Below are positions 1 through 64,000 of a stretch of DNA of 64,000 nt, piece after piece. A model generated the notes under the pieces. The model did not search any database. It was not told where the DNA came from and was given only the letters and a program-made list of their open reading frames with translations. The stretch's first letter is position 1. Each line of letters opens with the position of its first letter. Origin of the DNA: Aeromicrobium fastidiosum (GTDB lineage Bacteria > Actinomycetota > Actinomycetes > Propionibacteriales > Nocardioidaceae); assembly GCF_017876595.1 (NCBI RefSeq), contig NZ_JAGIOG010000001.1, positions 2,604,001-2,668,000 on the forward strand. Reading direction: 5' to 3'. The position numbers and the translations under genes were made by a program.

Positions 1-351
1 GTCATCGGCTGGTCGATCAACCACCTCGACCAGCTGGGCGACGACACGCAGCTGGCGGCGTGCGACTACGTCGCGGTCAGCCCCGTGTGGGCGACGGTGA
101 CCAAGCCCGATGCGACCGAGCCGTTCGGGCTGGCGGGCGTCCGGGCCGTGGCGGACCTGCTCGCGCGGCGGCTCCCGCTGGTGGCGATCGGCGGCATCGA
201 CCTCGACAGGACGGCCGACGTCGTCCGCGCCGGTGCCGACGGGGTGGCGGTCGTGAGCGCGATCTGCGGCGCGGCCGATCCGCGGTCTGCGGCGGAGCAC
301 CTGCGCCGCGTGGTCGACGCCGCACTCGCGGAGACGGCGGCGGTGCGATGA
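1..351 (+). CDS. thiE: Thiamine-phosphate synthase, C-terminal part
   Basis: The 5' end lies outside the window; 116 residues remain. ThiE joins hydroxymethylpyrimidine-PP to thiazole phosphate to give thiamine phosphate. The visible part has the end of a TIM barrel: a YVAVSPVW strand, a TKPD segment that matches the substrate loop, and the phosphate-binding AIGGID and GADGVAVVSAI strands. The stop overlaps the next start (ATGA), so it is co-translated with thiD and belongs to the same thiamine operon. Any promoter or TPP riboswitch would be upstream of the window. Confidence 0.9.
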   Translation, partial: VIGWSINHLDQLGDDTQLAACDYVAVSPVWATVTKPDATEPFGLAGVRAVADLLARRLPLVAIGGIDLDRTADVVRAGADGVAVVSAICGAADPRSAAEHLRRVVDAALAETAAVR

Positions 352-1145
352 CCCGCACGGGAGTCATGCTGACCATCGCGGGATCGGACCCCTCGGGCGG
401 TGCCGGCATCCAGGCCGATCTCAAGACGGCAGCCGCACTGGGCGTCTACGGTGCCACGGTCGTCACGGCCCTGACGGCGCAGAACACGCTGGGCGTCACC
501 GGGGTGCACGCCGTGCCGGCGGCCTTCGTCAGGCAGCAGTACGAGGCCGTCGTCACGGACCTCGACGTGCGCGCCGTCAAGATCGGCATGCTCGGCTCGG
601 TCGAGGTCGTCCGGGCCGTCGCGGCGATGCTGCGGGAGCGCCCTGTGCCCGCGGTCGTGCTCGACCCCGTCATGGTCGCGACGTCCGGCGACCGGCTCGT
701 GCCCGAGGACGCCGCCGCCGCGATCCGTGAGCTGCTCGTGCCGCTGGCGTCGCTCGTGACGCCCAACGTGCCCGAGGCCGAGGTGCTGACGGGGCTCGGC
801 ATCGACTCGCCGGACGACCTCGAGGCGGCCGCGCGGGCTCTGCTCGCACTCGGCCCCGGCGCGGTGCTGGCCAAGGGCGGGCATCTCGACGGTGACCGGT
901 GTGTCGACGTGCTGGTCTCGGCGAGTGGCGTCCGCCGTCTCGAGTCGCCCCGGGTGCGCACCCGCAACACCCATGGCACGGGCTGCACCCTCTCGTCGGC
1001 GATCGCCGCGTACCTCGTGCGTGGGGACGACCTGCCCGACGCGGTGACGTCGGCCAAGGACTACCTGACGCGGGCGCTGGTCGCCGGTGCCGGGCTCGAG
1101 CTGGGGCGCGGCAGCGGGCCCGTCGACCACCGGGTGCACGGATGA
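348..1145 (+). CDS. thiD: Hydroxymethylpyrimidine/phosphomethylpyrimidine kinase
   Basis: 265 residues, full length for ThiD, which phosphorylates HMP and HMP-P for thiamine synthesis. It begins with the GSDPSGGAGIQADLK substrate/ATP loop and ends with the ribokinase-family anion hole NTHGTGCTLSSAIAA. The start is the ATG that overlaps the thiE stop; longer upstream extensions in this frame run through thiE and are not credible. Its own stop overlaps the tenA start (ATGA). The three genes therefore form a tightly coupled thiamine synthesis and salvage unit. Confidence 0.95.
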   Translation: MTRTGVMLTIAGSDPSGGAGIQADLKTAAALGVYGATVVTALTAQNTLGVTGVHAVPAAFVRQQYEAVVTDLDVRAVKIGMLGSVEVVRAVAAMLRERPVPAVVLDPVMVATSGDRLVPEDAAAAIRELLVPLASLVTPNVPEAEVLTGLGIDSPDDLEAAARALLALGPGAVLAKGGHLDGDRCVDVLVSASGVRRLESPRVRTRNTHGTGCTLSSAIAAYLVRGDDLPDAVTSAKDYLTRALVAGAGLELGRGSGPVDHRVHG

Positions 1146-1798
1146 CCGCCGTCTCGCAGGAGTGCTGGCAGTCGGTCGGCGACTGGTTCGACGCGATCTG
1201 CCGGCACGGGTTCGTCATGGGGCTGGCCGACGGATCGCTGCCCGAGGACGTCTTCGCCCGCTACCTGGTCGACGACGCCCACTACCTCGACCGCTACGCG
1301 CGGGTGCTGTCGACGCTGGCGGCACGGGCCCCGGACGTCGCCGGGGTCGAGCTGCTGGCCGGATCCGCGGTGGGGGCCGTCGCCGCGGAGCGTGAGCTGC
1401 ACCGGGCCTACCTGGTCCCTCGTGGCCTCGATCCCGACACGGCGGCCGTGCCCGAGGCGTCACCGACGTGCGTCGCCTACACCGGCTCGCTCGAGGCCGC
1501 CGCGCACGCGGCGCCGTTCGACGTCGCGCTGGCTGCGGTGCTGCCGTGCTTCCGCGTGTACGCCGAGGTCGGACGGCACGTCATGGCGCGCCGTGCGCCG
1601 GGCGACCATCCGTTCGGGGCATGGATCGACGCCTACGCGGCGCCGGAGTTCGACGAGGCGGTCGGCCGCGCCGAGGCCTACCTCGATGCCGTCGCGACTG
1701 ATCGCACCGCGGTCCTGCACGCCTACCGTCGCTCGACCCGCTTCGAGTGGATGTTCTGGGACAGCGCCTGGCGCGGCGAGGCCTGGCCGGTCGCGTAA
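1142..1798 (+). CDS. tenA: TenA family thiaminase II (aminopyrimidine aminohydrolase)
   Basis: 218 residues, the normal TenA length. TenA hydrolyses 4-amino-5-aminomethyl-2-methylpyrimidine, a thiamine breakdown product, to HMP that ThiD can use. Family landmarks are visible: VDDAHYL near the N-terminus (substrate Asp), LPCFRVYAEVG carrying the catalytic Cys (so TenA_C rather than the TenA_E class), and the C-terminal FEWMFWDSAW with the conserved Glu. Translationally coupled to thiD, which fits a salvage role. It is the last gene of the operon. Confidence 0.92.
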   Translation: MTAVSQECWQSVGDWFDAICRHGFVMGLADGSLPEDVFARYLVDDAHYLDRYARVLSTLAARAPDVAGVELLAGSAVGAVAAERELHRAYLVPRGLDPDTAAVPEASPTCVAYTGSLEAAAHAAPFDVALAAVLPCFRVYAEVGRHVMARRAPGDHPFGAWIDAYAAPEFDEAVGRAEAYLDAVATDRTAVLHAYRRSTRFEWMFWDSAWRGEAWPVA

Positions 1799-1837
1799 CA
1801 CGCGGACACAGCCACTTCACGGGCCTTTGTTCCGGGC

Positions 1838-1853
1838 GTGACCAACCCGAAAC
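1838..1853 (+). promoter_or_regulatory. GlnR-type box in front of the Nit1 cluster
   Basis: The sequence GTGAC-CAACCC-GAAAC fits the actinobacterial GlnR consensus gTnAC-n6-GaAAC exactly. It ends 22 bp before the first likely start codon of the cluster. The cluster's marker family (MSMEG_0572/Sll0783) is a nitrogen-starvation protein, so nitrogen control is expected. Binding is inferred. Confidence 0.55.
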
Positions 1854-1875
1854 ATCCGGGGCGCTGACTGGATGC

Positions 1876-2718
1876 ATGACGTTGACCGGATGCTTGACCA
1901 AGAGCGTGTTCGACAGCCACCGTCACATCGGCGCGCTGCCTGCGTACCCGTTCTACGGCGGCCCCGCGATCCGCGCCGACGTCACCGCCAAGGAGACCGT
2001 CGAGGGCTTCTTCGCCGACCTCGACCGCGAGGGCACCGAACGCGCGCTCGTGCTGCCCAACTACGGCGTGCCGGTGCCCGATGCGGCCTTCGACCTCAAC
2101 CCGTTGGCGGTCGAGGCAGCACAGAAGGACGACCGCGTCAGCTGCGGCCTCTGGGTCTCGCCCAAGGCATCCGACGCCGCGCGCAACGACGAGGCGCTGA
2201 AGCTCGTGGGGGAGTCGGGCGTCAAGGCGCTCAAGACGAGCTTCCTGCTCGGCGGTCACCCCACAGACCCCGACTGCGCCGACGAGATCGACAAGATCTT
2301 CACGACCGCCGCGCAGAACGACCTGGTCGTGCACGTGCACACCTCGCCGGGCGCCGCGTCCGACATCGACCAGGTCGGGACGCTCGTCGACACGTACGGC
2401 GACGACACCAAGATCCACCTCGTCCACCTCGGCGGCGGCATGAGCGGACACATGAAGCTCATCGGCGGTCGCCTCTTCGACTGGATCGAGGCCGGCAAGC
2501 AGGTCTACACCGACACGAGCTGGACGATCGGCTTCGCGCCGGTCTGGCTCGTGCAGGAGATCGAGAGGCGCGGCGTCGGCCACGACCGCATCCTGTTCGC
2601 CACCGATTGCCCCTGGGGCGACTTCGAGGGCGAGCACGCGCGCCTGTCTGCCGTCGCGAAGGACCCCGAGCTGTTCGAGGCATTCTTCCGCGGCAACTTC
2701 GAGAGCTTGTACGGCTGA
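1876..2718 (+). CDS. Amidohydrolase family protein (amidohydro_2), first gene of Nit1 cluster
   Basis: About 280 residues of a TIM-barrel metal-dependent hydrolase. Visible are the N-terminal strand FDSHRHIG (HxH-type metal site), a VVHVHTSPG strand (metal His), HLGGGMSGHMKL and the late FATDCPWGDF strand with the conserved Asp. Such proteins hydrolyse or decarboxylate small ring or amide substrates; the substrate here is unknown. The start is uncertain: ATG at 1876, or TTG 1894/GTG 1906, which would begin nearer the first barrel strand; none has a strong Shine-Dalgarno. It follows a GlnR-type box and precedes nitB by 84 bp. Confidence 0.75.
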   Translation: MTLTGCLTKSVFDSHRHIGALPAYPFYGGPAIRADVTAKETVEGFFADLDREGTERALVLPNYGVPVPDAAFDLNPLAVEAAQKDDRVSCGLWVSPKASDAARNDEALKLVGESGVKALKTSFLLGGHPTDPDCADEIDKIFTTAAQNDLVVHVHTSPGAASDIDQVGTLVDTYGDDTKIHLVHLGGGMSGHMKLIGGRLFDWIEAGKQVYTDTSWTIGFAPVWLVQEIERRGVGHDRILFATDCPWGDFEGEHARLSAVAKDPELFEAFFRGNFESLYG

Positions 2719-2802
2719 GCCGTCGTACGGCTGACTCCCACGAACCCTGGCCGCATCCCACCGGCCAGTGCAGCACCCCATACCCATCGCACAGGAGACG
2801 AC

Positions 2803-3327
2803 ATGACCGAGATCGACGACCAGATCACCGCCAACATCGAGGCCTCGCTCGCCGAGATCCAGCACCCCTCGCTGCCGAAGGGCACCAACCTCTACGGCTC
2901 GACCAAGATCTTCCCCGACTACCAGGCCGAGGAGGGGCAGTCGTACTTCACGCTGATCCACGGCATCCCGCACGAGTCGTCGGTCAGCTTCGTCGCGATC
3001 CTGCAGGCCACCCGCGCACTGCGCAAGGGCTTCGAGACCGCGATCTACTTCTACGGTCCCGGCACGCTCGCGTGCTCGGCCAACCGCGGCTTCCCGACGA
3101 CCGGCGACGCGGGCTTCCCGGGCGAGCTCAACATGAACGCCTCGCTCGAGACGTACATCGCCGAGGGCGGGACGGTCTACTGCTGCCGCTTCGGCCTGGC
3201 GCTGCACGGCATCCGCGAGGAGGACCTGATCGAGGGCGTCATTCCCGCGCACCCGCTCGACGTGCAGGACGCGATCATCCACTACGCCCGCAAGGGCGCG
3301 ATCATCAACTCCGTCTACAACCTCTGA
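2803..3327 (+). CDS. nitB: MSMEG_0572/Sll0783 family nitrogen-starvation protein (NitB)
   Basis: 174 residues. I recognise this as the marker protein of the Nit1 cluster: the cyanobacterial member Sll0783 is nitrogen-starvation induced, and in Pseudomonas the homologue is NitB of the cyanide-assimilation cluster Nit1C (family knowledge). It has a DsrE/F-like look, with an alpha/beta pattern and a FYGPGTLACSANRGFP segment holding a Cys, plus VYCCRFGLALHGI. A clear Shine-Dalgarno (AGGAGA) precedes the ATG. The biochemical role is not known. It sits directly upstream of the radical SAM gene with a 2-bp gap. Confidence 0.85.
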   Translation: MTEIDDQITANIEASLAEIQHPSLPKGTNLYGSTKIFPDYQAEEGQSYFTLIHGIPHESSVSFVAILQATRALRKGFETAIYFYGPGTLACSANRGFPTTGDAGFPGELNMNASLETYIAEGGTVYCCRFGLALHGIREEDLIEGVIPAHPLDVQDAIIHYARKGAIINSVYNL

Positions 3328-3329
3328 TC

Positions 3330-4421
3330 ATGACCGCGCCCGCCTGCGGTGGATCCACCGCCACACGGACGACGACCCGGGTCGACGTCGCGATCCAGGG
3401 CATCCGGCTGCTCGACGCGCCCGTGAGCCGGCAGTCGGGTGCGGGACCGAGCGATGACGGTCACGTGCTGCTCGGGGGGGTCGGGACCGCGATCCCGATC
3501 AATCCCGACAGCCCGTTCACGATCAACCGGGGGCGCCTGCTCCTCGACGGGGCCGACACCGGCCTCGGCGTGGAGCCGGTGCGCCGCCCGGCGTTCTACG
3601 ACCTCGAGACCGCCGACGGCGTCTCGTACGAGAAGATCGCGCGCCTGCACTCGGCCAACGTGCTCGCCACGACCGTCGTGCAGACGTGCGTGCGGTACGA
3701 CGAGGCCGAACGGTGCCGGTTCTGCGCGATCGAGAAGTCGCTCGAGGCGGGCTCGACGATCGCGGTCAAGACGCCCGCGCAGATCGCCGAGGTGGCCAAG
3801 GCCGCCCACGAGCTCGACGGCATCACCCAGATGGTGATGACGACCGGCACGTCGAACGGACGCGACCGCGGTGCGACCCACCTGGCACGGTGCGTGCGGG
3901 CCGTGCGCGAGGTGCTGCCCGATCTCGCGATCCAGGTGCAGTGCGAGCCGCCGGCCGACCTGCGCACGATCACCGACCTGTACGAGGCCGGTGCCCGGTC
4001 GATCGGCATCCACGTCGAGTCGATGGACGACGAGGTGCGCCGCCGCTGGATGCCGGGCAAGTCGACGGTGCCGCTCGACGAGTACCGCGCCGCGTGGCGC
4101 GAGGCCGTCCGCGTGTTCGGCCACAACCAGGTCTCGACCTATCTGCTGGTCGGGCTGGGCGAGGACCCGGACGAGATGGTTGCCTCAGCGCAGGAGCTCG
4201 TCGACATGGGCGTCTACCCCTTCGTCGTGCCGTTCAGGCCGCTGGCCGGCACGCTCGCGACGGACGTCGACGGCGTGGCCCCGCCGCCCGCCGAGGTGCT
4301 GCAGGACGTGACCCGTCGTGTCGCCCACGCCCTGATGGAGGCCGGCATGCACGGCTCCGACCAGGCCGCCGGGTGCGCCGCGTGCGGTGCCTGCAGCGTG
4401 CTCCAGAGCGAAGGGGCGTGA
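3330..4421 (+). CDS. nitD: MSMEG_0568 family radical SAM protein (NitD)
   Basis: 363 residues. The cluster-binding motif is CVRYDEAERCRFC, i.e. Cys-x8-Cys-x2-Cys at about residues 118-130, wider than the common x3-x2 spacing. It is followed by a TIM-barrel core (MVMTTGTSNGRDRG, IQVQCEPP, YLLVGLGEDPDEM). The C-terminus has a second cysteine patch, GCAACGACSVL (Cys-x2-Cys-x2-Cys), which could hold an auxiliary iron-sulfur site. The chosen ATG follows the nitB stop by 2 bp; the longer upstream extension overlaps nitB. Part of the conserved Nit1 core with nitrilase, GNAT and AIR synthase; its reaction is unknown. Confidence 0.88.
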   Translation: MTAPACGGSTATRTTTRVDVAIQGIRLLDAPVSRQSGAGPSDDGHVLLGGVGTAIPINPDSPFTINRGRLLLDGADTGLGVEPVRRPAFYDLETADGVSYEKIARLHSANVLATTVVQTCVRYDEAERCRFCAIEKSLEAGSTIAVKTPAQIAEVAKAAHELDGITQMVMTTGTSNGRDRGATHLARCVRAVREVLPDLAIQVQCEPPADLRTITDLYEAGARSIGIHVESMDDEVRRRWMPGKSTVPLDEYRAAWREAVRVFGHNQVSTYLLVGLGEDPDEMVASAQELVDMGVYPFVVPFRPLAGTLATDVDGVAPPPAEVLQDVTRRVAHALMEAGMHGSDQAAGCAACGACSVLQSEGA

Positions 4422-4425
4422 CGAG

Positions 4426-5874
4426 ATGACGATCGTCGACCTCGACCGGGGCATCCTGACCGGCACGCGGCCCGTCCCCGTGCCGACCTTCATCGTCGAG
4501 CAGGCACACGCGCGCGCCGACCTCGACGCCTTCCGGGCGCTGCGGCGCGAGGTGTTCGTCGCGGAGCAGGGGATCTTCGATGCGGACGACCACGACCGCA
4601 TCGACGACGACCCGCGCGCCGTCGTGCTGGTCGCCCGGGCAACCGACGGGACGCTGCTCGGCGGAGTCCGTGTCGCGCCCGCCGTCGAGGGACGCGACAT
4701 CGGCTGGTGGTCCGGGAGCCGGCTGGCCGTCAGCGCCGAGGCACGCACGCACGCGGGCATCGGCGCGGCACTCGTGCGGGCTGCCTGCGCCCGGGCCGAG
4801 GCCGAGGGTGCGCTGCGCTTCGACGCGACGGTGCAGGCACAGAACGAGCGGCTGTTCCGCCGACTCGGGTGGAGGTCGCTGACGACGCTCGACGTGCACG
4901 GCCGTCCGCACGTCCACATGCTGTGGCCGATCGACCGGGCCCAGCGGCTCGCCGACGCCACCAAGGCGGTCCTCGGATCGCTGCTGCACGACCTCGGCGG
5001 TGGCGGTGCCGCTGCCTTGACCGGTGCCCTGGGCGGTACGGGGTTCATCGGCGACGATGCGGCCCCCGTGCCCGGCTCGGACCTGCTGGCCGCATGCGAC
5101 GCGATCCTGCCGTCGATGGTCGAGCGCGATCCCGAGTGGGCCGGCTGGTGCGCCGTGCTGGTCAACCTCAACGACATCTCCGCGATGGGCGCCTCGCCCG
5201 TCGGTCTGCTCGACGCCGTCGGTGCCCGGGACGCCTCGTTCGCGCGGCGGATCTTCCGGGGCCTGCGGGCCGCCTCGCAGGCCTGGGGGGTGCCGATCAT
5301 CGGCGGGCACACGCAGCTGGGTGTCCCGGCCGCGCTCAGCGTCACGGCGCTGGGCCGCACCGACTCCCCGGTCGCCGGGGGTGGCGGCAGCCCGGGGGAG
5401 TCCTTGAGGCTGACCGCCGATCTCGGCGGCGAATGGCGGCCCGGCTACACCGGCAGCCAGTGGGACTCCTCGTCGCACCGCCGCGCAGGCGAGCTGCGCG
5501 CGCTGGCCGGGGTCGTCCCGGCGCTGCGCCCCACGGCGGCCAAGGACGTCAGCATGGCCGGCGTCATCGGCACGACGGGGATGCTCGCCGAGGCGAGCGG
5601 CTGCAAGGCCGTCCTCGACGTCGACCAGGTGCCCATGCCACCGGCGACGACGGCCGGCGACTGGATGACCTGCTTCCCGGGGTTCGCGATGGTCACGACA
5701 GAGCGCACCCCGGCACGCGCCGCGCTTCCGGCCTTCGTCGACACCGTCGTCTGCGGACGGCTGACCGACGGGCGCGGGGTCGACCTGCGCTGGCCCGACG
5801 GCGTCGTGACCTCCGCGATCACCGACACCGTCACCGGACTGCCCACCATCACGACGACGAAGGACCGCTCATGA
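4426..5874 (+). CDS. MSMEG_0567/Sll0787 family fusion: GNAT acetyltransferase + AIR synthase-like (NitE-NitF)
   Basis: 482 residues in two domains. Residues about 15-165 are a GNAT fold (FRALRREVFVAEQGIF, a degenerate acetyl-CoA loop around RTHAGIGAALVRAACA, then NERLFRRLGW). Residues about 175-480 are an AIR synthase/ThiL-type ATP-binding enzyme, with NLNDISAMGASPVGLLD and GGHTQLG as metal-ATP motifs and GVIGTTGMLAE further on. In some Nit1 clusters the halves are separate genes (nitE, nitF). The start ATG lies 4 bp after the nitD stop; the stop overlaps the nitrilase ATG. The linked pair suggests phosphorylation plus acylation of one intermediate, which is inference. Confidence 0.85.
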   Translation: MTIVDLDRGILTGTRPVPVPTFIVEQAHARADLDAFRALRREVFVAEQGIFDADDHDRIDDDPRAVVLVARATDGTLLGGVRVAPAVEGRDIGWWSGSRLAVSAEARTHAGIGAALVRAACARAEAEGALRFDATVQAQNERLFRRLGWRSLTTLDVHGRPHVHMLWPIDRAQRLADATKAVLGSLLHDLGGGGAAALTGALGGTGFIGDDAAPVPGSDLLAACDAILPSMVERDPEWAGWCAVLVNLNDISAMGASPVGLLDAVGARDASFARRIFRGLRAASQAWGVPIIGGHTQLGVPAALSVTALGRTDSPVAGGGGSPGESLRLTADLGGEWRPGYTGSQWDSSSHRRAGELRALAGVVPALRPTAAKDVSMAGVIGTTGMLAEASGCKAVLDVDQVPMPPATTAGDWMTCFPGFAMVTTERTPARAALPAFVDTVVCGRLTDGRGVDLRWPDGVVTSAITDTVTGLPTITTTKDRS

Positions 5875-6722
5875 CCATCACCCACCTGGCCGCGGCATCG
5901 GCCGCCTTCGGGCGAGACCTCGACGAGGCCTACGCGCTGATCGCCCGGCTCGTCGACGAGGCGCGAGCACGCGACGTCCGACTGCTCGCACTGCCCGAGG
6001 CGACGCTGGGCGGCTACCTCTCGACGCTGCACACCGATGGTGACGGCCCCGACTCGCTGCCACCCGTCCTCGACGTGGACGGACCCGAGCTGCGCCGGGT
6101 CGCCGAGATCGCCGGCGACATGACCCTCGTGCTCGGCTTCTGCGAGGCGGACGGCGGCACCCGCTACAACAGCGCGGCGGCCGTGAACGGTGACGGCGTG
6201 CTGGGCGTGCACCGCAAGGTGCACCAGCCGCTGGGAGAGAACCTCTACTACGAGGCCGGAGACGTGTACCAAGCCGTCGACACTCCGGTCGGCAGGCTCG
6301 GCATGCTGATCTGCTACGACAAGGCCTTCCCCGAGGCGGCGCGCGCCCTGGCCCTCGACGGGGCACAGGTCGTTGCCTGCATCTCGGCCTGGCCCTCGTC
6401 GCGCACCGCGGGTGCTGCCGACATCGCCGAGGACCGGTGGACCAAGCGGTTCAACCTGTTCGACCAGGCGCGGGCGCTCGAGAACCAGATCGTGTGGGTC
6501 GCCGCCAACCAGGTCGGCACGTTCGGGTCGATGCGGTTCGTCGCGAACGCCAAGATCGTCGGGCCGGGCGGCGACGTGCTCGCCACGACCGGCACCGACG
6601 CCGGGCTGGCGATCGCCGGGGTCGACCTCGACGAGGCGCTCGACACCGCGCGGCGGTCGATGTTCCACCTGCGCGACCGCCGCCCCGAGACCTACGTCAT
6701 GAAGGCGCCGGTCCATGCCTGA
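5871..6722 (+). CDS. nitC: Nitrilase-superfamily hydrolase of the Nit1 cluster (NitC-type), active site intact
   Basis: 283 residues, full nitrilase-superfamily length. The catalytic residues can be placed: Glu43 in LPEATLGGY, Lys116 in VHRKVHQP, a second Glu at 128 (LYYEAGD) and the nucleophile Cys148 in GMLICYDKAFPE. In Nit1C of Pseudomonas the nitrilase is required for growth on cyanide as nitrogen source (established for that system); whether the substrate is the same here is unknown. The ATG overlaps the previous stop and the gene overlaps the next one by 8 bp. Confidence 0.87.
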   Translation: MTITHLAAASAAFGRDLDEAYALIARLVDEARARDVRLLALPEATLGGYLSTLHTDGDGPDSLPPVLDVDGPELRRVAEIAGDMTLVLGFCEADGGTRYNSAAAVNGDGVLGVHRKVHQPLGENLYYEAGDVYQAVDTPVGRLGMLICYDKAFPEAARALALDGAQVVACISAWPSSRTAGAADIAEDRWTKRFNLFDQARALENQIVWVAANQVGTFGSMRFVANAKIVGPGGDVLATTGTDAGLAIAGVDLDEALDTARRSMFHLRDRRPETYVMKAPVHA

Positions 6723-7023
6723 GATGACCGTGACGGTGCGCTGGCCCGACGGGCGCGTCGCCGACTGCTACTCGCCGTCGCTCGTGATGCACGACCACCT
6801 GTCCGCCGGGACGTCGTACCGCGTCGACGAGTTCGTCCGCCGGGCCGCGGTGGCCCTCGGCGAGGCGAGCGAGCGCGTCCGGGCCACGTACGGCTTCACG
6901 TGCTCGGCGTCGGCCGCCTCGCTCGAGCGCATCGAGCGGAGCGCCGCGACCTTCGACCCGCACGACTCGGTCGACGTCCTCGACATGCAACCACCCCTTC
7001 CCGTCACCCAGGAGACCGCATGA
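6715..7023 (+). CDS. nitG: MSMEG_0570 family small Nit1-cluster protein (NitG)
   Basis: 102 residues from the ATG at 6715, or 99 from the ATG at 6724; either fits. It has the family opening (TVRWPDGRVADCYSPSLVMHDHL) followed by a helical segment and a DSVDVLDMQPPLP ending. Members are nitrogen-starvation responsive and confined to Nit1 clusters; function unknown. It overlaps the nitrilase gene by 8 bp and its stop overlaps the flavoprotein start (ATGA), so it is made with both neighbours. Confidence 0.82.
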   Translation: MPEMTVTVRWPDGRVADCYSPSLVMHDHLSAGTSYRVDEFVRRAAVALGEASERVRATYGFTCSASAASLERIERSAATFDPHDSVDVLDMQPPLPVTQETA

Positions 7024-8273
7024 GCATTCCCGTCGCGATCGTCGGCGCCGGCCAGGCCGGACTGTCGGTCAGCTGGTTCCTGAAGCGGGAGGGCGTCGAG
7101 CACGTGCTGCTCGAGGCGTCCACCACCGCCCACGAGTGGACCGATCGGCGGTGGGACAACTTCACCCTCGTGACGCCCAACTGGCACTGCCGGCTGCCCG
7201 GCTACGCGTACGACGGCGACGATCCCGACGGGTTCATGACCCGCGAGCAGGTCGCCGCCTGGCTGGCGGGCTACGCCGACAGCTTCGCCCCGCCTGTCCG
7301 CGAGCACACCGCCGTGACGTCGCTGGTCGAGCGTGACGGCGGCGGGTTCGTGCTGACGCTGCGGGGACCGGACGGCGAAGAGACACTCGAGGCCGAGCAC
7401 GTCGTCCTGGCGACCGGCGGCTACCACGTGCCGATCGTGCCGCCGTTCGCCGCGGCGATCGACCCGTCGATCACGCAGGTGCACTCGGCCGACTACCGCA
7501 ACGCCAGCCAGCTGCCGGACGGCGACGTGCTCGTCGTGGGATCGGGACAGTCGGGCGCGCAGATCGCCGAGGACCTCCACCTGGAGGGACGGTCGGTGCA
7601 CCTCGCGCTGGGCGACGCGCCACGCGTCGCGCGCACCTACCGTGGGCGTGACTGCATGACCTGGCTCGCCGACATGGGCCTGTACGACACCCCCGTGCAG
7701 CAGTACCCGGGCGGTCGGGCGGCACGGGAGAAGACCAATCACTACGTCACGGGCCGCGACGGCGGGCGCGACATCGACCTGCGCCAGTTCGCGGCCGAGG
7801 GCATGCGCCTGTACGGGCTGATGTCGGGCGCGGAGGGCACGACCCTGTCGTTCGAACCGACCATGACGCAGGCCCTCGACAGCGCGGACGCGGTCTACAA
7901 CTCGATCTGCCGCGACATCGACGCGTACATCGAGCGGGAGGGCATCGACGCCCCGCCCGGTGGCCGGTACGACCCGGTCTGGGTGCCCGACCACGAGCCG
8001 CGGGTGCTCGACCTCGCAGCTGCCGGCGTCACGTCGATCATCTGGGGCATCGGCTACCGACCCGACTACCGCTGGGTCAAGGTGGGGGTGTTCGACGGTG
8101 CTGCGGCACCCACCCACACGCGTGGCGTGACGTCGGTGCCGGGGCTCTACTTCCTCGGCCTGCCGTGGATGCACACGTGGGGATCGGGACGGTTCGCCGG
8201 CATCGCACGCGACGCCGAGCATGTCTTCTCGTGCATCGTCGGGGCTCGCCGGCCCGCCGCGGCGGATCGCTAG
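7020..8273 (+). CDS. nitH: MSMEG_0569 family FAD-dependent monooxygenase-like oxidoreductase (NitH)
   Basis: 417 residues with two dinucleotide-binding folds: VAIVGAGQAGLS at the N-terminus for FAD and VLVVGSGQSGAQIAEDL in the middle for NAD(P)H, as in flavin-containing monooxygenases. IIWGIGYRPDY and GLPWMHTWGSGRF near the end are typical FMO-like closing motifs. It is the oxidative enzyme of the Nit1 core. The likely role is oxidation of an amine or nitrogenous intermediate, by inference. ATG overlaps the nitG stop; the next gene begins 3 bp after its stop. Confidence 0.88.
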   Translation: MSIPVAIVGAGQAGLSVSWFLKREGVEHVLLEASTTAHEWTDRRWDNFTLVTPNWHCRLPGYAYDGDDPDGFMTREQVAAWLAGYADSFAPPVREHTAVTSLVERDGGGFVLTLRGPDGEETLEAEHVVLATGGYHVPIVPPFAAAIDPSITQVHSADYRNASQLPDGDVLVVGSGQSGAQIAEDLHLEGRSVHLALGDAPRVARTYRGRDCMTWLADMGLYDTPVQQYPGGRAAREKTNHYVTGRDGGRDIDLRQFAAEGMRLYGLMSGAEGTTLSFEPTMTQALDSADAVYNSICRDIDAYIEREGIDAPPGGRYDPVWVPDHEPRVLDLAAAGVTSIIWGIGYRPDYRWVKVGVFDGAAAPTHTRGVTSVPGLYFLGLPWMHTWGSGRFAGIARDAEHVFSCIVGARRPAAADR

Positions 8274-8276
8274 GCC

Positions 8277-9125
8277 GTGCGCCTGGCCTCGGTCGCCGCG
8301 CACTTCGGGCGCGACATCGACCGGTCGCTCGAGAAGATGGCCGGCATCGTCGCCGACGCCCGCAGCGCTGGCGTCGACCTGCTGGTCTTTCCCGACGCGA
8401 CCCTCGGCGGCTACCTCTCCGACCTGCGGCACCCGGACGCCCATGCGCTGCCGCCTGCCGTCACGGAGGACTCGTTCGAGGTCGGCCGGGTCGTCGCGAT
8501 GGCCGGCGACATGACGGTGTGCTTCGGCTACACCGAGGAGGAGGTCGTCGACGGGCACGCGCATACCTACAACGCGGCACTGTGCGTGACGGGCGACGGC
8601 ATCCTCGGCCGCCACCGCAAGGTGCACCAGCCCGCGGGGGAGGCCCTGGCCTACCGGGCCGGCTCGACGTTCGAGGCCTTCGACAGCCCGGTCGGGCGCA
8701 TGGGGATGATGATCGACTACGACAAGACCTTCCCCGAGGCGGCCCGGTCGCTGGCCCTCGACGGCGCGCACGTCGTGGCCTGCCTGTCGGCGTGGCCCGC
8801 GAGCGTCACCGACCGGGCGTCCCGCCTGCCGCAGGACCGGCAGTCGCGCCTGTTCGACCTCTACGACAGCGCGCGGGCCGCCGAGAACCAGATCGTGTGG
8901 GTCTCGTCCAACCAGACGGGCGTCATGGGCGGTCTGCGGTTCCTGGGCCAGGCGAAGATCGTCGGCCCCGGCGGTGACGTGCTGGCCCGGACGTGGTCGA
9001 AGGGCGCGCTCGCCGTCGCCGAGATCGATGTGGAGGCCGAGATCGTCCGGGCCCGGCGCATCCTGCACCACCTCGACGAGCGCGCGCCGGACAGCTACGT
9101 CACGACGCCGCGGGGGGACGCGTGA
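8277..9125 (+). CDS. Nitrilase-like paralogue with a lost catalytic tetrad (probable pseudoenzyme)
   Basis: 282 residues, GTG start, full length and clearly a relative of the intact nitrilase at 5871-6722 (shared LGGYLS, HRKVHQP, FPEAAR-LALDGA and ENQIVWV blocks). At the catalytic positions Glu is Asp40 (FPDATLGGY), the second Glu is Arg127 (LAYRAGS) and the nucleophilic Cys is Asp147 (GMMIDYDKTFPE); only Lys115 is kept. The frame is intact with normal codon use, so it is not decaying. It may be a structural or regulatory partner of the active nitrilase. Its stop overlaps the glycosyltransferase GTG. Confidence 0.85.
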   Translation: MRLASVAAHFGRDIDRSLEKMAGIVADARSAGVDLLVFPDATLGGYLSDLRHPDAHALPPAVTEDSFEVGRVVAMAGDMTVCFGYTEEEVVDGHAHTYNAALCVTGDGILGRHRKVHQPAGEALAYRAGSTFEAFDSPVGRMGMMIDYDKTFPEAARSLALDGAHVVACLSAWPASVTDRASRLPQDRQSRLFDLYDSARAAENQIVWVSSNQTGVMGGLRFLGQAKIVGPGGDVLARTWSKGALAVAEIDVEAEIVRARRILHHLDERAPDSYVTTPRGDA

Positions 9126-10204
9126 GGATCGCGCTGCTGACGTACTCGACCAAGCCGCGAGGCGGCGTCGTGCACACGCTGGCCCTGGCCGAGGCGCTGA
9201 GCCGCGCGGGGGCCGAGGTCGACGTCTGGACGCTCGGACGTGGGGGCGACGCGACGTTCTACCGCGCCGTCGACCCGTCCGTCGGGGTTCACGCGGTGCC
9301 GTTCCCCGAGCAGCCCGGCGAGGACGTCGGGGCGCGCATCCAGCGGTCCATCGTGGTGCTGCGCGACGCCTTCAGGCCCGACGCCTACGACATCGTGCAC
9401 GCGCAGGACTGCATCAGCGCCAATGCCGCGCTGCCGTGCCTGCGCACGATCCACCACCTCGACACCTTCACGACGCCCGAGCTGGTCGCGTGCCACGAGC
9501 GGGCGGTCGTCGACCCGGTCGGACGCATCTGCGTCTCGGAGTCGGTCGCCGCGGAGGTCAAGGCGGGCTGGGGCCTGCAGCCGACCGTGATCCCCAACGG
9601 GGTCGACGCTGGGCGATTCGCCCGGGCCGCCGGTCCAGACGGCGCGGCGGGGCGGGCGGCGTGGCACGACCGGCTCGGGCCGTACGTCCTCGCGCTGGGT
9701 GGCATCGAGCCGCGCAAGGGCAGCATCGACCTGCTCGAGGCCTATGCGCTGATGCGGCGCCGCTGCGCAGACGTCCGCCTGGTGTTCGCGGGCGGCGAGA
9801 CATTGTTCGACTACCGCGACTACCGGGCCGCCTTCGAGCGGCGCGCCGCCGAGCTGAGCGTCGACCACGAGATGCTCGGCGTCGTCGACGAGGGCGAGCT
9901 GGCGTCCCTGGTGGCCGGCGCGGCGGCGATGGCGTTCGTGTCGACCAAGGAGGGCTTCGGGCTCGCGGCCATGGAGGCGCTCGCGGCGGGGGTGCCGGTC
10001 GTCGCCCGTGACCTGCCGGTGCTGCGCGAGGTCTTCGGCGACGCCGTGCGGTTCGCCTCCGAGCCCATGGCGATGGCCGGGGCGCTGGCCGCGGTGCTGT
10101 CCGACCCGCCCGATCCGCAGATCGGCCGCGACCTGGCGGCGTCCTACACGTGGGAGGCGGCGGCGCGGGCGCACCTCGACTTCTACGCCGCGCACCTGAC
10201 GTGA
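9122..10204 (+). CDS. MSMEG_0565 family glycosyltransferase (GT4-like)
   Basis: 360 residues. GT-B fold of the GT4 kind: N-terminal RIALLTYSTKPRGGVVHTLALAEAL (glycine-rich acceptor loop), the middle VIPNGVDAGRF, the donor domain opening YVLALGGIEPRKGSIDLLEAY, and the donor-site EGFGLAAMEALAAGVPVVA. This family is found in Nit1 clusters of mycobacteria and relatives. The acceptor is unknown; a cytoplasmic small molecule is possible since no membrane segment is seen. GTG start within the previous stop; its own stop overlaps the ligase GTG. Confidence 0.86.
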   Translation: MRIALLTYSTKPRGGVVHTLALAEALSRAGAEVDVWTLGRGGDATFYRAVDPSVGVHAVPFPEQPGEDVGARIQRSIVVLRDAFRPDAYDIVHAQDCISANAALPCLRTIHHLDTFTTPELVACHERAVVDPVGRICVSESVAAEVKAGWGLQPTVIPNGVDAGRFARAAGPDGAAGRAAWHDRLGPYVLALGGIEPRKGSIDLLEAYALMRRRCADVRLVFAGGETLFDYRDYRAAFERRAAELSVDHEMLGVVDEGELASLVAGAAAMAFVSTKEGFGLAAMEALAAGVPVVARDLPVLREVFGDAVRFASEPMAMAGALAAVLSDPPDPQIGRDLAASYTWEAAARAHLDFYAAHLT

Positions 10205-11595
10205 CGTCGATGTCGATCGGCAGGGCGTTGACGCACCTGGCCGACGCGGCACCCGACGCCGTCGCCGTCCGATGTGGCGACGCGATCCTGAAACGGCGCG
10301 AGCTCGATCGTGTCGCCGACGGCGTCGCGCGGGCCTGGGCTGAGCGCGTCGGGCACGACGACCTCGTCACGATCGCGTTGCCCAACGGGATCGACTTCGT
10401 CGTCGCGTGCGTCGCGACCTGGAAGCTCGGGGCCACCCCCCAACCCCTGTCGCCGCGGATCGGACCGGGGGAGCGCGCGGCCGTCCTCGACCTCGCCCGT
10501 CCTGCACTCGTCGTCGACGCCGAGCTCGTGCGGGCCGGTGGACTGGTGCCGTCCGACGACGACACGCCGCTGCCCGATCTGGTCGCGTCGTCGTGGAAGG
10601 CGCCCACGACCAGCGGCAGCACGGGGCGGCCCAAGATCGTCAGGTCGACGACCCCGGCGACGGTCGACCCCACGGCGGCGATCGCGCCCTTCGTGCCGCG
10701 GCACGCCGTGCAGCTCGTGGCCGGTCCGATGTTCCACGCCGCGCCGTTCGTCTACGCGATGCGCGGACTCATGACAGGTCACGAGCTCGTGATGCTGCCC
10801 AGGTTCGACGCAGCCGCGGCCCTGCAGGCGATCGAGCGCCACCGCGTGACCTGGACGATGCTCGTGCCGACCATGATGCAGCGCATCTGGCGGCTCGAGG
10901 GACGCGAGGCGCACGACGTCTCGTCGCTGGAGAGCGTCCTGCACCTCGGTGCACGGTGCGCGCCGTGGCTCAAGCGGTCGTGGATCGAGTGGCTCGGACC
11001 CGACCGGGTCGTCGAGGTCTACGCCGGCACCGAGTCGCAGGGCATCGCGATGATCACGGGAAACGAGTGGCTGGCGCATCCCGGATCGGTCGGTGGGGCC
11101 GTCTCGGGGTCGGAGTTCCGCATCGTGCGCCTTGACGGCACCGTGGCGGCACCGGACGAGCGCGGCGAGATCGTGATGCGTCGCCAGGCAGGCCCGACCT
11201 ACCAGTACGTGGGAGCCGAGCCGCACGTGCGCGACGGCTGGCACACGTTGGGCGACGCGGGCTGGATGGACTCCGACGGCTACCTGTTCGTCGCCGACCG
11301 CCTCGACGACGTCATCGTGACGGGGGGTGCCACGGTGCAGCCCGCCGACGTCGAGGCCGTGCTGGACGAGCATCCCGCGGTGCGGTCGTCCGTCGTCGTC
11401 CCCCGGCCCCACGGCGACCTGGGCCAGGCCGTCCACGCCGTCGTCGATGTCGCGGCAGGCGAGGTCACCGTGGCGGAGCTGGCGGCGTGGACCCGCGCCC
11501 GCCTCGACCCCGAGAAGGTGCCCCGCAGCTGGCAGCTGGTCCGCGACGAGCTTCGGGACGACACCGGCAAGGTCCGTCGCCGCGACCACCGCTGA
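10201..11595 (+). CDS. AMP-binding acyl-CoA ligase-like enzyme
   Basis: 464 residues from GTG 10201 (461 from ATG 10210). Adenylate-forming superfamily: P-loop TTSGSTGRPK at about 136-145, YAGTESQG (A5), GWHTLGDAGW with DGYLFVADRLDDVI (A7-A8 hinge), and a C-terminal lid ending DDTGKVRRRDHR with the A10 lysine. It activates a carboxylate as acyl-AMP, normally for CoA transfer; substrate unknown. It is coupled to the glycosyltransferase by an overlapping GTGA and closes the Nit1 operon. The next gene is convergent, 9 bp away. Confidence 0.85.
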   Translation: MTSMSIGRALTHLADAAPDAVAVRCGDAILKRRELDRVADGVARAWAERVGHDDLVTIALPNGIDFVVACVATWKLGATPQPLSPRIGPGERAAVLDLARPALVVDAELVRAGGLVPSDDDTPLPDLVASSWKAPTTSGSTGRPKIVRSTTPATVDPTAAIAPFVPRHAVQLVAGPMFHAAPFVYAMRGLMTGHELVMLPRFDAAAALQAIERHRVTWTMLVPTMMQRIWRLEGREAHDVSSLESVLHLGARCAPWLKRSWIEWLGPDRVVEVYAGTESQGIAMITGNEWLAHPGSVGGAVSGSEFRIVRLDGTVAAPDERGEIVMRRQAGPTYQYVGAEPHVRDGWHTLGDAGWMDSDGYLFVADRLDDVIVTGGATVQPADVEAVLDEHPAVRSSVVVPRPHGDLGQAVHAVVDVAAGEVTVAELAAWTRARLDPEKVPRSWQLVRDELRDDTGKVRRRDHR

Positions 11596-11604
11596 CGTGT
11601 GCGG

Positions 11605-13056
11605 TCAGGCGATCATCTCGAGGGTCTTGGAGGGTGCCGTGGACGACGGGGCGACCGTGCCTGTGTCGGTGACCTCGTCATATGCGGCTCGCAGTCTCGA
11701 CACGGCCTCGGTGAGCGTCTCGTGCGACTGGTTGTAGGGCAGGCGCAGGTGCCGCTCGCCGACGGTGCCAGGACGCGTGACGAACCGCGGGCCGGGTGTC
11801 AGCAGCAGACCGTGTCGAGCCGCCGCCGACGTGAGCCGCGACGACATCCGCTCGGGCAGCGTCACCCACAGGCTGAGGCCACCTGCCGGGCACGGGGCGT
11901 GGACGTCGGGCAGCTCGCGGGCGAGCTCGGAGAGCAGGTGGTCGCGCCCCGCGCGCAGACGCGAGCGGCCTGCCGCGGCTGTCTGGCCGCCCTCGACGAG
12001 CAGCTCGGACAGCACGAGCTGGTCGAACGCCGACGAGCCGAGATCGTCCATCATGCGGGCCTGCACGAGCGGCATGACGGCATCGCGGGGGGCGCGGATC
12101 CAGCCGACGCGCAGCCCGCCCCAGTACGCCTTCGAGGACGACCCGATCAGCAGTGCGCGGGGGTCGTAGGTCGCGAACACGGGTGGCAGCTCGACACCGT
12201 CGAGGTTGATCTCGCGCAGCGACTCGTCGACGACCGGGACGACGTCGTGGCGGCGTAGCTGACGGGCCCACTCGTGCCGCTCGGCATCGCCCATGATCGC
12301 GGCCGTGGGGTTGTGGAAGTCGGGCACGATCAGGGCCGCGCGGTGGGGTGCGCCCGACAGCACCGCGGCCAGCGCCTCGGTGTCCCAGGGCGAACGGTCG
12401 ACCGGCAGCGGCGACAGCCGGGCTCCCGCGGCGACGAACGAGTCGTGCGCGTGCGGATACCCCATGCCCTCGACGACGACGCGCTGACCGGGGGAGACCA
12501 GCGTGCGGGCGAGCAGCGAGATGGCACCCATCGCACCGCTCGTGACGATGATCTGGCCGGGCTCGGTCGGCAGCCCGCCGTCGGTGTACCGCTGCGCCAG
12601 CACCTCGCGCAGCACCGGCAGGCCGTCGGGCAGGTAGCCGGTCGTGGCGAGCAGCCCCGGCAGCTTGGCGACGGCCGTCTCGAAGGCGCGGGTCAGCCCC
12701 GGCGGGCCGATCGGAGCCGCGTACGTCATCGCGATCGTGTCGGAGCTGTCGGGCGTGACGATGAGGCTGCTCGCGCTCGACGTCGACAGCGGCACGCGGA
12801 CGATGCTGCCCGAGCCCCGGCGGGACTGCAGCAGGCCGGAGTCGCGCAGCTCGGCGAAGACGCGGGTCGTCGTCGTGCGGCTGACGCCGAGGGCCGTGGC
12901 GAGCTCGCGCTCCGACGGGAGGCGGCTGCCGTCGGCCACGCGTCCGTCGACGACGAGCAGCCGGAGTCGGTCGGCGATCTCCCGATAGGCGGGCCCCACG
13001 TGGTCGAGCGGCCCAAGCAGGTCGGCGAGCCGGCGGGCGGAGAGCGTCTGGGCCAT
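11605..13056 (-). CDS. yczR: MocR-type transcription regulator with aminotransferase fold (YczR-like)
   Basis: 483 residues. N-terminal GntR winged helix (about 20-88: LPSERELATALGVSRTTT) joined to a fold-type I aminotransferase domain (about 110-470). The PLP lysine is Lys309 in GSSSKAYWGGLRVGW. MocR proteins sense PLP-related ligands rather than transaminate. It faces a gene for a YczE membrane protein, the arrangement from which YczR regulators get their name, so yczE is the probable target. Shared upstream ATTGG/CCAAT elements are the likely operator. Confidence 0.87.
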   Translation of the reverse strand: MAQTLSARRLADLLGPLDHVGPAYREIADRLRLLVVDGRVADGSRLPSERELATALGVSRTTTTRVFAELRDSGLLQSRRGSGSIVRVPLSTSSASSLIVTPDSSDTIAMTYAAPIGPPGLTRAFETAVAKLPGLLATTGYLPDGLPVLREVLAQRYTDGGLPTEPGQIIVTSGAMGAISLLARTLVSPGQRVVVEGMGYPHAHDSFVAAGARLSPLPVDRSPWDTEALAAVLSGAPHRAALIVPDFHNPTAAIMGDAERHEWARQLRRHDVVPVVDESLREINLDGVELPPVFATYDPRALLIGSSSKAYWGGLRVGWIRAPRDAVMPLVQARMMDDLGSSAFDQLVLSELLVEGGQTAAAGRSRLRAGRDHLLSELARELPDVHAPCPAGGLSLWVTLPERMSSRLTSAAARHGLLLTPGPRFVTRPGTVGERHLRLPYNQSHETLTEAVSRLRAAYDEVTDTGTVAPSSTAPSKTLEMIA

Positions 13057-13073
13057 GAGGCCACTCTCTCACA

Positions 13074-13098
13074 ATTGGCTATGTAGACCAATGCCAAT
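13074..13098. promoter_or_regulatory. Candidate YczR operator in the divergent yczR / yczE region
   Basis: ATTGG at 13074-13078 is followed by CCAAT at 13088-13092 and again at 13094-13098, giving one inverted pair and one direct pair of pentamers. On the minus strand they lie between an ATGACA -35 and a TACATA -10 (16-bp spacer) that would drive yczR. The only noncoding space between regulator and target is here. Site assignment is inferred. Confidence 0.45.
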
Positions 13099-13116
13099 CA
13101 ATGTCATCGTGGAGTC

Positions 13117-13275
13117 ATGAACGTCGTCATGTCACTCATCGGGCTCCTGGCCCTCTTCTTGGTCGCTGTGCGTCTCGCCCGTCTCGTGGCGCGCGACGGT
13201 CTCGGCTCGAACCTGCCGCCGCGCAGCCACGGTGCCGAGCTCGGCACCTGGGCCGATCGGCAGTTGCAGCGATGA
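13117..13275 (+). CDS. Small single-pass membrane peptide upstream of yczE
   Basis: 52 residues beginning MNVVMSLIGLLALFLVAV: one hydrophobic helix (about 2-19), then a basic stretch and a soluble tail rich in Ser, Gly and Arg. The ATG has GGAG six bases before it, and the stop overlaps the yczE ATG (ATGA), so both are translated together under the presumed YczR promoter. I do not recognise the family. It may be a small partner of YczE, or a leader whose translation opens the yczE start. Confidence 0.6.
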   Translation: MNVVMSLIGLLALFLVAVRLARLVARDGLGSNLPPRSHGAELGTWADRQLQR

Positions 13276-13919
13276 GCGGGCTCGCGGGCCGCCTGGTGCG
13301 GCTGAACGTCGGCCTGTTCCTCTACGGCATCACGATGGCCATGATGGTGGAGTCGACGCTGGGCCTCGACCCGTGGGATGTCTTCCACGAGGGCGTCACG
13401 CAGCACATCGGCCTGAGCTTCGGGCAGGTCGTCATCGCGACGGGTGCCGTGGTGCTGCTGCTGTGGATCCCCCTGCGGCAGATGCCCGGCGTCGGGACGG
13501 TGCTCAACGTCGTCGTCATCGGCCTGGCCGCAGACCTCGGCATCGCGGTCATCGCCCGGCCCGACGAGCTGTGGCTCCGGCTGCTCCTGCTCGTGGGCGG
13601 CGTGGTCGGCAACGGCTTCGCCGGCGCGCTCTACATCGGGGCCGCGCTCGGGCCGGGTCCCCGTGACGGTCTCTGGCTGGGGCTCGTGCGCCGCACGGGA
13701 CGCAGCATCCGGCTGTGGCGCACGACGATCGAGGTCACGGTGCTGGCGATCGGGTTCGCCCTCGGCGGCACGGTCGGGGCCGGCACGGTGCTGTACGCCC
13801 TGACGATCGGCCCGATCGTGCAGTTCTTCCTGCGCTTCACGCAGGTCGAGGTCACGCCGGATCGGTCACCACGACGCGCCCGGCGAACCCGGGGCACGCG
13901 CGATCCAGCTGTTCGGTGA
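13272..13919 (+). CDS. yczE: YczE/YyaS/YitT-family membrane protein
   Basis: 215 residues with about five membrane helices. The N-terminal LFLYGITMAMMVESTLGLDPWDVFHEG block is typical of the family, which is paired with MocR-type YczR; some members are linked to secretion or vitamin-related uptake, but the substrate is unknown. The basic 20-residue tail from about 13860 overlaps the convergent membrane-protein gene by 68 bp and looks like run-through rather than conserved protein. Start at the ATG overlapping the small peptide's stop. Confidence 0.82.
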   Translation: MSGLAGRLVRLNVGLFLYGITMAMMVESTLGLDPWDVFHEGVTQHIGLSFGQVVIATGAVVLLLWIPLRQMPGVGTVLNVVVIGLAADLGIAVIARPDELWLRLLLLVGGVVGNGFAGALYIGAALGPGPRDGLWLGLVRRTGRSIRLWRTTIEVTVLAIGFALGGTVGAGTVLYALTIGPIVQFFLRFTQVEVTPDRSPRRARRTRGTRDPAVR

Positions 13920-15714
13920 GCGTCGCGTCGTCCGTGCGGATCGTGATCGCCGGACGGACGAGCCGCGCGATCTCGCACAGGTCGTCGAGGTTGCCTGTCC
14001 GGTACGAGTACGACAGGCGGTAGAGCGGGTCGTCGTCGGTCGGGTACGGAGTCAGCATCTGCAGGATCCAGAAGTTGACGTCGTCCTCGTCGTCGGCACC
14101 GTCCGACCACCGGATCTGCGGTCGATCGGGATCGGCACCCCGCAGGATCTCGTCGGTCTGCGCGTCCGTGAACGCCGCACCGCCGACGACCCGCTGCAGA
14201 GGATTCGACGTCGGCCGGTCGCCGAGCGCCCGTGGCGTCTGCGGCAGCACGATCGTCAGGGCCAGCACGATCGCCGCTCCGACCAGGCCTGCCAGGGTGG
14301 TCCGACCGGCCGATGCCAGCAGACGGACGGTCGTGGCGACCAGCACGACGATCGCGATGACGCACGAGAGCCACGCGAGCTTGAGCGGATAGTAGTTCCA
14401 GACCGACGCCTGTCCGACGTTGACGAGCAGCAGCGCGCCCACGCCGATCACGCACGCGATCGTGAGGGCCGCGACATGCGCTGCGGCCGGGTCGCGTCGC
14501 CTCACGGCCACGACGGTCACCGCGACGGCGACCACCGATGCGCCCGCCACCACCCACGGCGAGAGCGGGTAGACCCACCCGTCGGCGTCGAGCTCCCCGC
14601 CGGAGCTGCGCAGGGCCGGTAGCGCCACGAGGGCCGCGCACGCGCACGCCTGGACGACGCCGAGACCCAGCGCGATCCTGCGTGTCCGCGTCGCGATGAG
14701 CTCGCGACGGCGGCGCAGGACGATGACGACGCCGAGGGCCGCAGGGAGCAGCGACAGGGGTGTCCACGCGGCGAGCATGACCGTCGTGGACAGCATCAGG
14801 GCGAGCAGCACGGCAGCGTCCGAGCGGGTGCCGCCCACGACGACGACCCAGCACAGCAGCAGCACGGGCAGCACGACGTGGGCGTTGAAGAAGCCGAACT
14901 CGAGCGCGTAGCCGCTGACGAACCACGTGAGCGGCAGCGCGGACCCGAGCGCGCCGGACGCCGCGGCCAGGCGTGGGTGGCGTGGTCCGACGGTCACGGC
15001 CGCCGCGAGGCCAGCCGTGAAGCACGTGGCGGCGACCAACAGGGTCCAGACCACGACGAAGCCCGTCAGGTCGTGGCGCAGCAGATCGGCACCGGGGGTG
15101 TCGCCGCGCCCTGCCCACGCACTGATGGCGATGAGCGCCGAGGGCAGCGGGACGGGGTTCTGGTCGCCACCGACCGCGACACCGCCCGCGTCCACGATCG
15201 AGCGCGCGTACAGCAGATTGGTGACCGAGTCGCCCATCATGGTCCACGACAGCCGCGCCACGGAGCCGGACGAGACGCCGGTCAGCACGGCGGAGAGCCA
15301 GACGACGGGTCCGAGGAGCGCAGGCACCCACAGCGAGGCGAGATCGGGTCCGGGTCCGGACGGACGCGACGTGGCGGGCGATCGCCCGACTGCCACGCAT
15401 CCGGCGACCCCCACCGCGAGCCAGGTCGCGACGAGCGTCCCGAACGCGGGCAGGCCCGTCGCCCCGGTCACGATCAGTGTCCCCAGCAGCAGCACGAGGG
15501 TGCCCGGACCGACCAGCCCGAGAGCGGTGATGCGTCCGACGCGGGGTCCGAGCGTGGTCCACCACGTCGCCGCCGCCACGACGACCATCGGCCACAGGCT
15601 GATGCCGAGCAGCGCGGCCGCGGTGGCCACGGCGAGGGCGGTGCCGGCGGCGACGGCAGCGGTCCGGCGGGTCGGCACCACCTCGACGTTCGATCTCACG
15701 CCTGACGATCTCAC
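13852..15714 (-). CDS. Large polytopic membrane protein, family not identified
   Basis: 620 residues with roughly twelve hydrophobic helices from about residue 18 to 470, then a soluble C-terminal domain that is acidic and ends in VVVTDPA. The layout (many helices, extracellular C-terminal domain with DDPLYRLSYSYRTGNLDDLCE) resembles GT-C type glycosyltransferase or DUF6541-like actinobacterial proteins, but I see no decisive motif. It is transcribed after the methyltransferase gene, 43 bp downstream of it. The start could be the ATG at 15714 or a GTG about ten codons later. Confidence 0.7.
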   Translation of the reverse strand: MRSSGVRSNVEVVPTRRTAAVAAGTALAVATAAALLGISLWPMVVVAAATWWTTLGPRVGRITALGLVGPGTLVLLLGTLIVTGATGLPAFGTLVATWLAVGVAGCVAVGRSPATSRPSGPGPDLASLWVPALLGPVVWLSAVLTGVSSGSVARLSWTMMGDSVTNLLYARSIVDAGGVAVGGDQNPVPLPSALIAISAWAGRGDTPGADLLRHDLTGFVVVWTLLVAATCFTAGLAAAVTVGPRHPRLAAASGALGSALPLTWFVSGYALEFGFFNAHVVLPVLLLCWVVVVGGTRSDAAVLLALMLSTTVMLAAWTPLSLLPAALGVVIVLRRRRELIATRTRRIALGLGVVQACACAALVALPALRSSGGELDADGWVYPLSPWVVAGASVVAVAVTVVAVRRRDPAAAHVAALTIACVIGVGALLLVNVGQASVWNYYPLKLAWLSCVIAIVVLVATTVRLLASAGRTTLAGLVGAAIVLALTIVLPQTPRALGDRPTSNPLQRVVGGAAFTDAQTDEILRGADPDRPQIRWSDGADDEDDVNFWILQMLTPYPTDDDPLYRLSYSYRTGNLDDLCEIARLVRPAITIRTDDATLTEQLDRACPGFAGRVVVTDPA

Positions 15715-15757
15715 GACGCGGTGGCAGCCCGCTGCGGCTCCGCTGCGCGACGGATCG

Positions 15758-16321
15758 TCAGCGGCGGGTGGCGATGATCAGCGAGGCGTCGACGTCGATC
15801 AGCATCTCGACCGCCGCGAACCGCTCGTCGGTCAGCCACTGCTCGCGCACCGTGTCGACGCGACCCTCGACGATCGGCGGCCAGAAGGCCGAGGGCACGA
15901 AGTCGTCGAGCACCGCGATGCCCCCCGGCTCGAGCAGGTCGGCGATGACGTCGATGCTCTCCATGACCTCGCGGATGTCGATGAACAGCAGCGAGAACGG
16001 CGCGTACTGCTCGAGCGTCGACCAGTCGCCCGCGATGACGTCGACGTTGTCGGTCTGCGCGAAGATCTTCTGCACGTCGCCGGCCAGGGCGGGGTCGAGC
16101 TCGGCGCTGACGACGCGTGCGTCCTTGGGTGCGCCGCTCGACAGCCAGGCCGACCCGACGCCGCACCCCGTGCCCAGCTCGGCGAGCGTCCCGGTCCGGG
16201 ACGCCGCGAGCGAGGCCAGCAGGCGGCCCGTCTCGTTGCGGATCGAGGTGATGAACCCTCGCTGGCGCGACAGGTCGAGCGTGCTCGAGACGAGCGCGGG
16301 GACTTCTGCGGGGGCACTCAC
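15758..16321 (-). CDS. Class I SAM-dependent O-methyltransferase-like protein
   Basis: 187 residues. LAELGTGCGVGSAWLSSG is the SAM-binding glycine loop (motif I), VVSAELDPA carries the ribose-binding acid, VIAGDW and LLFIDIREV follow as motifs II and III, and IAVLDDF as post-III. Overall shape fits the small catechol-OMT/CmoM-like group; substrate not inferable. It lies upstream of, and co-directional with, the membrane protein gene. Confidence 0.82.
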   Translation of the reverse strand: MSAPAEVPALVSSTLDLSRQRGFITSIRNETGRLLASLAASRTGTLAELGTGCGVGSAWLSSGAPKDARVVSAELDPALAGDVQKIFAQTDNVDVIAGDWSTLEQYAPFSLLFIDIREVMESIDVIADLLEPGGIAVLDDFVPSAFWPPIVEGRVDTVREQWLTDERFAAVEMLIDVDASLIIATRR

Positions 16322-16435
16322 GCGATCAGTCTTTCACGATCGGAGGCCGCGTCACGCCGTCGTCGTCTCGGCGGCTGAGACACGCCGAGCGATCACCGTA
16401 CGGAGCGGGCATACCTGCCGTACGATCGACGCATC

Positions 16436-16483
16436 ATGCGGAAGCAGCTCGTACTCATCGCTTGCCGCGGCAGGGCCTCTTAG
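16436..16483 (+). CDS. Leader peptide of a branched-chain amino-acid attenuator
   Basis: Fifteen codons encoding MRKQLVLIACRGRAS and a TAG stop. Leu-Val-Leu-Ile in a row (CTC GTA CTC ATC) is the signature of transcription attenuation by branched-chain amino acids in actinobacterial ilv/leu operons. A TACGAT -10 lies at 16421-16426, so the transcript would start very near this ATG. A strong hairpin begins inside the last codons. The next genes are a 36-residue ORF and leuB. Confidence 0.6.
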   Translation: MRKQLVLIACRGRAS

Positions 16484-16505
16484 GGCCACACCCTGCCGCG
16501 GTGTT
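16465..16505 (+). terminator. Attenuator-type hairpin after the LVLI leader peptide
   Basis: CCGCGGCAGGG (16465-16475) pairs perfectly over 11 bp with CCCTGCCGCGG (16491-16501), followed by a short TGTTT. The 5' arm is within the last leader codons, so a ribosome reading to the stop would block it and a stalled ribosome would not. A second perfect hairpin, GAGACCA/TGGTCTC, lies at 16542-16560. The stretch 16484-16671 holds no convincing gene otherwise. Confidence 0.5.
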
Positions 16506-16671
16506 TCGGCGTTGGCCCGCCGTTTCCGCAGCAGGGTAAGCGAGACCATGACCTGGTCTCCATCACTTCTCGCACTCCCCGGTGATCCCGGATCTTGTGG
16601 CGCTTGCTGGACGGCGGACCTACGCCGGACCCGCGCCTGACCATCCGAACCATCACCGAAGGAGATCTGTC

Positions 16672-16782
16672 ATGAACTCTCACACCACGTCCGGCAAGCT
16701 CATGGAGTGGGGACCGGCGCACCTGCGCGACGAGGCGACCCCGTTCGAGATCGAGCTCGCCGACCGCCCCGACGACAACTGA
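16672..16782 (+). CDS. 36-residue hypothetical protein downstream of the attenuator
   Basis: Starts at an ATG with an excellent Shine-Dalgarno (AAGGAGA, 16659-16665, 6 bp spacer). The peptide is acidic (LMEWGPAHLRDEATPFEIELADRPDDN at the end is the bulk of it), with no cysteines and no membrane segment. I do not recognise it. It is the first well-initiated ORF after the LVLI leader/hairpin and ends 74 bp before leuB, so it may be the attenuator's immediate target or a second regulatory ORF before leuB. Confidence 0.5.
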   Translation: MNSHTTSGKLMEWGPAHLRDEATPFEIELADRPDDN

Positions 16783-16800
16783 CCCCCGCCCATGGGGTTC

Positions 16801-16836
16801 TCACATCGCGGGACGACGGTTTCACATCTTGAGACG
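16801..16836. promoter_or_regulatory. Two 15-bp operator-like repeats at the leuB promoter
   Basis: TCACATCgcGgGACG (16801-16815) and TCACATCttGaGACG (16822-16836) are direct repeats whose starts are 21 bp apart, i.e. two helical turns. They cover the -35 zone of a promoter whose -10 is TAGGAT (16844-16849). In actinobacteria leuB/leuCD are controlled by an IclR-type regulator (LtbR/NdgR); that factor is the natural candidate, by inference. Confidence 0.45.
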
Positions 16837-16856
16837 TCACTCCTAGGATGGTCGCC

Positions 16857-17942
16857 ATGACCACATCCTTCTCGCTCGCAGTCGTGGCCGGTGACGGCAT
16901 CGGACCCGAGGTCACGTCGCAGGCCCTCAAGGTCCTCGACGTCGTCGCTCCGGCCCACGGCATCTCGTTCAGCACCACGGACTACGACCTCGGCGCGCGC
17001 CGCTACCACGCGACCGGCGAGACGTTGCCCGACTCGGTGCTCGAGGAGATCCGCGGGCACGACGCGATCCTGCTCGGCGCGGTCGGCGACCCCAGCGTGC
17101 CGTCCGGCGTGCTCGAGCGCGGTCTGCTGCTCAAGCTGCGCTTCGCGCTCGACCACTACGTCAACCTGCGGCCGTCCAAGCTGTACCCCGGCGTGACGAC
17201 GCCGTTGGGCGACAACATCACGGGTCGGGGCGACATCGACTTCGTGGTCGTCCGTGAGGGCACCGAGGGGCCGTACGTCGGCAATGGCGGTGCCATCCGC
17301 GTCGGCACGCCCCACGAGCTCGCCACCGAGGTCAGCATCAACACGGCCTTCGGCGTCGAGCGCGTCGTCCGAGACGCCTTCGCCCGGGCCCAGGCGCGTC
17401 CCCGCAAGAAGCTGACGCTGGTGCACAAGAACAACGTCCTCGTGCACGCCGGTCATCTCTGGACGCGCACGGTCGACGCCGTCGCCACGGAGTTCCCCGA
17501 CGTCACGGTCGACTACCTGCACGTCGACGCCGCGACGATCTTCCTGGTCACCGACCCGTCCCGGTTCGACGTCATCGTCACCGACAACCTCTTCGGCGAC
17601 ATCCTCACCGACCTGGCAGCGGCGATCACCGGTGGTATCGGCCTGGCCGCGAGCGGCAACGTCAACCCTGACCGCACGTCGCCCAGCATGTTCGAGCCCG
17701 TCCACGGCTCGGCACCCGACATCGCCGGCCAGTCGAAGGCCGACCCCACGGCGGCGATCCTGTCGGGCGGCATGCTGCTGGAGCACCTCGGCTTCCCCGA
17801 GGCGGCAGCGCAGATCACGGCGGCCGTCGAGGCCGACATCACCGGGCGATCGTCCGCTCCTCGTTCGACCGAGGAGGTGGGAGAGGCCATCGCGTCGCTC
17901 GTCTCTGATCGACTCAGCGCCGGGGGTGTACAGGTCGGTTAG
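16857..17942 (+). CDS. leuB: 3-isopropylmalate dehydrogenase
   Basis: 361 residues. Oxidatively decarboxylates 3-isopropylmalate in leucine synthesis. Visible: N-terminal [12 protein letters not shown], the substrate-binding [29 protein letters not shown], the LVHKNNVL lysine region, and the metal/NAD part [15 protein letters not shown] and [25 protein letters not shown]. The start is ATG 16857 rather than 16848: a TAGGAT -10 ends 7 bp before it, which predicts a leaderless transcript starting at this codon. ilvE follows after 33 bp. Confidence 0.95.
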
Positions 17943-17975
17943 CGACCATTCACCCCTCGTCCTGAAAGAGATATC

Positions 17976-19082
17976 GTGACCACCATGACCTCCACCCCCT
18001 TCGCCGCCTCGCTGACCCAGAACCCGACGGCCAAGACCGCCGAGCAGCGCGACGCGATCCTCGCCGACCCCGGATTCGGCAACCACTTCACCGACCACAT
18101 GTTCCTGGCCGAGTGGACGCCCGACACCGGTTGGGCCGACGGTCGCGTCGTGCCCTACGGCCCGTTGCTGATCGACCCGGCCACGGCGGTCCTGCACTAC
18201 GCGCAGGAGATCTTCGAGGGCCTCAAGGCCTACGTCCACGACGACGGGTCGGCCTGGCTGTTCCGGCCCGAGGCCAACGCCGCACGCATGCAGCGCTCGG
18301 CTCACCGGCTGGCGCTGCCCGAGCTGCCGACCGACTGGTTCCTCGGGTCGATCCAGGCGCTCGTCGAGGCCGACCGCGCATGGATCCCCGCCGGTGGTGA
18401 GAAGAGCCTCTACCTGCGTCCGTTCATGTTCGCCTCGGAGGTCTTCCTCGGCGTCCGGCCGTCGCAGCACGTGACGTACTCGGTCATCGCCTCCCCGGCG
18501 GGCGCGTACTTCTCCGGTGGCGTCCAGGCCGTTTCGATCTGGCTGTCGAGCGAGTACTCGCGCGCGGGTGCGGGCGGCACGGGAGCGGCCAAGTGCGGCG
18601 GCAACTACGCCGCCTCGCTGCTGCCGCAGCAGGAGGCCGCCCAGCACGGGTGCGCGCAGGTCGCGTTCCTCGACTCCACCGAGCAGAAGTGGATCGAGGA
18701 GCTCGGTGGCATGAACCTGTACTTCGTCCAGTCGGACGGCTCGATCGTCACGCCGTCGCTCTCGGGCTCGATCCTCGAGGGCATCACCCGTGACTCGATC
18801 ATGCAGATCGGTCGCGATCTCGGCCACGAGGTCGTCGAGCGTCGCGTGTCTGTCGACGAGTGGCGCCAGGGTGCGGCCGACGGCACGATCACCGAGGTCT
18901 TCGCGTGCGGCACCGCCGCCGTCGTCACGCCCGTCGCGTCGCTCAAGTGGGACGGCGGCGAGGTCGTCAGCGGCGACGGGCAGCCCGGCAAGGTCACGAC
19001 CGACATCCGCTCGGCGCTCGTCGACATCCAGTACGGCCGGGCCGAGGACCGCCACGGCTGGATGCGGCGCGTCACTCGCTAG
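17976..19082 (+). CDS. ilvE: Branched-chain amino-acid aminotransferase
   Basis: 368 residues of the longer actinobacterial/eukaryotic IlvE type (fold IV PLP enzyme). The PLP lysine lies in GAAKCGGNYAASL; the substrate-side EIFEGLKAY and the phosphate-site GSILEGITRDSI and FACGTAAVVTPV are present. It performs the last step in Leu, Ile and Val synthesis, next to leuB and near cimA. GTG 17976 has AAAGAGA before it; ATG 17985 is an alternative. Followed by tandem hairpins. Confidence 0.95.
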   Translation: MTTMTSTPFAASLTQNPTAKTAEQRDAILADPGFGNHFTDHMFLAEWTPDTGWADGRVVPYGPLLIDPATAVLHYAQEIFEGLKAYVHDDGSAWLFRPEANAARMQRSAHRLALPELPTDWFLGSIQALVEADRAWIPAGGEKSLYLRPFMFASEVFLGVRPSQHVTYSVIASPAGAYFSGGVQAVSIWLSSEYSRAGAGGTGAAKCGGNYAASLLPQQEAAQHGCAQVAFLDSTEQKWIEELGGMNLYFVQSDGSIVTPSLSGSILEGITRDSIMQIGRDLGHEVVERRVSVDEWRQGAADGTITEVFACGTAAVVTPVASLKWDGGEVVSGDGQPGKVTTDIRSALVDIQYGRAEDRHGWMRRVTR

Positions 19083-19094
19083 CGCTCGTGACTT

Positions 19095-19126
19095 CTGCGA
19101 CTTCGTCGCAGCTGCGCTTCGCGCAG
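19095..19126 (+). terminator. Tandem hairpins after ilvE
   Basis: Two perfect stem-loops back to back: CTGCGAC-TTC-GTCGCAG (19095-19111) and CTGCGC-TTC-GCGCAG (19112-19126). Both have TTC loops and no U tract, as is common for actinobacterial terminators. More cttcgctcg-type sequence follows. Confidence 0.5.
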
Positions 19127-19195
19127 GCGCCTGTCTCGCTTCGCTCGACCCATGGTCGGGTCTCGTCGCGGGCGCAAGTGTGGGTGTGAAACCCT

Positions 19196-19217
19196 GCTTG
19201 TGACCATCGTCACAAGC
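19196..19217. promoter_or_regulatory. CRP/GlxR-type palindrome overlapping the aspA leader
   Basis: GCTTGTGAC-CATC-GTCACAAGC is a perfect 9-bp inverted repeat. Its core, TGTGA-N6-TCACA (19199-19214), equals the CRP/GlxR consensus. It ends just before the aspA Shine-Dalgarno (TAGGAGA) and 11 bp before the ATG, a position suited to repression or to control of translation by a hairpin. Confidence 0.55.
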
Positions 19218-19228
19218 TAGGAGATCGC

Positions 19229-20671
19229 ATGTCCGACGCCACACGTTCCGAGCACGACCTGATCGGAGACCGTGAGGTACCTGTGGACGCCTATTGGGGT
19301 GTGCACACGCTCCGCGCCCTCGAGAACTTCCCCATCACCGGCATCCCCATCTCCGTCAGCCCGTACCTCGTCGAGGCGCTCGCGTCCGTCAAGCAGGCGG
19401 CCGCGACCGCCAACAACGAGCTCGGCCTGCTCGACGACGAGCGCTTCGCGGCGATCCGCGGTGCCTGCGAGGAGATCCGCTCGGGCGAGCTGGCCGACGA
19501 GTTCGTGGTCGACGTCATCCAGGGCGGTGCCGGCACGTCGACCAACATGAACGCCAACGAGGTCATCGCCAACCGGGCGCTCGAGCTGATGGGCCACGCC
19601 AAGGGTGACTACGCGTTCATCCACCCCAACGAGCACGTCAACCTCAGCCAGTCGACCAACGACGTCTACCCGACCGCGGTCAAGATCGCGATCATCCTCG
19701 CGACGCACGACCTGCTGGCCGCGATGCAGGTGCTGGAGGACTCCTTCGCGCGCAAGGCCGACGAGTTCCACGACGTGTTGAAGATGGGCCGCACGCAGCT
19801 GCAGGACGCCGTGCCGATGACGCTCGGCCAGGAGTTCCGCACCTACTCGCTGATGATCGGCGAGGACCGCGCCCGCCTCAGCGAGGCGGTGCTGCTGCTG
19901 CACGAGATCAACCTGGGCGCCACCGCGATCGGCACGATGCTCAACGCTCCGGCGGGCTACGTGCCGTCCGCGTGCGGGCACCTGGCTGCCATCACGGGGC
20001 TGCCGCTCGAGACCGCGGTCGACCTGATCGAGGCGACGCAGGACTGTGGCGCGTTCGTGCAGCTGTCGGGCACGCTCAAGCGCGTCGCGGTCAAGCTGTC
20101 GAAGATCTGCAATGACCTGCGGCTGCTGTCGTCGGGCCCCCGGGCCGGCTTCAACGAGATCAACCTGCCGGCCGTGCAGGCCGGGTCGAGCATCATGCCG
20201 GGCAAGGTCAACCCCGTGATCCCCGAGGTCGTCAACCAGGTCGCGTTCCAGATCATCGGTCACGACATGACCGTCACGATGGCGGCCGAGGCGGGCCAGC
20301 TGCAGCTCAACGCCTTCGAGCCGGTCATCTGCTACTCGCTGTCGGCGGGCATCTCGCGGCTCGAACAGGCGGTGCTGACCCTGGCCCACCGCTGTGTCGA
20401 CGGCATCACGGCCAATGTCGAGCTGCTGCGGTCGGAGGTCGAGAACTCGATCGGCCTCGTGACGGCGCTCAACCCGTACATCGGCTACGCCGCGGCGACC
20501 GAGGTCGCCAAGGAGGCGCTCGCGACGGGTCGAGGCGTCGCCGAGCTGGTGCTCGAACGGGGCCTCCTGCCGCGCGAGCAGCTCGAGGCGATCCTGCGTC
20601 CGGAGGTGCTGGCCAACCTGGCCAAGCGACCCGAGCCGCGGACCGGACCGGTACCGGTCGCGCCCGCCTGA
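19229..20671 (+). CDS. aspA: Aspartate ammonia-lyase
   Basis: 480 residues. Fumarase/aspartase superfamily with signature GSSIMPGKVNPV (about 319-330, catalytic Ser on the SS loop), GGAGTSTNMNANEV and NLSQSTNDVYPTA. NPVIPEVVNQVAFQIIGHD after the signature and the N-terminal length favour aspartase over fumarase. It releases ammonia from aspartate, giving fumarate, so carbon/nitrogen control through the upstream CRP-type site makes sense. Shine-Dalgarno TAGGAGA. It is followed directly by a nested palindromic repeat. Confidence 0.92.
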   Translation: MSDATRSEHDLIGDREVPVDAYWGVHTLRALENFPITGIPISVSPYLVEALASVKQAAATANNELGLLDDERFAAIRGACEEIRSGELADEFVVDVIQGGAGTSTNMNANEVIANRALELMGHAKGDYAFIHPNEHVNLSQSTNDVYPTAVKIAIILATHDLLAAMQVLEDSFARKADEFHDVLKMGRTQLQDAVPMTLGQEFRTYSLMIGEDRARLSEAVLLLHEINLGATAIGTMLNAPAGYVPSACGHLAAITGLPLETAVDLIEATQDCGAFVQLSGTLKRVAVKLSKICNDLRLLSSGPRAGFNEINLPAVQAGSSIMPGKVNPVIPEVVNQVAFQIIGHDMTVTMAAEAGQLQLNAFEPVICYSLSAGISRLEQAVLTLAHRCVDGITANVELLRSEVENSIGLVTALNPYIGYAAATEVAKEALATGRGVAELVLERGLLPREQLEAILRPEVLANLAKRPEPRTGPVPVAPA

Positions 20672-20788
20672 GGGCGGTGACCTGGCGTCCACGCGTCGAC
20701 GAAGGCGGTGCACCGGCGTCCAGCCCGCGTCCGTTCCTGGACGCCGGCGCACCGCCCGAGCGTCCGAGTGGACGCTGGCGCACCGCCC
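20672..20788. repeat. Dispersed palindromic repeat, copy 1 (nested double form)
   Basis: Starts right at the aspA stop. Four arms: 20672-20691 (GGGCGGTGACCTGGCGTCCA), 20704-20722, then inverted 20738-20757 and 20769-20788 (TGGACGCTGGCGCACCGCCC). The inner and outer arms pair, giving one palindrome inside another. It separates convergent aspA and the 231-residue gene and could end both transcripts. The same arm sequence recurs at 55678 and 58063. Confidence 0.75.
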
Positions 20789-20802
20789 CAGGACGTGAGC
20801 GG

Positions 20803-21498
20803 TCAGGGCGCGAACAGCGCCGTGGCGGGGTCGTCGAGGAGGGTGACGACCAGGCGCTCGGCCACTGGGTCGTGGTCGATCTCGACGTCGATCGTGCGGT
20901 CGGCGGGCGTCCCGGCGGCGGCGGGGTCGCCCAGGCCGTAGGCGATGTCGCGCAGCGTGACCGTCGCGCGTCCGACCGGGTCGTTGGCAGGCCACTCGGC
21001 GATCATGCGGTGCGCCAGCCCGGCCAGCACGGCACCGTGCATCGCGTGCTGTGTCTCGTCGACACCGGTGACGACGACCTCCGGCAGCCCGAATGCCGCG
21101 AGCCCGACGGTGCCGAGTCGTCCCGAACCGATGTCGGCGTAGTCGAGGACGTACCACTGCGTCGCGTGCGACAACGACACCTCGCCCGGCCGGCCCTCCA
21201 CGACTCGCGGGACCGCCAGGTCGATGACGACGCCGTCGTGGTCCTCGGCCAGCGCCAGGGCCTCGACCCGGGTGTCGCGCTGCACGAATGCGGCACCGTC
21301 GAGGTCGGACGTGCGCAGCAGCAGGGTCTGGTGCTGGCGCGACCGCAACCTCCGCAGGGCGACCTCGGACGTGCCGTAGCGGCGCAGCAGCTCGGGTGAC
21401 GGGGGCGGGATCAGGTCGTCGGTCGACACCGGCTCAGGGGTCATGACGGCGTACATGACGTGTGTCTCGGCCGGACGGGGGACGGGTCTGGCGGTCAT
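20803..21498 (-). CDS. Hypothetical protein, 231 residues
   Basis: I do not recognise the family. No membrane segment or signal peptide; mixed alpha/beta composition, acidic, with an LLRTSDLDGAAFVQRDTRVEALALAEDHDG segment and a C-terminal beta-rich VEIDHDPVAERLVVTLLDD. Internal ATGs at 21456 and 21444 could be the real start. Upstream, AGTCTAGACT at 21508-21517 is palindromic and could serve as overlapping -10 elements for this gene and, in the other direction, for the cimA leader. Confidence 0.65.
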   Translation of the reverse strand: MTARPVPRPAETHVMYAVMTPEPVSTDDLIPPPSPELLRRYGTSEVALRRLRSRQHQTLLLRTSDLDGAAFVQRDTRVEALALAEDHDGVVIDLAVPRVVEGRPGEVSLSHATQWYVLDYADIGSGRLGTVGLAAFGLPEVVVTGVDETQHAMHGAVLAGLAHRMIAEWPANDPVGRATVTLRDIAYGLGDPAAAGTPADRTIDVEIDHDPVAERLVVTLLDDPATALFAP

Positions 21499-21524
21499 AG
21501 GCGGCTCAGTCTAGACTGGCGGCC

Positions 21525-21569
21525 ATGCAGAGCATCTCGATCATGATCGACAGGCGCGCCCGGGGCTGA
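21525..21569 (+). CDS. Isoleucine-rich leader peptide of the cimA attenuator
   Basis: Fourteen codons, MQSISIMIDRRARG, then TGA. Three ATC isoleucine codons within five codons (positions 4-8) are what an isoleucine-sensing attenuator needs, and the downstream enzyme makes an isoleucine precursor. A TAGACT -10 (21512-21517) ends 7 bp before the ATG, so the mRNA probably starts with this codon. A terminator with a T run follows. Confidence 0.75.
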   Translation: MQSISIMIDRRARG

Positions 21570-21589
21570 GATCATCCCCAGACGCGCTG

Positions 21590-21616
21590 CCTCCCATCCC
21601 CCTGGGAGGTTTTTTT
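21590..21616 (+). terminator. Intrinsic terminator of the cimA attenuator
   Basis: CCTCCCA (21590-21596) and TGGGAGG (21603-21609) form a 7-bp stem with a TCCCCC loop, followed by seven Ts (21610-21616). U-tract terminators are rare in this GC-rich window, and this one lies between the leader peptide and the cimA start. An AGGCGCG at 21552-21558 can pair, with GU/bulge, with CGCGCTGCCT at 21583-21592, which would occupy the terminator's 5' arm as an antiterminator. Confidence 0.75.
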
Positions 21617-21653
21617 GTGCCCTGACATGCCGACCGGAACGAAGGACGACCCA

Positions 21654-23261
21654 GTGAACGCAGGCCACCAGCACGTGAGCGACTTCCACGTCTACGACAC
21701 GACGCTGCGCGACGGGGCCCAGCAGGAGGGCCTCAACCTGTCGGTCCAGGACAAGATGCACATCTCGCGCCACCTCGACGACCTGGGAGTCGGCTACATC
21801 GAGGGGGGCTGGCCCGGCTCCAACCCCAAGGACACCGAGTTCTTCCGCCTCGCGGCCAAGGAGCTCGACCTGCGGCACGCGACGCTGGCCGCCTTCGGTG
21901 CCACGCGCAAGGCCGGTGTCGCCGCCGCCGACGACGCCCAGCTCGCGGCCCTGCGCGAGTCGGGTGCCTCGGTCGTCACCCTCGTCGCCAAGAGCCACGA
22001 CCGCCACGTCGAGCTGGCGCTGCGCACGACGCTCGAGGAGAACCTCGCGATGGTCCGCGACTCCGTGACGCACCTGCGCGAAGAGGGCCAGCGGGTCTTC
22101 GTCGACCTCGAGCACTTCTTCGACGGCTACCGCGCCAACCGCGACTACGCCCTCGAGGTCGTCCGCGCCGCCGCCGCGGCCGGTGCCGAGGTCGCGGTGC
22201 TGTGCGACACCAACGGCGGGATGCTGCCGCACTGGGTCACCGAGATCGTCGAGGACGTCATGTCGACGGGCGCGCGCCTCGGCATCCACGCCCACAACGA
22301 CACGGGCTGCGCGGTCGCCAACTCGATGGCGGCAGTGCAGGCCGGCGTCAGCCACCTGCAGGGCTGCATCAACGGCTACGGCGAGCGCACGGGCAACGCC
22401 GACCTCGTCACGTGCGTCGCCAACCTCGAGCTCAAGCTGGGCATGTCGCTCCTGCCCGAGGGGCGACTCGCTGATGCCACGCGCATCTCGCACGCGATCT
22501 CGGAGATCACGAACTACCCGCCGCACGCCCGCCAGCCGTACACCGGGGTCTCGGCGTTCGCGCACAAGGCAGGGCTGCACGCCAGCGCGATCCGCGTCGA
22601 CGCCGATCTCTACCAGCACATCGACCCCTCCCTGGTCGGCAACGACATGCGCCTGCTGGTATCGGAGATGGCCGGCCGGGCGACGATCGAGCTCAAGGGC
22701 AAGGAGCTCGGCTACGACCTAGCGAGCGATCCCGCTCGGCTCGCGCGCGTCACCGACCGGGTCAAGGCGATGGAGCAGGCGGGCTACACCTTCGAGGCAG
22801 CCGACGCCTCGTTCGAGCTGCTGCTCGCCGAGGAGGTCGACGGGGCCCGAACGTCGTTCTTCGAGGTCGAGTCGTGGCGGGTGCTGGCCGAGTCGGCCCG
22901 GGGTGCCGAGGCGCTGTCGGAGGCCACCGTCAAGCTGCGGGCCGGGGGAGTGCGCCTCGCCGTGATCGGCGAGGGCAACGGGCCCGTCAACGCGCTCGAC
23001 CATGCCCTGCGACAGGCGATCGAGCAGGTCTATCCCGATGTCGCGCGGTTCCACCTGACCGACTTCAGGGTGCGCATCCTCGACCAGGGACACGGCACCG
23101 ACGCCATCACGCGTGTGCTGATCGAGACCACCGACGGCAAGGACGTCTGGGTCACGGTCGGCGTGGGCGCCAACATCATCGAGGCCTCCTGGGAGGCGCT
23201 CGTCGACGCGCTCACGTACGGCCTGCGCCTGCACGGCGTGCACCCCAGCATCGACGGCTGA
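21654..23261 (+). CDS. cimA: (R)-citramalate synthase
   Basis: 535 residues, the full CimA length including the C-terminal regulatory domain (about 400-535). DTTLRDGAQQEG and HAHNDTGCAVANS are the catalytic HMG-like signatures, as in CimA rather than LeuA. It condenses pyruvate and acetyl-CoA to citramalate, the threonine-independent route to 2-ketobutyrate and isoleucine. GTG 21654 is chosen because GAAGGA lies 7 bp upstream; frames open earlier overlap the attenuator's T run. Confidence 0.93.
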   Translation: MNAGHQHVSDFHVYDTTLRDGAQQEGLNLSVQDKMHISRHLDDLGVGYIEGGWPGSNPKDTEFFRLAAKELDLRHATLAAFGATRKAGVAAADDAQLAALRESGASVVTLVAKSHDRHVELALRTTLEENLAMVRDSVTHLREEGQRVFVDLEHFFDGYRANRDYALEVVRAAAAAGAEVAVLCDTNGGMLPHWVTEIVEDVMSTGARLGIHAHNDTGCAVANSMAAVQAGVSHLQGCINGYGERTGNADLVTCVANLELKLGMSLLPEGRLADATRISHAISEITNYPPHARQPYTGVSAFAHKAGLHASAIRVDADLYQHIDPSLVGNDMRLLVSEMAGRATIELKGKELGYDLASDPARLARVTDRVKAMEQAGYTFEAADASFELLLAEEVDGARTSFFEVESWRVLAESARGAEALSEATVKLRAGGVRLAVIGEGNGPVNALDHALRQAIEQVYPDVARFHLTDFRVRILDQGHGTDAITRVLIETTDGKDVWVTVGVGANIIEASWEALVDALTYGLRLHGVHPSIDG

Positions 23262-23312
23262 GCCGGGGCGGCGTCCGTTGCCGACCCGGCCGATCGCTGG
23301 CACGGTGAACGG

Positions 23313-24062
23313 GTGACCTCCCGGAGCCGTCTGGTGCTGATGTTCGTGCCGGTCGTCGTGACGGTCGTGCTGGCAGCCGTCGTCGGCGCCCTGGTCGTGG
23401 TGCAGGACCAGCGTCAGGGCCAGCAGGTCGCAGCGGCCGACCGGGCCGCCGAGGACTTCGTGTCCGACGTCGGGACGTTCCGCGGTGACGTGGCGCGCGA
23501 GCTGGGGAAGGTGGAGGCAACTGACCCGGCGACGCTCCGCGCAGCGCTGACCGGCGCCGTCGCGGAGCCGCCGCGACTCGCCGGCGCGCCCGATCTCGGG
23601 GTCGAGCAGTCCGAGAAGTACGCGAGGGCCCGCGAGACCGAGCGGACGTTCCTGGAGCCGTACGAGCGATTGAGCCGCGAGCTGCGCCGGGCCGAGGTCG
23701 CGCTGACGTTCGTCGAGGCCGCCCGCGACGCCCTGCGGCTGCGCGCGACCGACTACGTCGGCTTCGGGCCGCTGGGCGACAGTGCGGCCGTCCGGTCGCG
23801 GCTCGTCCCCGCGTTCGTGCAGGCCCGCGACTCGTTCTCCGCCGTGCGGGTGCCCAAGGGGCAGACGGCGCTGGCCGGGACGGTGCGCGCCGCGCTCCAG
23901 CACGTCATCGACGAGGCGACGACGCTCGCCGCCAGCATCGACGCCAACCGCAGCTTCTCGTTCTCGTACGCCGAGGAGTTCTCTGCCGCGCTGGTCGCGG
24001 TCGACGACTACGCGACGACGGTGCAGGGCGACGTGACGGAGGCCGTCAACGCCCTGTCCTAG
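23313..24062 (+). CDS. Membrane-anchored hypothetical protein
   Basis: 249 residues from a GTG. One N-terminal membrane helix (about 6-30: LVLMFVPVVVTVVLAAVVGALVV) with the rest probably outside the membrane: long helices rich in Ala, Arg and Glu (residues 40-130 and 165-245) that resemble the ligand-binding part of chemoreceptor-like sensors. No enzymatic motif seen. It stands alone between cimA and a convergent GNAT gene. Confidence 0.65.
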   Translation: MTSRSRLVLMFVPVVVTVVLAAVVGALVVVQDQRQGQQVAAADRAAEDFVSDVGTFRGDVARELGKVEATDPATLRAALTGAVAEPPRLAGAPDLGVEQSEKYARARETERTFLEPYERLSRELRRAEVALTFVEAARDALRLRATDYVGFGPLGDSAAVRSRLVPAFVQARDSFSAVRVPKGQTALAGTVRAALQHVIDEATTLAASIDANRSFSFSYAEEFSAALVAVDDYATTVQGDVTEAVNALS

Positions 24063-24083
24063 CCGGCTTGAGCCGGGGCGGGG

Positions 24084-24512
24084 TCATGGCAGACGGATCA
24101 TCGGCACGTGGTCGATGCCGGCCTCCACGAAGTTGTCTCCCGTCCGCACGTAGCCGTGCAGGCCGTACCAGTCCTCCAGGTAGGCCTGCGCGTTGAGCAC
24201 CAGCCCAGACGTGCCCCAGCGCCGCGTGCACTCGGCGACGAGACGGCCCGACAGGCCGCGACCGCGCTGGTCGCGTCTCGTGCACACCCGTCCGACGTGC
24301 CGCACGTCGTCCTCGACGTACGACCTGACGTAGCTCGTGATGCCGGTGCCGTCGGCGAGCCACAGGTGCGTCGTCGACGGGAGGAGGTCGCGGTCGTCGA
24401 CATCGGGCTCGTCGCACTGCTGCTCGACGGCGAACACCGCGTCGCGGATCTTCCAGATGTCGTGGACGTCCTGTGCCGTCAGCGCATCACCGGTCACGGC
24501 CCGAATCGTCAT
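24084..24512 (-). CDS. ElaA-like GNAT N-acetyltransferase
   Basis: 142 residues. VFAVEQQCDEPDVDDRDLLPSTTHL is the ElaA-type opening; GRVCTRRDQRGRGLSGRLVAECTRRW is the acetyl-CoA loop (R-x-x-G-x-G); LNAQAYLEDWYGLHGY follows as motif B. Substrate unknown. A TAGGCT hexamer (24519-24524, minus strand) lies six bases before the ATG, so it is probably transcribed leaderless. Confidence 0.85.
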   Translation of the reverse strand: MTIRAVTGDALTAQDVHDIWKIRDAVFAVEQQCDEPDVDDRDLLPSTTHLWLADGTGITSYVRSYVEDDVRHVGRVCTRRDQRGRGLSGRLVAECTRRWGTSGLVLNAQAYLEDWYGLHGYVRTGDNFVEAGIDHVPMIRLP

Positions 24513-24629
24513 GGTCCCAGCCTAGGTGTCGACGGTGCCGACGTCGTCGTCGCAGGGTGCGGACATGGGTCTCGCGGTCGATCATGTGATGGTGGACGAC
24601 TGACGAGGAGGATCGGCACGGGCTACGGC

Positions 24630-24995
24630 GTGCGGGCCGTCTACGTCGCGCTGCGCGTACGACGCGCCGTCGGCCGGGTTCGGCGGGTGTTGGTGCCGGA
24701 CGTCGTGGGGCAGGCGCGGGCGGCGCAGCTCGTGTCGCTGCTCGTCAACCACGGCGCGATGTTCGAGCGGTACCTGCTGTTGCGCGCTGGGGTGGACGAG
24801 GCGCAGGTCGACATCTGGTGGGAGGACCTGGCTGATCGCCCGTGGCCTCGCCCCGGCTTCTGGCAGCTCTTTCTCACGGGGCCTGACGGCACGTACTACG
24901 ACGATGGCAGCGGCACGATGGACGACGCGGCAGAGGGTGCGGCAGGTGGTGCGGGTGACGGTGAGGGCCTCGACATGGACGTCGACGGGACGTGA
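24630..24995 (+). CDS. Hypothetical protein, about 121 residues
   Basis: Not recognised. Basic N-terminal helix (VALRVRRAVGRVRRVLVPD), a central conserved-looking NHGAMFERYLLLRAGVDEAQVDIWWEDLADRPWPRPGFWQLFLTGPDG, and an acidic Gly/Asp-rich tail. The start is doubtful: GTG 24630 has no near Shine-Dalgarno, while GGAGGA at 24606-24611 points to initiation near 24612, where there is only an ATC codon. Third-position GC is typical of the genome, so I think it is coding. Confidence 0.45.
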   Translation: MRAVYVALRVRRAVGRVRRVLVPDVVGQARAAQLVSLLVNHGAMFERYLLLRAGVDEAQVDIWWEDLADRPWPRPGFWQLFLTGPDGTYYDDGSGTMDDAAEGAAGGAGDGEGLDMDVDGT

Positions 24996-25017
24996 GCGGC
25001 CAGCCTAGGGTGAGGGG

Positions 25018-25671
25018 ATGACCGACGACCTGTTGACCGGCGACGAGATCGCGCAGATGGGTGTCGACGACTGGCGCTCGATGCACGACGCACTCGAGGC
25101 GCGCTTCGCGACCCGTGACTTCGCGACGGGGCTGCGTCTGGTCGCGGCGATCGGCGAGGCGGCCGAGGCAGCGGGCCACCACCCCGAGATCGAGCTGCGC
25201 CCCGACCACGTCGACGTGCTCCTGACGAGCCACGATGCGGGCGGCAAGACGTCCCGCGACGTCGATCTGGCCCGGGTCATCAGCGGCCTTGCCGCCGACA
25301 TGGGTGCCCGGTCCGAGCCGGCGGACGTCCAGCGTCTCGAGCTGGCCATCGACACGTGGGACGTCGACGCCATCCGGCCGTTCTGGGCCGCGGTGCTCGC
25401 GGCCCGTGAGATCGGCGACGTCGACGTGGCCGATCCGCGTCGACGTCTCCCGTCGATCTGGTTCCAGCAGTGCGAGCCGCACGACGAGCCGCACCAGCGG
25501 TTCCACCTCGACCTCCGGGTGTCGCCAGAGGTGGTCGAGTCGCGCATCGCGGCGGCGCTCGCTGCTGGCGGCACGCTGGTCTCCGACGAGCAGGCACCCC
25601 GCTTCTGGGTGCTCGCCGACGCCCAGGGCAACAAGGTGTGCCTCTGCACGCACGTCACCCGATCGAGCTGA
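25018..25671 (+). CDS. Fusion of pterin-4a-carbinolamine dehydratase-like and glyoxalase (VOC) domains
   Basis: 217 residues. Residues 1-100 match the PCD/DCoH fold: LEARFATRDFATGLRLVAAIGEAAEAAGHHPEIELRPDHVDVLLTSHD contains the family's EAAGHHPEI-type active-site histidines. Residues 105-215 are one VOC module (LAIDTWDVDAIRPFWAAVLAA, RFHLDLRVSP, FWVLADAQGNKVCLC). The pairing suggests recycling or remodelling of a pterin or related ring, but no phenylalanine hydroxylase is nearby. TAGGGT (25006-25011) six bases before the ATG suggests leaderless transcription. Confidence 0.82.
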   Translation: MTDDLLTGDEIAQMGVDDWRSMHDALEARFATRDFATGLRLVAAIGEAAEAAGHHPEIELRPDHVDVLLTSHDAGGKTSRDVDLARVISGLAADMGARSEPADVQRLELAIDTWDVDAIRPFWAAVLAAREIGDVDVADPRRRLPSIWFQQCEPHDEPHQRFHLDLRVSPEVVESRIAAALAAGGTLVSDEQAPRFWVLADAQGNKVCLCTHVTRSS

Positions 25672-25705
25672 GCGGCCCCGGCAGCGGGCTGACGGTCAGT
25701 CGAGC

Positions 25706-26095
25706 TCAGGACGCGCAGGAGGCGCAGGTGCCGAAGATCTCGAGCGTGTGCGCGACGTCGCGGAAGCCGTTCTCGTCGGCGATCTTGTCGGCCCACCGCT
25801 CGACCGACGGACCCTCGATCTCGACGGTGCGCCCGCACGAGCGGCACACCAGGTGGTGGTGGTGACCCGCGCTGCACTGGCGGTAGAGCACCTCGCCGTC
25901 GTCGTTGCGCAGCGCGTCGACCTCGGCGGCGTCGGCCAGCACCTGCAGGCTGCGGTAGACCGTCGAGAGACCGACGGACTCGCCACGCTTCTTCAGGATG
26001 TCGTGGATCTCCTGGGCGCTGGCGAAGCCGTCGAGATCCTCCAGGATCGCGACGACCGCGCGACGTTGCCGGGTGTTGCGGGGTGCTTCGACCAT
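25706..26095 (-). CDS. zur: Fur-family zinc uptake regulator Zur
   Basis: 129 residues. N-terminal winged helix (TRQRRAVVAILEDLDGFASAQEIHDIL, then SVGLSTVYRSLQVLADAAEVD), followed by the dimer domain with CSAGHHHHLVCRSCG and the closing CASC, giving the two Cys-x2-Cys pairs of the structural zinc site. Placed directly downstream of znuABC, so it is Zur rather than Fur. It should repress the zinc operon through the two palindromes at 28693-28729. Shine-Dalgarno GGAGGA before the ATG. Confidence 0.9.
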   Translation of the reverse strand: MVEAPRNTRQRRAVVAILEDLDGFASAQEIHDILKKRGESVGLSTVYRSLQVLADAAEVDALRNDDGEVLYRQCSAGHHHHLVCRSCGRTVEIEGPSVERWADKIADENGFRDVAHTLEIFGTCASCAS

Positions 26096-26116
26096 GACGT
26101 CCTCCTCAGGCCCAAA

Positions 26117-26962
26117 CTACTCGGTGGCGCTGGCTACTCGGGCGCGCCTCGACCGGGTGCGGGTCAGAACAGCACCGCCGGTCGCCGCCGCGGCGAAGAC
26201 GATGAGCGCGATCATGACGATGGTCGGCCCGGGCGGCGTGTCGAGCTGGTAGCTGCCGAACAGCCCGCCGACGGCCGCGAACAGGCCGATCGCCATGGCG
26301 AGCAGGTGCGTCGTGCGGAAGCTGCGGGTCAGCTGCTGTGAGGCGGCGACCGGCACGACCATGAGCGCCGACACCAGCAGCAGGCCGACGGTCTTCATCG
26401 CGACCGTGATGGTGACGGCGGCGAGCACCGCGATCAGGATGCTGTAGGCGCGGGTCGGGACGCCGCTGACCTTGGCGTGCTCCTCGTCCTGGCACACCGC
26501 GAACAGCTGCGGGGAGAGCCCGAGCGACAGTGCGATCACGACCACGCCGAGGATGCCGACGACCACGAGATCGGTCGTGCTGACGGTCGTGATCGCGCCG
26601 AAGAGATAGGCGTTCAGCGAGTTGATGCTCTCGTCGGCGAGGCTGGTCAGCAGCACGCCACCGGCAAGGCCTCCGTAGAACAGCATCGCGAGCGCCACGT
26701 CGGCGCTGGTGCGGCCGTACATGCGGAGCAGCTCGATCAGCACCGCGCCCACGATCGCGACCGCGACGGCAGTGAGGATCGGGGCGATGTTGGTGATGAG
26801 TCCCAGTGCCACCCCGGTGAGGGCCACGTGGCCCAGACCATCGCCCAACAGAGCGAGACGACGCTGCACCAGGAACGTGCCGATGGCGGGTGCGGCGAGG
26901 CCTGTGAAGATCGCCGCGACCAGCGCGTACCGCATGAACTCGTAGTTCAGTGCGTCAAGCAT
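26117..26962 (-). CDS. znuB: Zinc ABC transporter permease
   Basis: 281 residues from the ATG at 26962 (MLDALNYEFMRY), with about eight membrane helices; typical ABC-3 family metal permease with LLGDGLGHVALTGVALG and SVLPVA-like conserved loops. An upstream extension to 26998 would begin in the end of znuC. Operates with ZnuC (ATPase) and ZnuA (binding lipoprotein). It overlaps znuC by 8 bp, and zur follows 21 bp downstream, so zur may be on the same transcript. Confidence 0.9.
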   Translation of the reverse strand: MLDALNYEFMRYALVAAIFTGLAAPAIGTFLVQRRLALLGDGLGHVALTGVALGLITNIAPILTAVAVAIVGAVLIELLRMYGRTSADVALAMLFYGGLAGGVLLTSLADESINSLNAYLFGAITTVSTTDLVVVGILGVVVIALSLGLSPQLFAVCQDEEHAKVSGVPTRAYSILIAVLAAVTITVAMKTVGLLLVSALMVVPVAASQQLTRSFRTTHLLAMAIGLFAAVGGLFGSYQLDTPPGPTIVMIALIVFAAAATGGAVLTRTRSRRARVASATE

Positions 26963-27746
26963 CGTGCCTCCCCCCGACGGGGTTGCCCCTGAAGCCATCG
27001 GCTCTCTCGGGCTGGCCGCTGTGCAGGTGCACGTGGACGTGCTCGGGGTCGCGGATCGCGTCGACCGGGCCGTCGTACGACACCGTGCCGTTCTCGAGCA
27101 CGACGGCGCGGTGGATCAGCGGACGCAGGGGGCCGAGCTCGTGCGCGACGAGCAGGATCGACGTGCCCTCGGCGACGAGACCGGCGAGCAGCTCGGCGAG
27201 CGACTCCTGATTGTCGTGGTCGACGCCGGCGGTCGGCTCGTCCATGATCAGCAGCTCGGCCCCAGCGGCCAGGGCGCGGGCGATCAGGGCGCGCTGCTGC
27301 TGACCGCCTGACATCTCGCTGACGGCCGAGCGGGTGCGGTCGGACAGCCCGACGCGGGCGATCGCGGCCTCCACGGCGGCGAGGTCGTCCTTGGTGCGCC
27401 AGCCGGCGAATCGCCGGCGCGCGAGGCGTCCACTCATGACGACCTCGTGCATCGTCGCCGGCACGCCGGCCACCGCGCGGGAGCGCTGGGGCACGTACCC
27501 GAGGCGCTGGCGGTCACGAAAGCGGTCGAGGGGCGTGCCGAACAGCTCGACCGTGCCGGCCGAGAACGGGACGAGCCCCACCGCGGCGCGCACGAGCGTC
27601 GACTTGCCGGACCCGTTCGCACCGAGCAGGGTCACGAACTCGCCCGCCGACACGTCGAGGTCGACCTGTCGCAGGACAGGTCGACCATCGAGCGCGACGG
27701 TCAGGCCGTGGACCGCCAAGGGAGACGGAGTCGTGGGGTCAGTCAT
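26955..27746 (-). CDS. znuC: Zinc ABC transporter ATP-binding protein
   Basis: 263 residues. Walker A GANGSGKST, Q-loop YVPQRS, signature MSGGQQQRALIARALA, Walker B LLIMDEPTAGVD and the H-loop LLVAHE. The start ATG at 27746 overlaps the znuA stop (ATGA). The C-terminal end is His-rich (PEHVHVHLHSG), common in zinc transporter ATPases. Longer upstream reading in this frame is antisense to nothing real but lies inside znuA, so it is excluded. Confidence 0.92.
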   Translation of the reverse strand: MTDPTTPSPLAVHGLTVALDGRPVLRQVDLDVSAGEFVTLLGANGSGKSTLVRAAVGLVPFSAGTVELFGTPLDRFRDRQRLGYVPQRSRAVAGVPATMHEVVMSGRLARRRFAGWRTKDDLAAVEAAIARVGLSDRTRSAVSEMSGGQQQRALIARALAAGAELLIMDEPTAGVDHDNQESLAELLAGLVAEGTSILLVAHELGPLRPLIHRAVVLENGTVSYDGPVDAIRDPEHVHVHLHSGQPERADGFRGNPVGGRHDA

Positions 27747-28693
27747 GAACAGCCGTTGGCCTTCTTCAAGGTGTCGAGGTTCTTGCGCATGAGGGTCAGG
27801 TAGGTGTCGTTCTTCGTCTTGTCCGACAGACCCTCGATCGGGTCGAGCGTAGCGGTCGTCGCGCCGGTCTCCTTGGCGATGGTGTCGGCGATCGCCGGGC
27901 TGACCAGCTCCTCGGTGAAGATCGTGGTGATGCCCTGGGCCTTCACGAGCTGGGTGATGTCGGCCAGCTGGGCCGGCGACGGCTCGTTGGACGGGTCGAT
28001 GCCGGCGATCGGCACCTGCGTCAGGTCGTATCGGGCGGCGAGGTACTGGAACGCCGCGTGGCTCGTGACGATCGTGCGCGTCCGACACGTCTTCAGGCCC
28101 GTGGCGAAGTCGTCGCCGAGCGTCGTGAGCTTGCCCTCGAACGCGGTGGCGTTGGCGGCGTACTCGTCGGCGTGGTCGGGGTCGATCGTCGAGAGCTTGG
28201 ACTCGACGGCCTTCGTGATCGCGATCATGTTGTCGGGGTCGAGCCAGGTGTGCGGGTCCTCGTTCCCGTGGTCGTGGCCCTCCTCGGCGTGGTCGTCGCC
28301 GGCGGGCTCCTCCTCGCCACCCGGCTGGGTGGTCTTGAGCTTCACGACCTTGGCGACGTCGACGGTGTCGTCGTCCGAGCGGTCGGCCTGGTCGACCGCC
28401 TCGTCGACCGCGTTCTGGAAGTGCTCCTCGAACACCACCAGATCGGCGTCCTGCACGGCCGCGACCTGCTTGGGCTTGAGCTCGAGGTCGTGCGGCTCGA
28501 CGCCGGGGGACGTCAGGTTGTCGACCTTCACGAGGTCTCCGCCGACCTGCTGGACGGCGTACGCGAACGGGTAGAACGACGCGGCGACCGAGACCTTGTC
28601 GCCGCCGGCACCGCCCCCGTCATCGGTGGATCCGCCACAGGCGGCGAGGGAGACGAGCGGGATGACGGCCAGCAGGGCCAACGACTTCTTCAT
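27743..28693 (-). CDS. znuA: Zinc-binding lipoprotein of the Znu ABC transporter
   Basis: 316 residues from ATG 28693: lipoprotein signal MKKSLALLAVIPLVSLAACGG with the lipobox Cys, then a cluster A-I solute-binding domain. Metal ligands are visible as EPHDLEL, the acidic His-rich loop (DDHAEEGHDHGNEDPHTWLDP), SHAAFQYLA and the late EELVSP. The first ATG of the open frame (28720) is rejected because it would put the Zur boxes inside the gene. znuC overlaps its stop. Confidence 0.92.
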   Translation of the reverse strand: MKKSLALLAVIPLVSLAACGGSTDDGGGAGGDKVSVAASFYPFAYAVQQVGGDLVKVDNLTSPGVEPHDLELKPKQVAAVQDADLVVFEEHFQNAVDEAVDQADRSDDDTVDVAKVVKLKTTQPGGEEEPAGDDHAEEGHDHGNEDPHTWLDPDNMIAITKAVESKLSTIDPDHADEYAANATAFEGKLTTLGDDFATGLKTCRTRTIVTSHAAFQYLAARYDLTQVPIAGIDPSNEPSPAQLADITQLVKAQGITTIFTEELVSPAIADTIAKETGATTATLDPIEGLSDKTKNDTYLTLMRKNLDTLKKANGCS

Positions 28694-28729
28694 GACAACG
28701 ATTGTCATTCGTCTTGACAACGATTGTCA
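28693..28729. promoter_or_regulatory. Two tandem Zur boxes at znuA
   Basis: The identical 15-bp palindrome TGACAACGATTGTCA occurs at 28693-28707 and 28715-28729, centre to centre 22 bp. The proximal copy touches the znuA start codon and the distal copy covers the likely promoter. Sequence, spacing and the zur gene in the same locus make these Zur sites. They also face glyS, whose start is 131 bp away. Confidence 0.85.
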
Positions 28730-28860
28730 AATCGCGGGATGGCCCACCGGGGACGGGTGCGAGCGGGTCGCTCGATAGACTGCGGCGTACCTCGGGCGCA
28801 CGACATCACGATGTCGCGCACAGGCCCGCCGACACCCAGCCGGATTGGAAACATCCCCTC

Positions 28861-30261
<1,401 letters not shown>

Positions 30262-30286
30262 ACCCCTCGTGCCGCACAATCGGCGC

Positions 30287-30892
30287 GTGAGGCCATTGAC
30301 GACCGGTGCTGGGCGGGCTGCGGCTCTCGGCGTGCTCTGCTCGGTGCTGTTGCTGGCCGGGTGCAGCGGGTCGGAGCCGGCTCCCCGAGCGTCGGCGGCG
30401 ACCTCGGCGACGCCGCGCGAGGTCGAGCCGCCGGCCGGGGTGACGCTGACGGCGGGCGGCACGGCGCTCAAGGTCGGCCAGCCGGCCTCGGTCGTGCACC
30501 GCGTCGGCGACAGCGCCGCGAGCGTCGTCACGGTCACCGTCACGGGTGCGACGAAGGGGTCGATCGACGACTTCCGATACTTCTCCCTCGACGACGCGTC
30601 CAAGGCGTCGACGCCGTACTACGTCAAGGTCGCCGTCAAGAACGAGGGCCCCGGCGGGCTCGGCGGCGCGGCACTGCCGATGTTCGCCCGCGACGGGGCG
30701 GGCACCGACATCCCCGCCAACGACATCGTGGGGACGTTCGAGCCGTGCCCCGTGCGGACCCTGCCCGAGAGCTTCCTGCCGGGCGCGACCGCTGAGCTGT
30801 GCCTGGTCTACCTCGTGCCCGAGGGGCGCAAGCTGCGGTCGGTCACCCTGCAGACCGGCACCCCCGAGGACGCCATCACCTGGACCTCCTGA
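30287..30892 (+). CDS. Secreted lipoprotein, unknown function
   Basis: 201 residues from a GTG. Signal peptide with lipobox LLAGCSG (lipidated Cys at about 26), then a Ser/Ala-rich linker and a beta-rich domain with two cysteines (TFEPCPVRTL and AELCLVYLVPEG) that could form a disulfide. The pattern (PYYVKVAVKNEGPGGLGGAALPMFARDGAG) resembles the DUF4352-like immunoglobulin domains of actinobacterial lipoproteins. A CACAAT hexamer lies six bases before the GTG. A large palindrome follows the stop. Confidence 0.78.
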   Translation: MRPLTTGAGRAAALGVLCSVLLLAGCSGSEPAPRASAATSATPREVEPPAGVTLTAGGTALKVGQPASVVHRVGDSAASVVTVTVTGATKGSIDDFRYFSLDDASKASTPYYVKVAVKNEGPGGLGGAALPMFARDGAGTDIPANDIVGTFEPCPVRTLPESFLPGATAELCLVYLVPEGRKLRSVTLQTGTPEDAITWTS

Positions 30893-30903
30893 CCTCCCGC
30901 TTG

Positions 30904-30989
30904 CGGCCGAGTGGTGCGGAGTGGACGTTCCGGGACGGCGTGTCCGACCACTTCGCACCGCTCGGGGCCCGGAACGCACCACTCGGCCG
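30904..30989. repeat. Large palindrome after the lipoprotein gene
   Basis: CGGCCGAGTGGTGCG (30904-30918) pairs perfectly with CGCACCACTCGGCCG (30975-30989), and inside it GTTCCGGG (30927-30934) with CCCGGAAC (30968-30975). A probable terminator for the lipoprotein gene, of a different sequence family from the GCGTCCA repeats. Confidence 0.6.
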
Positions 30990-31001
30990 GTGACATCTGT
31001 C
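30990..31001. promoter_or_regulatory. GTGACATCTGTC element upstream of ABC-2 operon
   Basis: GTGACATCTGTC contains the inverted half-sites TGACA and TGTCA. The identical 12-mer lies at 63784-63795 upstream of another ABC transporter gene. Here it is 60 bp before the ATPase ATG; a DesR-type regulator encoded in the operon is a plausible ligand. Confidence 0.35.
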
Positions 31002-31061
31002 ATGGGGTAGTCGTGACGGGACGACGAGGGCACGGCCTCGCCCCGGCAGCAGGCTGAAGCC

Positions 31062-31985
31062 ATGAACTCATCCACCCCGGCCGTCCACATCGACGGCATC
31101 GTCAAGCGCTTCGGTGCCGTGACCGCGGTCGACGGACTCAGCCTCGACATCCAGGCCGGCGAGGTCGTCGCATTCCTCGGGCCGAACGGCGCCGGCAAGA
31201 CCACGACCGTCGACATGGTCCTCGGCCTGTCCCGGCCGACCGAAGGGACCATCGAGGTCTTCGGTGGCGACCCCCGCGCAGCCGTCGCGCTCGGCCGGGT
31301 CGCGGCCGTGATGCAGAGCGGCGGCCTGGTCAAGGACTTCACGATCCGCGAGACCGTCGAGCTGACCGCCTCGCTGTTCCGCCCCTCCCGTCCGGTCGAC
31401 GAGGTGCTCGAGCGGGCCGGCATCCTCGACATCGCCGACCGGCTCGTCGGCAAGGCGTCCGGCGGTCAGCAGCAGCGCCTGCGGTTCGCGCTCGCGCTGA
31501 CGTCCGACCCCGACCTGCTGATCCTGGACGAGCCGACGACCGGCATGGACGTGCAGGGTCGCCGCGACTTCTGGGCGGCGATCCGCTCGGACGCCGAGCG
31601 CGGTCGGACGACGGTCTTCGCGACGCACTACCTCGACGAGGCCGATGCCTACGCCGACCGGATCGTCCTGGTGCGGCATGGCAAGGTCGTCGCCGACGGC
31701 ACGGCGTCCGAGATCAAGGCGCTGGCCTCCGGCCGGACCGTGCGCGCCACGGTCGAGCACGTCGACACCGAGGCGCTGAGGACCGTGCAGGGCGTCGAGT
31801 CGATCGACGTGCGCGGCGATTCGGTCCTCGTCACCTGCTCGGACAGCGACGCCGTTGCCCGCCACCTGCTGAACCACACCGCTGCCCGCGACCTGGAGAT
31901 CGCGTCGCGCAACCTGGAGGAGGCGTTCCTCGCCCTCACCGCCGACGACGTCCCGGCCCCTCTGACGCAAGGAGCATCCGCATGA
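31062..31985 (+). CDS. ABC-2 type exporter, ATP-binding protein
   Basis: 307 residues. DrrA/CcmA-like: Walker A GPNGAGKTTT, Q-loop VMQSGGLVKD, signature KASGGQQQRLRFALAL, Walker B LLILDEPTTGMD, H-loop FATHYLDEA, then a C-terminal extension (about 220-307) as in drug/lipid exporters. Paired with the permease (4-bp overlap) and a two-component system, the layout of DesKR-linked ABC exporters that respond to membrane or cell-envelope stress. Cargo unknown. Confidence 0.88.
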   Translation: MNSSTPAVHIDGIVKRFGAVTAVDGLSLDIQAGEVVAFLGPNGAGKTTTVDMVLGLSRPTEGTIEVFGGDPRAAVALGRVAAVMQSGGLVKDFTIRETVELTASLFRPSRPVDEVLERAGILDIADRLVGKASGGQQQRLRFALALTSDPDLLILDEPTTGMDVQGRRDFWAAIRSDAERGRTTVFATHYLDEADAYADRIVLVRHGKVVADGTASEIKALASGRTVRATVEHVDTEALRTVQGVESIDVRGDSVLVTCSDSDAVARHLLNHTAARDLEIASRNLEEAFLALTADDVPAPLTQGASA

Positions 31986-32761
31986 GCACGATCGCCACGT
32001 CCCGCACCGTCCCGCCGCTCGGTGGCTTCTCGCCCACCTTCCTGCGCATCGAGCTCAAGCGGCTCCTGCGCAACCGGCGAGCGGTGATCTTCACGCTCGT
32101 CATGCCCAGTGCCTTCTTCCTGTTGTTCGGCACCGACTCCTCGTACAGGACCAAGGACGCGGGCTACGGCAACGTCACGGCCTACGTCATGGTGAGCATG
32201 GCGGTGTACGGCGCGATGATCGCGACGACCAGCGGTGGCGCGATGGTCGCCACCGAGCGCGCCCAGGGCTGGACCCGCCAGCTGCGGCTGACCCCGCTCA
32301 ACCCCGTCGCGTACGTCGCGGTCAAGGTCGTCGTCGCGATGTCGATGGGAGCGGTGGCGATCGCGACCGTGTTCGTCGTGGGCCACCTGGTCGGTGCCGA
32401 GCTGTCGTTGGGGCGACTCCTGCTGTGCGGGGTGCTGGGCTGGCTGTGCACGCTGGTCTTCGCGGCGCTGGGACTCTTCGTGGGCTACCTGCTGCCCAGC
32501 GAGAACGTCATGCAGGTGCTCGGTCCCGCCCTCGCGCTCCTGTCGTTCGCCGGCGGCCTGTTCGTCCCGCTCAACCAGATGAGCGACGTCTTCGCGTCGA
32601 TCGCGGCGTGGACCCCGGCCTACGGCGTCGGTGTCCTCGCCCGCGCACCGTTCGGCGACGACGGCAGCATCCCCCTGGCAGTCCTGAACGTCCTGGCGTG
32701 GGCGGCGGTGTTCGTCGGCGGGGCAGCGTGGGCGATGAGCAGGGACACCAAGCGCGTCTGA
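31982..32761 (+). CDS. ABC-2 type exporter, permease
   Basis: 259 residues with six membrane helices (roughly 38-55, 70-90, 115-140, 150-172, 180-195, 230-252). N-terminal RIELKRLLRNRRAVIFTLVMPSAFFLLFG is typical of ABC-2 permeases. Start overlaps the ATPase stop and its own stop overlaps the kinase ATG, so all four genes 31062-34502 are co-translated in series. Confidence 0.87.
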   Translation: MSTIATSRTVPPLGGFSPTFLRIELKRLLRNRRAVIFTLVMPSAFFLLFGTDSSYRTKDAGYGNVTAYVMVSMAVYGAMIATTSGGAMVATERAQGWTRQLRLTPLNPVAYVAVKVVVAMSMGAVAIATVFVVGHLVGAELSLGRLLLCGVLGWLCTLVFAALGLFVGYLLPSENVMQVLGPALALLSFAGGLFVPLNQMSDVFASIAAWTPAYGVGVLARAPFGDDGSIPLAVLNVLAWAAVFVGGAAWAMSRDTKRV

Positions 32762-33891
32762 TGACTAGCCTTGACGCCGTGACCTCGTCCCGGCTCGATC
32801 CAGATGCCGGCCCCATGGACCGCGCCCGCTTCGGGCGCCTCCTCGGGGCCGGCGTCTGGCTGTTCTTCCTGACCAACCCCGTCAGCGCGCTGCTCGACCA
32901 GGACGACCTGGTGCAGCGCTACGTGGGGCTGGCCGCGCTGGCGGTGTTCGTGCCGGTCTACCTGCACGCACTCAGCCGCATCCCGCAGTTCCACATCCAT
33001 CGGCAGTACGTCGTCGCCTGGACGTACGTCGCGGTGCTGCTCTCGTGCTTCGCGCTGGTCGTTCCCGGTGCGGGCGACCAGGCCATGACGTGCCTCGTGT
33101 TCGTGTGCGCGGTGTCGGTCGCGATCCTGCCGCAGTGGCAGGCGCTCGGCATGGTGATCGCAGCCTTCGCGGGCATCACGGCCGCGGGCCAGTGTGTCGA
33201 CGGCTGGTCGGCGCACGGCAACAACTTCGCGGTGCTGCTGGCCGCTGCCGCGGTGTACTCGTTCCGGCTCGCGTGGCAGCGTCAGGCACGGCTGGTGCGG
33301 GCCGAGCGTGACCTGTCGGAGCTCGCGGTCGAGGAGGAGCGAGCTCGCATCGCCCGCGACCTGCACGACATCCTCGGGCACTCGCTCACGGTCATCACGG
33401 TCAAGGCCGAGCTGGCCGGCCGGCTGATCGCGACCGATCCGGAGCGGGCAGCGCGCGAGATCGACGACCTGCAGCGGCTCTCGCGCGACGCCCTGGCCGA
33501 CGTCCGGTCGACCGCCTCGGGCATCCGGGGCATCTCGTTGCCCGGGGAGATCGCGTCGTCGCGCATGGCCCTGGAGTCGGCGGGCATCGAGCCCGTCCTG
33601 CCGACCGTGGCCGACGACGTGCCGTCGCGGTGGCGCGAGCTGTTCGCCTGGACGCTGCGCGAGGGCGTCACGAACGTCATCCGGCACAGCGGTGCGACCC
33701 GGTGCGAGGTCGAGCTGCGGGCCGACCGCATCCGCGTGAGCGACGACGGACGGGGGGCCGGACCGGCCCACGACGACGGGAGCGGCCTCGAGGGTCTGCG
33801 ACAGCGAGCCCGGCTGGCCGGCGCGACCGTCACCACCACGGCCGGGCCCGACGACCGCGGGTTCTCCCTGACCGTGACGGTGCCGGCATGA
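32761..33891 (+). CDS. DesK-family sensor histidine kinase
   Basis: 376 residues. Five or six membrane helices in residues 25-170, then the HisKA_3 dimerisation helix with phosphoacceptor His202 (IARDLHDILGHSLTVI) and a HATPase_c domain with NVIRHSGA (N box) and VSDDGRGAG/GSGLEGLRQRA (G boxes). The ATG overlaps the permease stop. It is expected to sense the membrane and phosphorylate the regulator encoded next (4-bp overlap). Confidence 0.9.
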   Translation: MTSLDAVTSSRLDPDAGPMDRARFGRLLGAGVWLFFLTNPVSALLDQDDLVQRYVGLAALAVFVPVYLHALSRIPQFHIHRQYVVAWTYVAVLLSCFALVVPGAGDQAMTCLVFVCAVSVAILPQWQALGMVIAAFAGITAAGQCVDGWSAHGNNFAVLLAAAAVYSFRLAWQRQARLVRAERDLSELAVEEERARIARDLHDILGHSLTVITVKAELAGRLIATDPERAAREIDDLQRLSRDALADVRSTASGIRGISLPGEIASSRMALESAGIEPVLPTVADDVPSRWRELFAWTLREGVTNVIRHSGATRCEVELRADRIRVSDDGRGAGPAHDDGSGLEGLRQRARLAGATVTTTAGPDDRGFSLTVTVPA

Positions 33892-34502
33892 TCCGCGTGC
33901 TCGTGGCGGACGACCAGGCGCTGGTGCGCGGTGCGCTCGTGGCGCTGCTGCAGATGGAGGACGACCTCGACGTCGTCGCCGAGGTCGCGCGAGGTGACGA
34001 GGTCGTCGACGCGGCGCGTGAGCACACGGTCGACGTCGCGCTGCTCGACGTCGAGATGCCCGGCATGGACGGGCTGTCCGCGGCGCGCGCGGTGAGGGAG
34101 GCGCTGCCCGCCTGTCGCGTGCTGATGGTGACGACGTTCGGTCGTCCCGGCTACCTCAAGCAGGCGATGGCAGCGGGTGCCAGCGGGTTCGTCGTCAAGG
34201 ACACGCCTGCCCGCCAGCTCGCGGATGCCGTCCGCAGGGTGCACCAGGGGCTACGCGTCGTCGACCCGACGCTCGCTGCGGAGTCGTTGACCCAGGGCGA
34301 CTCGCCGCTCACCGAGCGCGAGGCCGACGTCCTGCAGGCCGCGCGGGACGGCGGGACGGTTGCCGACGTGGCGGCGGTGCTGTTCCTGTCCGAGGGCACC
34401 GTCCGCAACCACCTGTCGAGCGCGATCGGCAAGACGGGTGCCCGCACGCGCGCCGAGGCCGTCCGCGTCGCGGTCGACAACGGCTGGCTCCTGCCGCACT
34501 AG
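33888..34502 (+). CDS. NarL/DesR-family response regulator
   Basis: 204 residues. Receiver domain 1-120 with acidic pocket DD at 8-9, phosphoacceptor Asp54 (ALLDVEMPGMDG) and Lys in FVVKD; LuxR-type helix-turn-helix at about 142-200 (LTEREADVLQAARDGGTVADVAAVLFLSEGTVRNHLSSAIGKTGARTRAEA). Fourth gene of the ABC-two-component unit; likely controls that operon. Confidence 0.9.
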   Translation: MIRVLVADDQALVRGALVALLQMEDDLDVVAEVARGDEVVDAAREHTVDVALLDVEMPGMDGLSAARAVREALPACRVLMVTTFGRPGYLKQAMAAGASGFVVKDTPARQLADAVRRVHQGLRVVDPTLAAESLTQGDSPLTEREADVLQAARDGGTVADVAAVLFLSEGTVRNHLSSAIGKTGARTRAEAVRVAVDNGWLLPH

Positions 34503-34541
34503 GCACCCGGCACCAGGCCCTGAGGACGAGGCCGCCTCCCG

Positions 34542-35279
34542 TCACAGACGGAGGCGGGAGGTGGCCACGCTCAGCACCGTCCCGAGTGCGATCAGACCGA
34601 GCACCCAGAAGGTGCCGACCTGTCCGACGAGGAGCAGCGTCGGGTGGGTGGTCTCCACGCCGTCGCGCAGCACGCCCACGAGCGGAAGGATGTCCCGCCT
34701 GCGGGGACTGTCGTACCCGAGGACGCCGATGATCGGGAGGAACCACAGGCCCGCGCCGGCCGTCGCGACGAACGGGCCCAGCACGATCCAGCGCGACCCC
34801 TCCGTGCCCTTCGGCGGCCCTTGGAAGAGGATCGAGCCGAACCCGCGGAGCCCCACGAAGCAGATCGCCTCGACCAGCACGGCCAGATAGAGGCACAGGC
34901 CGAGTCCGCCCATGATGAGCAGCATGAGTGCCCCGTAGGCGAAGGCCGTGGGTGAGATGGACAGCGAGACGACGACCCACACGGCGACGTAGCCGTAGAC
35001 CGCCGGCGCGTCCCACGGCCGCCCGGTCCGGGTCCTCGGCGCGTCCGCACTGGCGACCGTCGCGGTGACCGCGCCGAACACCAACCCGGAGAAGGTCCAC
35101 GCCATGATCCCCGGACCGAAGTCGTCGCCCTCGCCGAACAGCGCCACGCCCACGATCTGTCCGACCACCGCCGTCGCCCACGCCAAGTGGGAGATCACGC
35201 CCGAGGCGCGACCGAATGCCCTCCGCAGGGGTCGCCTTCTCGGGGTGGCGGTGCCCGGTCTGCGTCGTGGTCGGTTCAT
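34542..35279 (-). CDS. Membrane protein of unknown function
   Basis: 245 residues with six or so helices. Starts with a basic segment MNRPRRRPGTATPRRRPLRR. Helices fall at about 28-50, 58-78, 90-128, 130-150, 170-190 and 215-240. No motif I can name. It stands alone, convergent with the response regulator and divergent from dusB (54 bp between starts). Confidence 0.65.
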   Translation of the reverse strand: MNRPRRRPGTATPRRRPLRRAFGRASGVISHLAWATAVVGQIVGVALFGEGDDFGPGIMAWTFSGLVFGAVTATVASADAPRTRTGRPWDAPAVYGYVAVWVVVSLSISPTAFAYGALMLLIMGGLGLCLYLAVLVEAICFVGLRGFGSILFQGPPKGTEGSRWIVLGPFVATAGAGLWFLPIIGVLGYDSPRRRDILPLVGVLRDGVETTHPTLLLVGQVGTFWVLGLIALGTVLSVATSRLRL

Positions 35280-35333
35280 CGGGCACCATCCTGCCGTGTG
35301 ATCGCGCAGCGCGGGTTGGGGGACAATGGAGGC

Positions 35334-36479
35334 ATGTCCACCTCCCTGTCGCCTCCCCGATCGCTGCGCCTCGGCGACCTCGAGGTCGCCACGCCCGTCG
35401 TGCTGGCGCCGATGGCCGGGGTCACCAACGCCGCCTTCCGGCAGCTGTGCGCCGAGCAGGGTGCGGGGCTCTACGTCTGCGAGATGATCACGTCGCGCGG
35501 CATCGTCGAGGGTGACCGCACGAGCCTGTCGATGTTGACGTTCGCGCCCAACGAGCAGTTCCGGTCGGTGCAGCTGTACGGCATCGACCCCGACACGATC
35601 GGCCGGGCCGTCGAGATCCTGTGCGCCGACCACGGCGTCGACCACGTCGACCTCAACTTCGGGTGCCCCGTGCCCAAGGTGACCCGCAAGGGCGGGGGAG
35701 CGGCCCTGCCCTGGAAGGACGTCCTGCTGGGCCAGATCCTGACGGCGGCGGTCTCGGCCGCCGCGCCCTACGGCGTCCCCGTGACGATGAAGACGCGCAA
35801 GGGCATCGACGACGACCACCTGACGTACCTCGACGCCGGTCGCATCGCGCAGGACACGGGCTGTGCCGCGATCGCCCTGCACGGACGCACCGCGGTGCAG
35901 CACTACTCGGGGCACGCCGACTGGGCGGCGATCGCTGAGCTCAAGGCCTCGGTCGACATCCCCGTGCTGGGCAACGGCGACATCTGGGAGGCGTCCGACG
36001 CGATCCGCATGGTCGAGCAGACCGGCGTCGACGGCGTCGTGGTGGGACGTGGCTGCCTCGGTCGTCCCTGGCTGTTCCGTGATCTCGCCGCTGCGTTCGC
36101 CGGCGAGACCGTCACGGAGCTGCCGCGCCTCGGCGAGGTCGCCGCGATCATGCGCCGTCATGTCGAGCTGCTCGCCGGGGTCATGGGCGAGGAGCGCGGC
36201 TGCATCGAGTTCCGCAAGCACATCGCCTGGTACCTCAAGGGCTTCGCCGCCGGCAGCGAGGTCCGCCACCAGCTCGGCATGGTCTCGTCGTTCGCAGCAC
36301 TCGACGAGCTCCTGGGACGGCTCGACCCGACCGAGGCCTACCCCGTGGGCGAGCTCGGCACGCCGCGCGGACGTCAGGGCACGCCGAAGCGGGTCGTCGT
36401 GCCCGACGGATGGCTCGACTCACGCCTCGTCGACCAGCCGCTCGATCCGCTCGCCGAGGACGCCACGTCGGGCGGCTGA
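35334..36479 (+). CDS. dusB: tRNA-dihydrouridine synthase
   Basis: 381 residues. FMN TIM barrel with APMAGVTNAAFRQLC, catalytic Cys in DLNFGCPVPKVTRKGGGAAL, HGRTAVQHYSG and the phosphate-binding NGDIW and VGRGCLGRPW. Reduces uridines in the tRNA D-loop. C-terminal helical tRNA-binding part from about 250. GGAGG is 1-2 bases before the ATG; GACAAT at 35322-35327 would make the transcript leaderless, so that GGAGG may be only the -10 spacer. Confidence 0.93.
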   Translation: MSTSLSPPRSLRLGDLEVATPVVLAPMAGVTNAAFRQLCAEQGAGLYVCEMITSRGIVEGDRTSLSMLTFAPNEQFRSVQLYGIDPDTIGRAVEILCADHGVDHVDLNFGCPVPKVTRKGGGAALPWKDVLLGQILTAAVSAAAPYGVPVTMKTRKGIDDDHLTYLDAGRIAQDTGCAAIALHGRTAVQHYSGHADWAAIAELKASVDIPVLGNGDIWEASDAIRMVEQTGVDGVVVGRGCLGRPWLFRDLAAAFAGETVTELPRLGEVAAIMRRHVELLAGVMGEERGCIEFRKHIAWYLKGFAAGSEVRHQLGMVSSFAALDELLGRLDPTEAYPVGELGTPRGRQGTPKRVVVPDGWLDSRLVDQPLDPLAEDATSGG

Positions 36480-36490
36480 GGGCCTTCCGC

Positions 36491-36576
36491 TGCCTGCGGC
36501 ACGCGATCTGTGACGCCCACGGCGCCACGTGTCCGCCGTGACGCCGCTCGTGCCACAGATCGGGGGAGCGGCAGGC
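36491..36576. repeat. Palindromic junction between dusB and the convergent PH-domain gene
   Basis: CGATCTGTG (36504-36512) pairs with CACAGATCG (36554-36562), with outer CTGCC/GGCAG and inner CACGGCG/CGCCGTG arms. Probably a bidirectional terminator. Sequence unrelated to the GCGTCCA family. Confidence 0.5.
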
Positions 36577-37890
36577 TCAGGCCCGCGACGACCTCGCCCG
36601 CTCGAGCTGGGCCAGCAGCACCGCACGCGCGTCGTGCTCGTCGAGGTGCCGGCCATCGGCGTCGACCGGGCCCTCGGGCGTGTGCACCTCGACCGTCGCG
36701 ACCTTGCGGCGTCGCTGCAGCGGTCCCTGGCGCAGCTCGACCGACTGCGTGCGCTGGTGCGGCACGATGCTGGTCGTCTGCTGGATCCACCCCTCGTGAG
36801 CCACGAACGCCGCGGCGTCGGCGCCCACCCAGCGGTAGCGCCACCCGATCGGCGCGAAGAGGCGGGAGCGTCGGGGTGCGTGGATGTGCTCGACGTCGGC
36901 CGTCGCGTGCGACACGAGCTCGGCGATGACGGCCGCCGCAAGCGCCCGGTCGGCGATCGGCAGCAGGATCGACGACGACGAGTCGCGCTCGTCCTCGCCG
37001 TGCGAGGCGTAGCCCGCAATGTCGACCTCGAGCCGTTGCCAGCCCAGCCGCCGCCACACGAACGGCTCCTTGATCGCGATGCCCTGCACGCGATCGAACG
37101 GGATGGTCTGCGACGTGCGCGACAACAGGCCCCGCTCGATGCGCAGACCGCGCTCGCCGCGTGACAGCGTGAAGTTCCACTGCTGGAGCACGCGCATCGC
37201 GACGATCTGCGCGAGCCACGTCGCGAGCGGGATGATGCCGCCGAGGAGCACCAGCACGCCGACGAACCAGACCGCCAGGACCAGCAGCACGACCGAGCCG
37301 ATCGCGGCGAACAGGAAGTCGAGCGACAGCAGCGTGCCGATCACGACCCGCTCCGGCGGCACGCGCGTGATGATGCTGCGGTGCTCCTCGCGCGGCTCGT
37401 CCAGCGACTCACCGTGCGCCCGCGCCATCAACACGCGCCGCAGGTCACGGGCGTCGGCCAGCGTGAGGAACTTGAGGGTGGAGCGCGAGTCCTTGCCGCC
37501 CGCCATCTCGATGCGCAGCTCGGCCAGCCCGAGCACGCGGGCGACCAGTGGCTCGGCGATGTCGACCGACTGGATGCGCTCGTAGGGGATGCGGCGGGAC
37601 GACTTGGTGACCAGGCCGGTGTTGATGCGCAGCTCGGTGCCGTCGATGACGTAGCGGGTGAACAGCCAGCCGACGTAGCCGATGGCCACGCCGACCACGA
37701 GGCCGGCGACCAGCGCGATGCCGAGGCTCACGATGGCGGGGATGTCGCCCCACGAGTCACCGCCGAAGATCGTGCCGACGAGGCCGACGACGACCGCCAC
37801 CGCGAACCGCGCACCCTGCACGACCGCCGTCAGGGGATGGGTGCGACGCCCCACCGTCTCGGAGGCGGACGGGTCAGAGACCTGCTCCAC
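36577..37890 (-). CDS. YdbT-like membrane protein with bacterial PH (bPH_2) domains
   Basis: 437 residues. Two helices at about 28-75, a PH-like domain (TRYVIDGTELRINTGLVTKSSRRIPYERIQSVDI), helices at about 185-230, a second PH-like domain (FTLSRGERGLRIERGLLSRTSQTIPFDRVQGIAI) and a third partial copy at about 345-405 (RYRWVGADAAAFVAHEGWIQQTTSIVPHQRTQSVEL). This triple arrangement is that of B. subtilis YdbT, linked to resistance against other bacteria's antibiotics. It overlaps the ydbS-like gene by 17 bp. Confidence 0.82.
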   Translation of the reverse strand: MEQVSDPSASETVGRRTHPLTAVVQGARFAVAVVVGLVGTIFGGDSWGDIPAIVSLGIALVAGLVVGVAIGYVGWLFTRYVIDGTELRINTGLVTKSSRRIPYERIQSVDIAEPLVARVLGLAELRIEMAGGKDSRSTLKFLTLADARDLRRVLMARAHGESLDEPREEHRSIITRVPPERVVIGTLLSLDFLFAAIGSVVLLVLAVWFVGVLVLLGGIIPLATWLAQIVAMRVLQQWNFTLSRGERGLRIERGLLSRTSQTIPFDRVQGIAIKEPFVWRRLGWQRLEVDIAGYASHGEDERDSSSSILLPIADRALAAAVIAELVSHATADVEHIHAPRRSRLFAPIGWRYRWVGADAAAFVAHEGWIQQTTSIVPHQRTQSVELRQGPLQRRRKVATVEVHTPEGPVDADGRHLDEHDARAVLLAQLERARSSRA

Positions 37891-38365
37891 GCGACTCTCC
37901 CAGCTCGGTCAGGCGGTTGCGCAGCCTCGTGGCCTCCTCGGCCGGCAGGCCCGGGATGTCGGCGGCCGTCTCGCTGCTGGCGGTGTGCAGGGTGACGGTC
38001 GCGATGCCGTACGCCCGGTCGAGCGGGCCGGCCTCGACGTCGACGAACTGCATGCGGCCGTAGGGGATCGCGACGAGTCGCTTGAACATCACGCCCCGGG
38101 TGACCAGGAGGTCGTCAGCGTTCTCGGCATAGCCCCAGCTGCGCTGGTTGCGTCCCGCCCACGTCCATCCCCACACGCCTCCAGCGAGGCCGATCACCGC
38201 GACGGGTGTGCCGATCCACCAGAGGTCAGGCAGCACCAGCACGAGCACGACCCCGACCAGCACGACGACGGCCGCGGCAGAGGAGAGCAGGATGCGGCGC
38301 ACCGTCGCGAGCCGCGGTGAGACACGCTGCCACTCACCGACCGCGGGGGCGAAGAGGTTGTCCAT
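37874..38365 (-). CDS. YdbS-like bPH_2 membrane protein
   Basis: 163 residues: two helices (about 22-60) and one bPH_2 domain (SWGYAENADDLLVTRGVMFKRLVAIPYGRMQFVDVEAGPLDRAYGIATVTLHTAS). Works with the YdbT-like partner encoded next. TAGGGT on the minus strand (38372-38377) lies six bases before the ATG, so the two-gene transcript probably begins at the start codon. Confidence 0.84.
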   Translation of the reverse strand: MDNLFAPAVGEWQRVSPRLATVRRILLSSAAAVVVLVGVVLVLVLPDLWWIGTPVAVIGLAGGVWGWTWAGRNQRSWGYAENADDLLVTRGVMFKRLVAIPYGRMQFVDVEAGPLDRAYGIATVTLHTASSETAADIPGLPAEEATRLRNRLTELGESRGAGL

Positions 38366-38509
38366 CCGTTCACCCTAGCCACGCCGTGCTGGGCACGCGG
38401 CGCTGAGTTGACCGGCCACCGGGCACGGTGGGAGACTGATAGACGCAGACCTCGGATTCTGCCCCTTCCCAGCACGTCATTAGTCAGTCCAGCGCGCGGA
38501 GATACAGTC

Positions 38510-38710
38510 ATGGCCAAAGCACTTGTCGGATACCTCGGCGGACCCACCAACGACCAGCTGCAGCAGACGGCAACGATGCGACGTCGCATCGCCGATCTCG
38601 AGAACGAGGTCCTGCGCCTCAAGGTCGAGAACGACGGCCTGCTCGCGGCCCTGCGCGAGCGCGTCGACCAGGTCTCGGCCAGCGACCTGGCCGAGCCCGT
38701 CTCGCACTGA
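38510..38710 (+). CDS. Small coiled-coil protein upstream of smc
   Basis: 66 residues. After a short head (MAKALVGYLGGPTNDQLQQ), residues 20-50 form a leucine-heptad coiled coil (MRRRIADLENEVLRLKVENDGLLAALRE) and a Ser/Asp-rich tail ends it. Function unknown; I would guess a dimeric scaffold. Shine-Dalgarno GGAG about 8 bp before the ATG. The 144 bp between it and the divergent PH gene holds both promoters and nothing else I can name. Confidence 0.72.
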   Translation: MAKALVGYLGGPTNDQLQQTATMRRRIADLENEVLRLKVENDGLLAALRERVDQVSASDLAEPVSH

Positions 38711-38777
38711 CACGCGCTGACTCCCGGCGGACGTCGCGCTCTGCCGCCGCGCCGCACTAGGGTGGCTCCATCCTGAT

Positions 38778-38804
38778 CGACTGCAGTTCGAGACGTCGCA
38801 GTCG
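38778..38804 (+). promoter_or_regulatory. Hairpin in the smc 5' untranslated region
   Basis: CGACTGC (38778-38784) and GCAGTCG (38798-38804) form a perfect 7-bp stem in the leader between a TAGGGT -10 (38758-38763) and the smc TTG start (38826). It ends 10 bp before the Shine-Dalgarno (TAGGAG), so it could modulate smc mRNA stability or translation. Confidence 0.35.
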
Positions 38805-38825
38805 CCGTTCGCCGTAGGAGCCACG

Positions 38826-41800
38826 TTGTACCTCAAGAGCCTCACCCTGCGTGGGTTCAAGTCGTTCGCGTCCTCGACGACCCTGCAGCTCGAGCCCGGC
38901 ATCACCGCGGTGGTGGGGCCCAATGGCTCCGGCAAGTCCAACGTCGTCGACGCCCTGTCGTGGGTCATGGGCGAGCAGGGTGCCAAGTCGCTGCGCGGCG
39001 GCAAGATGGAGGACGTCATCTTCGCCGGCACGTCGGGCCGTCCCCCGCTGGGCCGCGCCGAGGTCGTCCTGACGATCGACAACGCCGACGGCGCGCTGCC
39101 CATCGAGTACAGCGAGGTCACGATCTCGCGCACGATGTTCCGCAACGGCGGCTCGGAGTACGCGATCAACGGCAACACGTGCCGCCTGCTCGACGTCCAG
39201 GAGCTGCTCAGCGACTCCGGCATCGGGCGCGAGATGCACGTCATCGTCGGCCAGGGCCAGCTCGACAGCGTCCTGCGGGCCACGCCCGAGGAGCGCCGCG
39301 GGTTCATCGAGGAGGCCGCCGGCGTCCTCAAGCACCGCAAGCGCAAGGAGAAGGCGCTCCGCAAGCTCGACGCGACGCAGGGCAACCTGACCCGCCTCAA
39401 CGACGTCCTCACCGAGCTGCGCCGCCAGCTCAAGCCGCTGGGCCGTCAGGCCGAGGTGGCCAGGCGTGCCGCCGTCATCCAGGCGGACGTCCGCGACGCC
39501 CGGGCCCGACTGCTCGCCGACGACATCGTCACGGCCCGCACCACGATCGAGACCGAGCTCGCCGACGAGGCCGCCCTCAAGCAGCGCCGCCAGGGCGTCG
39601 AGCAGGCGATCGCCGCGGCGCGCGAGCAGGAGACCGAGCTGGAGGACCAGCTGCGGGAGGACTCGCCGAGGCTCTCGGCGGCGCAGGAGACCTGGTACGG
39701 CCTGTCGGGGCTGCGCGAGCGGCTGCGCGGCACCGCGGGCCTCGCCAACGAGCGCATCCGCCTCGCCGCGGTCGAGGCCGACGACCGGCGCGAGGGCCGT
39801 GAGCCCGAGGAGCTCGAGGCCGAGGCACGCCGTGCGCAGGAGCAGCACGAGCAGCTCAGCGCGGGCGTCGCCCGGGCGACGCAGGCCCTCGAGGCCGTCA
39901 TCGCCGAGCGGGGCGAGGCCGAGACCGCGTACACCGCCGAGGAGCGTCGCGTCGCGGGCCTGCTGAGGGCCGCCGCCGACCAGCGCGAGGGCCTGGCCCG
40001 CCTGCACGGCCAGGTCAACGCGCTCAAGAGCCGCGCCACGGCCGCGGGTGAGGAGATCGGCCGGCTGACCGCCGCCCGGCAGGAGGCCGAGTCGCGGGCC
40101 GTCGACGCGCAGCGCCAGTTCACGGCGCTCGAGAACGAGATCGCGGGCCTCAACGCGGGCGAGTCGGGGCTCGACGAGAAGCTCGAGGCCGCCGAGGCCG
40201 ATCTCGAGCAGGCCATCGCCGGCCTGACGGCTCTGGCCGCCCGGCTCAACGAGGCCGAGCGCCAGCAGGCGGGTCTCGCGGCGCGCAAGGAGGCGCTCGA
40301 GCTCGGCCTGTCGCGCAAGGACGGCGCGGGGGCGCTGCTCGCGGCGACCGACGAGATCAGCGGCCTGCTCGGGTCGGTGGCTGCGCTGCTGACGGTTCGC
40401 AGCGGCTTCGAGGCCGCGATCGCCGCCGCGCTGGGCTCGGCTGCCGACGCCGTCGCGGTCGACCACCTCGACACCGCCGTCTCGGCGATGCAGCGGCTCA
40501 AGTCCGAGGACCTCGGCCGCGCGGGCATGCTGCTGGGCGGGGGAGAGGTCGACGACTCCTCGTGGCCGGGCCTGCCCGACGAGGCGACGTACGCGATCGA
40601 CGTCGTCGACGGTCCGCCCGCCCTGCAGGGGGCGCTGCGCCGGTTGCTGTTCAAGGTCGCGGTCGTCGACACGCTCGAGCAGGCGCAGGACGTCGTCCGG
40701 GTCGCATCCGACGTCACGGCCGTGACGCGCGACGGCGACATCCTCGGTGCTCACTTCGCGGCCGGCGGTTCGACGTCCAAGCAGAGCCTCATCGAGGTGC
40801 AGGCCGCCCTCGACGCCGCCGAGACCGATCTCGGCGCCGCGGCGCACACCATCGAGCGGCTGCGCTTCGAGCAGGAGGCGCTGGAGGCAGCGCGTGCCGC
40901 GGCCCAGGAGCGCGTCGATGCGTCCCTCGGTGAGCTGCACGAGTCGGACGCCACGATGGCCGCCGTCGCCGAGAACCTCGGGCACCTCGGGGCCACGTCG
41001 CGGGCCGCGCGGGGCGAGGCCGAGCGACTCGCCGCCGCGATCGCCAAGGCCGAGGAGTCGATGGCGGGTGACCTGTCGGGGCTCGCCGAGCTCGAGGACC
41101 GGCTCGCCCAGGCGCAGTCCGCGCCCGAGGAGGAGCCCGACACGGCCCTGCTCGAGGAGCTGGCCGAGAAGGCGTCGGGATGCCGCCGGGCCGAGACCGA
41201 TGCGCGTCTGGCGCTGCGCACCAACGAGGAGCGGGCCCGCGCGCTCGCAGCCCAGGTCACGTCGCTGTTCGAGGCCGCCGAGGCCGAGCGCGATGCCCGT
41301 GCCCGTGCCGCCGAGCGTCGTGCCCGCCAGCTGCGCGAGGCCGAGACCGCCCGTGCGGTCATCACGGCGGCCGATCACGTGCTCGCGCGGCTCGAGGCGT
41401 CGATCGCCGTGGCTGCGTCGCTGCGGGCCAGCATCGAGCAGTCGCGGTCGGGCCGCGAGGAGACGCTGCGCGCCGTGCGCACCCAGCTGCGCGACCTCAT
41501 GACCCAGCTCGACGGCCTCACCGACACGGTGCACAAGGACGAGATGGCGCGGGCCGAGCTGCGGCTGCGCCTCGAGGGCCTCGAGGCCCGAGCCCTCGAG
41601 GAGCTCGGACTCGACGTCGACAGCCTCGTCGCCGACTACGGCCCCGACCAGCTCGTCCCGCCGGTCACGGTGGAAGGTGAGGACGAGTCGCTGCCGGCCG
41701 AGCCCGTCCCGTACGACCGCGAGGCGCAGGTCAAGCGGCTGCGCAGCGCCGAGCGGTCGATGGCGATGCTGGGCAAGGTCAACCCGCTCGCGCTCGAGGA

Positions 41801-42377
41801 GTTCACGGCGCTCGAGGAGCGGCACCAGTTCCTGTCCGAGCAGCTCGACGACCTCCGCAAGACCCGCAAGGACCTGCTCGAGATCGTCGAGGAGGTCGAC
41901 GCCAAGGTCGAGCAGGTCTTCACCGAGGCCTGGTACGACGTCGAGAGCGCCTTCCAGCACGTCTTCACCCGGCTGTTCCCCGGCGGCGAGGGAGCGCTGA
42001 TCCTGACCGATCCGCAGAACATGCTGACGACCGGCATCGACGTCGAGGCGCGTCCCGCGGGCAAGAAGGTCAAGCGGCTGTCGCTGCTGTCGGGCGGCGA
42101 GCGCTCGCTCGTCGCGGTCGCTTTCCTCGTGGCGCTGTTCAAGGCCCGGCCCAGCCCGTTCTACATCCTCGACGAGGTCGAGGCCGCGCTCGACGACGCC
42201 AACCTCGGCCGTCTGCTCGAGCTGTACGAAGAGCTGCGCGCCAACTCGCAGCTCGTCGTCATCACCCACCAGAAGCGGACGATGGAGGTCGCCGACGCGC
42301 TCTACGGTGTCTCCATGCGGGGTGACGGCGTGTCGGCCGTCATCAGCCAGCGGCTGCGCGAGGAGGAGCCGGCGTGA
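38826..42377 (+). CDS. smc: Chromosome segregation ATPase SMC
   Basis: 1183 residues, full length. N-terminal head with Walker A GPNGSGKSN at about 33-41 and Q-loop; coiled coils about 165-500; hinge about 505-660 (AAIAAALGSAADAVAV, GRAGMLLGGGEVDD); coiled coils to about 1010; C-terminal head with signature LSGGERSLVAVAFL, Walker B FYILDEVEAALDDANL and D-loop. Condenses and organises the chromosome with ScpAB. Starts at TTG with GTAGGAG 6 bp upstream. The thioesterase GTG overlaps its stop. Confidence 0.96.
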   Translation: MYLKSLTLRGFKSFASSTTLQLEPGITAVVGPNGSGKSNVVDALSWVMGEQGAKSLRGGKMEDVIFAGTSGRPPLGRAEVVLTIDNADGALPIEYSEVTISRTMFRNGGSEYAINGNTCRLLDVQELLSDSGIGREMHVIVGQGQLDSVLRATPEERRGFIEEAAGVLKHRKRKEKALRKLDATQGNLTRLNDVLTELRRQLKPLGRQAEVARRAAVIQADVRDARARLLADDIVTARTTIETELADEAALKQRRQGVEQAIAAAREQETELEDQLREDSPRLSAAQETWYGLSGLRERLRGTAGLANERIRLAAVEADDRREGREPEELEAEARRAQEQHEQLSAGVARATQALEAVIAERGEAETAYTAEERRVAGLLRAAADQREGLARLHGQVNALKSRATAAGEEIGRLTAARQEAESRAVDAQRQFTALENEIAGLNAGESGLDEKLEAAEADLEQAIAGLTALAARLNEAERQQAGLAARKEALELGLSRKDGAGALLAATDEISGLLGSVAALLTVRSGFEAAIAAALGSAADAVAVDHLDTAVSAMQRLKSEDLGRAGMLLGGGEVDDSSWPGLPDEATYAIDVVDGPPALQGALRRLLFKVAVVDTLEQAQDVVRVASDVTAVTRDGDILGAHFAAGGSTSKQSLIEVQAALDAAETDLGAAAHTIERLRFEQEALEAARAAAQERVDASLGELHESDATMAAVAENLGHLGATSRAARGEAERLAAAIAKAEESMAGDLSGLAELEDRLAQAQSAPEEEPDTALLEELAEKASGCRRAETDARLALRTNEERARALAAQVTSLFEAAEAERDARARAAERRARQLREAETARAVITAADHVLARLEASIAVAASLRASIEQSRSGREETLRAVRTQLRDLMTQLDGLTDTVHKDEMARAELRLRLEGLEARALEELGLDVDSLVADYGPDQLVPPVTVEGEDESLPAEPVPYDREAQVKRLRSAERSMAMLGKVNPLALEEFTALEERHQFLSEQLDDLRKTRKDLLEIVEEVDAKVEQVFTEAWYDVESAFQHVFTRLFPGGEGALILTDPQNMLTTGIDVEARPAGKKVKRLSLLSGGERSLVAVAFLVALFKARPSPFYILDEVEAALDDANLGRLLELYEELRANSQLVVITHQKRTMEVADALYGVSMRGDGVSAVISQRLREEEPA

Positions 42378-42817
42378 CGGACGAGCGCGTGGGGCCGCGA
42401 CTGCGGTCGGAGTTCGTGGCGCTGCGCACCATCACGACGCGGTGGGAGGACGAGGACGTCTACGGGCACGTCAACAACGTCGTCTACTACTCGTACTTCG
42501 ACACCGCGGTCAACGGCTACCTCATGGCCGCGAGCGGCACCGACACGAGGCGTCTCGACGCGGTCGGCCTCGTCGCGGAGACCCGCTGCGAGTTCCTGCG
42601 TGAGCTGGCCTTCCCGGCCGACGTCGAGGTGGGCATCGCCGTCACGCGGCTCGGCACGTCGAGCATCGTCTACCGCCTCGCGATCTTCCAGGGCGAGAGC
42701 GACGAGCCGGCCGCGGTCGGTCACTTCGTGCACGTCTACGTCGACGCCGAGACACGCGAGGTGACCCCCGTACCCGACGTCGTCCGCGCGGCGGTGGCCC
42801 CACTCGTGGTGGCGTGA
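42374..42817 (+). CDS. Acyl-CoA thioesterase, 4HBT hotdog family
   Basis: 147 residues. The opening TTRWEDEDVYGHVNNVVYYSYFDTAVN is the 4-hydroxybenzoyl-CoA thioesterase signature with its catalytic Asp. A VAETRCEFLRELAFPADVEVGIAVTRLGTSS beta sheet follows. GTG start overlaps the smc stop. The acyl substrate cannot be told. Confidence 0.87.
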   Translation: MTDERVGPRLRSEFVALRTITTRWEDEDVYGHVNNVVYYSYFDTAVNGYLMAASGTDTRRLDAVGLVAETRCEFLRELAFPADVEVGIAVTRLGTSSIVYRLAIFQGESDEPAAVGHFVHVYVDAETREVTPVPDVVRAAVAPLVVA

Positions 42818-42843
42818 CGAGTGGGCGGGCGTAGGGTCCGAGC

Positions 42844-43401
42844 ATGACGGATCGCACCACCTACGTCCTGGTCGACGGCGAGAACATCGACGCGACCCTG
42901 GGTCAGTCGATCCTCGGACGACGCCCCCAGCCGCACGAGCGTCCCCGCTGGGACCGGCTGCTGCAGTTCGCCGAGGACCACTGGGAGCAGCCGACGCGCG
43001 GCCTGTTCTTCCTCGCCGCCAATGGCGAGCTGCCGATGCCGTTCGTGCAGGCGCTGACGTCGATGGGCTTCCAGGCGGTGCCGCTGTCGGGACGCTCCGA
43101 CGAGAAGATCGTCGACATCGCCATCCAGCGCACGCTGGAGGAGCTGGGCCGCCGCGAGGCCGATGTGATGCTCGCGAGCAACGACGGCGACTTCATCGAG
43201 CAGCTGTCACCGCTCGTGGGCGACGGTCGCCGCACGGCGCTGCTGGCGTTCCAGGAGTTCCGCAGCTCGGGCTACGTCCCGCTGTTCGACCGGGGTCTGG
43301 AGTTCCACGACCTCGAGTACGGCGTGCGGGCCTTCAACGACACGCTGCCGCGCATCCGCGTCATCCCGATCGACGAGTTCGACCCCAACGACTTCCTCTG
43401 A
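42844..43401 (+). CDS. NYN-domain putative ribonuclease
   Basis: 185 residues. NYN/PIN-like fold with acidic residues at the expected positions: YVLVDGENIDATLG (first Asp), SDEKIVDIAIQRTLEEL (second) and LASNDGDFIEQL (last pair). Actinobacterial NYN proteins next to smc are conserved but uncharacterised; RNA cleavage is inferred from the fold. TAGGGT (42832-42837) is six bases before the ATG. A tandem palindrome follows. Confidence 0.83.
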   Translation: MTDRTTYVLVDGENIDATLGQSILGRRPQPHERPRWDRLLQFAEDHWEQPTRGLFFLAANGELPMPFVQALTSMGFQAVPLSGRSDEKIVDIAIQRTLEELGRREADVMLASNDGDFIEQLSPLVGDGRRTALLAFQEFRSSGYVPLFDRGLEFHDLEYGVRAFNDTLPRIRVIPIDEFDPNDFL

Positions 43402-43404
43402 CGC

Positions 43405-43519
43405 CGAGGCGCGGGTTCCGCCCTGCCGAGGCGTGGGTTCCGTCCCGGTAGGGCGCGCGCAACCCGCGCCTCAGGGATGCGCAACCCGCGCGTCAGGGAT
43501 GCGCAACCCACGCGTCAGC
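43405..43519. repeat. 22-bp tandem units arranged as an inverted repeat
   Basis: Two left units (43405, 43427) start CGAGGCG-C/T-GGGTTCCG; three right units (43457, 43479, 43501) start GCGCAACCC-G/A-CGC. All units repeat with a 22-bp period. GAGGCGCGGGTT of unit 1 pairs perfectly with AACCCGCGCCTC of the first right unit. It separates the convergent NYN and M56 genes and is a likely two-way terminator. Confidence 0.7.
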
Positions 43520-43530
43520 GTGGTGGGGGC

Positions 43531-44418
43531 TCAGAGGTCGAGCGTCTGCCAGGCGTGGAGCATCCACGGGATCGCCAGCAGCACCGTGGGAGCGACCAGC
43601 ACCACGACCGATATCGCGTAGGCCGCGACGGACGCCAGCGGGTTGCGCGGGTCGGGGCGCTGCAGTCGCGCCATGCGCACCGCCGCGGCTCCGCCGCTGC
43701 CGAGGGCGCCGGCCGGGGTGGGTGCCCCGGCGAGCGCGACCAGGGCCCCGGCCACGGAGGCGTCGCCGTGCGACCGGCGGGCGGCGTCGTCGGCGAGCAG
43801 CTCGACCATGATCTGGCTCTGCACCAACGGTGCGTCGGTGCGCAGCACACGCGGGAACGCCCGGTGCAGCACCGTGAACGCCTCCAGCACCAGGTCGTGG
43901 CGTCGTCGCACGTGTGCCCGCTCGTGCTCGAGCACCGCGGCGTACTCGCCGGCCGACAGCGTCGAGATCGTCCCCTGCGACACGACGATGCGCGAGGAGG
44001 AGATGCCGGGGACGCAGTAGGCGAGCGGCGTCTCCTCCTGCAGGATGCGCAGGGCCGGTGCCATGCCGTCTGCCTCGCCGAGCAGGTCGACGAGGTGGCG
44101 CTGCCGGCGTCGTCGCGCCTGCGTCTCGCGGTAGACGCTCCACGCTGCCCACCAGAACCGTGTCCAGACCAGCACTCCTGTGCCCAGGATCGCCAGGTGC
44201 AGCGTGACGCGCCACCAGGTCAGCTCATCGTGGGTCACGAGCCACAGGGCCGTGGCCAGTGCGGCACCCGAGATCGCGAGCACCGCGGCGAGGGCGAACG
44301 ACTGCCACAGCACGATCCCGGCGCGGGGCACGAGCAGCGGCCACGACGTGCGGGCGAGCGCCGCCGGGACGGGGAGGGCCAGCGCCAGCCCGATCAGGCC
44401 GAGCAGGACCGGGGTCAC
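43531..44418 (-). CDS. M56-family (BlaR1-like) membrane metallopeptidase without sensor domain
   Basis: 295 residues. Four membrane helices (about 3-22, 35-62, 70-92, and 268-288) and a cytoplasmic zinc-protease domain with HERAH (HExxH) in AVLEHERAHVRRRHDL and a downstream Glu (MVELLADDAARR). At 295 residues it lacks the penicillin-binding sensor of true BlaR1. It should cleave or control the BlaI-type repressor encoded upstream (4-bp overlap). Confidence 0.86.
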   Translation of the reverse strand: MTPVLLGLIGLALALPVPAALARTSWPLLVPRAGIVLWQSFALAAVLAISGAALATALWLVTHDELTWWRVTLHLAILGTGVLVWTRFWWAAWSVYRETQARRRRQRHLVDLLGEADGMAPALRILQEETPLAYCVPGISSSRIVVSQGTISTLSAGEYAAVLEHERAHVRRRHDLVLEAFTVLHRAFPRVLRTDAPLVQSQIMVELLADDAARRSHGDASVAGALVALAGAPTPAGALGSGGAAAVRMARLQRPDPRNPLASVAAYAISVVVLVAPTVLLAIPWMLHAWQTLDL

Positions 44419-44789
44419 TGGGACGTCCGTGCCACGATCTCGTCGAGAGCGGCGCGCAGCGCCTTGGCCTCGTCGGGGTCGACGGTCTGCGCGAAGTGCA
44501 CGAGGGCCGCGGTGCGGTCGGAGCCTGCCTCGTCGAGCGCGGCGTGCAGCAGCTCGGACGTCGCGGCGTCACGGGTGAGGGCCGGCGCGTACTTGAAGGC
44601 GCGTCCGTCGCGGTCCCGGCGCACCATCTGCTTGGTGCCGAGGCGATCGAGGACGGTCATGACCGTCGTGTAGGCGAGATCGTGACCGTGCCCACCGAGA
44701 GCGTCGAGCACCTCCCGCACGGACAGCGGGGCGGAGGCGTCCCACAGGACGTTCATGACGGAGCGTTCGAGCTCTCCGAGGCGAGGCAT
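44415..44789 (-). CDS. blaI: BlaI/MecI/CopY-family repressor
   Basis: 124 residues from the ATG at 44789 (an in-frame TTG at 44798 is less likely). Winged helix MPRLGELERSVMNVLWDASAPLSVREVLDALG with YTTVMTVLDRLGTKQMVRRDRDGRAFKY, then a dimerisation tail (ALDEAGSDRTAALVHFAQTVDPDEAKALRAALDEI). A TAGATT -10 (44797-44802, minus) overlaps the first BlaI box, predicting autorepression and leaderless transcription. It stands divergent from cydABDC, with two more boxes at that promoter. Confidence 0.9.
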   Translation of the reverse strand: MPRLGELERSVMNVLWDASAPLSVREVLDALGGHGHDLAYTTVMTVLDRLGTKQMVRRDRDGRAFKYAPALTRDAATSELLHAALDEAGSDRTAALVHFAQTVDPDEAKALRAALDEIVARTSQ

Positions 44790-44800
44790 GTGACCCAATC

Positions 44801-44881
44801 TACTACGTCAGGTAGTAATTCGTCTTGCGGAGTCGCCCTCTGGGTTACTACAGTCGGTAGTAGTTACTACGACTCGTAGTA
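44801..44881. promoter_or_regulatory. Three BlaI-type operators between blaI and cydA
   Basis: TACTAC-N5-GTAGTA occurs three times: 44801-44817 (at the blaI promoter), 44846-44862 and 44865-44881. The second overlaps TACAGT (44849-44854), a -10 with TTGCGG (44825-44830) as -35 for cydA; the third covers the expected transcription start. Format, symmetry and neighbouring blaI make binding very likely. Confidence 0.85.
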
Positions 44882-44916
44882 GACAGATCGACCAAGCGTG
44901 GATCAAGGGAGCTGAC

Positions 44917-46317
44917 ATGGACGTCCTGGAGCTGGCCCGCTGGCAGTTCGGCATCACGACGGTCTACCACTTCTTCTTCGTCCCCCTCACGATCGGCCTG
45001 TCGGTGCTGGTCGCCGCGATGCAGACCGTCTGGTGGCGCACCGGCGACGAGCGCTGGCTGCGGATGACCAAGTTCTTCGGCAAGCTGTTCTTGATCAACT
45101 TCGCGATGGGCATCGCCACGGGGATCGTGCAGGAGTTCCAGTTCGGCATGAACTGGAGCGACTACTCGCGCTTCGTCGGCGACATCTTCGGTGCCCCGCT
45201 GGCGATCGAGGGGCTGCTGGCGTTCTTCCTCGAGTCGACGTTCCTCGGCCTGTGGATCTTCGGCTGGGACCGGCTCAAGCCCGGCCTGCACCTGGCCTGC
45301 ATCTGGATCGCGGCCCTCGGCACGGTGTTCTCGGCCTACTTCATCCTGGCCGCCAACTCGTTCATGCAGAACCCCGTCGGCTACACGCTCAACCCCGAGA
45401 AGGGACGCGCCGAGCTGACCGACTTCGGTGCCGTGCTGACCAACAAGGTGCTGATGGTGACCTTTCCGCACCAGATCTTCGGCTGCTTCATGGTCGCCGG
45501 GGCGTTCGTCGCGGGCGTCGCGCTGTGGCACATGATGCGTCGACCCGACCGCGATGCGGACGCGTTCCGTCCCGCGTTCCGGATGGGTGCCGTCGTGCTG
45601 CTCGTCGCCGGCTTCGGCACCATGATCTCCGGCGACTTCCAGGGCAAGGTCATGACCGAGGTGCAGCCCATGAAGATGGCCGCCGCCGAGGGACTCTACG
45701 AGGACGCCAAGCCCGCACCCTTCTCGATCCTGACCGTCGGGACGCTCGACGGCTCCAAGGAGGTCTACAAGCTCGAGGTGCCCAAGCTCCTGTCGTTCCT
45801 CGGCACGGGCAGCTTCGACGGGCAGGTGCGGGGCATCGACTCCCTGCAGCGCGAGTACGAGCAGAAGTACGGCCCCGGCGACTACTCGCCCAACATCCCC
45901 GTCACCTACTGGACGTTCCGCCTCATGATCACGACCGGCGGCCTCGCGATGCTGGCCGGCACGATCATGCTCTGGGCGACCCGCAAGGGCCGCACCCCCA
46001 CGTCGAAGTGGCTCCTCCGGTCGGCGATCGTCCTGCCGCTCCTGCCGATGGCGGCGAACTCGTTCGGCTGGATCTTCACCGAGATGGGTCGCCAGCCGTG
46101 GGTCGTGTTCGGCCTCATGCCGACGGCGTCAGGGGTCTCGCCGAGCACGTCGGTCGCCGAGGTGGCGACCTCTCTGGCGATGTTCACGGTGCTCTACGGC
46201 GTCCTCGCGGTCATCGAGGTCAAGCTGCTGCTGCGCTACGTCAAGGCCGGGCTCCCCGAGCTCGAGCCACCGTCCGACCCCGACGACGCCGACGCGCCGC
46301 TCGCGTTCGCGTACTGA
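44917..46317 (+). CDS. cydA: Cytochrome bd ubiquinol/menaquinol oxidase subunit I
   Basis: 466 residues, about nine helices. Heme ligands and quinol site are recognisable: WQFGITTVYHFFFVPLTIG (heme b595 His), the GIATGIVQEFQFGMNWSDYSRFVG block, and FPHQIFGCFMVAG (b558 His); Q-loop of the short type, followed by GWIFTEMGRQPW. Reduces O2 to water with high affinity in low-oxygen or stressed cells. Shine-Dalgarno AAGGGAG. First gene of cydABDC, under BlaI-type boxes. Confidence 0.95.
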   Translation: MDVLELARWQFGITTVYHFFFVPLTIGLSVLVAAMQTVWWRTGDERWLRMTKFFGKLFLINFAMGIATGIVQEFQFGMNWSDYSRFVGDIFGAPLAIEGLLAFFLESTFLGLWIFGWDRLKPGLHLACIWIAALGTVFSAYFILAANSFMQNPVGYTLNPEKGRAELTDFGAVLTNKVLMVTFPHQIFGCFMVAGAFVAGVALWHMMRRPDRDADAFRPAFRMGAVVLLVAGFGTMISGDFQGKVMTEVQPMKMAAAEGLYEDAKPAPFSILTVGTLDGSKEVYKLEVPKLLSFLGTGSFDGQVRGIDSLQREYEQKYGPGDYSPNIPVTYWTFRLMITTGGLAMLAGTIMLWATRKGRTPTSKWLLRSAIVLPLLPMAANSFGWIFTEMGRQPWVVFGLMPTASGVSPSTSVAEVATSLAMFTVLYGVLAVIEVKLLLRYVKAGLPELEPPSDPDDADAPLAFAY

Positions 46318-46341
46318 CCGAATCGGACAGGAGACAGTCCC

Positions 46342-47337
46342 ATGGATCTCACGACCTTCTGGTTCATCCTCATCGCGGTGCTGTGGATCGGGTACCTCGT
46401 GCTCGAGGGATTCGACTTCGGTGTCGGCATGCTCATGGCGTTGCTCGCGCGCGACGACAAGGAGCGCCGCGTGCTGCTCAACACGATCGGGCCCGTCTGG
46501 GACGGCAACGAGGTGTGGCTCATCGTGGCCGGCGGAGCGACCTTCGCGGCCTTCCCCGAGTGGTACGCGACGATGTTCAGCGGCTTCTACATCCCGTTGC
46601 TGCTGATCCTGCTGGCGCTGATCGTGCGCATCATCGGCATCGAGTTCCGCAGCAAGCGGCCGGAGCCGGCCTGGAAGCTACGCTGCGACATCGCGATCGT
46701 CTTCGGCTCCGTCGTCCCCGCCCTCGTGTGGGGGGTCGCGCTCGCCAACATCGTGCGCGGCGTACCGATCGACGCCGACAAGGAGTACGTCGGCGGTCTG
46801 CTCGGACTGTTCAACCCCTACGGCCTGCTCGGCGGGCTCGTGACCCTCACGGTGTTCCTCGTGCACGGCGCGTTCTTCGTCGGCCTCAAGACGACCGGGC
46901 CGATCCGGGAGCGCGCGATCGCGATGGGCCTGCGGGTCGGTGTCCTTGCGGCCTTCCTGACGACGCTCTTCGTCGGGTGGACCGCGATGCGCGACGACAC
47001 CCTGCAGGTCTGGGTGGTCGGCGCGGGCGTGCTGATCGCCTTCGTCCTCGGCCTCGCGGCGGCGAACGCCGGCCGGGACGGATGGGCGTTCGTCGGCACC
47101 GCCGTCGCGATCGGCCTGCTGGTCGTGATGCTGTTCGCGGCGCTCTTCCCGGACGTCATGGTCTCGTCGCTCGACCCGGCGTGGTCGCTGACGACCGACA
47201 ACGCCTCATCGACGCCGTACACGCTGAAGATCATGTCGTGGGTGGCGGTGGCCTTCACGCCGATCGTCGTCGGCTACCAGAGCTGGTCGTACTGGGTGTT
47301 CCGCCGGCGCATCGGCGTGCAGCACATCCCGGGGTGA
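46342..47337 (+). CDS. cydB: Cytochrome bd oxidase subunit II
   Basis: 331 residues with eight or nine helices. FWFILIAVLWIGYLVLEGFDFGVGML is the family opening, followed by GPVWDGNEVWLIVAGGATFAAFPEWYATMFSGFYIPL. Partner of CydA in the oxidase. Shine-Dalgarno AGGAGA before the ATG. Its stop overlaps the cydD GTG. Confidence 0.95.
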   Translation: MDLTTFWFILIAVLWIGYLVLEGFDFGVGMLMALLARDDKERRVLLNTIGPVWDGNEVWLIVAGGATFAAFPEWYATMFSGFYIPLLLILLALIVRIIGIEFRSKRPEPAWKLRCDIAIVFGSVVPALVWGVALANIVRGVPIDADKEYVGGLLGLFNPYGLLGGLVTLTVFLVHGAFFVGLKTTGPIRERAIAMGLRVGVLAAFLTTLFVGWTAMRDDTLQVWVVGAGVLIAFVLGLAAANAGRDGWAFVGTAVAIGLLVVMLFAALFPDVMVSSLDPAWSLTTDNASSTPYTLKIMSWVAVAFTPIVVGYQSWSYWVFRRRIGVQHIPG

Positions 47338-48959
47338 CGAGGATGCCTCCTCTCGACCCCCGACTCGTCCGTCGCTCCCGTGGCGTCCGTCGTCTGCTGG
47401 GCGTCAGCGTCGTGCTCGGCGTGGGCACCGCCGCGACCGTCATCGCCGTGGCTCACGTCGTGTCGGTCGTCGTGGCCCGCCGGTTCGACGGGCAGCCGAT
47501 CGCGGCACTGCCGCTCGTGATCCTGGTCGGTCTCGTCGTGCGTGCGGCGGTCGCGTGGACGCACACCACGGTCGCCGCCCGGGCCGCCGCAGCGGTGAAG
47601 GCCGACCTGAGGCACGAGGTCGTCGACGACCTGCTCGACCCCCGCCGGCTCGGCCCGCGTCCGAGCAGCGCAGGGGTCGTGACCCTGCTCGGCCCCGGCC
47701 TCGACGCCTTCGACGGATACGTCGGCAGGTTCCTGCCGCAGATCGTGCTCTCGGCGCTCGTGCCGCCCGCGATGCTCGTCGCGATCGGTGTCACGGACGT
47801 GCTGTCGGCCGTCATCATCGGGGTCACGCTGCCCATGACGGTCGTCTTCCTGGTGCTGGTCGGACTCGTGACCAAGGACCGCGTCGACCGCCGATGGCAG
47901 GCGCTCGAACGGGTCGGGCGGCACTTCGCCGACGTGCTCGACGGGCTGACCGTGCTGAAGGTCTTCGGCCGGCGGCAGGAGGACGGGCTGAGGCAGGTGG
48001 GCGACCGGCACCGGCGGGAGTCCGGCCGTGCCCTGCGCCTGGCCTTCCTGTCGTCGTTCGTCCTCGACCTGTTCTCGACGCTGGCCGTGGCTCTCGTCGC
48101 CGTCAGCGTCGGCCTTCGTGTCGTCGAGGGGCATCTCGCCCTCGGCCCGGGGCTGTTCGTCCTGCTGCTCGCCCCCGAGGCCTTCGCGCCGATCAAGCGG
48201 CTCGGCTCGCTGTTCCACGACAGCACGGAGGGGGCGGAGGCGACGGCCGGCCTGCTCGCGCTGCTCGAGCACGACCGGCACAACGGCACGCTCGCGGCAC
48301 CCGACCTGCGGCGCGCCGAGATCGTGATCGACGGTGTCGTCGTCCGGCACGACGGTCGCGCCGCGCCGAGTCTCGAGCTGTCGCACCACCGCGTCCGTCC
48401 CGGCGAGTTCGTGGCCGTCACGGGGGCGTCGGGCAGCGGCAAGTCGACGCTCCTGGCACTGCTCATGGCCTTCGAGCGCCCGACGGCCGGATACGTGTTG
48501 GTCGACGACGTCGACCTCGCGTCGATCGACCCGGTCGCGTGGCGCGAGCAGATCGCGTGGGTGCCGCAGGTGCCGGGCCTCGTCGAGGGGACGATCGAGG
48601 ACAACGTTCGCCTGGGCGACCACGCCGCGTCCGGCGACGACGTGCGGGCCGCTCTGCGGGACGCCGGTGCCGGTGACCTCGCGCTGACCCGCCCGATCAG
48701 CGAGTCGGGCACGGACGTCTCGGCGGGGGAGCGGCGGCGCATCGCGATCGCCCGAGCGATCCTGCGCGTCCGGAGCGGAGCGGCACGTCTCCTCCTGCTC
48801 GACGAGCCGACCGCGGGGTTGGACGCGGTTCGCGAGGCGGCCGTGCTCTCGACCCTGCGCGGCCTGCCAGTGACCGTGATCGTGGTCGCGCACCGTCCCG
48901 AGACGATCGGTGCGGCCGATCGCGAGCTGCGCCTCGGTCGCCGGCTGGTGGACGCATGA
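47334..48959 (+). CDS. cydD: CydD-type thiol ABC exporter subunit
   Basis: 541 residues (538 from ATG 47343). Six-helix ABC exporter membrane domain (about 20-300) and an ATPase domain with Walker A GASGSGKST, Q-loop WVPQ and Walker B LLLLDEPTAGLD. The signature is degenerate, DVSAGERRRIAIARAIL, with Ala in place of the first Gly of the SGG triplet, as seen in CydD halves. Exports cysteine/glutathione-type thiols needed for bd oxidase assembly. GTG overlaps the cydB stop. Confidence 0.92.
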   Translation: MTRMPPLDPRLVRRSRGVRRLLGVSVVLGVGTAATVIAVAHVVSVVVARRFDGQPIAALPLVILVGLVVRAAVAWTHTTVAARAAAAVKADLRHEVVDDLLDPRRLGPRPSSAGVVTLLGPGLDAFDGYVGRFLPQIVLSALVPPAMLVAIGVTDVLSAVIIGVTLPMTVVFLVLVGLVTKDRVDRRWQALERVGRHFADVLDGLTVLKVFGRRQEDGLRQVGDRHRRESGRALRLAFLSSFVLDLFSTLAVALVAVSVGLRVVEGHLALGPGLFVLLLAPEAFAPIKRLGSLFHDSTEGAEATAGLLALLEHDRHNGTLAAPDLRRAEIVIDGVVVRHDGRAAPSLELSHHRVRPGEFVAVTGASGSGKSTLLALLMAFERPTAGYVLVDDVDLASIDPVAWREQIAWVPQVPGLVEGTIEDNVRLGDHAASGDDVRAALRDAGAGDLALTRPISESGTDVSAGERRRIAIARAILRVRSGAARLLLLDEPTAGLDAVREAAVLSTLRGLPVTVIVVAHRPETIGAADRELRLGRRLVDA

Positions 48960-50572
48960 CGCGCCTCGCATGGGGGCGCGTGTTCGGCGTCCTGTCGCAG
49001 CTCGCCGCGATCGCGCTGCTGCTCGTCTCGGCCTGGCTGATCGTCCGGGCTGCCGAGCAGCCGCCCGTGCTCTACCTGATGGTCGCGATCGTCTCGGTGC
49101 GGTTCTTCGGCCTGAGCCGCGCAGGGCTGCGCTACGTCGAGCGGCTGCTGACCCATGACGCCGCCCTGGCGCGGGTGACCGAGGCGCGTGTCGCGGCGTA
49201 CCGGGACCTCGACCGGGTCGCGCCGGCCGGGGTGACGGGACGTCGTCGCGGCGATCTCGTCAGCCGGGTCGTGTCCGACATCGACGCCGTGCAGGACCGG
49301 ATGCTGCGGCTGCGCTCACCGTGGGTCGTGGCTCTGGTGTCGATCGCGGCGACGACGGTGCTCGTCGCCGTGATCGATCCGGCCTCGGGCCTGGTGGTCG
49401 GCGGAGCAGCCGGCGCGGCCATGGCGCTGGTGAGGGTCATCGTGCCGTGGGCGGTCCGGCGGTCGGGTGACGACTCGTCCGGCTGGCGGGGCGATCTGGC
49501 CGCCGACGTCAGCCATGGCGTGATCGCTGCCCCCGACCTCGTTGCGTATGGTGCCACCGAGCTGCTGCGCGAGTCGGCGCACCGCAGCATCGACCGACTG
49601 GCCTCGGCACAGCGCAGCACAGCGCGCCTCGCGGGCATCGGAGAAGCCGTGGTGCTGGTCGCGACCGGCATCGCAGTAGCCGTCGTCGCGGGGATGTCGG
49701 CCGGGCTCGCTCCCGTGCTGGTCGGGGTCGTAGTGCTGGCACCCATCGCGCTGATCGAGCCGTTGACGGCTGTCGCCGACGCGGAGGGCCTGCGACCGTC
49801 CATCGAGGATGCCGAACGCCGCCTGGCTGAGCTGGCCGACGCACGTGAGGCCGTCGCCGATCCTGTCGTCGCCCGCTCGGCGCCGACGGCGTTCGCCCTC
49901 GACGTCGATGCCCTCGCGGTCGGCTGGACCGACATCGTCGCGTCCGGGATCGACCTGGTGCTGGCCGAGGGGGAGGTCGTGGCGGTCGCCGGGCCGAGCG
50001 GCTCGGGCAAGAGCACGCTCGCCCTGACGTTGTCGCGCCTGGTCGAGCCGCGCGCGGGAGCCGTCCGGCTGGGAGGCGTCGAGGTCCGCGAGCTGGCCGC
50101 TGCCGACGTCCGCTCGACGATCGGCTACCTGGCGCAGGACGAGATCGTGTTCGACACGACGATCCGCGAGAACCTGCGCATCGCCGCACCGTCGGCGTCC
50201 GATGCGGACCTGCTGGAAGCACTGGGACGAGCCGGGCTCGCCGACTTCGTGGAGTCGTTGCCGGACGGCCTCGACACGGCAGTGGGGGAGCGCGGCAGTC
50301 GTCTGTCGGGCGGTGAACGCCAGCGGCTCTGCCTCGCACGGCTGGTCCTCGGCGGTCACCGGGTGCTCGTGCTGGACGAGCCGACCGAGCACCTCGACGA
50401 GGAGGCGGCGGAGGCGCTGCTCGACGACGTCCTCGCCCTCAGCCCGGAGCGCAGCATCATCGTCGTGACGCACTCCCCGCGCGTCCTCGACCGGGTGGGA
50501 CGGACCCTCGAGCTCGGCTGTCCGGGCAGGCCTGTGGGCCGCCGGACTCGTGGTCAGGCGGCTGGGGTGTAG
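48956..50572 (+). CDS. cydC: CydC-type thiol ABC exporter subunit
   Basis: 538 residues. Six-helix domain (FVLSQLAAIALLLVSAWLIVRA onward) and an ATPase with Walker A GPSGSGKST, Q-loop YLAQDE, canonical signature LSGGERQRLCLARLVL, Walker B VLVLDEPTEHLDEE, and H-loop VVTHSP. Forms the heterodimer with CydD. The last 19 bp overlap the end of the convergent HNH gene, which looks like an insertion next to the stop. Confidence 0.93.
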   Translation: MTRLAWGRVFGVLSQLAAIALLLVSAWLIVRAAEQPPVLYLMVAIVSVRFFGLSRAGLRYVERLLTHDAALARVTEARVAAYRDLDRVAPAGVTGRRRGDLVSRVVSDIDAVQDRMLRLRSPWVVALVSIAATTVLVAVIDPASGLVVGGAAGAAMALVRVIVPWAVRRSGDDSSGWRGDLAADVSHGVIAAPDLVAYGATELLRESAHRSIDRLASAQRSTARLAGIGEAVVLVATGIAVAVVAGMSAGLAPVLVGVVVLAPIALIEPLTAVADAEGLRPSIEDAERRLAELADAREAVADPVVARSAPTAFALDVDALAVGWTDIVASGIDLVLAEGEVVAVAGPSGSGKSTLALTLSRLVEPRAGAVRLGGVEVRELAAADVRSTIGYLAQDEIVFDTTIRENLRIAAPSASDADLLEALGRAGLADFVESLPDGLDTAVGERGSRLSGGERQRLCLARLVLGGHRVLVLDEPTEHLDEEAAEALLDDVLALSPERSIIVVTHSPRVLDRVGRTLELGCPGRPVGRRTRGQAAGV

Positions 50573-51810
50573 GTGGTTCGTCGTCGGCGTCGGATGGGGC
50601 GGCCGTGGCGGGTGGTGAATTCGAAGCCGGTGACGGCGTTGCCGGTGATGTGCAGGTTGCCGCGGTGGAGGAGGTGGTGGCAGCGGGTGCAGAGGCCGAC
50701 GAGGAGGTCGAGGTCGGTGGGCCCACCCTGTGACCACCAGACGGAGTGATGGATCTCCAAGTGGGTGTGATGGCAGCCGGGTGCGGCGCAGACCCCTTGT
50801 TGTCTGGCGATCACGGCACGGCGTTGCTTGAGGTTGGGCTGGTACTTCGCGGTGCCGACGTTCAGCACTTGGGCTTGTTGGCCGTGGCCGCCTTCGCTCA
50901 TGAGGAATGCGGTGGCCTCGCTGATGCACATGAAGTACATGAGCAGGTGTGGCCCGATCGGCCCGAACCCGGCCAGATGGGCGGGTTTCACGTCGGGCAT
51001 CGGTGACGGGGTCCGCAACGGGTTTTCGTTGGTCTGGTGGACGTGGTCGGCGGCTGCGGCGACGGTCTCGGCGTCGACGAACACTGACACGTGGGGTTTG
51101 ACGCCCTTGTCCGACGGCAGGCCGTTTCCGAGGATGTCGGTGAGCAGGTCGTCGATGCCTTGGACGCGGCGTTCGGAGCCGGTGCGGGTGTCGTCCTTGT
51201 CGGTGGGTGCGGAGATGGCGTCGAGGACTTTTTTGAGCTTGGCGCCGGTGATGGCGTTGAGGAACCCGGTGACGTGCCAGCCGTCGGGGACGGCGTTGAC
51301 CTGGAAGTCTTGTTTGTCCATGCCGCGTAGGTGGGCGTCGTCGAGGTCTTCGGGGTGCTTGATGTCTTTGAGCTCGCGCAGGATCTGGAACAACGCACTG
51401 GGTTCGGTGGTCTCGGCGACGACCAGCAGTGGTTCTTGGAGGTCGAGCATGATGTCGAGGCCGAGGTGTTTGAGCCCGAACGCCAATGCGCGCAGGTGGT
51501 GGGCGTTGACCCGTCCGGCGGTGGCGGCGTCGGCGAACAGGGGCAGGTCGCGCAGCACGGCGGTGTTGCGGACCAGCATCGATGCGACACCGGCGTCGAC
51601 GTGCAGCTGGGTGCGGACCCACGCGTTCAACGTGGAGGTGCCGTCGATCTCGTAGTCCTTGGACGCGTCGAGGTCGGCCAGCAGCGTCGAGATCGTCGCG
51701 TCCAAGGCGTCGCGGGCAGCCTGGGCTGCGTGCAATCGGGCGCGGACGTCACCGGACTCCAGGGCGTGCGCGGCTTCGCGCATCGCCTCGATCGCCGGTG
51801 CTGAGTTCAT
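50554..51810 (-). CDS. DUF222 / HNH endonuclease (13E12 family), SOS-controlled
   Basis: 418 residues. DUF222 domain over about 1-290 and a C-terminal HNH nuclease: CAAPGCHHTHLEIHHSVWWSQGGPTDLDLLVGLCTRCHHLLHRG, with the zinc cysteines (C-x4-C, C-x2-C) and the catalytic His. Such genes are multi-copy, mobile-like passengers in actinobacteria. Codon use differs from its neighbours: several AAA lysine codons (for example AAA AAA around 51230) where flanking genes use AAG. A LexA box and a TAGGTT -10 (51817-51822) six bases before the ATG mark it as DNA-damage inducible and leaderless. Confidence 0.9.
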   Translation of the reverse strand: MNSAPAIEAMREAAHALESGDVRARLHAAQAARDALDATISTLLADLDASKDYEIDGTSTLNAWVRTQLHVDAGVASMLVRNTAVLRDLPLFADAATAGRVNAHHLRALAFGLKHLGLDIMLDLQEPLLVVAETTEPSALFQILRELKDIKHPEDLDDAHLRGMDKQDFQVNAVPDGWHVTGFLNAITGAKLKKVLDAISAPTDKDDTRTGSERRVQGIDDLLTDILGNGLPSDKGVKPHVSVFVDAETVAAAADHVHQTNENPLRTPSPMPDVKPAHLAGFGPIGPHLLMYFMCISEATAFLMSEGGHGQQAQVLNVGTAKYQPNLKQRRAVIARQQGVCAAPGCHHTHLEIHHSVWWSQGGPTDLDLLVGLCTRCHHLLHRGNLHITGNAVTGFEFTTRHGRPIRRRRRTTYTPAA

Positions 51811-51823
51811 ACCCCCAACCTAG

Positions 51824-51839
51824 TCGAACAGGTGTTCGA
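51824..51839. promoter_or_regulatory. LexA (SOS) box of the HNH gene
   Basis: TCGAAC-AGGT-GTTCGA is the perfect actinobacterial LexA palindrome. It lies immediately upstream of the TAGGTT -10 of the HNH gene, 13 bp before the ATG. Mycobacterial 13E12 genes are known LexA targets. The rest of 51840-52030 before ftsY shows no gene I can support. Confidence 0.85.
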
Positions 51840-52048
51840 GCGACAGGGTACAAAGTCCTGCAATACCGGGACAATTCTCCTGTCGGTCCCGTCTGATTGG
51901 ATGCCTCCGAACAGGCTCGGCGTCCATGGCGTGGCCGCAGTCTCCGAGGACCGAGGCGCCCGGGGCAGGCGCGAGGGAGCACCTGGCCCAGGCCTACGGA
52001 TAGAGCGCCACGCCGACTGGCGCCGAGCCCAACGCCTAGGATCGTCCG

Positions 52049-53197
52049 GTGACCACGAACGAGCTCATCGCCCTCATCGGCATCATCGCCGCCGTCCTCG
52101 TCGTCGGAGGAGGTGCCGCCTTCGTCCTGACGCGCGGCCGTCGCCAGCTCCCGCCGAGCGAGCCGAAGCGTCAGATCGAGGAGCCGGCCGAGCCGACGTT
52201 CATCTCGCCCGATCCGGAGGTCCCGGCCGAGCCTGAGCCCGAGTCGGAGTCTGCGGTCGACACCCTCGAGCGCCCCGAGGCACCACAGGGACGTCTCGTC
52301 CGGCTGCGCGCGCGGCTGGCGAAGTCGCAGGGATCGCTCGGCAAGGGCCTGCTCGCGGTGCTCGGACGCTCGACGCTCGACGACGCAGCCTGGGAGGAGA
52401 TCGAGGACACCCTGCTGGCCGCCGACGTCGGGGTGACCGCCACCGACGAGCTCGTGACCAACCTGCGTACGCACCTGCGGGTCGAGGGCATCACCGATCC
52501 CGAGCAGGCCAAGGTCGCCCTGCGCGCCGAGCTGGTGCGCCTGATCGACCCGACGCTCGACCGCTCCCTGACGGCCACCGGCGCCGACGGCAAGCCCGGC
52601 GTCGTCCTCGTCGTCGGTGTCAATGGCACGGGCAAGACCACGACCGTCGGACGCCTCGCCCGCGTGCTCGTCGCCGACGACAAGAGCGTCGTCCTGGGTG
52701 CTGCCGACACGTTCCGCGCCGCCGCCGCCGATCAGCTGCAGACCTGGGGCGAGCGCGTCGGCGTCCCCACCGTCCGAGGACCTGAGGGCGGTGACCCTGC
52801 CAGCGTCGGCTTCGAGTCGGTCCAGCGCGGCATCGCCGACGCTGCGGACGTCGTGCTGGTCGACACGGCCGGACGCCTGCACACCAAGTCGGGTCTCATG
52901 GACGAGCTCGGCAAGGTCAAGCGCGTCATCGAGAAGCAGGCACCCGTCACCGAGGTGCTGCTGGTCATCGACGCCACGACGGGCCAGAACGGCCTGACGC
53001 AGGCACGGGTGTTCGGCGAGGTCGTCGACGTCACGGGCATCGTCCTGACCAAGCTCGACGGCACGGCCAAGGGCGGCATCGTCATCGCGGTGCAGCGCGA
53101 GCTGGGCGTCCCGGTCAAGTTCGTGGGCCTCGGCGAGGGTGCCGACGACCTCGCCCCGTTCGACGCCGACGAGTTCGTGGACGCGCTGCTGTCCTGA
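52049..53197 (+). CDS. ftsY: Signal recognition particle receptor FtsY
   Basis: 382 residues. One N-terminal membrane helix (about 5-27), an acidic linker, then the NG GTPase: GVNGTGKTTTVGRLA (G1), DTFRAAAADQL, DTAGRLHTKSGLMDEL (G3), TKLDGTAKGG (G4). Docks SRP-ribosome complexes at the membrane with Ffh, encoded 5 kb downstream. TAGGAT (52037-52042) lies six bases before the GTG, so it is probably leaderless. Upstream order smc-ftsY is broken here by cydABDC and the HNH gene. Confidence 0.95.
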   Translation: MTTNELIALIGIIAAVLVVGGGAAFVLTRGRRQLPPSEPKRQIEEPAEPTFISPDPEVPAEPEPESESAVDTLERPEAPQGRLVRLRARLAKSQGSLGKGLLAVLGRSTLDDAAWEEIEDTLLAADVGVTATDELVTNLRTHLRVEGITDPEQAKVALRAELVRLIDPTLDRSLTATGADGKPGVVLVVGVNGTGKTTTVGRLARVLVADDKSVVLGAADTFRAAAADQLQTWGERVGVPTVRGPEGGDPASVGFESVQRGIADAADVVLVDTAGRLHTKSGLMDELGKVKRVIEKQAPVTEVLLVIDATTGQNGLTQARVFGEVVDVTGIVLTKLDGTAKGGIVIAVQRELGVPVKFVGLGEGADDLAPFDADEFVDALLS

Positions 53198-53207
53198 GCC
53201 CCCGGGG

Positions 53208-53639
53208 TCAGTGGCGGTGGTTCGCGACCGCGAATGCCGCGGCGCCGATGGCCAACTGACCGAACAGCAGCAGGGCCAGGACCATCGACGCCCCGGCACC
53301 GAGGGCGATCGCGACGGCAGCCACGCCCGTCGCGGGCAGCGAGCAGATGCCGAGCACCGCGAGTGCGTGGGTGAGCACTGCGTCGTCGCGCTCGTCACCG
53401 GACTGCGTGAAGGAGCGCTCGAACGTGCTCGCGGTGGCGGGTCGCGTGGCTGCACGCCACGAGGCGAGGGCCGCGCCGGCCACGGCCAGCAGTCCGCCGG
53501 CCAGGAAGCCGGTGCCCATGTTGCCCGGACCGTGCTCGCGCAGTGCGATGCCGCCCACCACGACGACCACCAGGCCGGCGGCGAGACCCGCCAGGGTCGC
53601 TGCTCGCCAACGGGCGGGGGTGCTCTCAGCTCTCGACAT
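53208..53639 (-). CDS. Small membrane protein cotranscribed with an XRE regulator
   Basis: 143 residues from ATG 53639 with four helices (about 12-30, 36-55, 80-105, 108-130). No named family. It overlaps the XRE gene by 14 bp; XRE-plus-small-membrane-protein pairs are common in Gram-positive bacteria, where the membrane protein may relay or titrate a signal. Convergent with ftsY, 10 bp from its stop. Confidence 0.72.
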   Translation of the reverse strand: MSRAESTPARWRAATLAGLAAGLVVVVVGGIALREHGPGNMGTGFLAGGLLAVAGAALASWRAATRPATASTFERSFTQSGDERDDAVLTHALAVLGICSLPATGVAAVAIALGAGASMVLALLLFGQLAIGAAAFAVANHRH

Positions 53640-53820
53640 GGAAGATCTCCTCGACGGTGGTCGTGAAATGGCGGGCGATCGTGATCGCGAGCGGTAGCGA
53701 CGGGTCGTAGCGCCCGGTCTCGATCGAGTTGATGGTCTGTCGCGAGACGCCGAGCGCCTCGCCCAGTGCGCGTTGCGACAGACCTGCGGCCTCGCGCAGG
53801 GACCGGACGTCGTTGTCCAC
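53626..53820 (-). CDS. XRE-family transcription regulator, HTH domain only
   Basis: 64 residues from GTG 53820: VRSLREAAGLSQRALGEALGVSRQTINSIETGRYDPSLPLAITIARHF is a complete Cro/CI helix-turn-helix of the YgzD type. The longer open frame up to 53931 runs through the operator palindrome and is not used. Probably autoregulatory through the site at 53858-53873 and coupled to the membrane protein that follows. Confidence 0.82.
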   Translation of the reverse strand: MDNDVRSLREAAGLSQRALGEALGVSRQTINSIETGRYDPSLPLAITIARHFTTTVEEIFHVES

Positions 53821-53857
53821 GCGGTGCTCGCTCTCGTTGACGTCTGCCGCACATGAT

Positions 53858-53873
53858 GTCAAGCATGCTTGAC
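53858..53873. promoter_or_regulatory. Palindromic operator upstream of the XRE gene
   Basis: GTCAAGCATGCTTGAC is a perfect 16-bp palindrome 38 bp before the XRE start; related half-sites (CTTGAC, at 53885 and 53914) follow. It lies between the XRE gene and amtB and is the natural autoregulatory site. Confidence 0.5.
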
Positions 53874-53938
53874 GTGACAAGGCTACTTGACTCAACGTGC
53901 GAAGACAAGCGTCCTTGACCATGCGCGACATGAGCCTC

Positions 53939-53985
53939 GTAACGCGGTGTTAACACGGCATCGGATTTCGTGACACGGTCGCAAC
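53939..53985. promoter_or_regulatory. Two GlnR-type boxes upstream of amtB
   Basis: GTAAC-GCGGTG-TTAAC (53939-53954) and GTGAC-ACGGTC-GCAAC (53970-53985) each follow the GlnR layout gTnAC-n6-GaAAC with one or two deviations in the second half. They are 31 bp apart, three helical turns, and 88 bp or more before the amtB start, as in other actinobacterial amtB promoters. Confidence 0.6.
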
Positions 53986-54072
53986 ATCGGGCACCGCGTC
54001 CTGAAACGCCCCGACCTCAGGCTGAGACGCAGCGGACGGCACCTCGTCCGCGCACTCACCTTCGGAGGTTTC

Positions 54073-55661
<1,589 letters not shown>

Positions 55662-55677
55662 CCACACCACCACCCCA

Positions 55678-55732
55678 GGGCGGTGCGCCAGCGTCCACTT
55701 CGATCACCGGAGTGGACGCCAGCGCACCGCCC
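55678..55732. repeat. Dispersed palindromic repeat, copy 2
   Basis: Left arm 55678-55699 starts GGGCGGTGCGCCAGCGTCCA; right arm 55711-55732 ends TGGACGCCAGCGCACCGCCC. The arms are inverted except for the central CCAG tetramer, which reads in the same orientation in both. It fills most of the 102-bp gap between glnK and glnD. Confidence 0.8.
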
Positions 55733-55763
55733 TCGGCGTCGGCGGCACCACTAGCCTGTCGGG

Positions 55764-58046
55764 GTGACCGATCACCCCGAGCTGGCCCAGCACCGCGCCG
55801 ACCGTGCCCTCGAGGCCGACCGCCGGCTGCGTCACCTGTTCGCCGACGCGGCACCGTCACAGGGCGGCGACCCCCGCGAGGGCTCGGGCCTGGCTCTGGT
55901 GGCGGTCGGCGGCTACGGACGCTCCGAGCTGTCGCCGTTCAGCGACCTCGACGTCGTGCTGCTCCACGATCCGTCGCTCGACGACTCGCTGGTGCGGGAG
56001 GTCGCCGAGGCGATCTGGTATCCGCTGTGGAACGACGGCGTCGCCCTCGATCACTCGGTGCGCGACACGATCCAGATGCGGGCCGCCGCGGCCACCGACC
56101 ACCGGGCCGCGATGGGGATGCTCGACGCCCGACCCGTCGCGGGTGACGCCGGACTCGTCATGACGCTGCGGTCGCAGGTGCTCGCCGACTGGCGGCGGGA
56201 GGCCCGCGTCCGCGTCGAGGAGGTGCGCGCGGCCCGCACCACCCGCCTCGAGCGGGCCGGCTGGCTGGCCCACGCGGCCGTCCCCGACCTCAAGGAGTCC
56301 GGGGGAGGCCTGCGCGACAGCGTCATCCTGCGGGCGCTGGTCGCGACGTGGCTGATCGACGTCCCGCACGGCGAGTCCGAGGCGCTGCGCAGCGAGCTGC
56401 TCGACATCCGCGACGCGCTGCACCAGACCGTCGGCCGGCGGGTCGAGCGGCTGGACGCCGAGGTCGTGCCCGACGTCGCCCGGTTCCTCGGCATGGAGCC
56501 CGTCGAGCTCGACCTGCACGCCCGGCAGGTCGGACGTCGTATCGCCCACCTCGCGTCCCTCGCGTGGCGCAAGGTCGACGACGCCCTCGAGCCCATCACC
56601 CGCAAGGGTGCGATCACGCCGCGCGGGCCCCTCGTGACATCGCTCGACGACGGCGTCGGCGTGCTCGACCGCGAGGTCATCGTCACGAGGGACGCCGACC
56701 CGTCCACCGATCCCGAGCTGGCGCTGCGAGCGGCAGCGGCGGCTGCCCGCCGGGGGCTCCCGATCAGCGCGGGCTCGGCGCGCCGGCTCGCGACCACGAT
56801 GGGCGACCTGCCGCGCCCGTGGTCGCCGACGGCCACGCGGCACATGGTCGACCTGCTGACCGCGGGCCCGGGCCTGCTGCCGGTGTGGGACGAGCTCGAC
56901 TTCGCGGGCGTCGTCGACCGGGTGCTGCCTGAGTGGGAGGCGATCCGGCTGCGCGGCTCGTCGTCGCCCGTGCACCGCTTCACGGTCGACCGGCACAGCC
57001 TCGAGACCTGCGTCAATGCCGCCGGTCTCAAGCGGGACGTCGCGCGTCCCGACCTGCTGGCCGTGGCGGCGCTGCTGCACGACATCGGCAAGGGGCGCGA
57101 GGGCGACCACTCGCAGGTCGGCCAGCCGATGGCCGTCGACATCGCGAGGCGGTGGGGCTTCGACGACTCCGACGCCGAGACGATCGGACGCCTCGTGCGG
57201 TGGCACCTGCTGCTGCCGACCATCGCGACCCGTCGTGACATCGAGGACCCCTCCACCGCGGCCAATGTCGCCGAGATCGTCGGCACCGAGGACTTCCTCG
57301 ACCTGCTCAGCGCGCTGACCGCGTCGGACGCCCGCGCCACGAGCCCGACGGCCTGGTCGGGCTGGCGACAGGGGCTCATCGAAGGACTCGTCGGCAAGGT
57401 GCGCCGCGTGCTCGACGACTCCGTGGCGACGCCCGACGCGACGACCTACGAGGGCTGGCCCGCGCACGTGCCGATCCCCGACCACGGCACGACGGGACCG
57501 TCCGACTTCACGTTGACCGTCGAGCCGCACCGGGGCGGGTCGCTGCTCACGATCGTCACCGCCAATCGGGCCGGAGTCATGGCCGATCTCGCCGGGGGAC
57601 TGGCACTCGCGGGTCTCGCGATCCGCTCGGCCCGCACTGTGACCCTCGGCGATGCCGCCGTGACCCTGTGGGAGGTGTCGCGCGCCGACGTCGACCCGGG
57701 CCGCCTCATCGACCGGCTCCGGCCCGCGATGGCCGGCGAGCTCGACCTGGCCGGGCGACTCGAGCTGTCGTCGATCGCGGACGCGCCGGACGCCCGCGTG
57801 CGCCTGCTGGGCCGGGTCACCGAGACCGCGACCGCGATCGAGGTGCGTGCGCTCGACCGGCGTGGCCTGGTGTGGACGGTCTGCGACCAGATCGCGTCGT
57901 CGGGACTCTCGATCCGGTCGGCGCACATGTCGACGTACGGCGACGAGGTGCGCGACGTCTTCTACGTCGTCGACGGCGAGGGACAGCGGCTCGACGACGC
58001 CACGTCCGAGGCCCTGCGCGCGGCCATCGCGTCCGCCCTCGCCTGA
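55764..58046 (+). CDS. glnD: PII uridylyl/adenylyl-transferase and removing enzyme
   Basis: 760 residues. Nucleotidyltransferase domain with GGYGRSELSPFSDLDVVLLHD (about 50-70), GlnD-specific helical domain, HD phosphohydrolase with LLHDIGKGREGDHS (about 436-450), then two ACT domains (about 570-640, 680-755) that sense glutamine. In actinobacteria it adds and removes AMP on GlnK. GTG start with TAGCCT (55752-55757) six bases upstream: probably leaderless and independent from amtB-glnK. Confidence 0.95.
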   Translation: MTDHPELAQHRADRALEADRRLRHLFADAAPSQGGDPREGSGLALVAVGGYGRSELSPFSDLDVVLLHDPSLDDSLVREVAEAIWYPLWNDGVALDHSVRDTIQMRAAAATDHRAAMGMLDARPVAGDAGLVMTLRSQVLADWRREARVRVEEVRAARTTRLERAGWLAHAAVPDLKESGGGLRDSVILRALVATWLIDVPHGESEALRSELLDIRDALHQTVGRRVERLDAEVVPDVARFLGMEPVELDLHARQVGRRIAHLASLAWRKVDDALEPITRKGAITPRGPLVTSLDDGVGVLDREVIVTRDADPSTDPELALRAAAAAARRGLPISAGSARRLATTMGDLPRPWSPTATRHMVDLLTAGPGLLPVWDELDFAGVVDRVLPEWEAIRLRGSSSPVHRFTVDRHSLETCVNAAGLKRDVARPDLLAVAALLHDIGKGREGDHSQVGQPMAVDIARRWGFDDSDAETIGRLVRWHLLLPTIATRRDIEDPSTAANVAEIVGTEDFLDLLSALTASDARATSPTAWSGWRQGLIEGLVGKVRRVLDDSVATPDATTYEGWPAHVPIPDHGTTGPSDFTLTVEPHRGGSLLTIVTANRAGVMADLAGGLALAGLAIRSARTVTLGDAAVTLWEVSRADVDPGRLIDRLRPAMAGELDLAGRLELSSIADAPDARVRLLGRVTETATAIEVRALDRRGLVWTVCDQIASSGLSIRSAHMSTYGDEVRDVFYVVDGEGQRLDDATSEALRAAIASALA

Positions 58047-58062
58047 CCCGCCACCGACCCCT

Positions 58063-58117
58063 GGGCGGTGCGCTGGCGTCCAAGATCGCGCGCGGGCTGG
58101 ACGCTGGCGCACCGCCC
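58063..58117. repeat. Dispersed palindromic repeat, copy 3
   Basis: Left arm 58063-58082 is GGGCGGTGCGCTGGCGTCCA; right arm 58098-58117 is TGGACGCTGGCGCACCGCCC. As in copy 2, the outer parts are inverted but the central CTGG reads alike in both arms. It sits 16 bp after the glnD stop. Confidence 0.8.
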
Positions 58118-58194
58118 GCGCAGGGGGACGTCATCGGGGACTCGGTTAGAGTTGACCAGATCTCGTTTCTTCCACCTGAGGACGCCGCAGACCC

Positions 58195-59721
58195 ATGTTC
58201 GACACCCTGCAAGACCGCCTGCAGTCAGCGTTCAAGAACCTGCGTGGCAAGGGTCGACTCTCCGAGGCCGACATCGATGCCGTCGCCCGCGAGATCCGCG
58301 TCGCCCTGCTCGACGCCGATGTCGCCGTGTCTGTCGTCCGCGAGTTCATCGCCCGGGTCAAGGAGCGCGCCCTCGGTGCCGAGGTCAGCCAGTCGCTCAA
58401 CCCGGCCCAGCAGGTCATCAAGATCGTCAACGACGAGCTCATCGAGATCCTCGGTGGCGAGACCCGTCGCATCCGCTACGCCAAGACCGGCCCGACCGTC
58501 ATCATGCTCGCGGGCCTGCAGGGTGCCGGCAAGACGACCCTCGCCGGCAAGCTCGGTCTGTGGCTCAAGGAGCAGGGCAAGTCGCCGATGCTCGTCGCGG
58601 CCGACCTCCAGCGCCCCAATGCCGTCACGCAGCTGCAGGTCGTGGGCGAGCAGGCCGGCGTCAAGGTCTTCGCCCCGGAGCCCGGCAACGGCGTCGGGGA
58701 CCCGGTCGCCGTCGCCCGCGCGGGTCTGGCCGAGGCGCAGCGCACGCTCCACGACGTCGTGGTGGTCGACACCGCCGGACGTCTCGGCATCGACGCCGAG
58801 CTGATGCAGCAGGCCGCCGACATCCGCGCGGCCGTCGACCCCGACGAGGTGCTGTTCGTCATCGACGCGATGATCGGCCAGGACGCCGTCGTCACCGCCG
58901 AGGCGTTCCTCGAGGGCGTCGACTTCACCGGCGTCGTGCTGACCAAGCTCGACGGCGACGCCCGCGGTGGTGCCGCGCTCTCGGTCCGCTCGATCACGGG
59001 TCGCCCCATCATGTTCGCGTCGACGGGCGAGAAGCTCACCGACTTCGACGCGTTCCACCCCGACCGCATGGCCGGCCGCATCCTCGACATGGGCGACATG
59101 CTCACGCTCATCGAGCAGGCCGAGAAGGCCTTCGACTCCGAGCAGGCCGCCAAGGACGCCGAGAAGCTCATGGGTGGCTCGTTCACCCTCGACGACTTCC
59201 TGAAGCAGATGGAAGCCATCTCCAAGATGGGCTCGATGACCAAGATCATGGGCCTGATCCCGGGCATGGGTCAGTACAAGGAGCAGATCGAGAACTTCGA
59301 CGACCGCGAGGTCGACAAGATCAAGGCCATCATCTTGTCGATGACGCCGGCCGAGCGCGACAACCCCAAGATCATCGACGGCTCGCGTCGCGCCCGTATC
59401 TCGAAGGGCTCCGGCACGCAGGTCAAGGACGTCAACGGCCTGGTCGACCGGTTCTTCGAGGCCCGCAAGATGATGCAGCAGATGGCCAAGGGCGGCGGGA
59501 TGCCGGGCATGCCGGGCCTGCCCGGTGTCGGCAAGCGTGCCGGGGCCAAGCAGAAGCCGCAGCAGAAGAAGAAGGGCAAGCGCGTGTCGGGCAACCCGGC
59601 CAAGCGGGCCGCCGCGGCGTCCGGCGCGCCTGCGAAGAACGAGGGTGCCAACGCCTTCGGCTTCCCGGCGCAGGGCGATCAGCCGTTCGAGCTGCCCAAG
59701 GAGCTCAAGGACCTGATGTAG
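58195..59721 (+). CDS. ffh: Signal recognition particle protein Ffh
   Basis: 508 residues. N domain, then GTPase motifs GLQGAGKTTLAGKLG, LQRPNAVTQLQVVGEQ, DTAGRLGIDAELM, TKLDGDARGG; the M domain from about 330 is methionine-rich (MEAISKMGSMTKIMGLIPGMGQ) and binds SRP RNA and signal peptides, with a basic C-tail. Partner of FtsY. A TAGAGT -10 at 58147-58152 gives a roughly 40-nt leader. It overlaps the convergent membrane protein gene by 17 bp. Confidence 0.96.
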   Translation: MFDTLQDRLQSAFKNLRGKGRLSEADIDAVAREIRVALLDADVAVSVVREFIARVKERALGAEVSQSLNPAQQVIKIVNDELIEILGGETRRIRYAKTGPTVIMLAGLQGAGKTTLAGKLGLWLKEQGKSPMLVAADLQRPNAVTQLQVVGEQAGVKVFAPEPGNGVGDPVAVARAGLAEAQRTLHDVVVVDTAGRLGIDAELMQQAADIRAAVDPDEVLFVIDAMIGQDAVVTAEAFLEGVDFTGVVLTKLDGDARGGAALSVRSITGRPIMFASTGEKLTDFDAFHPDRMAGRILDMGDMLTLIEQAEKAFDSEQAAKDAEKLMGGSFTLDDFLKQMEAISKMGSMTKIMGLIPGMGQYKEQIENFDDREVDKIKAIILSMTPAERDNPKIIDGSRRARISKGSGTQVKDVNGLVDRFFEARKMMQQMAKGGGMPGMPGLPGVGKRAGAKQKPQQKKKGKRVSGNPAKRAAAASGAPAKNEGANAFGFPAQGDQPFELPKELKDLM

Positions 59722-60694
59722 TCGGCCCTCGGTCGATCCGGTCGAGCACGCGAAGCCTCCACCACGTCCCGAGCACGCCGAGCAGGCAGATCATCGCCGC
59801 GGCGCTGTCCTGCACGAGTTCGGTGCCGGACGCCACCGAGTCGTCGTACGGCTCGACCAGGAACGGCATGGCGGCACCGACCAGCACGGTGCCGACGACG
59901 AGGGCGGCGACGTGGTCGTCGGTCCAGCGGGGGCTCGTCGACCACCGGCCGACGACCCCGATGGTCGCGGTTACGACCACGACGCCCACCGCGGCGGCGG
60001 CAGCACCCTCGCCGGGCAGGTACAGCAGGTAGGCCGCGAAGCCCAGGCCGAGCACGACGGCGGGCCGGGGCACGCGGACGTCCGTGACGTCGCGCCGTCG
60101 CCACCGCAGGGCCGCCAGCACGAGGAGCGCGACGACCGCGAGTGCCGTCAGCGTCTGGACGGGTCTCGCCTGGAAGCCGTGCCCCTCGTCCTCCTTCACG
60201 CCGAGGTGGTTGACGACGCTGGCCAGCACGTAGATCGTCGCGACGACGGGCACCCCGCGACGTCCGAGCCACGGCCTGCGCCGTCCCGGGGCGCGCGTCC
60301 ACGCCTCCGCCAGGGCGATGGGCGTCGCCATGCTCGCGACGACGTGCCCGCTCAGGAAGGCCAGCGCCCAGTAGAGGCTGATGTCGATGCCGCCGACGTG
60401 GACGGGGTGCTGGAAGTCGTACCGGCCGTACGCCGGGTTGAACAGCGACTGGTCGACGACGCCGGCCTGCAGCACGCCGAAGGCAGCGCCCAGCAGCAGC
60501 ATCGTCGGCCAGCCGCGCCCCGTCCGACGTGCCACCTCGCGGATCAGCAGTGCGGCGCACCCGTAGAGCGGCGACAGGAACAGCAGGATCAGCGGGAGGT
60601 CCACCACAGGGAAGCCGCCCCAGGCCATCTCCGCGAACCACGGGGCCGCGACGAGCACGCCGATGACGGGTGGCCAGGTCGTCCGAGCTGTCAT
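59705..60694 (-). CDS. Multi-helix membrane protein, unknown function
   Basis: 329 residues from ATG 60694 with eight or more helices. Distinct stretches are AEMAWGGFPVVDLPLILLFLSPLYGCAALLIREVARRTG and VVDQSLFNPAYGRYDF. The second resembles an uncharacterised actinobacterial membrane family but I cannot name it. TAGCGT (60702-60707, minus) is seven bases before the ATG, suggesting leaderless transcription. Confidence 0.72.
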   Translation of the reverse strand: MTARTTWPPVIGVLVAAPWFAEMAWGGFPVVDLPLILLFLSPLYGCAALLIREVARRTGRGWPTMLLLGAAFGVLQAGVVDQSLFNPAYGRYDFQHPVHVGGIDISLYWALAFLSGHVVASMATPIALAEAWTRAPGRRRPWLGRRGVPVVATIYVLASVVNHLGVKEDEGHGFQARPVQTLTALAVVALLVLAALRWRRRDVTDVRVPRPAVVLGLGFAAYLLYLPGEGAAAAAVGVVVVTATIGVVGRWSTSPRWTDDHVAALVVGTVLVGAAMPFLVEPYDDSVASGTELVQDSAAAMICLLGVLGTWWRLRVLDRIDRGPTTSGP

Positions 60695-60811
60695 GTCCTC
60701 GACGCTAGGTGGGGTGAGGCCTGCCCAGCATCGTCCGTCCGTCTGCCGATCGGCGACGAAAGTCGTAGCCGCGGCTCGCGCGAGACACGGAGGAGGCATA
60801 CGGTTCGAGAC

Positions 60812-61327
60812 ATGCATTCCTCCCCGCTGGTCGTGGTCATGGGCATCTCCGGAGTCGGCAAGTCGGCCGTCGGTCATGAGCTGGCCGACCGGTTCGGCGT
60901 CGAGTACGCCGACGGCGACGACTTCCACTCCGAGGCCAACATCGCGAAGATGTCGGCCGGCACGCCCCTGACGGACGACGACAGATGGCCCTGGCTCGAG
61001 AAGATCGGCCAGTGGCTCGCGGTGCACGGCGCGGACGGGGGAGTCATCAGCTGCTCGGCGCTGCGGCGCGTCTATCGCGACGTGCTGACCGACGCCGCCC
61101 CCCGCACCCAGTTCCTGCACCTCACGGGCGACCACGACCTCATCCGATCGCGCATGGAGGGCCGTGACCACTTCATGCCGCTGTCGCTGCTGGAGTCGCA
61201 GGAGAAGACCCTCGAGCCGCTGCAGGACGACGAACGCGGGTGGGCCTTCGACATCACGCCGCCGCCCGACGTGATCGTCGCCGAGTTCGTCGAGCGGGCC
61301 GGACTCGACCAGGAGGACGTCCGATGA
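60812..61327 (+). CDS. gntK: Gluconokinase
   Basis: 171 residues. P-loop GISGVGKSAVG, then ADGDDFHSEANIAKMSAGTPLTDDDRWPWL and CSALRRVYRDVL, the standard GntK blocks. Phosphorylates gluconate to 6-phosphogluconate for the pentose phosphate pathway. GGAGGA precedes the ATG. Its stop overlaps the permease ATG. Confidence 0.94.
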   Translation: MHSSPLVVVMGISGVGKSAVGHELADRFGVEYADGDDFHSEANIAKMSAGTPLTDDDRWPWLEKIGQWLAVHGADGGVISCSALRRVYRDVLTDAAPRTQFLHLTGDHDLIRSRMEGRDHFMPLSLLESQEKTLEPLQDDERGWAFDITPPPDVIVAEFVERAGLDQEDVR

Positions 61328-62703
61328 TCAGCTCCCTCGCCACCGCCACGGGTGACCCCGTCGAGGCCGTTGCCGGCACGGGTCAGCTCGTCACCGCCGC
61401 ACTCGTCGGCATCGCGGTGCTCGTCGTCGCCATCACGTTCTTCAAGGTGCACCCGTTCCTCGCGCTGATCCTCGGCTCGCTGACGGTCGGCGCGATCGCG
61501 GCCCGCGACATGCTCGACGTCGTCGACAGCTTCAGCACGGGCGTCGGCGACACCGTCTCGGGCGTCGGCGTGCTGATCGCCCTGGGCGCCATGTTCGGCA
61601 AGCTGCTGGCCGACTCCGGCGGGGCCGACCAGATCGTCGACACGATCGTCGGACGGTCGAGCCCGCGGATGCTCCCGTGGTCGATGGCTGCCATCGGGGC
61701 CATCATCGGCCTGCCGATGTTCTTCGAGATCGGTCTCGTGTTGCTGATGCCGGTCATCTTCCTCGTCGCCAAGCGGGCCGAGCGGTCCATCATCTCCCTG
61801 GGCATCCCGGCGCTCGCGGGGCTGTCGGCGATGCACGGCTTCGTGCCGCCGCACCCCGGACCGCTGGCGGCGATCGACGCCGTGGGTGCCAACCTCGGCC
61901 TGACCCTGGGCCTCGGCATCCTGGTCGCGATCCCGACGATCGTCGTCTCGGGCCCGGTCTTCGCCCGCTTCGCCGACAGGTGGGTGCCCGTGCCGGCCGG
62001 TGACCTCTACGACGCCTCGTCCGACAAGCGCGAGCGCCGCCCCAGCTTCGCCGCGACGCTCGCGACGGTGCTGCTGCCCGTCGTGCTGATGATGGCCAAG
62101 GCCTTCGGCGACATCCTGGTCGACGAGGGCACCACGTTGCGCAGCGTCCTCGACTTCATCGGCGAGCCCTTCGTCGCGCTGCTCATCGCCGTGATCGTCG
62201 CGATCTTCACGTTCGGCATTGCGACGGGGATGTCGAAGGACGAGGTGTCGGACGTGCTCAGCAGCTCGCTGCCGCCCATCGCGGGCATCATCTTGATCGT
62301 CGGCGCGGGCGGCGGCTTCAAGCAGACGCTGATCGACACCGGCATCGCGCAGGTCGTGGCCGAGTTCGTCGAGGACTCCGGCGTCTCGGTGCTGCTCATC
62401 GCGTGGCTCGTCGCGGTCGTGATCCGCCTCGCGACCGGATCGGCCACGGTCGCCACGGTCACCGCGGCGGGCATCATGAAGCCGATCGCCGACGGTCTGC
62501 CCGCCGGCGAGGTGTCGCTGCTGGTGCTCGCGATCGGTGCCGGGTCGGTGTTCTTCTCGCACGTCAACGACGCCGGCTTCTGGCTCGTCAAGGAGTACTT
62601 CGGGCTCTCGGTCGGCCAGACGATCAAGAGCTGGTCGATCATGGAGACGGTGCTGTCCGTGTCGGGTCTCCTCGCGGTGCTGGCGCTCGACGTCGTCATC
62701 TGA
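61324..62703 (+). CDS. gntP: Gluconate:H+ symporter, GntP family
   Basis: 459 residues, about twelve helices. FKVHPFLALILGSLTVGAIAA, IGLPMFFEIGLVLLMPVIFLVAKR, HGFVPPHPGPLAAID and the late FFSHVNDAGFWLVKEYF are hallmark GntP sequences. Brings in gluconate for GntK (ATGA overlap). No dedicated regulator is adjacent. Confidence 0.94.
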   Translation: MISSLATATGDPVEAVAGTGQLVTAALVGIAVLVVAITFFKVHPFLALILGSLTVGAIAARDMLDVVDSFSTGVGDTVSGVGVLIALGAMFGKLLADSGGADQIVDTIVGRSSPRMLPWSMAAIGAIIGLPMFFEIGLVLLMPVIFLVAKRAERSIISLGIPALAGLSAMHGFVPPHPGPLAAIDAVGANLGLTLGLGILVAIPTIVVSGPVFARFADRWVPVPAGDLYDASSDKRERRPSFAATLATVLLPVVLMMAKAFGDILVDEGTTLRSVLDFIGEPFVALLIAVIVAIFTFGIATGMSKDEVSDVLSSSLPPIAGIILIVGAGGGFKQTLIDTGIAQVVAEFVEDSGVSVLLIAWLVAVVIRLATGSATVATVTAAGIMKPIADGLPAGEVSLLVLAIGAGSVFFSHVNDAGFWLVKEYFGLSVGQTIKSWSIMETVLSVSGLLAVLALDVVI

Positions 62704-62752
62704 CGCGCATCGGCCGCACCCATCAGGCGACGGGTGCGGCCGGTGACGGACG

Positions 62753-63616
62753 TCAGTTCACGCGGTAGTCGGAGACCGGGCTCCCGATCGCGGTCGACGG
62801 CCCGGGCGAGATGAACTGCTCGTAGCGGGTGTCGTCGTCGACGTACCGCTTGAGCCACGACAGCGTGTGCTTCGCGATCGTGGTGTTCGAGGTGACGGGC
62901 GCGAAGTGGCTCGCGCCGCGCAGCTCGAGGTAGGCCTTGCGCTCGGCTCCGCTCAGCGAGTTGTAGAAGGGGATCGAGTGCGAGGTCGTGGGGGCGACGG
63001 TGTCGTTCTGCGCGCCGATCACGAGCGTCGCGGCCTCGACCTCGGGCCAGGTCTTGTCGAGGTTCCATCCCGTCAGCGGCACCGCGGCCTCGAGCGAGCG
63101 ACGCGTCTTGGCGGCCTCGAGCGTGCCTCCACCGCCCATCGAGTGACCGACGACGGCCTGCCGGGTGGCGTCGATGCGCGGGCCGACCGTGCTGTCGCCG
63201 ATGGCCTGGTCGAGGGCGGCGAGCAGCTGGGAGCCGCGGGACGTGGGCTGGTCGTAGCGCGTGGTCGTGTCGATCGTGACGACGACGAAGCCGAACGACG
63301 CCAGGCGCGGCCCGAGCCAGGCGATCGTCGACTGGCTGGCGGTGTAGCCCGGCGAGATCGCGACGACGCCGAACGTCCCGTCGGCCGTGCTGGTGGGGTA
63401 GTAGATGGTGCCGCCGCCGAAGCCGCGGGCGGACAGCGCCGAGATCGTCTTGGTGCTCACGGCGTACGTGCCGCGGGTGGCCTCGATGCTGGTGTTGGTG
63501 GGTGCCGGACCGCGTTGATAGGGGTTGTCGGCGGCGACCGCTGGCGTCGAGGCCAGTGAGCCGATCGTGAGGGCCGCCGCGCTGAGTGCGGCGGCCAGGG
63601 TGCGAGTGATGCGCAT
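62753..63616 (-). CDS. Secreted polyester hydrolase / cutinase of the PET-hydrolase type, without cysteines
   Basis: 287 residues from ATG 63616 with GGAAGGA upstream. Sec signal to about AVAA (29), then an alpha/beta hydrolase very like Thermobifida cutinases: NPYQRGPAPTN start, FGGGTIYYPT, oxyanion Tyr91 (SPGYTASQS), nucleophile Ser159 (GHSMGGGG), Trp184 (LTGWNLDKTW), Asp205 (AQNDTVAP), His237 (GASHFAPV), end DTRYEQFISPGP. The family's C-terminal disulfide cysteines are absent: no Cys anywhere in the protein. Acts outside the cell on cutin-like polyesters or lipids; PET activity cannot be read from sequence. Confidence 0.9.
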   Translation of the reverse strand: MRITRTLAAALSAAALTIGSLASTPAVAADNPYQRGPAPTNTSIEATRGTYAVSTKTISALSARGFGGGTIYYPTSTADGTFGVVAISPGYTASQSTIAWLGPRLASFGFVVVTIDTTTRYDQPTSRGSQLLAALDQAIGDSTVGPRIDATRQAVVGHSMGGGGTLEAAKTRRSLEAAVPLTGWNLDKTWPEVEAATLVIGAQNDTVAPTTSHSIPFYNSLSGAERKAYLELRGASHFAPVTSNTTIAKHTLSWLKRYVDDDTRYEQFISPGPSTAIGSPVSDYRVN

Positions 63617-63783
63617 GGTGCTGGTTCCTTCCAGTCGGTGCGACGGCCGACTGGGACAGGTGTCGCAGGATCGCGACGTGGTGCGTCCCCCCGATGTGAC
63701 CGTCGCCAGATGTGTGCCATCAGGATGGAGACAGTCCGCGATCGTGTCAAAGGCCGGGACGTCGGCTACGCCGCGAGCGAACC

Positions 63784-63795
63784 GTGACATCTGTC
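63784..63795. promoter_or_regulatory. Second GTGACATCTGTC element
   Basis: Identical to the element at 30990-31001 and again upstream of an ABC transporter gene; contains TGACA and TGTCA as inverted half-sites. It lies 37 bp before the exporter ATG in the 216-bp divergent region with the cutinase, which otherwise shows only promoters. Confidence 0.35.
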
Positions 63796-63832
63796 GTGGA
63801 GGAACGTCGGTGGGCCGGGCTAGCCTGAGGCC

Positions 63833-64000
63833 ATGCTGATCCCGCTCTTGCGGACGTACCTCGCCCCGTACAAGCGGCCCATCGCGATCGTCCTGTTCTT
63901 CCAGCTCGTCCAGACCCTGGCCAACCTCTACCTGCCGGGCCTCAACGCCGACATCATCGACCGTGGCGTCGTGGTCGGCGACACCGGCTTCATCGTGCGC
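63833..64000 (+). CDS. ABC exporter, N-terminal part (cut by window end)
   Basis: The first 56 residues only. LRTYLAPYKRPIAIVLFFQLVQTLANLYLPGLNADIIDRGVVVGDTGFI is the first helix and loop of a LmrA/MsbA-type ABC exporter half-transporter, with the ADIIDRGVVVGD signature typical of actinobacterial YheI/YheH-like pairs. TAGCCT (63821-63826) lies six bases before the ATG. The rest is outside the window. Confidence 0.75.
   Translation, partial: MLIPLLRTYLAPYKRPIAIVLFFQLVQTLANLYLPGLNADIIDRGVVVGDTGFIVR

Follow-up and report, generated by a model that had tools for sequence, protein, structure and literature searches.

A nitrilase-fold paralogue with aspartate in place of the catalytic cysteine, probably kept as a non-hydrolytic subunit of an actinobacterial gene cluster

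Analysis of a 64,000-nucleotide stretch of the Aeromicrobium fastidiosum genome (the window) revealed a Nit1-type gene cluster that encodes two nitrilase-fold paralogues, one with an intact catalytic set (protein B) and one that carries aspartate, Asp147, at the position of the catalytic cysteine (protein A). As judged by two sequence censuses, the Asp147-bearing variant of A is a conserved actinobacterial group. Our preferred reading, which we hold with moderate confidence, is that A is a nitrilase-fold paralogue that has lost nitrilase/amidase chemistry and is kept as a non-hydrolytic subunit in the glycosyltransferase branch of the cluster. Databases still call A-type proteins hydrolases, although they are probably non-hydrolytic; on a Rhodococcus qingshengii plasmid, for example, A and B are both annotated 'carbon-nitrogen hydrolase family protein'. 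This reading would shift which chemistry is to be sought in the cluster and singles out a testable part of it that would be devoid of hydrolytic activity.

The cluster and the catalytic positions of protein A

A is specified by a single open frame with a GTG start and a product of 282 residues (Table 1). Its start lies 3 bases behind the stop of the upstream MSMEG_0569 family gene (hereafter 0569) and its stop codon shares bases with the start codon of the glycosyltransferase gene, which bears out the intact, coupled frame described in an earlier, sequence-only reading of this DNA. Both A and B matched CN_hydrolase (PF00795) in a Pfam profile search and are 53% identical in pairwise alignment; A has the profile match as well as the predicted fold of that family.

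The cluster carries the Nit1C-type marker set, with TIGR04043, TIGR04045, TIGR04050, TIGR04044, TIGR04042 and TIGR04046 each above cut-off and TIGR04049 under it (184 versus 321); the glycosyltransferase likewise exceeds the cut-off of its own family profile, TIGR04047. Neither of the two CN hydrolases qualifies as the actual Nit1C nitrilase: against TIGR04048, the profile of the Nit6803-type nitrilase (cut-off 502.6), A scored 24.0 and B 46.9 bits, and none of 28 marker-bearing genomes had a match above that cut-off. The Nit1 label given to the cluster in the sequence-only reading thus holds for the marker families and not for the two hydrolases. The aliphatic amidase profile NF009802 (cut-off 427) was absent from the nine matches of A at E 0.001 and gave 20.5 bits with B. 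The best profiles of B were carbamoylputrescine amidase and archaeal nitrilase, all under cut-off. Among the flanking genes, TENA/THI-4 was also detected in three other loci (L005, L006 and L009), and the acyl-CoA-ligase-like gene mostly follows the glycosyltransferase gene in near relatives too. In L225 the eight-gene cluster is carried by the Rhodococcus plasmid pLP1, a linear molecule of 502 kb, and is flanked on both sides by IS3-family transposase genes.

Table 1 Features of the cluster in the window (residue numbers of A unless stated otherwise)
Feature	Positions	Strand	Basis
Phosphomethylpyrimidine kinase and TENA/THI-4 genes, upstream of the cluster	345..1795		PF08543, PF03070
Amidohydrolase, heads the cluster in many relatives; start uncertain	1798..2718	+	PF04909
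MSMEG_0572/Sll0783 family protein	2803..3327	+	TIGR04044
MSMEG_0568 family radical SAM protein; start uncertain	3384..4421	+	TIGR04043
GNAT (TIGR04045) and AIR-synthase-like (TIGR04050) fusion (GNAT-AIR)	4387..5874	+	profiles
Protein B, CN hydrolase, intact Glu43, Lys116, Glu123 and Cys148	5871..6722	+	Pfam, alignment
MSMEG_0570 family small protein	6715..7023	+	TIGR04042
MSMEG_0569 family flavin-dependent oxidoreductase	7020..8273	+	TIGR04046
Protein A, nitrilase-fold paralogue, Asp replacing catalytic Cys, 282 aa, GTG start	8277..9125	+	ORF, Pfam
Asp40 codon, general-base Glu position; Asp, Gly, Gln, His or Tyr in relatives	8394..8396	+	alignments
Lys115 codon, catalytic Lys position, retained	8619..8621	+	80/80 and 32/32 relatives
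Glu122 codon, second Glu of the tetrad, retained	8640..8642	+	3ivz alignment; 80/80; 31/32 (one Asp)
Asp147 codon, catalytic Cys position	8715..8717	+	3ivz alignment; 80/80; 32/32
Helix 188-204, near-invariant A-specific motif DRQxRLFDLYDxxRAAE	8838..8888	+	alignments
GTGA overlap, TGA stop of A and GTG start of the glycosyltransferase gene	9122..9125	+	bases
MSMEG_0565 family glycosyltransferase, usual downstream neighbour of A	9122..10204	+	TIGR04047
Acyl-CoA-ligase-like gene	10210..11595		

Alignment of A to 3ivz placed Asp40 at the general-base Glu, Lys115 on Lys113, Glu122 on Glu120, which we take to be the second Glu of the catalytic tetrad, and Asp147 on Cys146; B aligned to 1j31 (PH0642) gave the same correspondence of positions. 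A therefore lacks the catalytic Cys of PF00795 and the general-base Glu, and retains both the catalytic Lys and the second Glu of the nitrilase superfamily, whereas B has all four residues, as the sequence-only reading had stated. That reading had counted three changes in A, with Lys115 as the sole survivor of the tetrad and the second Glu lost to Arg127. Two of these changes, Cys to Asp147 and Glu to Asp40, are borne out by the alignments. The third is ruled out: Arg127 aligns with Glu125 of 3ivz, five residues beyond the second Glu, and position 127 varies freely both among B relatives and among 80 A relatives (Ala in 53, Leu in 10, Arg in 8, Ser in 4, Asp in 2 and Cys, Thr and Val in one each), whereas Glu at the position of Glu122 is shared by all 80 A and all 77 B relatives. 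Since Glu122 aligns with Glu120 and Arg127 sits elsewhere, the catalytic changes are two rather than three.

Conservation, descent and selection

We collected relatives of A in two censuses. The first was a similarity census over one genome per species (84,980 species), queried with A through six seed peptides, from which the best 80 of 192 relatives were kept. Because one of the seed peptides covers Asp147, the second census was built on TIGR04043, the radical SAM family, as an independent marker; this family is above cut-off in 54 of 394 genomes of the window's class and 22 of 396 genomes of its phylum. It comprised 73 stretches from 71 genomes other than the window's own, in which A (present in 32) and B (present in 47) were assigned by similarity to the two proteins of the window, independently of residue 147. 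No A or B relative was found, at E 1e-30, in six genomes of the class whose marker scores were weaker (G418, G437, G452, G570, G578 and G709).

The best 80 of the 192 relatives were all actinobacterial, as judged by their titles, and carried Asp147, Lys115 and Glu122 without exception; the A-specific residues Arg180, Gln189, Arg191 and Lys242 each reached a frequency of 1.00 among them, and position 40 was Asp in 74 and Gly, His or Tyr in two each. The marker-selected A proteins had Asp147 and Lys115 in 32 of 32 and the second Glu in 31, the sole exception being an Asp in L197, which lies outside the window's class. Their base position was Asp in 24, Gly in 7 and Gln in one, and Glu occurred there in none of the 80 and none of the 32. 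B had Cys in all 77 similarity-selected and all 47 marker-selected cases, and the two B rows of the similarity set that lacked Glu at the first position were partial (L034 and L071). Locus L034 gave two matches each for B, 0572, GNAT-AIR and the amidohydrolase, as if either the assembly or the cluster were frameshifted. Across 75 genomes the codon of Asp147 was always GAC, other near-invariant Asp codons of A included some GAT (1 to 22), and the Cys codon of B was TGC in 59 and TGT in 16.

With Asp147 present in every relative of both censuses (80 and 32), the residue is no chance event or sequencing error, and here the sequence-only reading is confirmed. Nor was there an internal stop in any of the marker-selected stretches (32 of A and 47 of B, 79 in all); one TGA in the longer match range of G518 and G726 was absent once the stretches were trimmed. 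An oddity of the strain, a sequencing error and decay are thus excluded by the conservation, by the dN/dS values given below and by the absence of internal stops.

In a tree calculated with the two trait columns removed and six very distant outgroups left out, a branch supported at 100/98 set the 33 A proteins apart from the rest, with a single change at residue 147. When the far outgroups were included, the best tree was rooted inside the A fork with two changes at residue 147; holding A together was not rejected (p-AU 0.326), which is no proof of a clade. The presence of Cys in B, in 11 outgroup rows and in the superfamily at large points to a change from Cys to Asp. The check proposed along with the sequence-only reading, whether the Asp variant forms a separate conserved clade, thus came out in its favour on the near-set tree, with Asp147 invariant and dN/dS below that of B.

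Among 2,775 comparisons between 75 paired genomes, which include the window's and exclude three partial B rows (L034, L071 and L083), A showed the lower divergence 2,446 times. Where dS was 0.05 to 1 in both genes (1,996 pairs), the median dN/dS was 0.313 in A against 0.431 in B; these pairwise values are mutually dependent, and synonymous sites are far from few. Marker-selected proteins gave identities of 0.676 for A and 0.639 for B, with A higher in 388 of 496, a narrower gap that points the same way. Purifying selection on A is no weaker than on B. Restriction to this strain with relaxed dN/dS, the outcome named beforehand as speaking against a kept pseudoenzyme, is the reverse of what the widespread group and its low dN/dS display.

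The constraint is distributed differently in the two proteins. Invariant positions numbered 20 of 38 in the pocket motifs of A versus 25 of 38 in those of B, and 15 of 26 versus 8 of 26 in helices 153-161 and 188-204, which we take to be the usual nitrilase dimer surface; the pocket motifs of A are still strongly conserved in absolute terms. The segment DRQxRLFDLYDxxRAAENQ of A is nearly frozen also in proteins with Gly, Gln, His or Tyr in place of the base, and departs most in L197. At near-invariant positions of helix 188-204, A and B differ in Gln/Trp189 and Leu/Arg192.

Gene order and the role of protein A

Directly downstream of A lies the glycosyltransferase gene in 31 of the 32 marker-selected loci (0569 in the remaining one) and in 78 of the best 80 of the 192 relatives, where the two exceptions are a locus that stops at a contig end (L011) and one with the glycosyltransferase just before A (L051). 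The upstream neighbour varies between 0569, GNAT-AIR, 0570 and B. B shares the locus with A in 32 of 32 marker-selected and 77 of 80 similarity-selected cases, and a B-like gene is found elsewhere in each of the three other genomes. Two of these (L038 and L044) have a split cluster, in which B and 0569 sit together, away from a site with radical SAM, GNAT-AIR, 0570, A and the glycosyltransferase; the third (L080) has B-like fragments on another contig, 0569 under cut-off only and a 0569 fragment at the locus edge. B is therefore found in every genome with A, in one case as fragments, but the converse is untrue: 15 of the 47 marker-selected B loci have no A, and 12 of these belong to two genera of a single family. 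The distance between A and B amounts to several genes in some lineages, and in others the two are on different contigs. Three Williamsia genomes (those of L035, L036 and L037) have, besides the B of the cluster, an extra B-like gene beside 0569 at another site.

Distance correlations over the 27 genomes with all seven genes, a hint of unassessed significance, gave A partial values of 0.56 with 0569, 0.35 with the glycosyltransferase and 0.31 with B, and gave B 0.56 with GNAT-AIR. The tie of A to 0569 itself is weak. Over 48 genomes A and 0569 were both present in 31 and both absent in 12, with 0569 alone in three and A alone in two, which amounts to three independent pairs (sign test p 1); the joint absence is largely one event, and the 12 genomes with A-less B in two genera of one family have no 0569 above cut-off. 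In 14 of the 47 B-bearing loci (L148, L154, L158, L164, L165, L167, L171, L172, L174, L178, L179, L180, L183 and L197) another FAD-binding flavoprotein, homologous to that of L154 and with Trp_halogenase as its best Pfam match (41 bits), lies between B and the glycosyltransferase. These are exactly the loci whose genomes have no 0569 above cut-off, so that 0569 has given way to another flavoprotein in them, a substitution at the flavin step. A outlives this exchange in two of the 14 (L148 and L197) and is thus untied to 0569 as such; as an obligate partner of 0569 it can be rejected. The weight of the preferred reading, which drew on conservation and the glycosyltransferase, is unaffected.

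It is very unlikely that A carries out classical nitrilase or amidase chemistry, because the nucleophile is gone in every member found and the base is not retained; absence of any function is just as unlikely. We propose that A separated long ago from its Cys-bearing paralogue and that the change of Cys to Asp147, with a general base that was not retained, abolished its nitrilase/amidase chemistry. Asp147, Lys115 and Glu122 would form a charge network at the former nucleophile site, the pocket would hold a ligand or stay rigid with no thioester or thioimidate being formed, and the nearly frozen helix 188-204 would dock on a partner, which is likelier to belong to the MSMEG_0565-type glycosyltransferase branch than to be B. 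Gene order is best read as tying A to the glycosyltransferase rather than to B. The kept pseudoenzyme in a Nit1-type cluster that the sequence-only reading had claimed would accordingly stand as an inference from sequence, given the conserved Asp group and the unrelaxed selection on it; the loss at Arg127 and the tie to the active enzyme in particular do not, given a glycosyltransferase gene adjoining A in 31 of 32 loci and B without A in 15 of 47. Several observations sit less well with the preferred reading. An invariant Asp, Lys and Glu would also fit a new active site, and in most members the Asp that replaces the general-base Glu may still be able to serve as a base. The pocket motifs are strongly conserved, although a pure docking role would not need them. 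Moreover, the glycosyltransferase occurs without A in 14 B-bearing loci and, at about 40% identity, in other A-less lineages, and so has no need of A.

A might instead assemble with active B into a mixed oligomer and serve there as a regulatory or structural subunit, a dead paralogue that activates a live one. The presence of B wherever A was found, the identity between the two and the presumed dimer-surface helices that they have in common are all compatible with such an oligomer. We nevertheless consider it unlikely, since B occurs without A, the fixed neighbour of A is the glycosyltransferase while A and B may lie several genes apart or on different contigs, B tracks GNAT-AIR over A in the distance correlations, and the two versions of helix 188-204 differ at the positions given above.

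It is rather improbable, in our view, that A is an enzyme of new chemistry, with Asp147 as nucleophile, acid or base acting, for instance, on an intermediate of the glycosyltransferase. It would then be the first Asp-centred nitrilase-fold enzyme, with Asp147-Lys115-Glu122 joined by Arg180, Arg191 and Lys242, feeding the glycosyltransferase in an actinobacterial nitrogen-starvation pathway. The complete conservation of these residues and of Gln189 among the best 80 of 192 relatives, and the constant position of A ahead of the glycosyltransferase gene, would be accounted for. The drift of the base position to Gly, Gln, His or Tyr would not, nor would a constraint that, relative to B, is weaker in the pocket motifs and stronger in the two helices, and we know of no precedent in the nitrilase superfamily for new chemistry based on Asp. 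A decaying duplicate without function, as the loss of the catalytic Cys and Glu could suggest, is refuted by the conservation in both censuses, the dN/dS values, the lack of internal stops and the single origin on the near-set tree, and its probability is negligible.

Comparison with known systems

The archaeal nitrilase/amidases PH0642 and its relatives (1j31, 6ypa and 3ivz), which are 25-27% identical to A, have Glu at the position of Asp40 and Cys at that of Asp147. B, an MSMEG_0571-type CN hydrolase, belongs to the cluster of A and resembles A in its near-equal length and its sequence, but differs in its full Glu-Lys-Glu-Cys set and in the loci where it occurs alone.

Mycobacterial loci (for example L054 and L063) have the order 0572, B, 0570, 0569, radical SAM, GNAT-AIR, A, glycosyltransferase. 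MSMEG_0566 of M. smegmatis occupies the place of A in the order 0572-0571-0570-0569-0568-0567-0566-0565 and so corresponds to A by position, a match by gene order alone. In print, MSMEG_0566 is named 'aliphatic amidase' (PMC6039565, PMC4222082, PMC4617892), a putative one that could contribute to nitrogen assimilation (PMC6039565), and MSMEG_0571 is called a carbon-nitrogen hydrolase (PMC4222082, PMC4617892). The MSMEG_0565-0572 operon is described there as GlnR-dependent, with peroxide resistance under nitrogen starvation reported (PMC6039565). The sequences of the A group argue against the amidase activity implied by the printed name, as the gene so read belongs, by its order, to a group without the nucleophile. 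The same source suggests that selenocysteine is inserted at a UGA codon of MSMEG_0571, so that translation would yield a single long protein extending through MSMEG_0569 (PMC6039565); the separate B, 0570 and 0569 genes of relatives, though not of M. smegmatis itself, speak against this proposal.

Our search of the open-access literature, which was limited, found no description of a widely conserved dead nitrilase-superfamily member and no remark on the missing nucleophile of A-type proteins; a search on the Nit1 product, judged by titles and the starts of abstracts, found nothing relevant. The nitrilase domain of DRT1 is described as active (PMC13275509) and hence sets no precedent for a dead nitrilase.

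The Nit1C clusters with Nit6803 or NitC have marker genes in common with the window (TIGR04042, 04043, 04044, 04045/04050 and 04046). Podar et al. (2005) reported a single nitrilase in Nit1C and assigned the cluster neither a product nor a function (PMC1199592); in Pseudomonas, the Nit1C nitrilase NitC has been linked to cyanide assimilation (PMC11049912). The window differs from Nit1C as so described in having two CN hydrolases, neither of which passes TIGR04048, together with a glycosyltransferase and an amidohydrolase. Dead paralogues that activate live ones are known from the AdoMetDC prozyme (PMC5201418) and deoxyhypusine synthase (PMC3663545). In these systems, as proposed for A and B, a catalytically dead paralogue stands beside a live one; a mixed complex is reported for them, whereas one of A with B would be hypothetical and the gene next to A encodes another protein.
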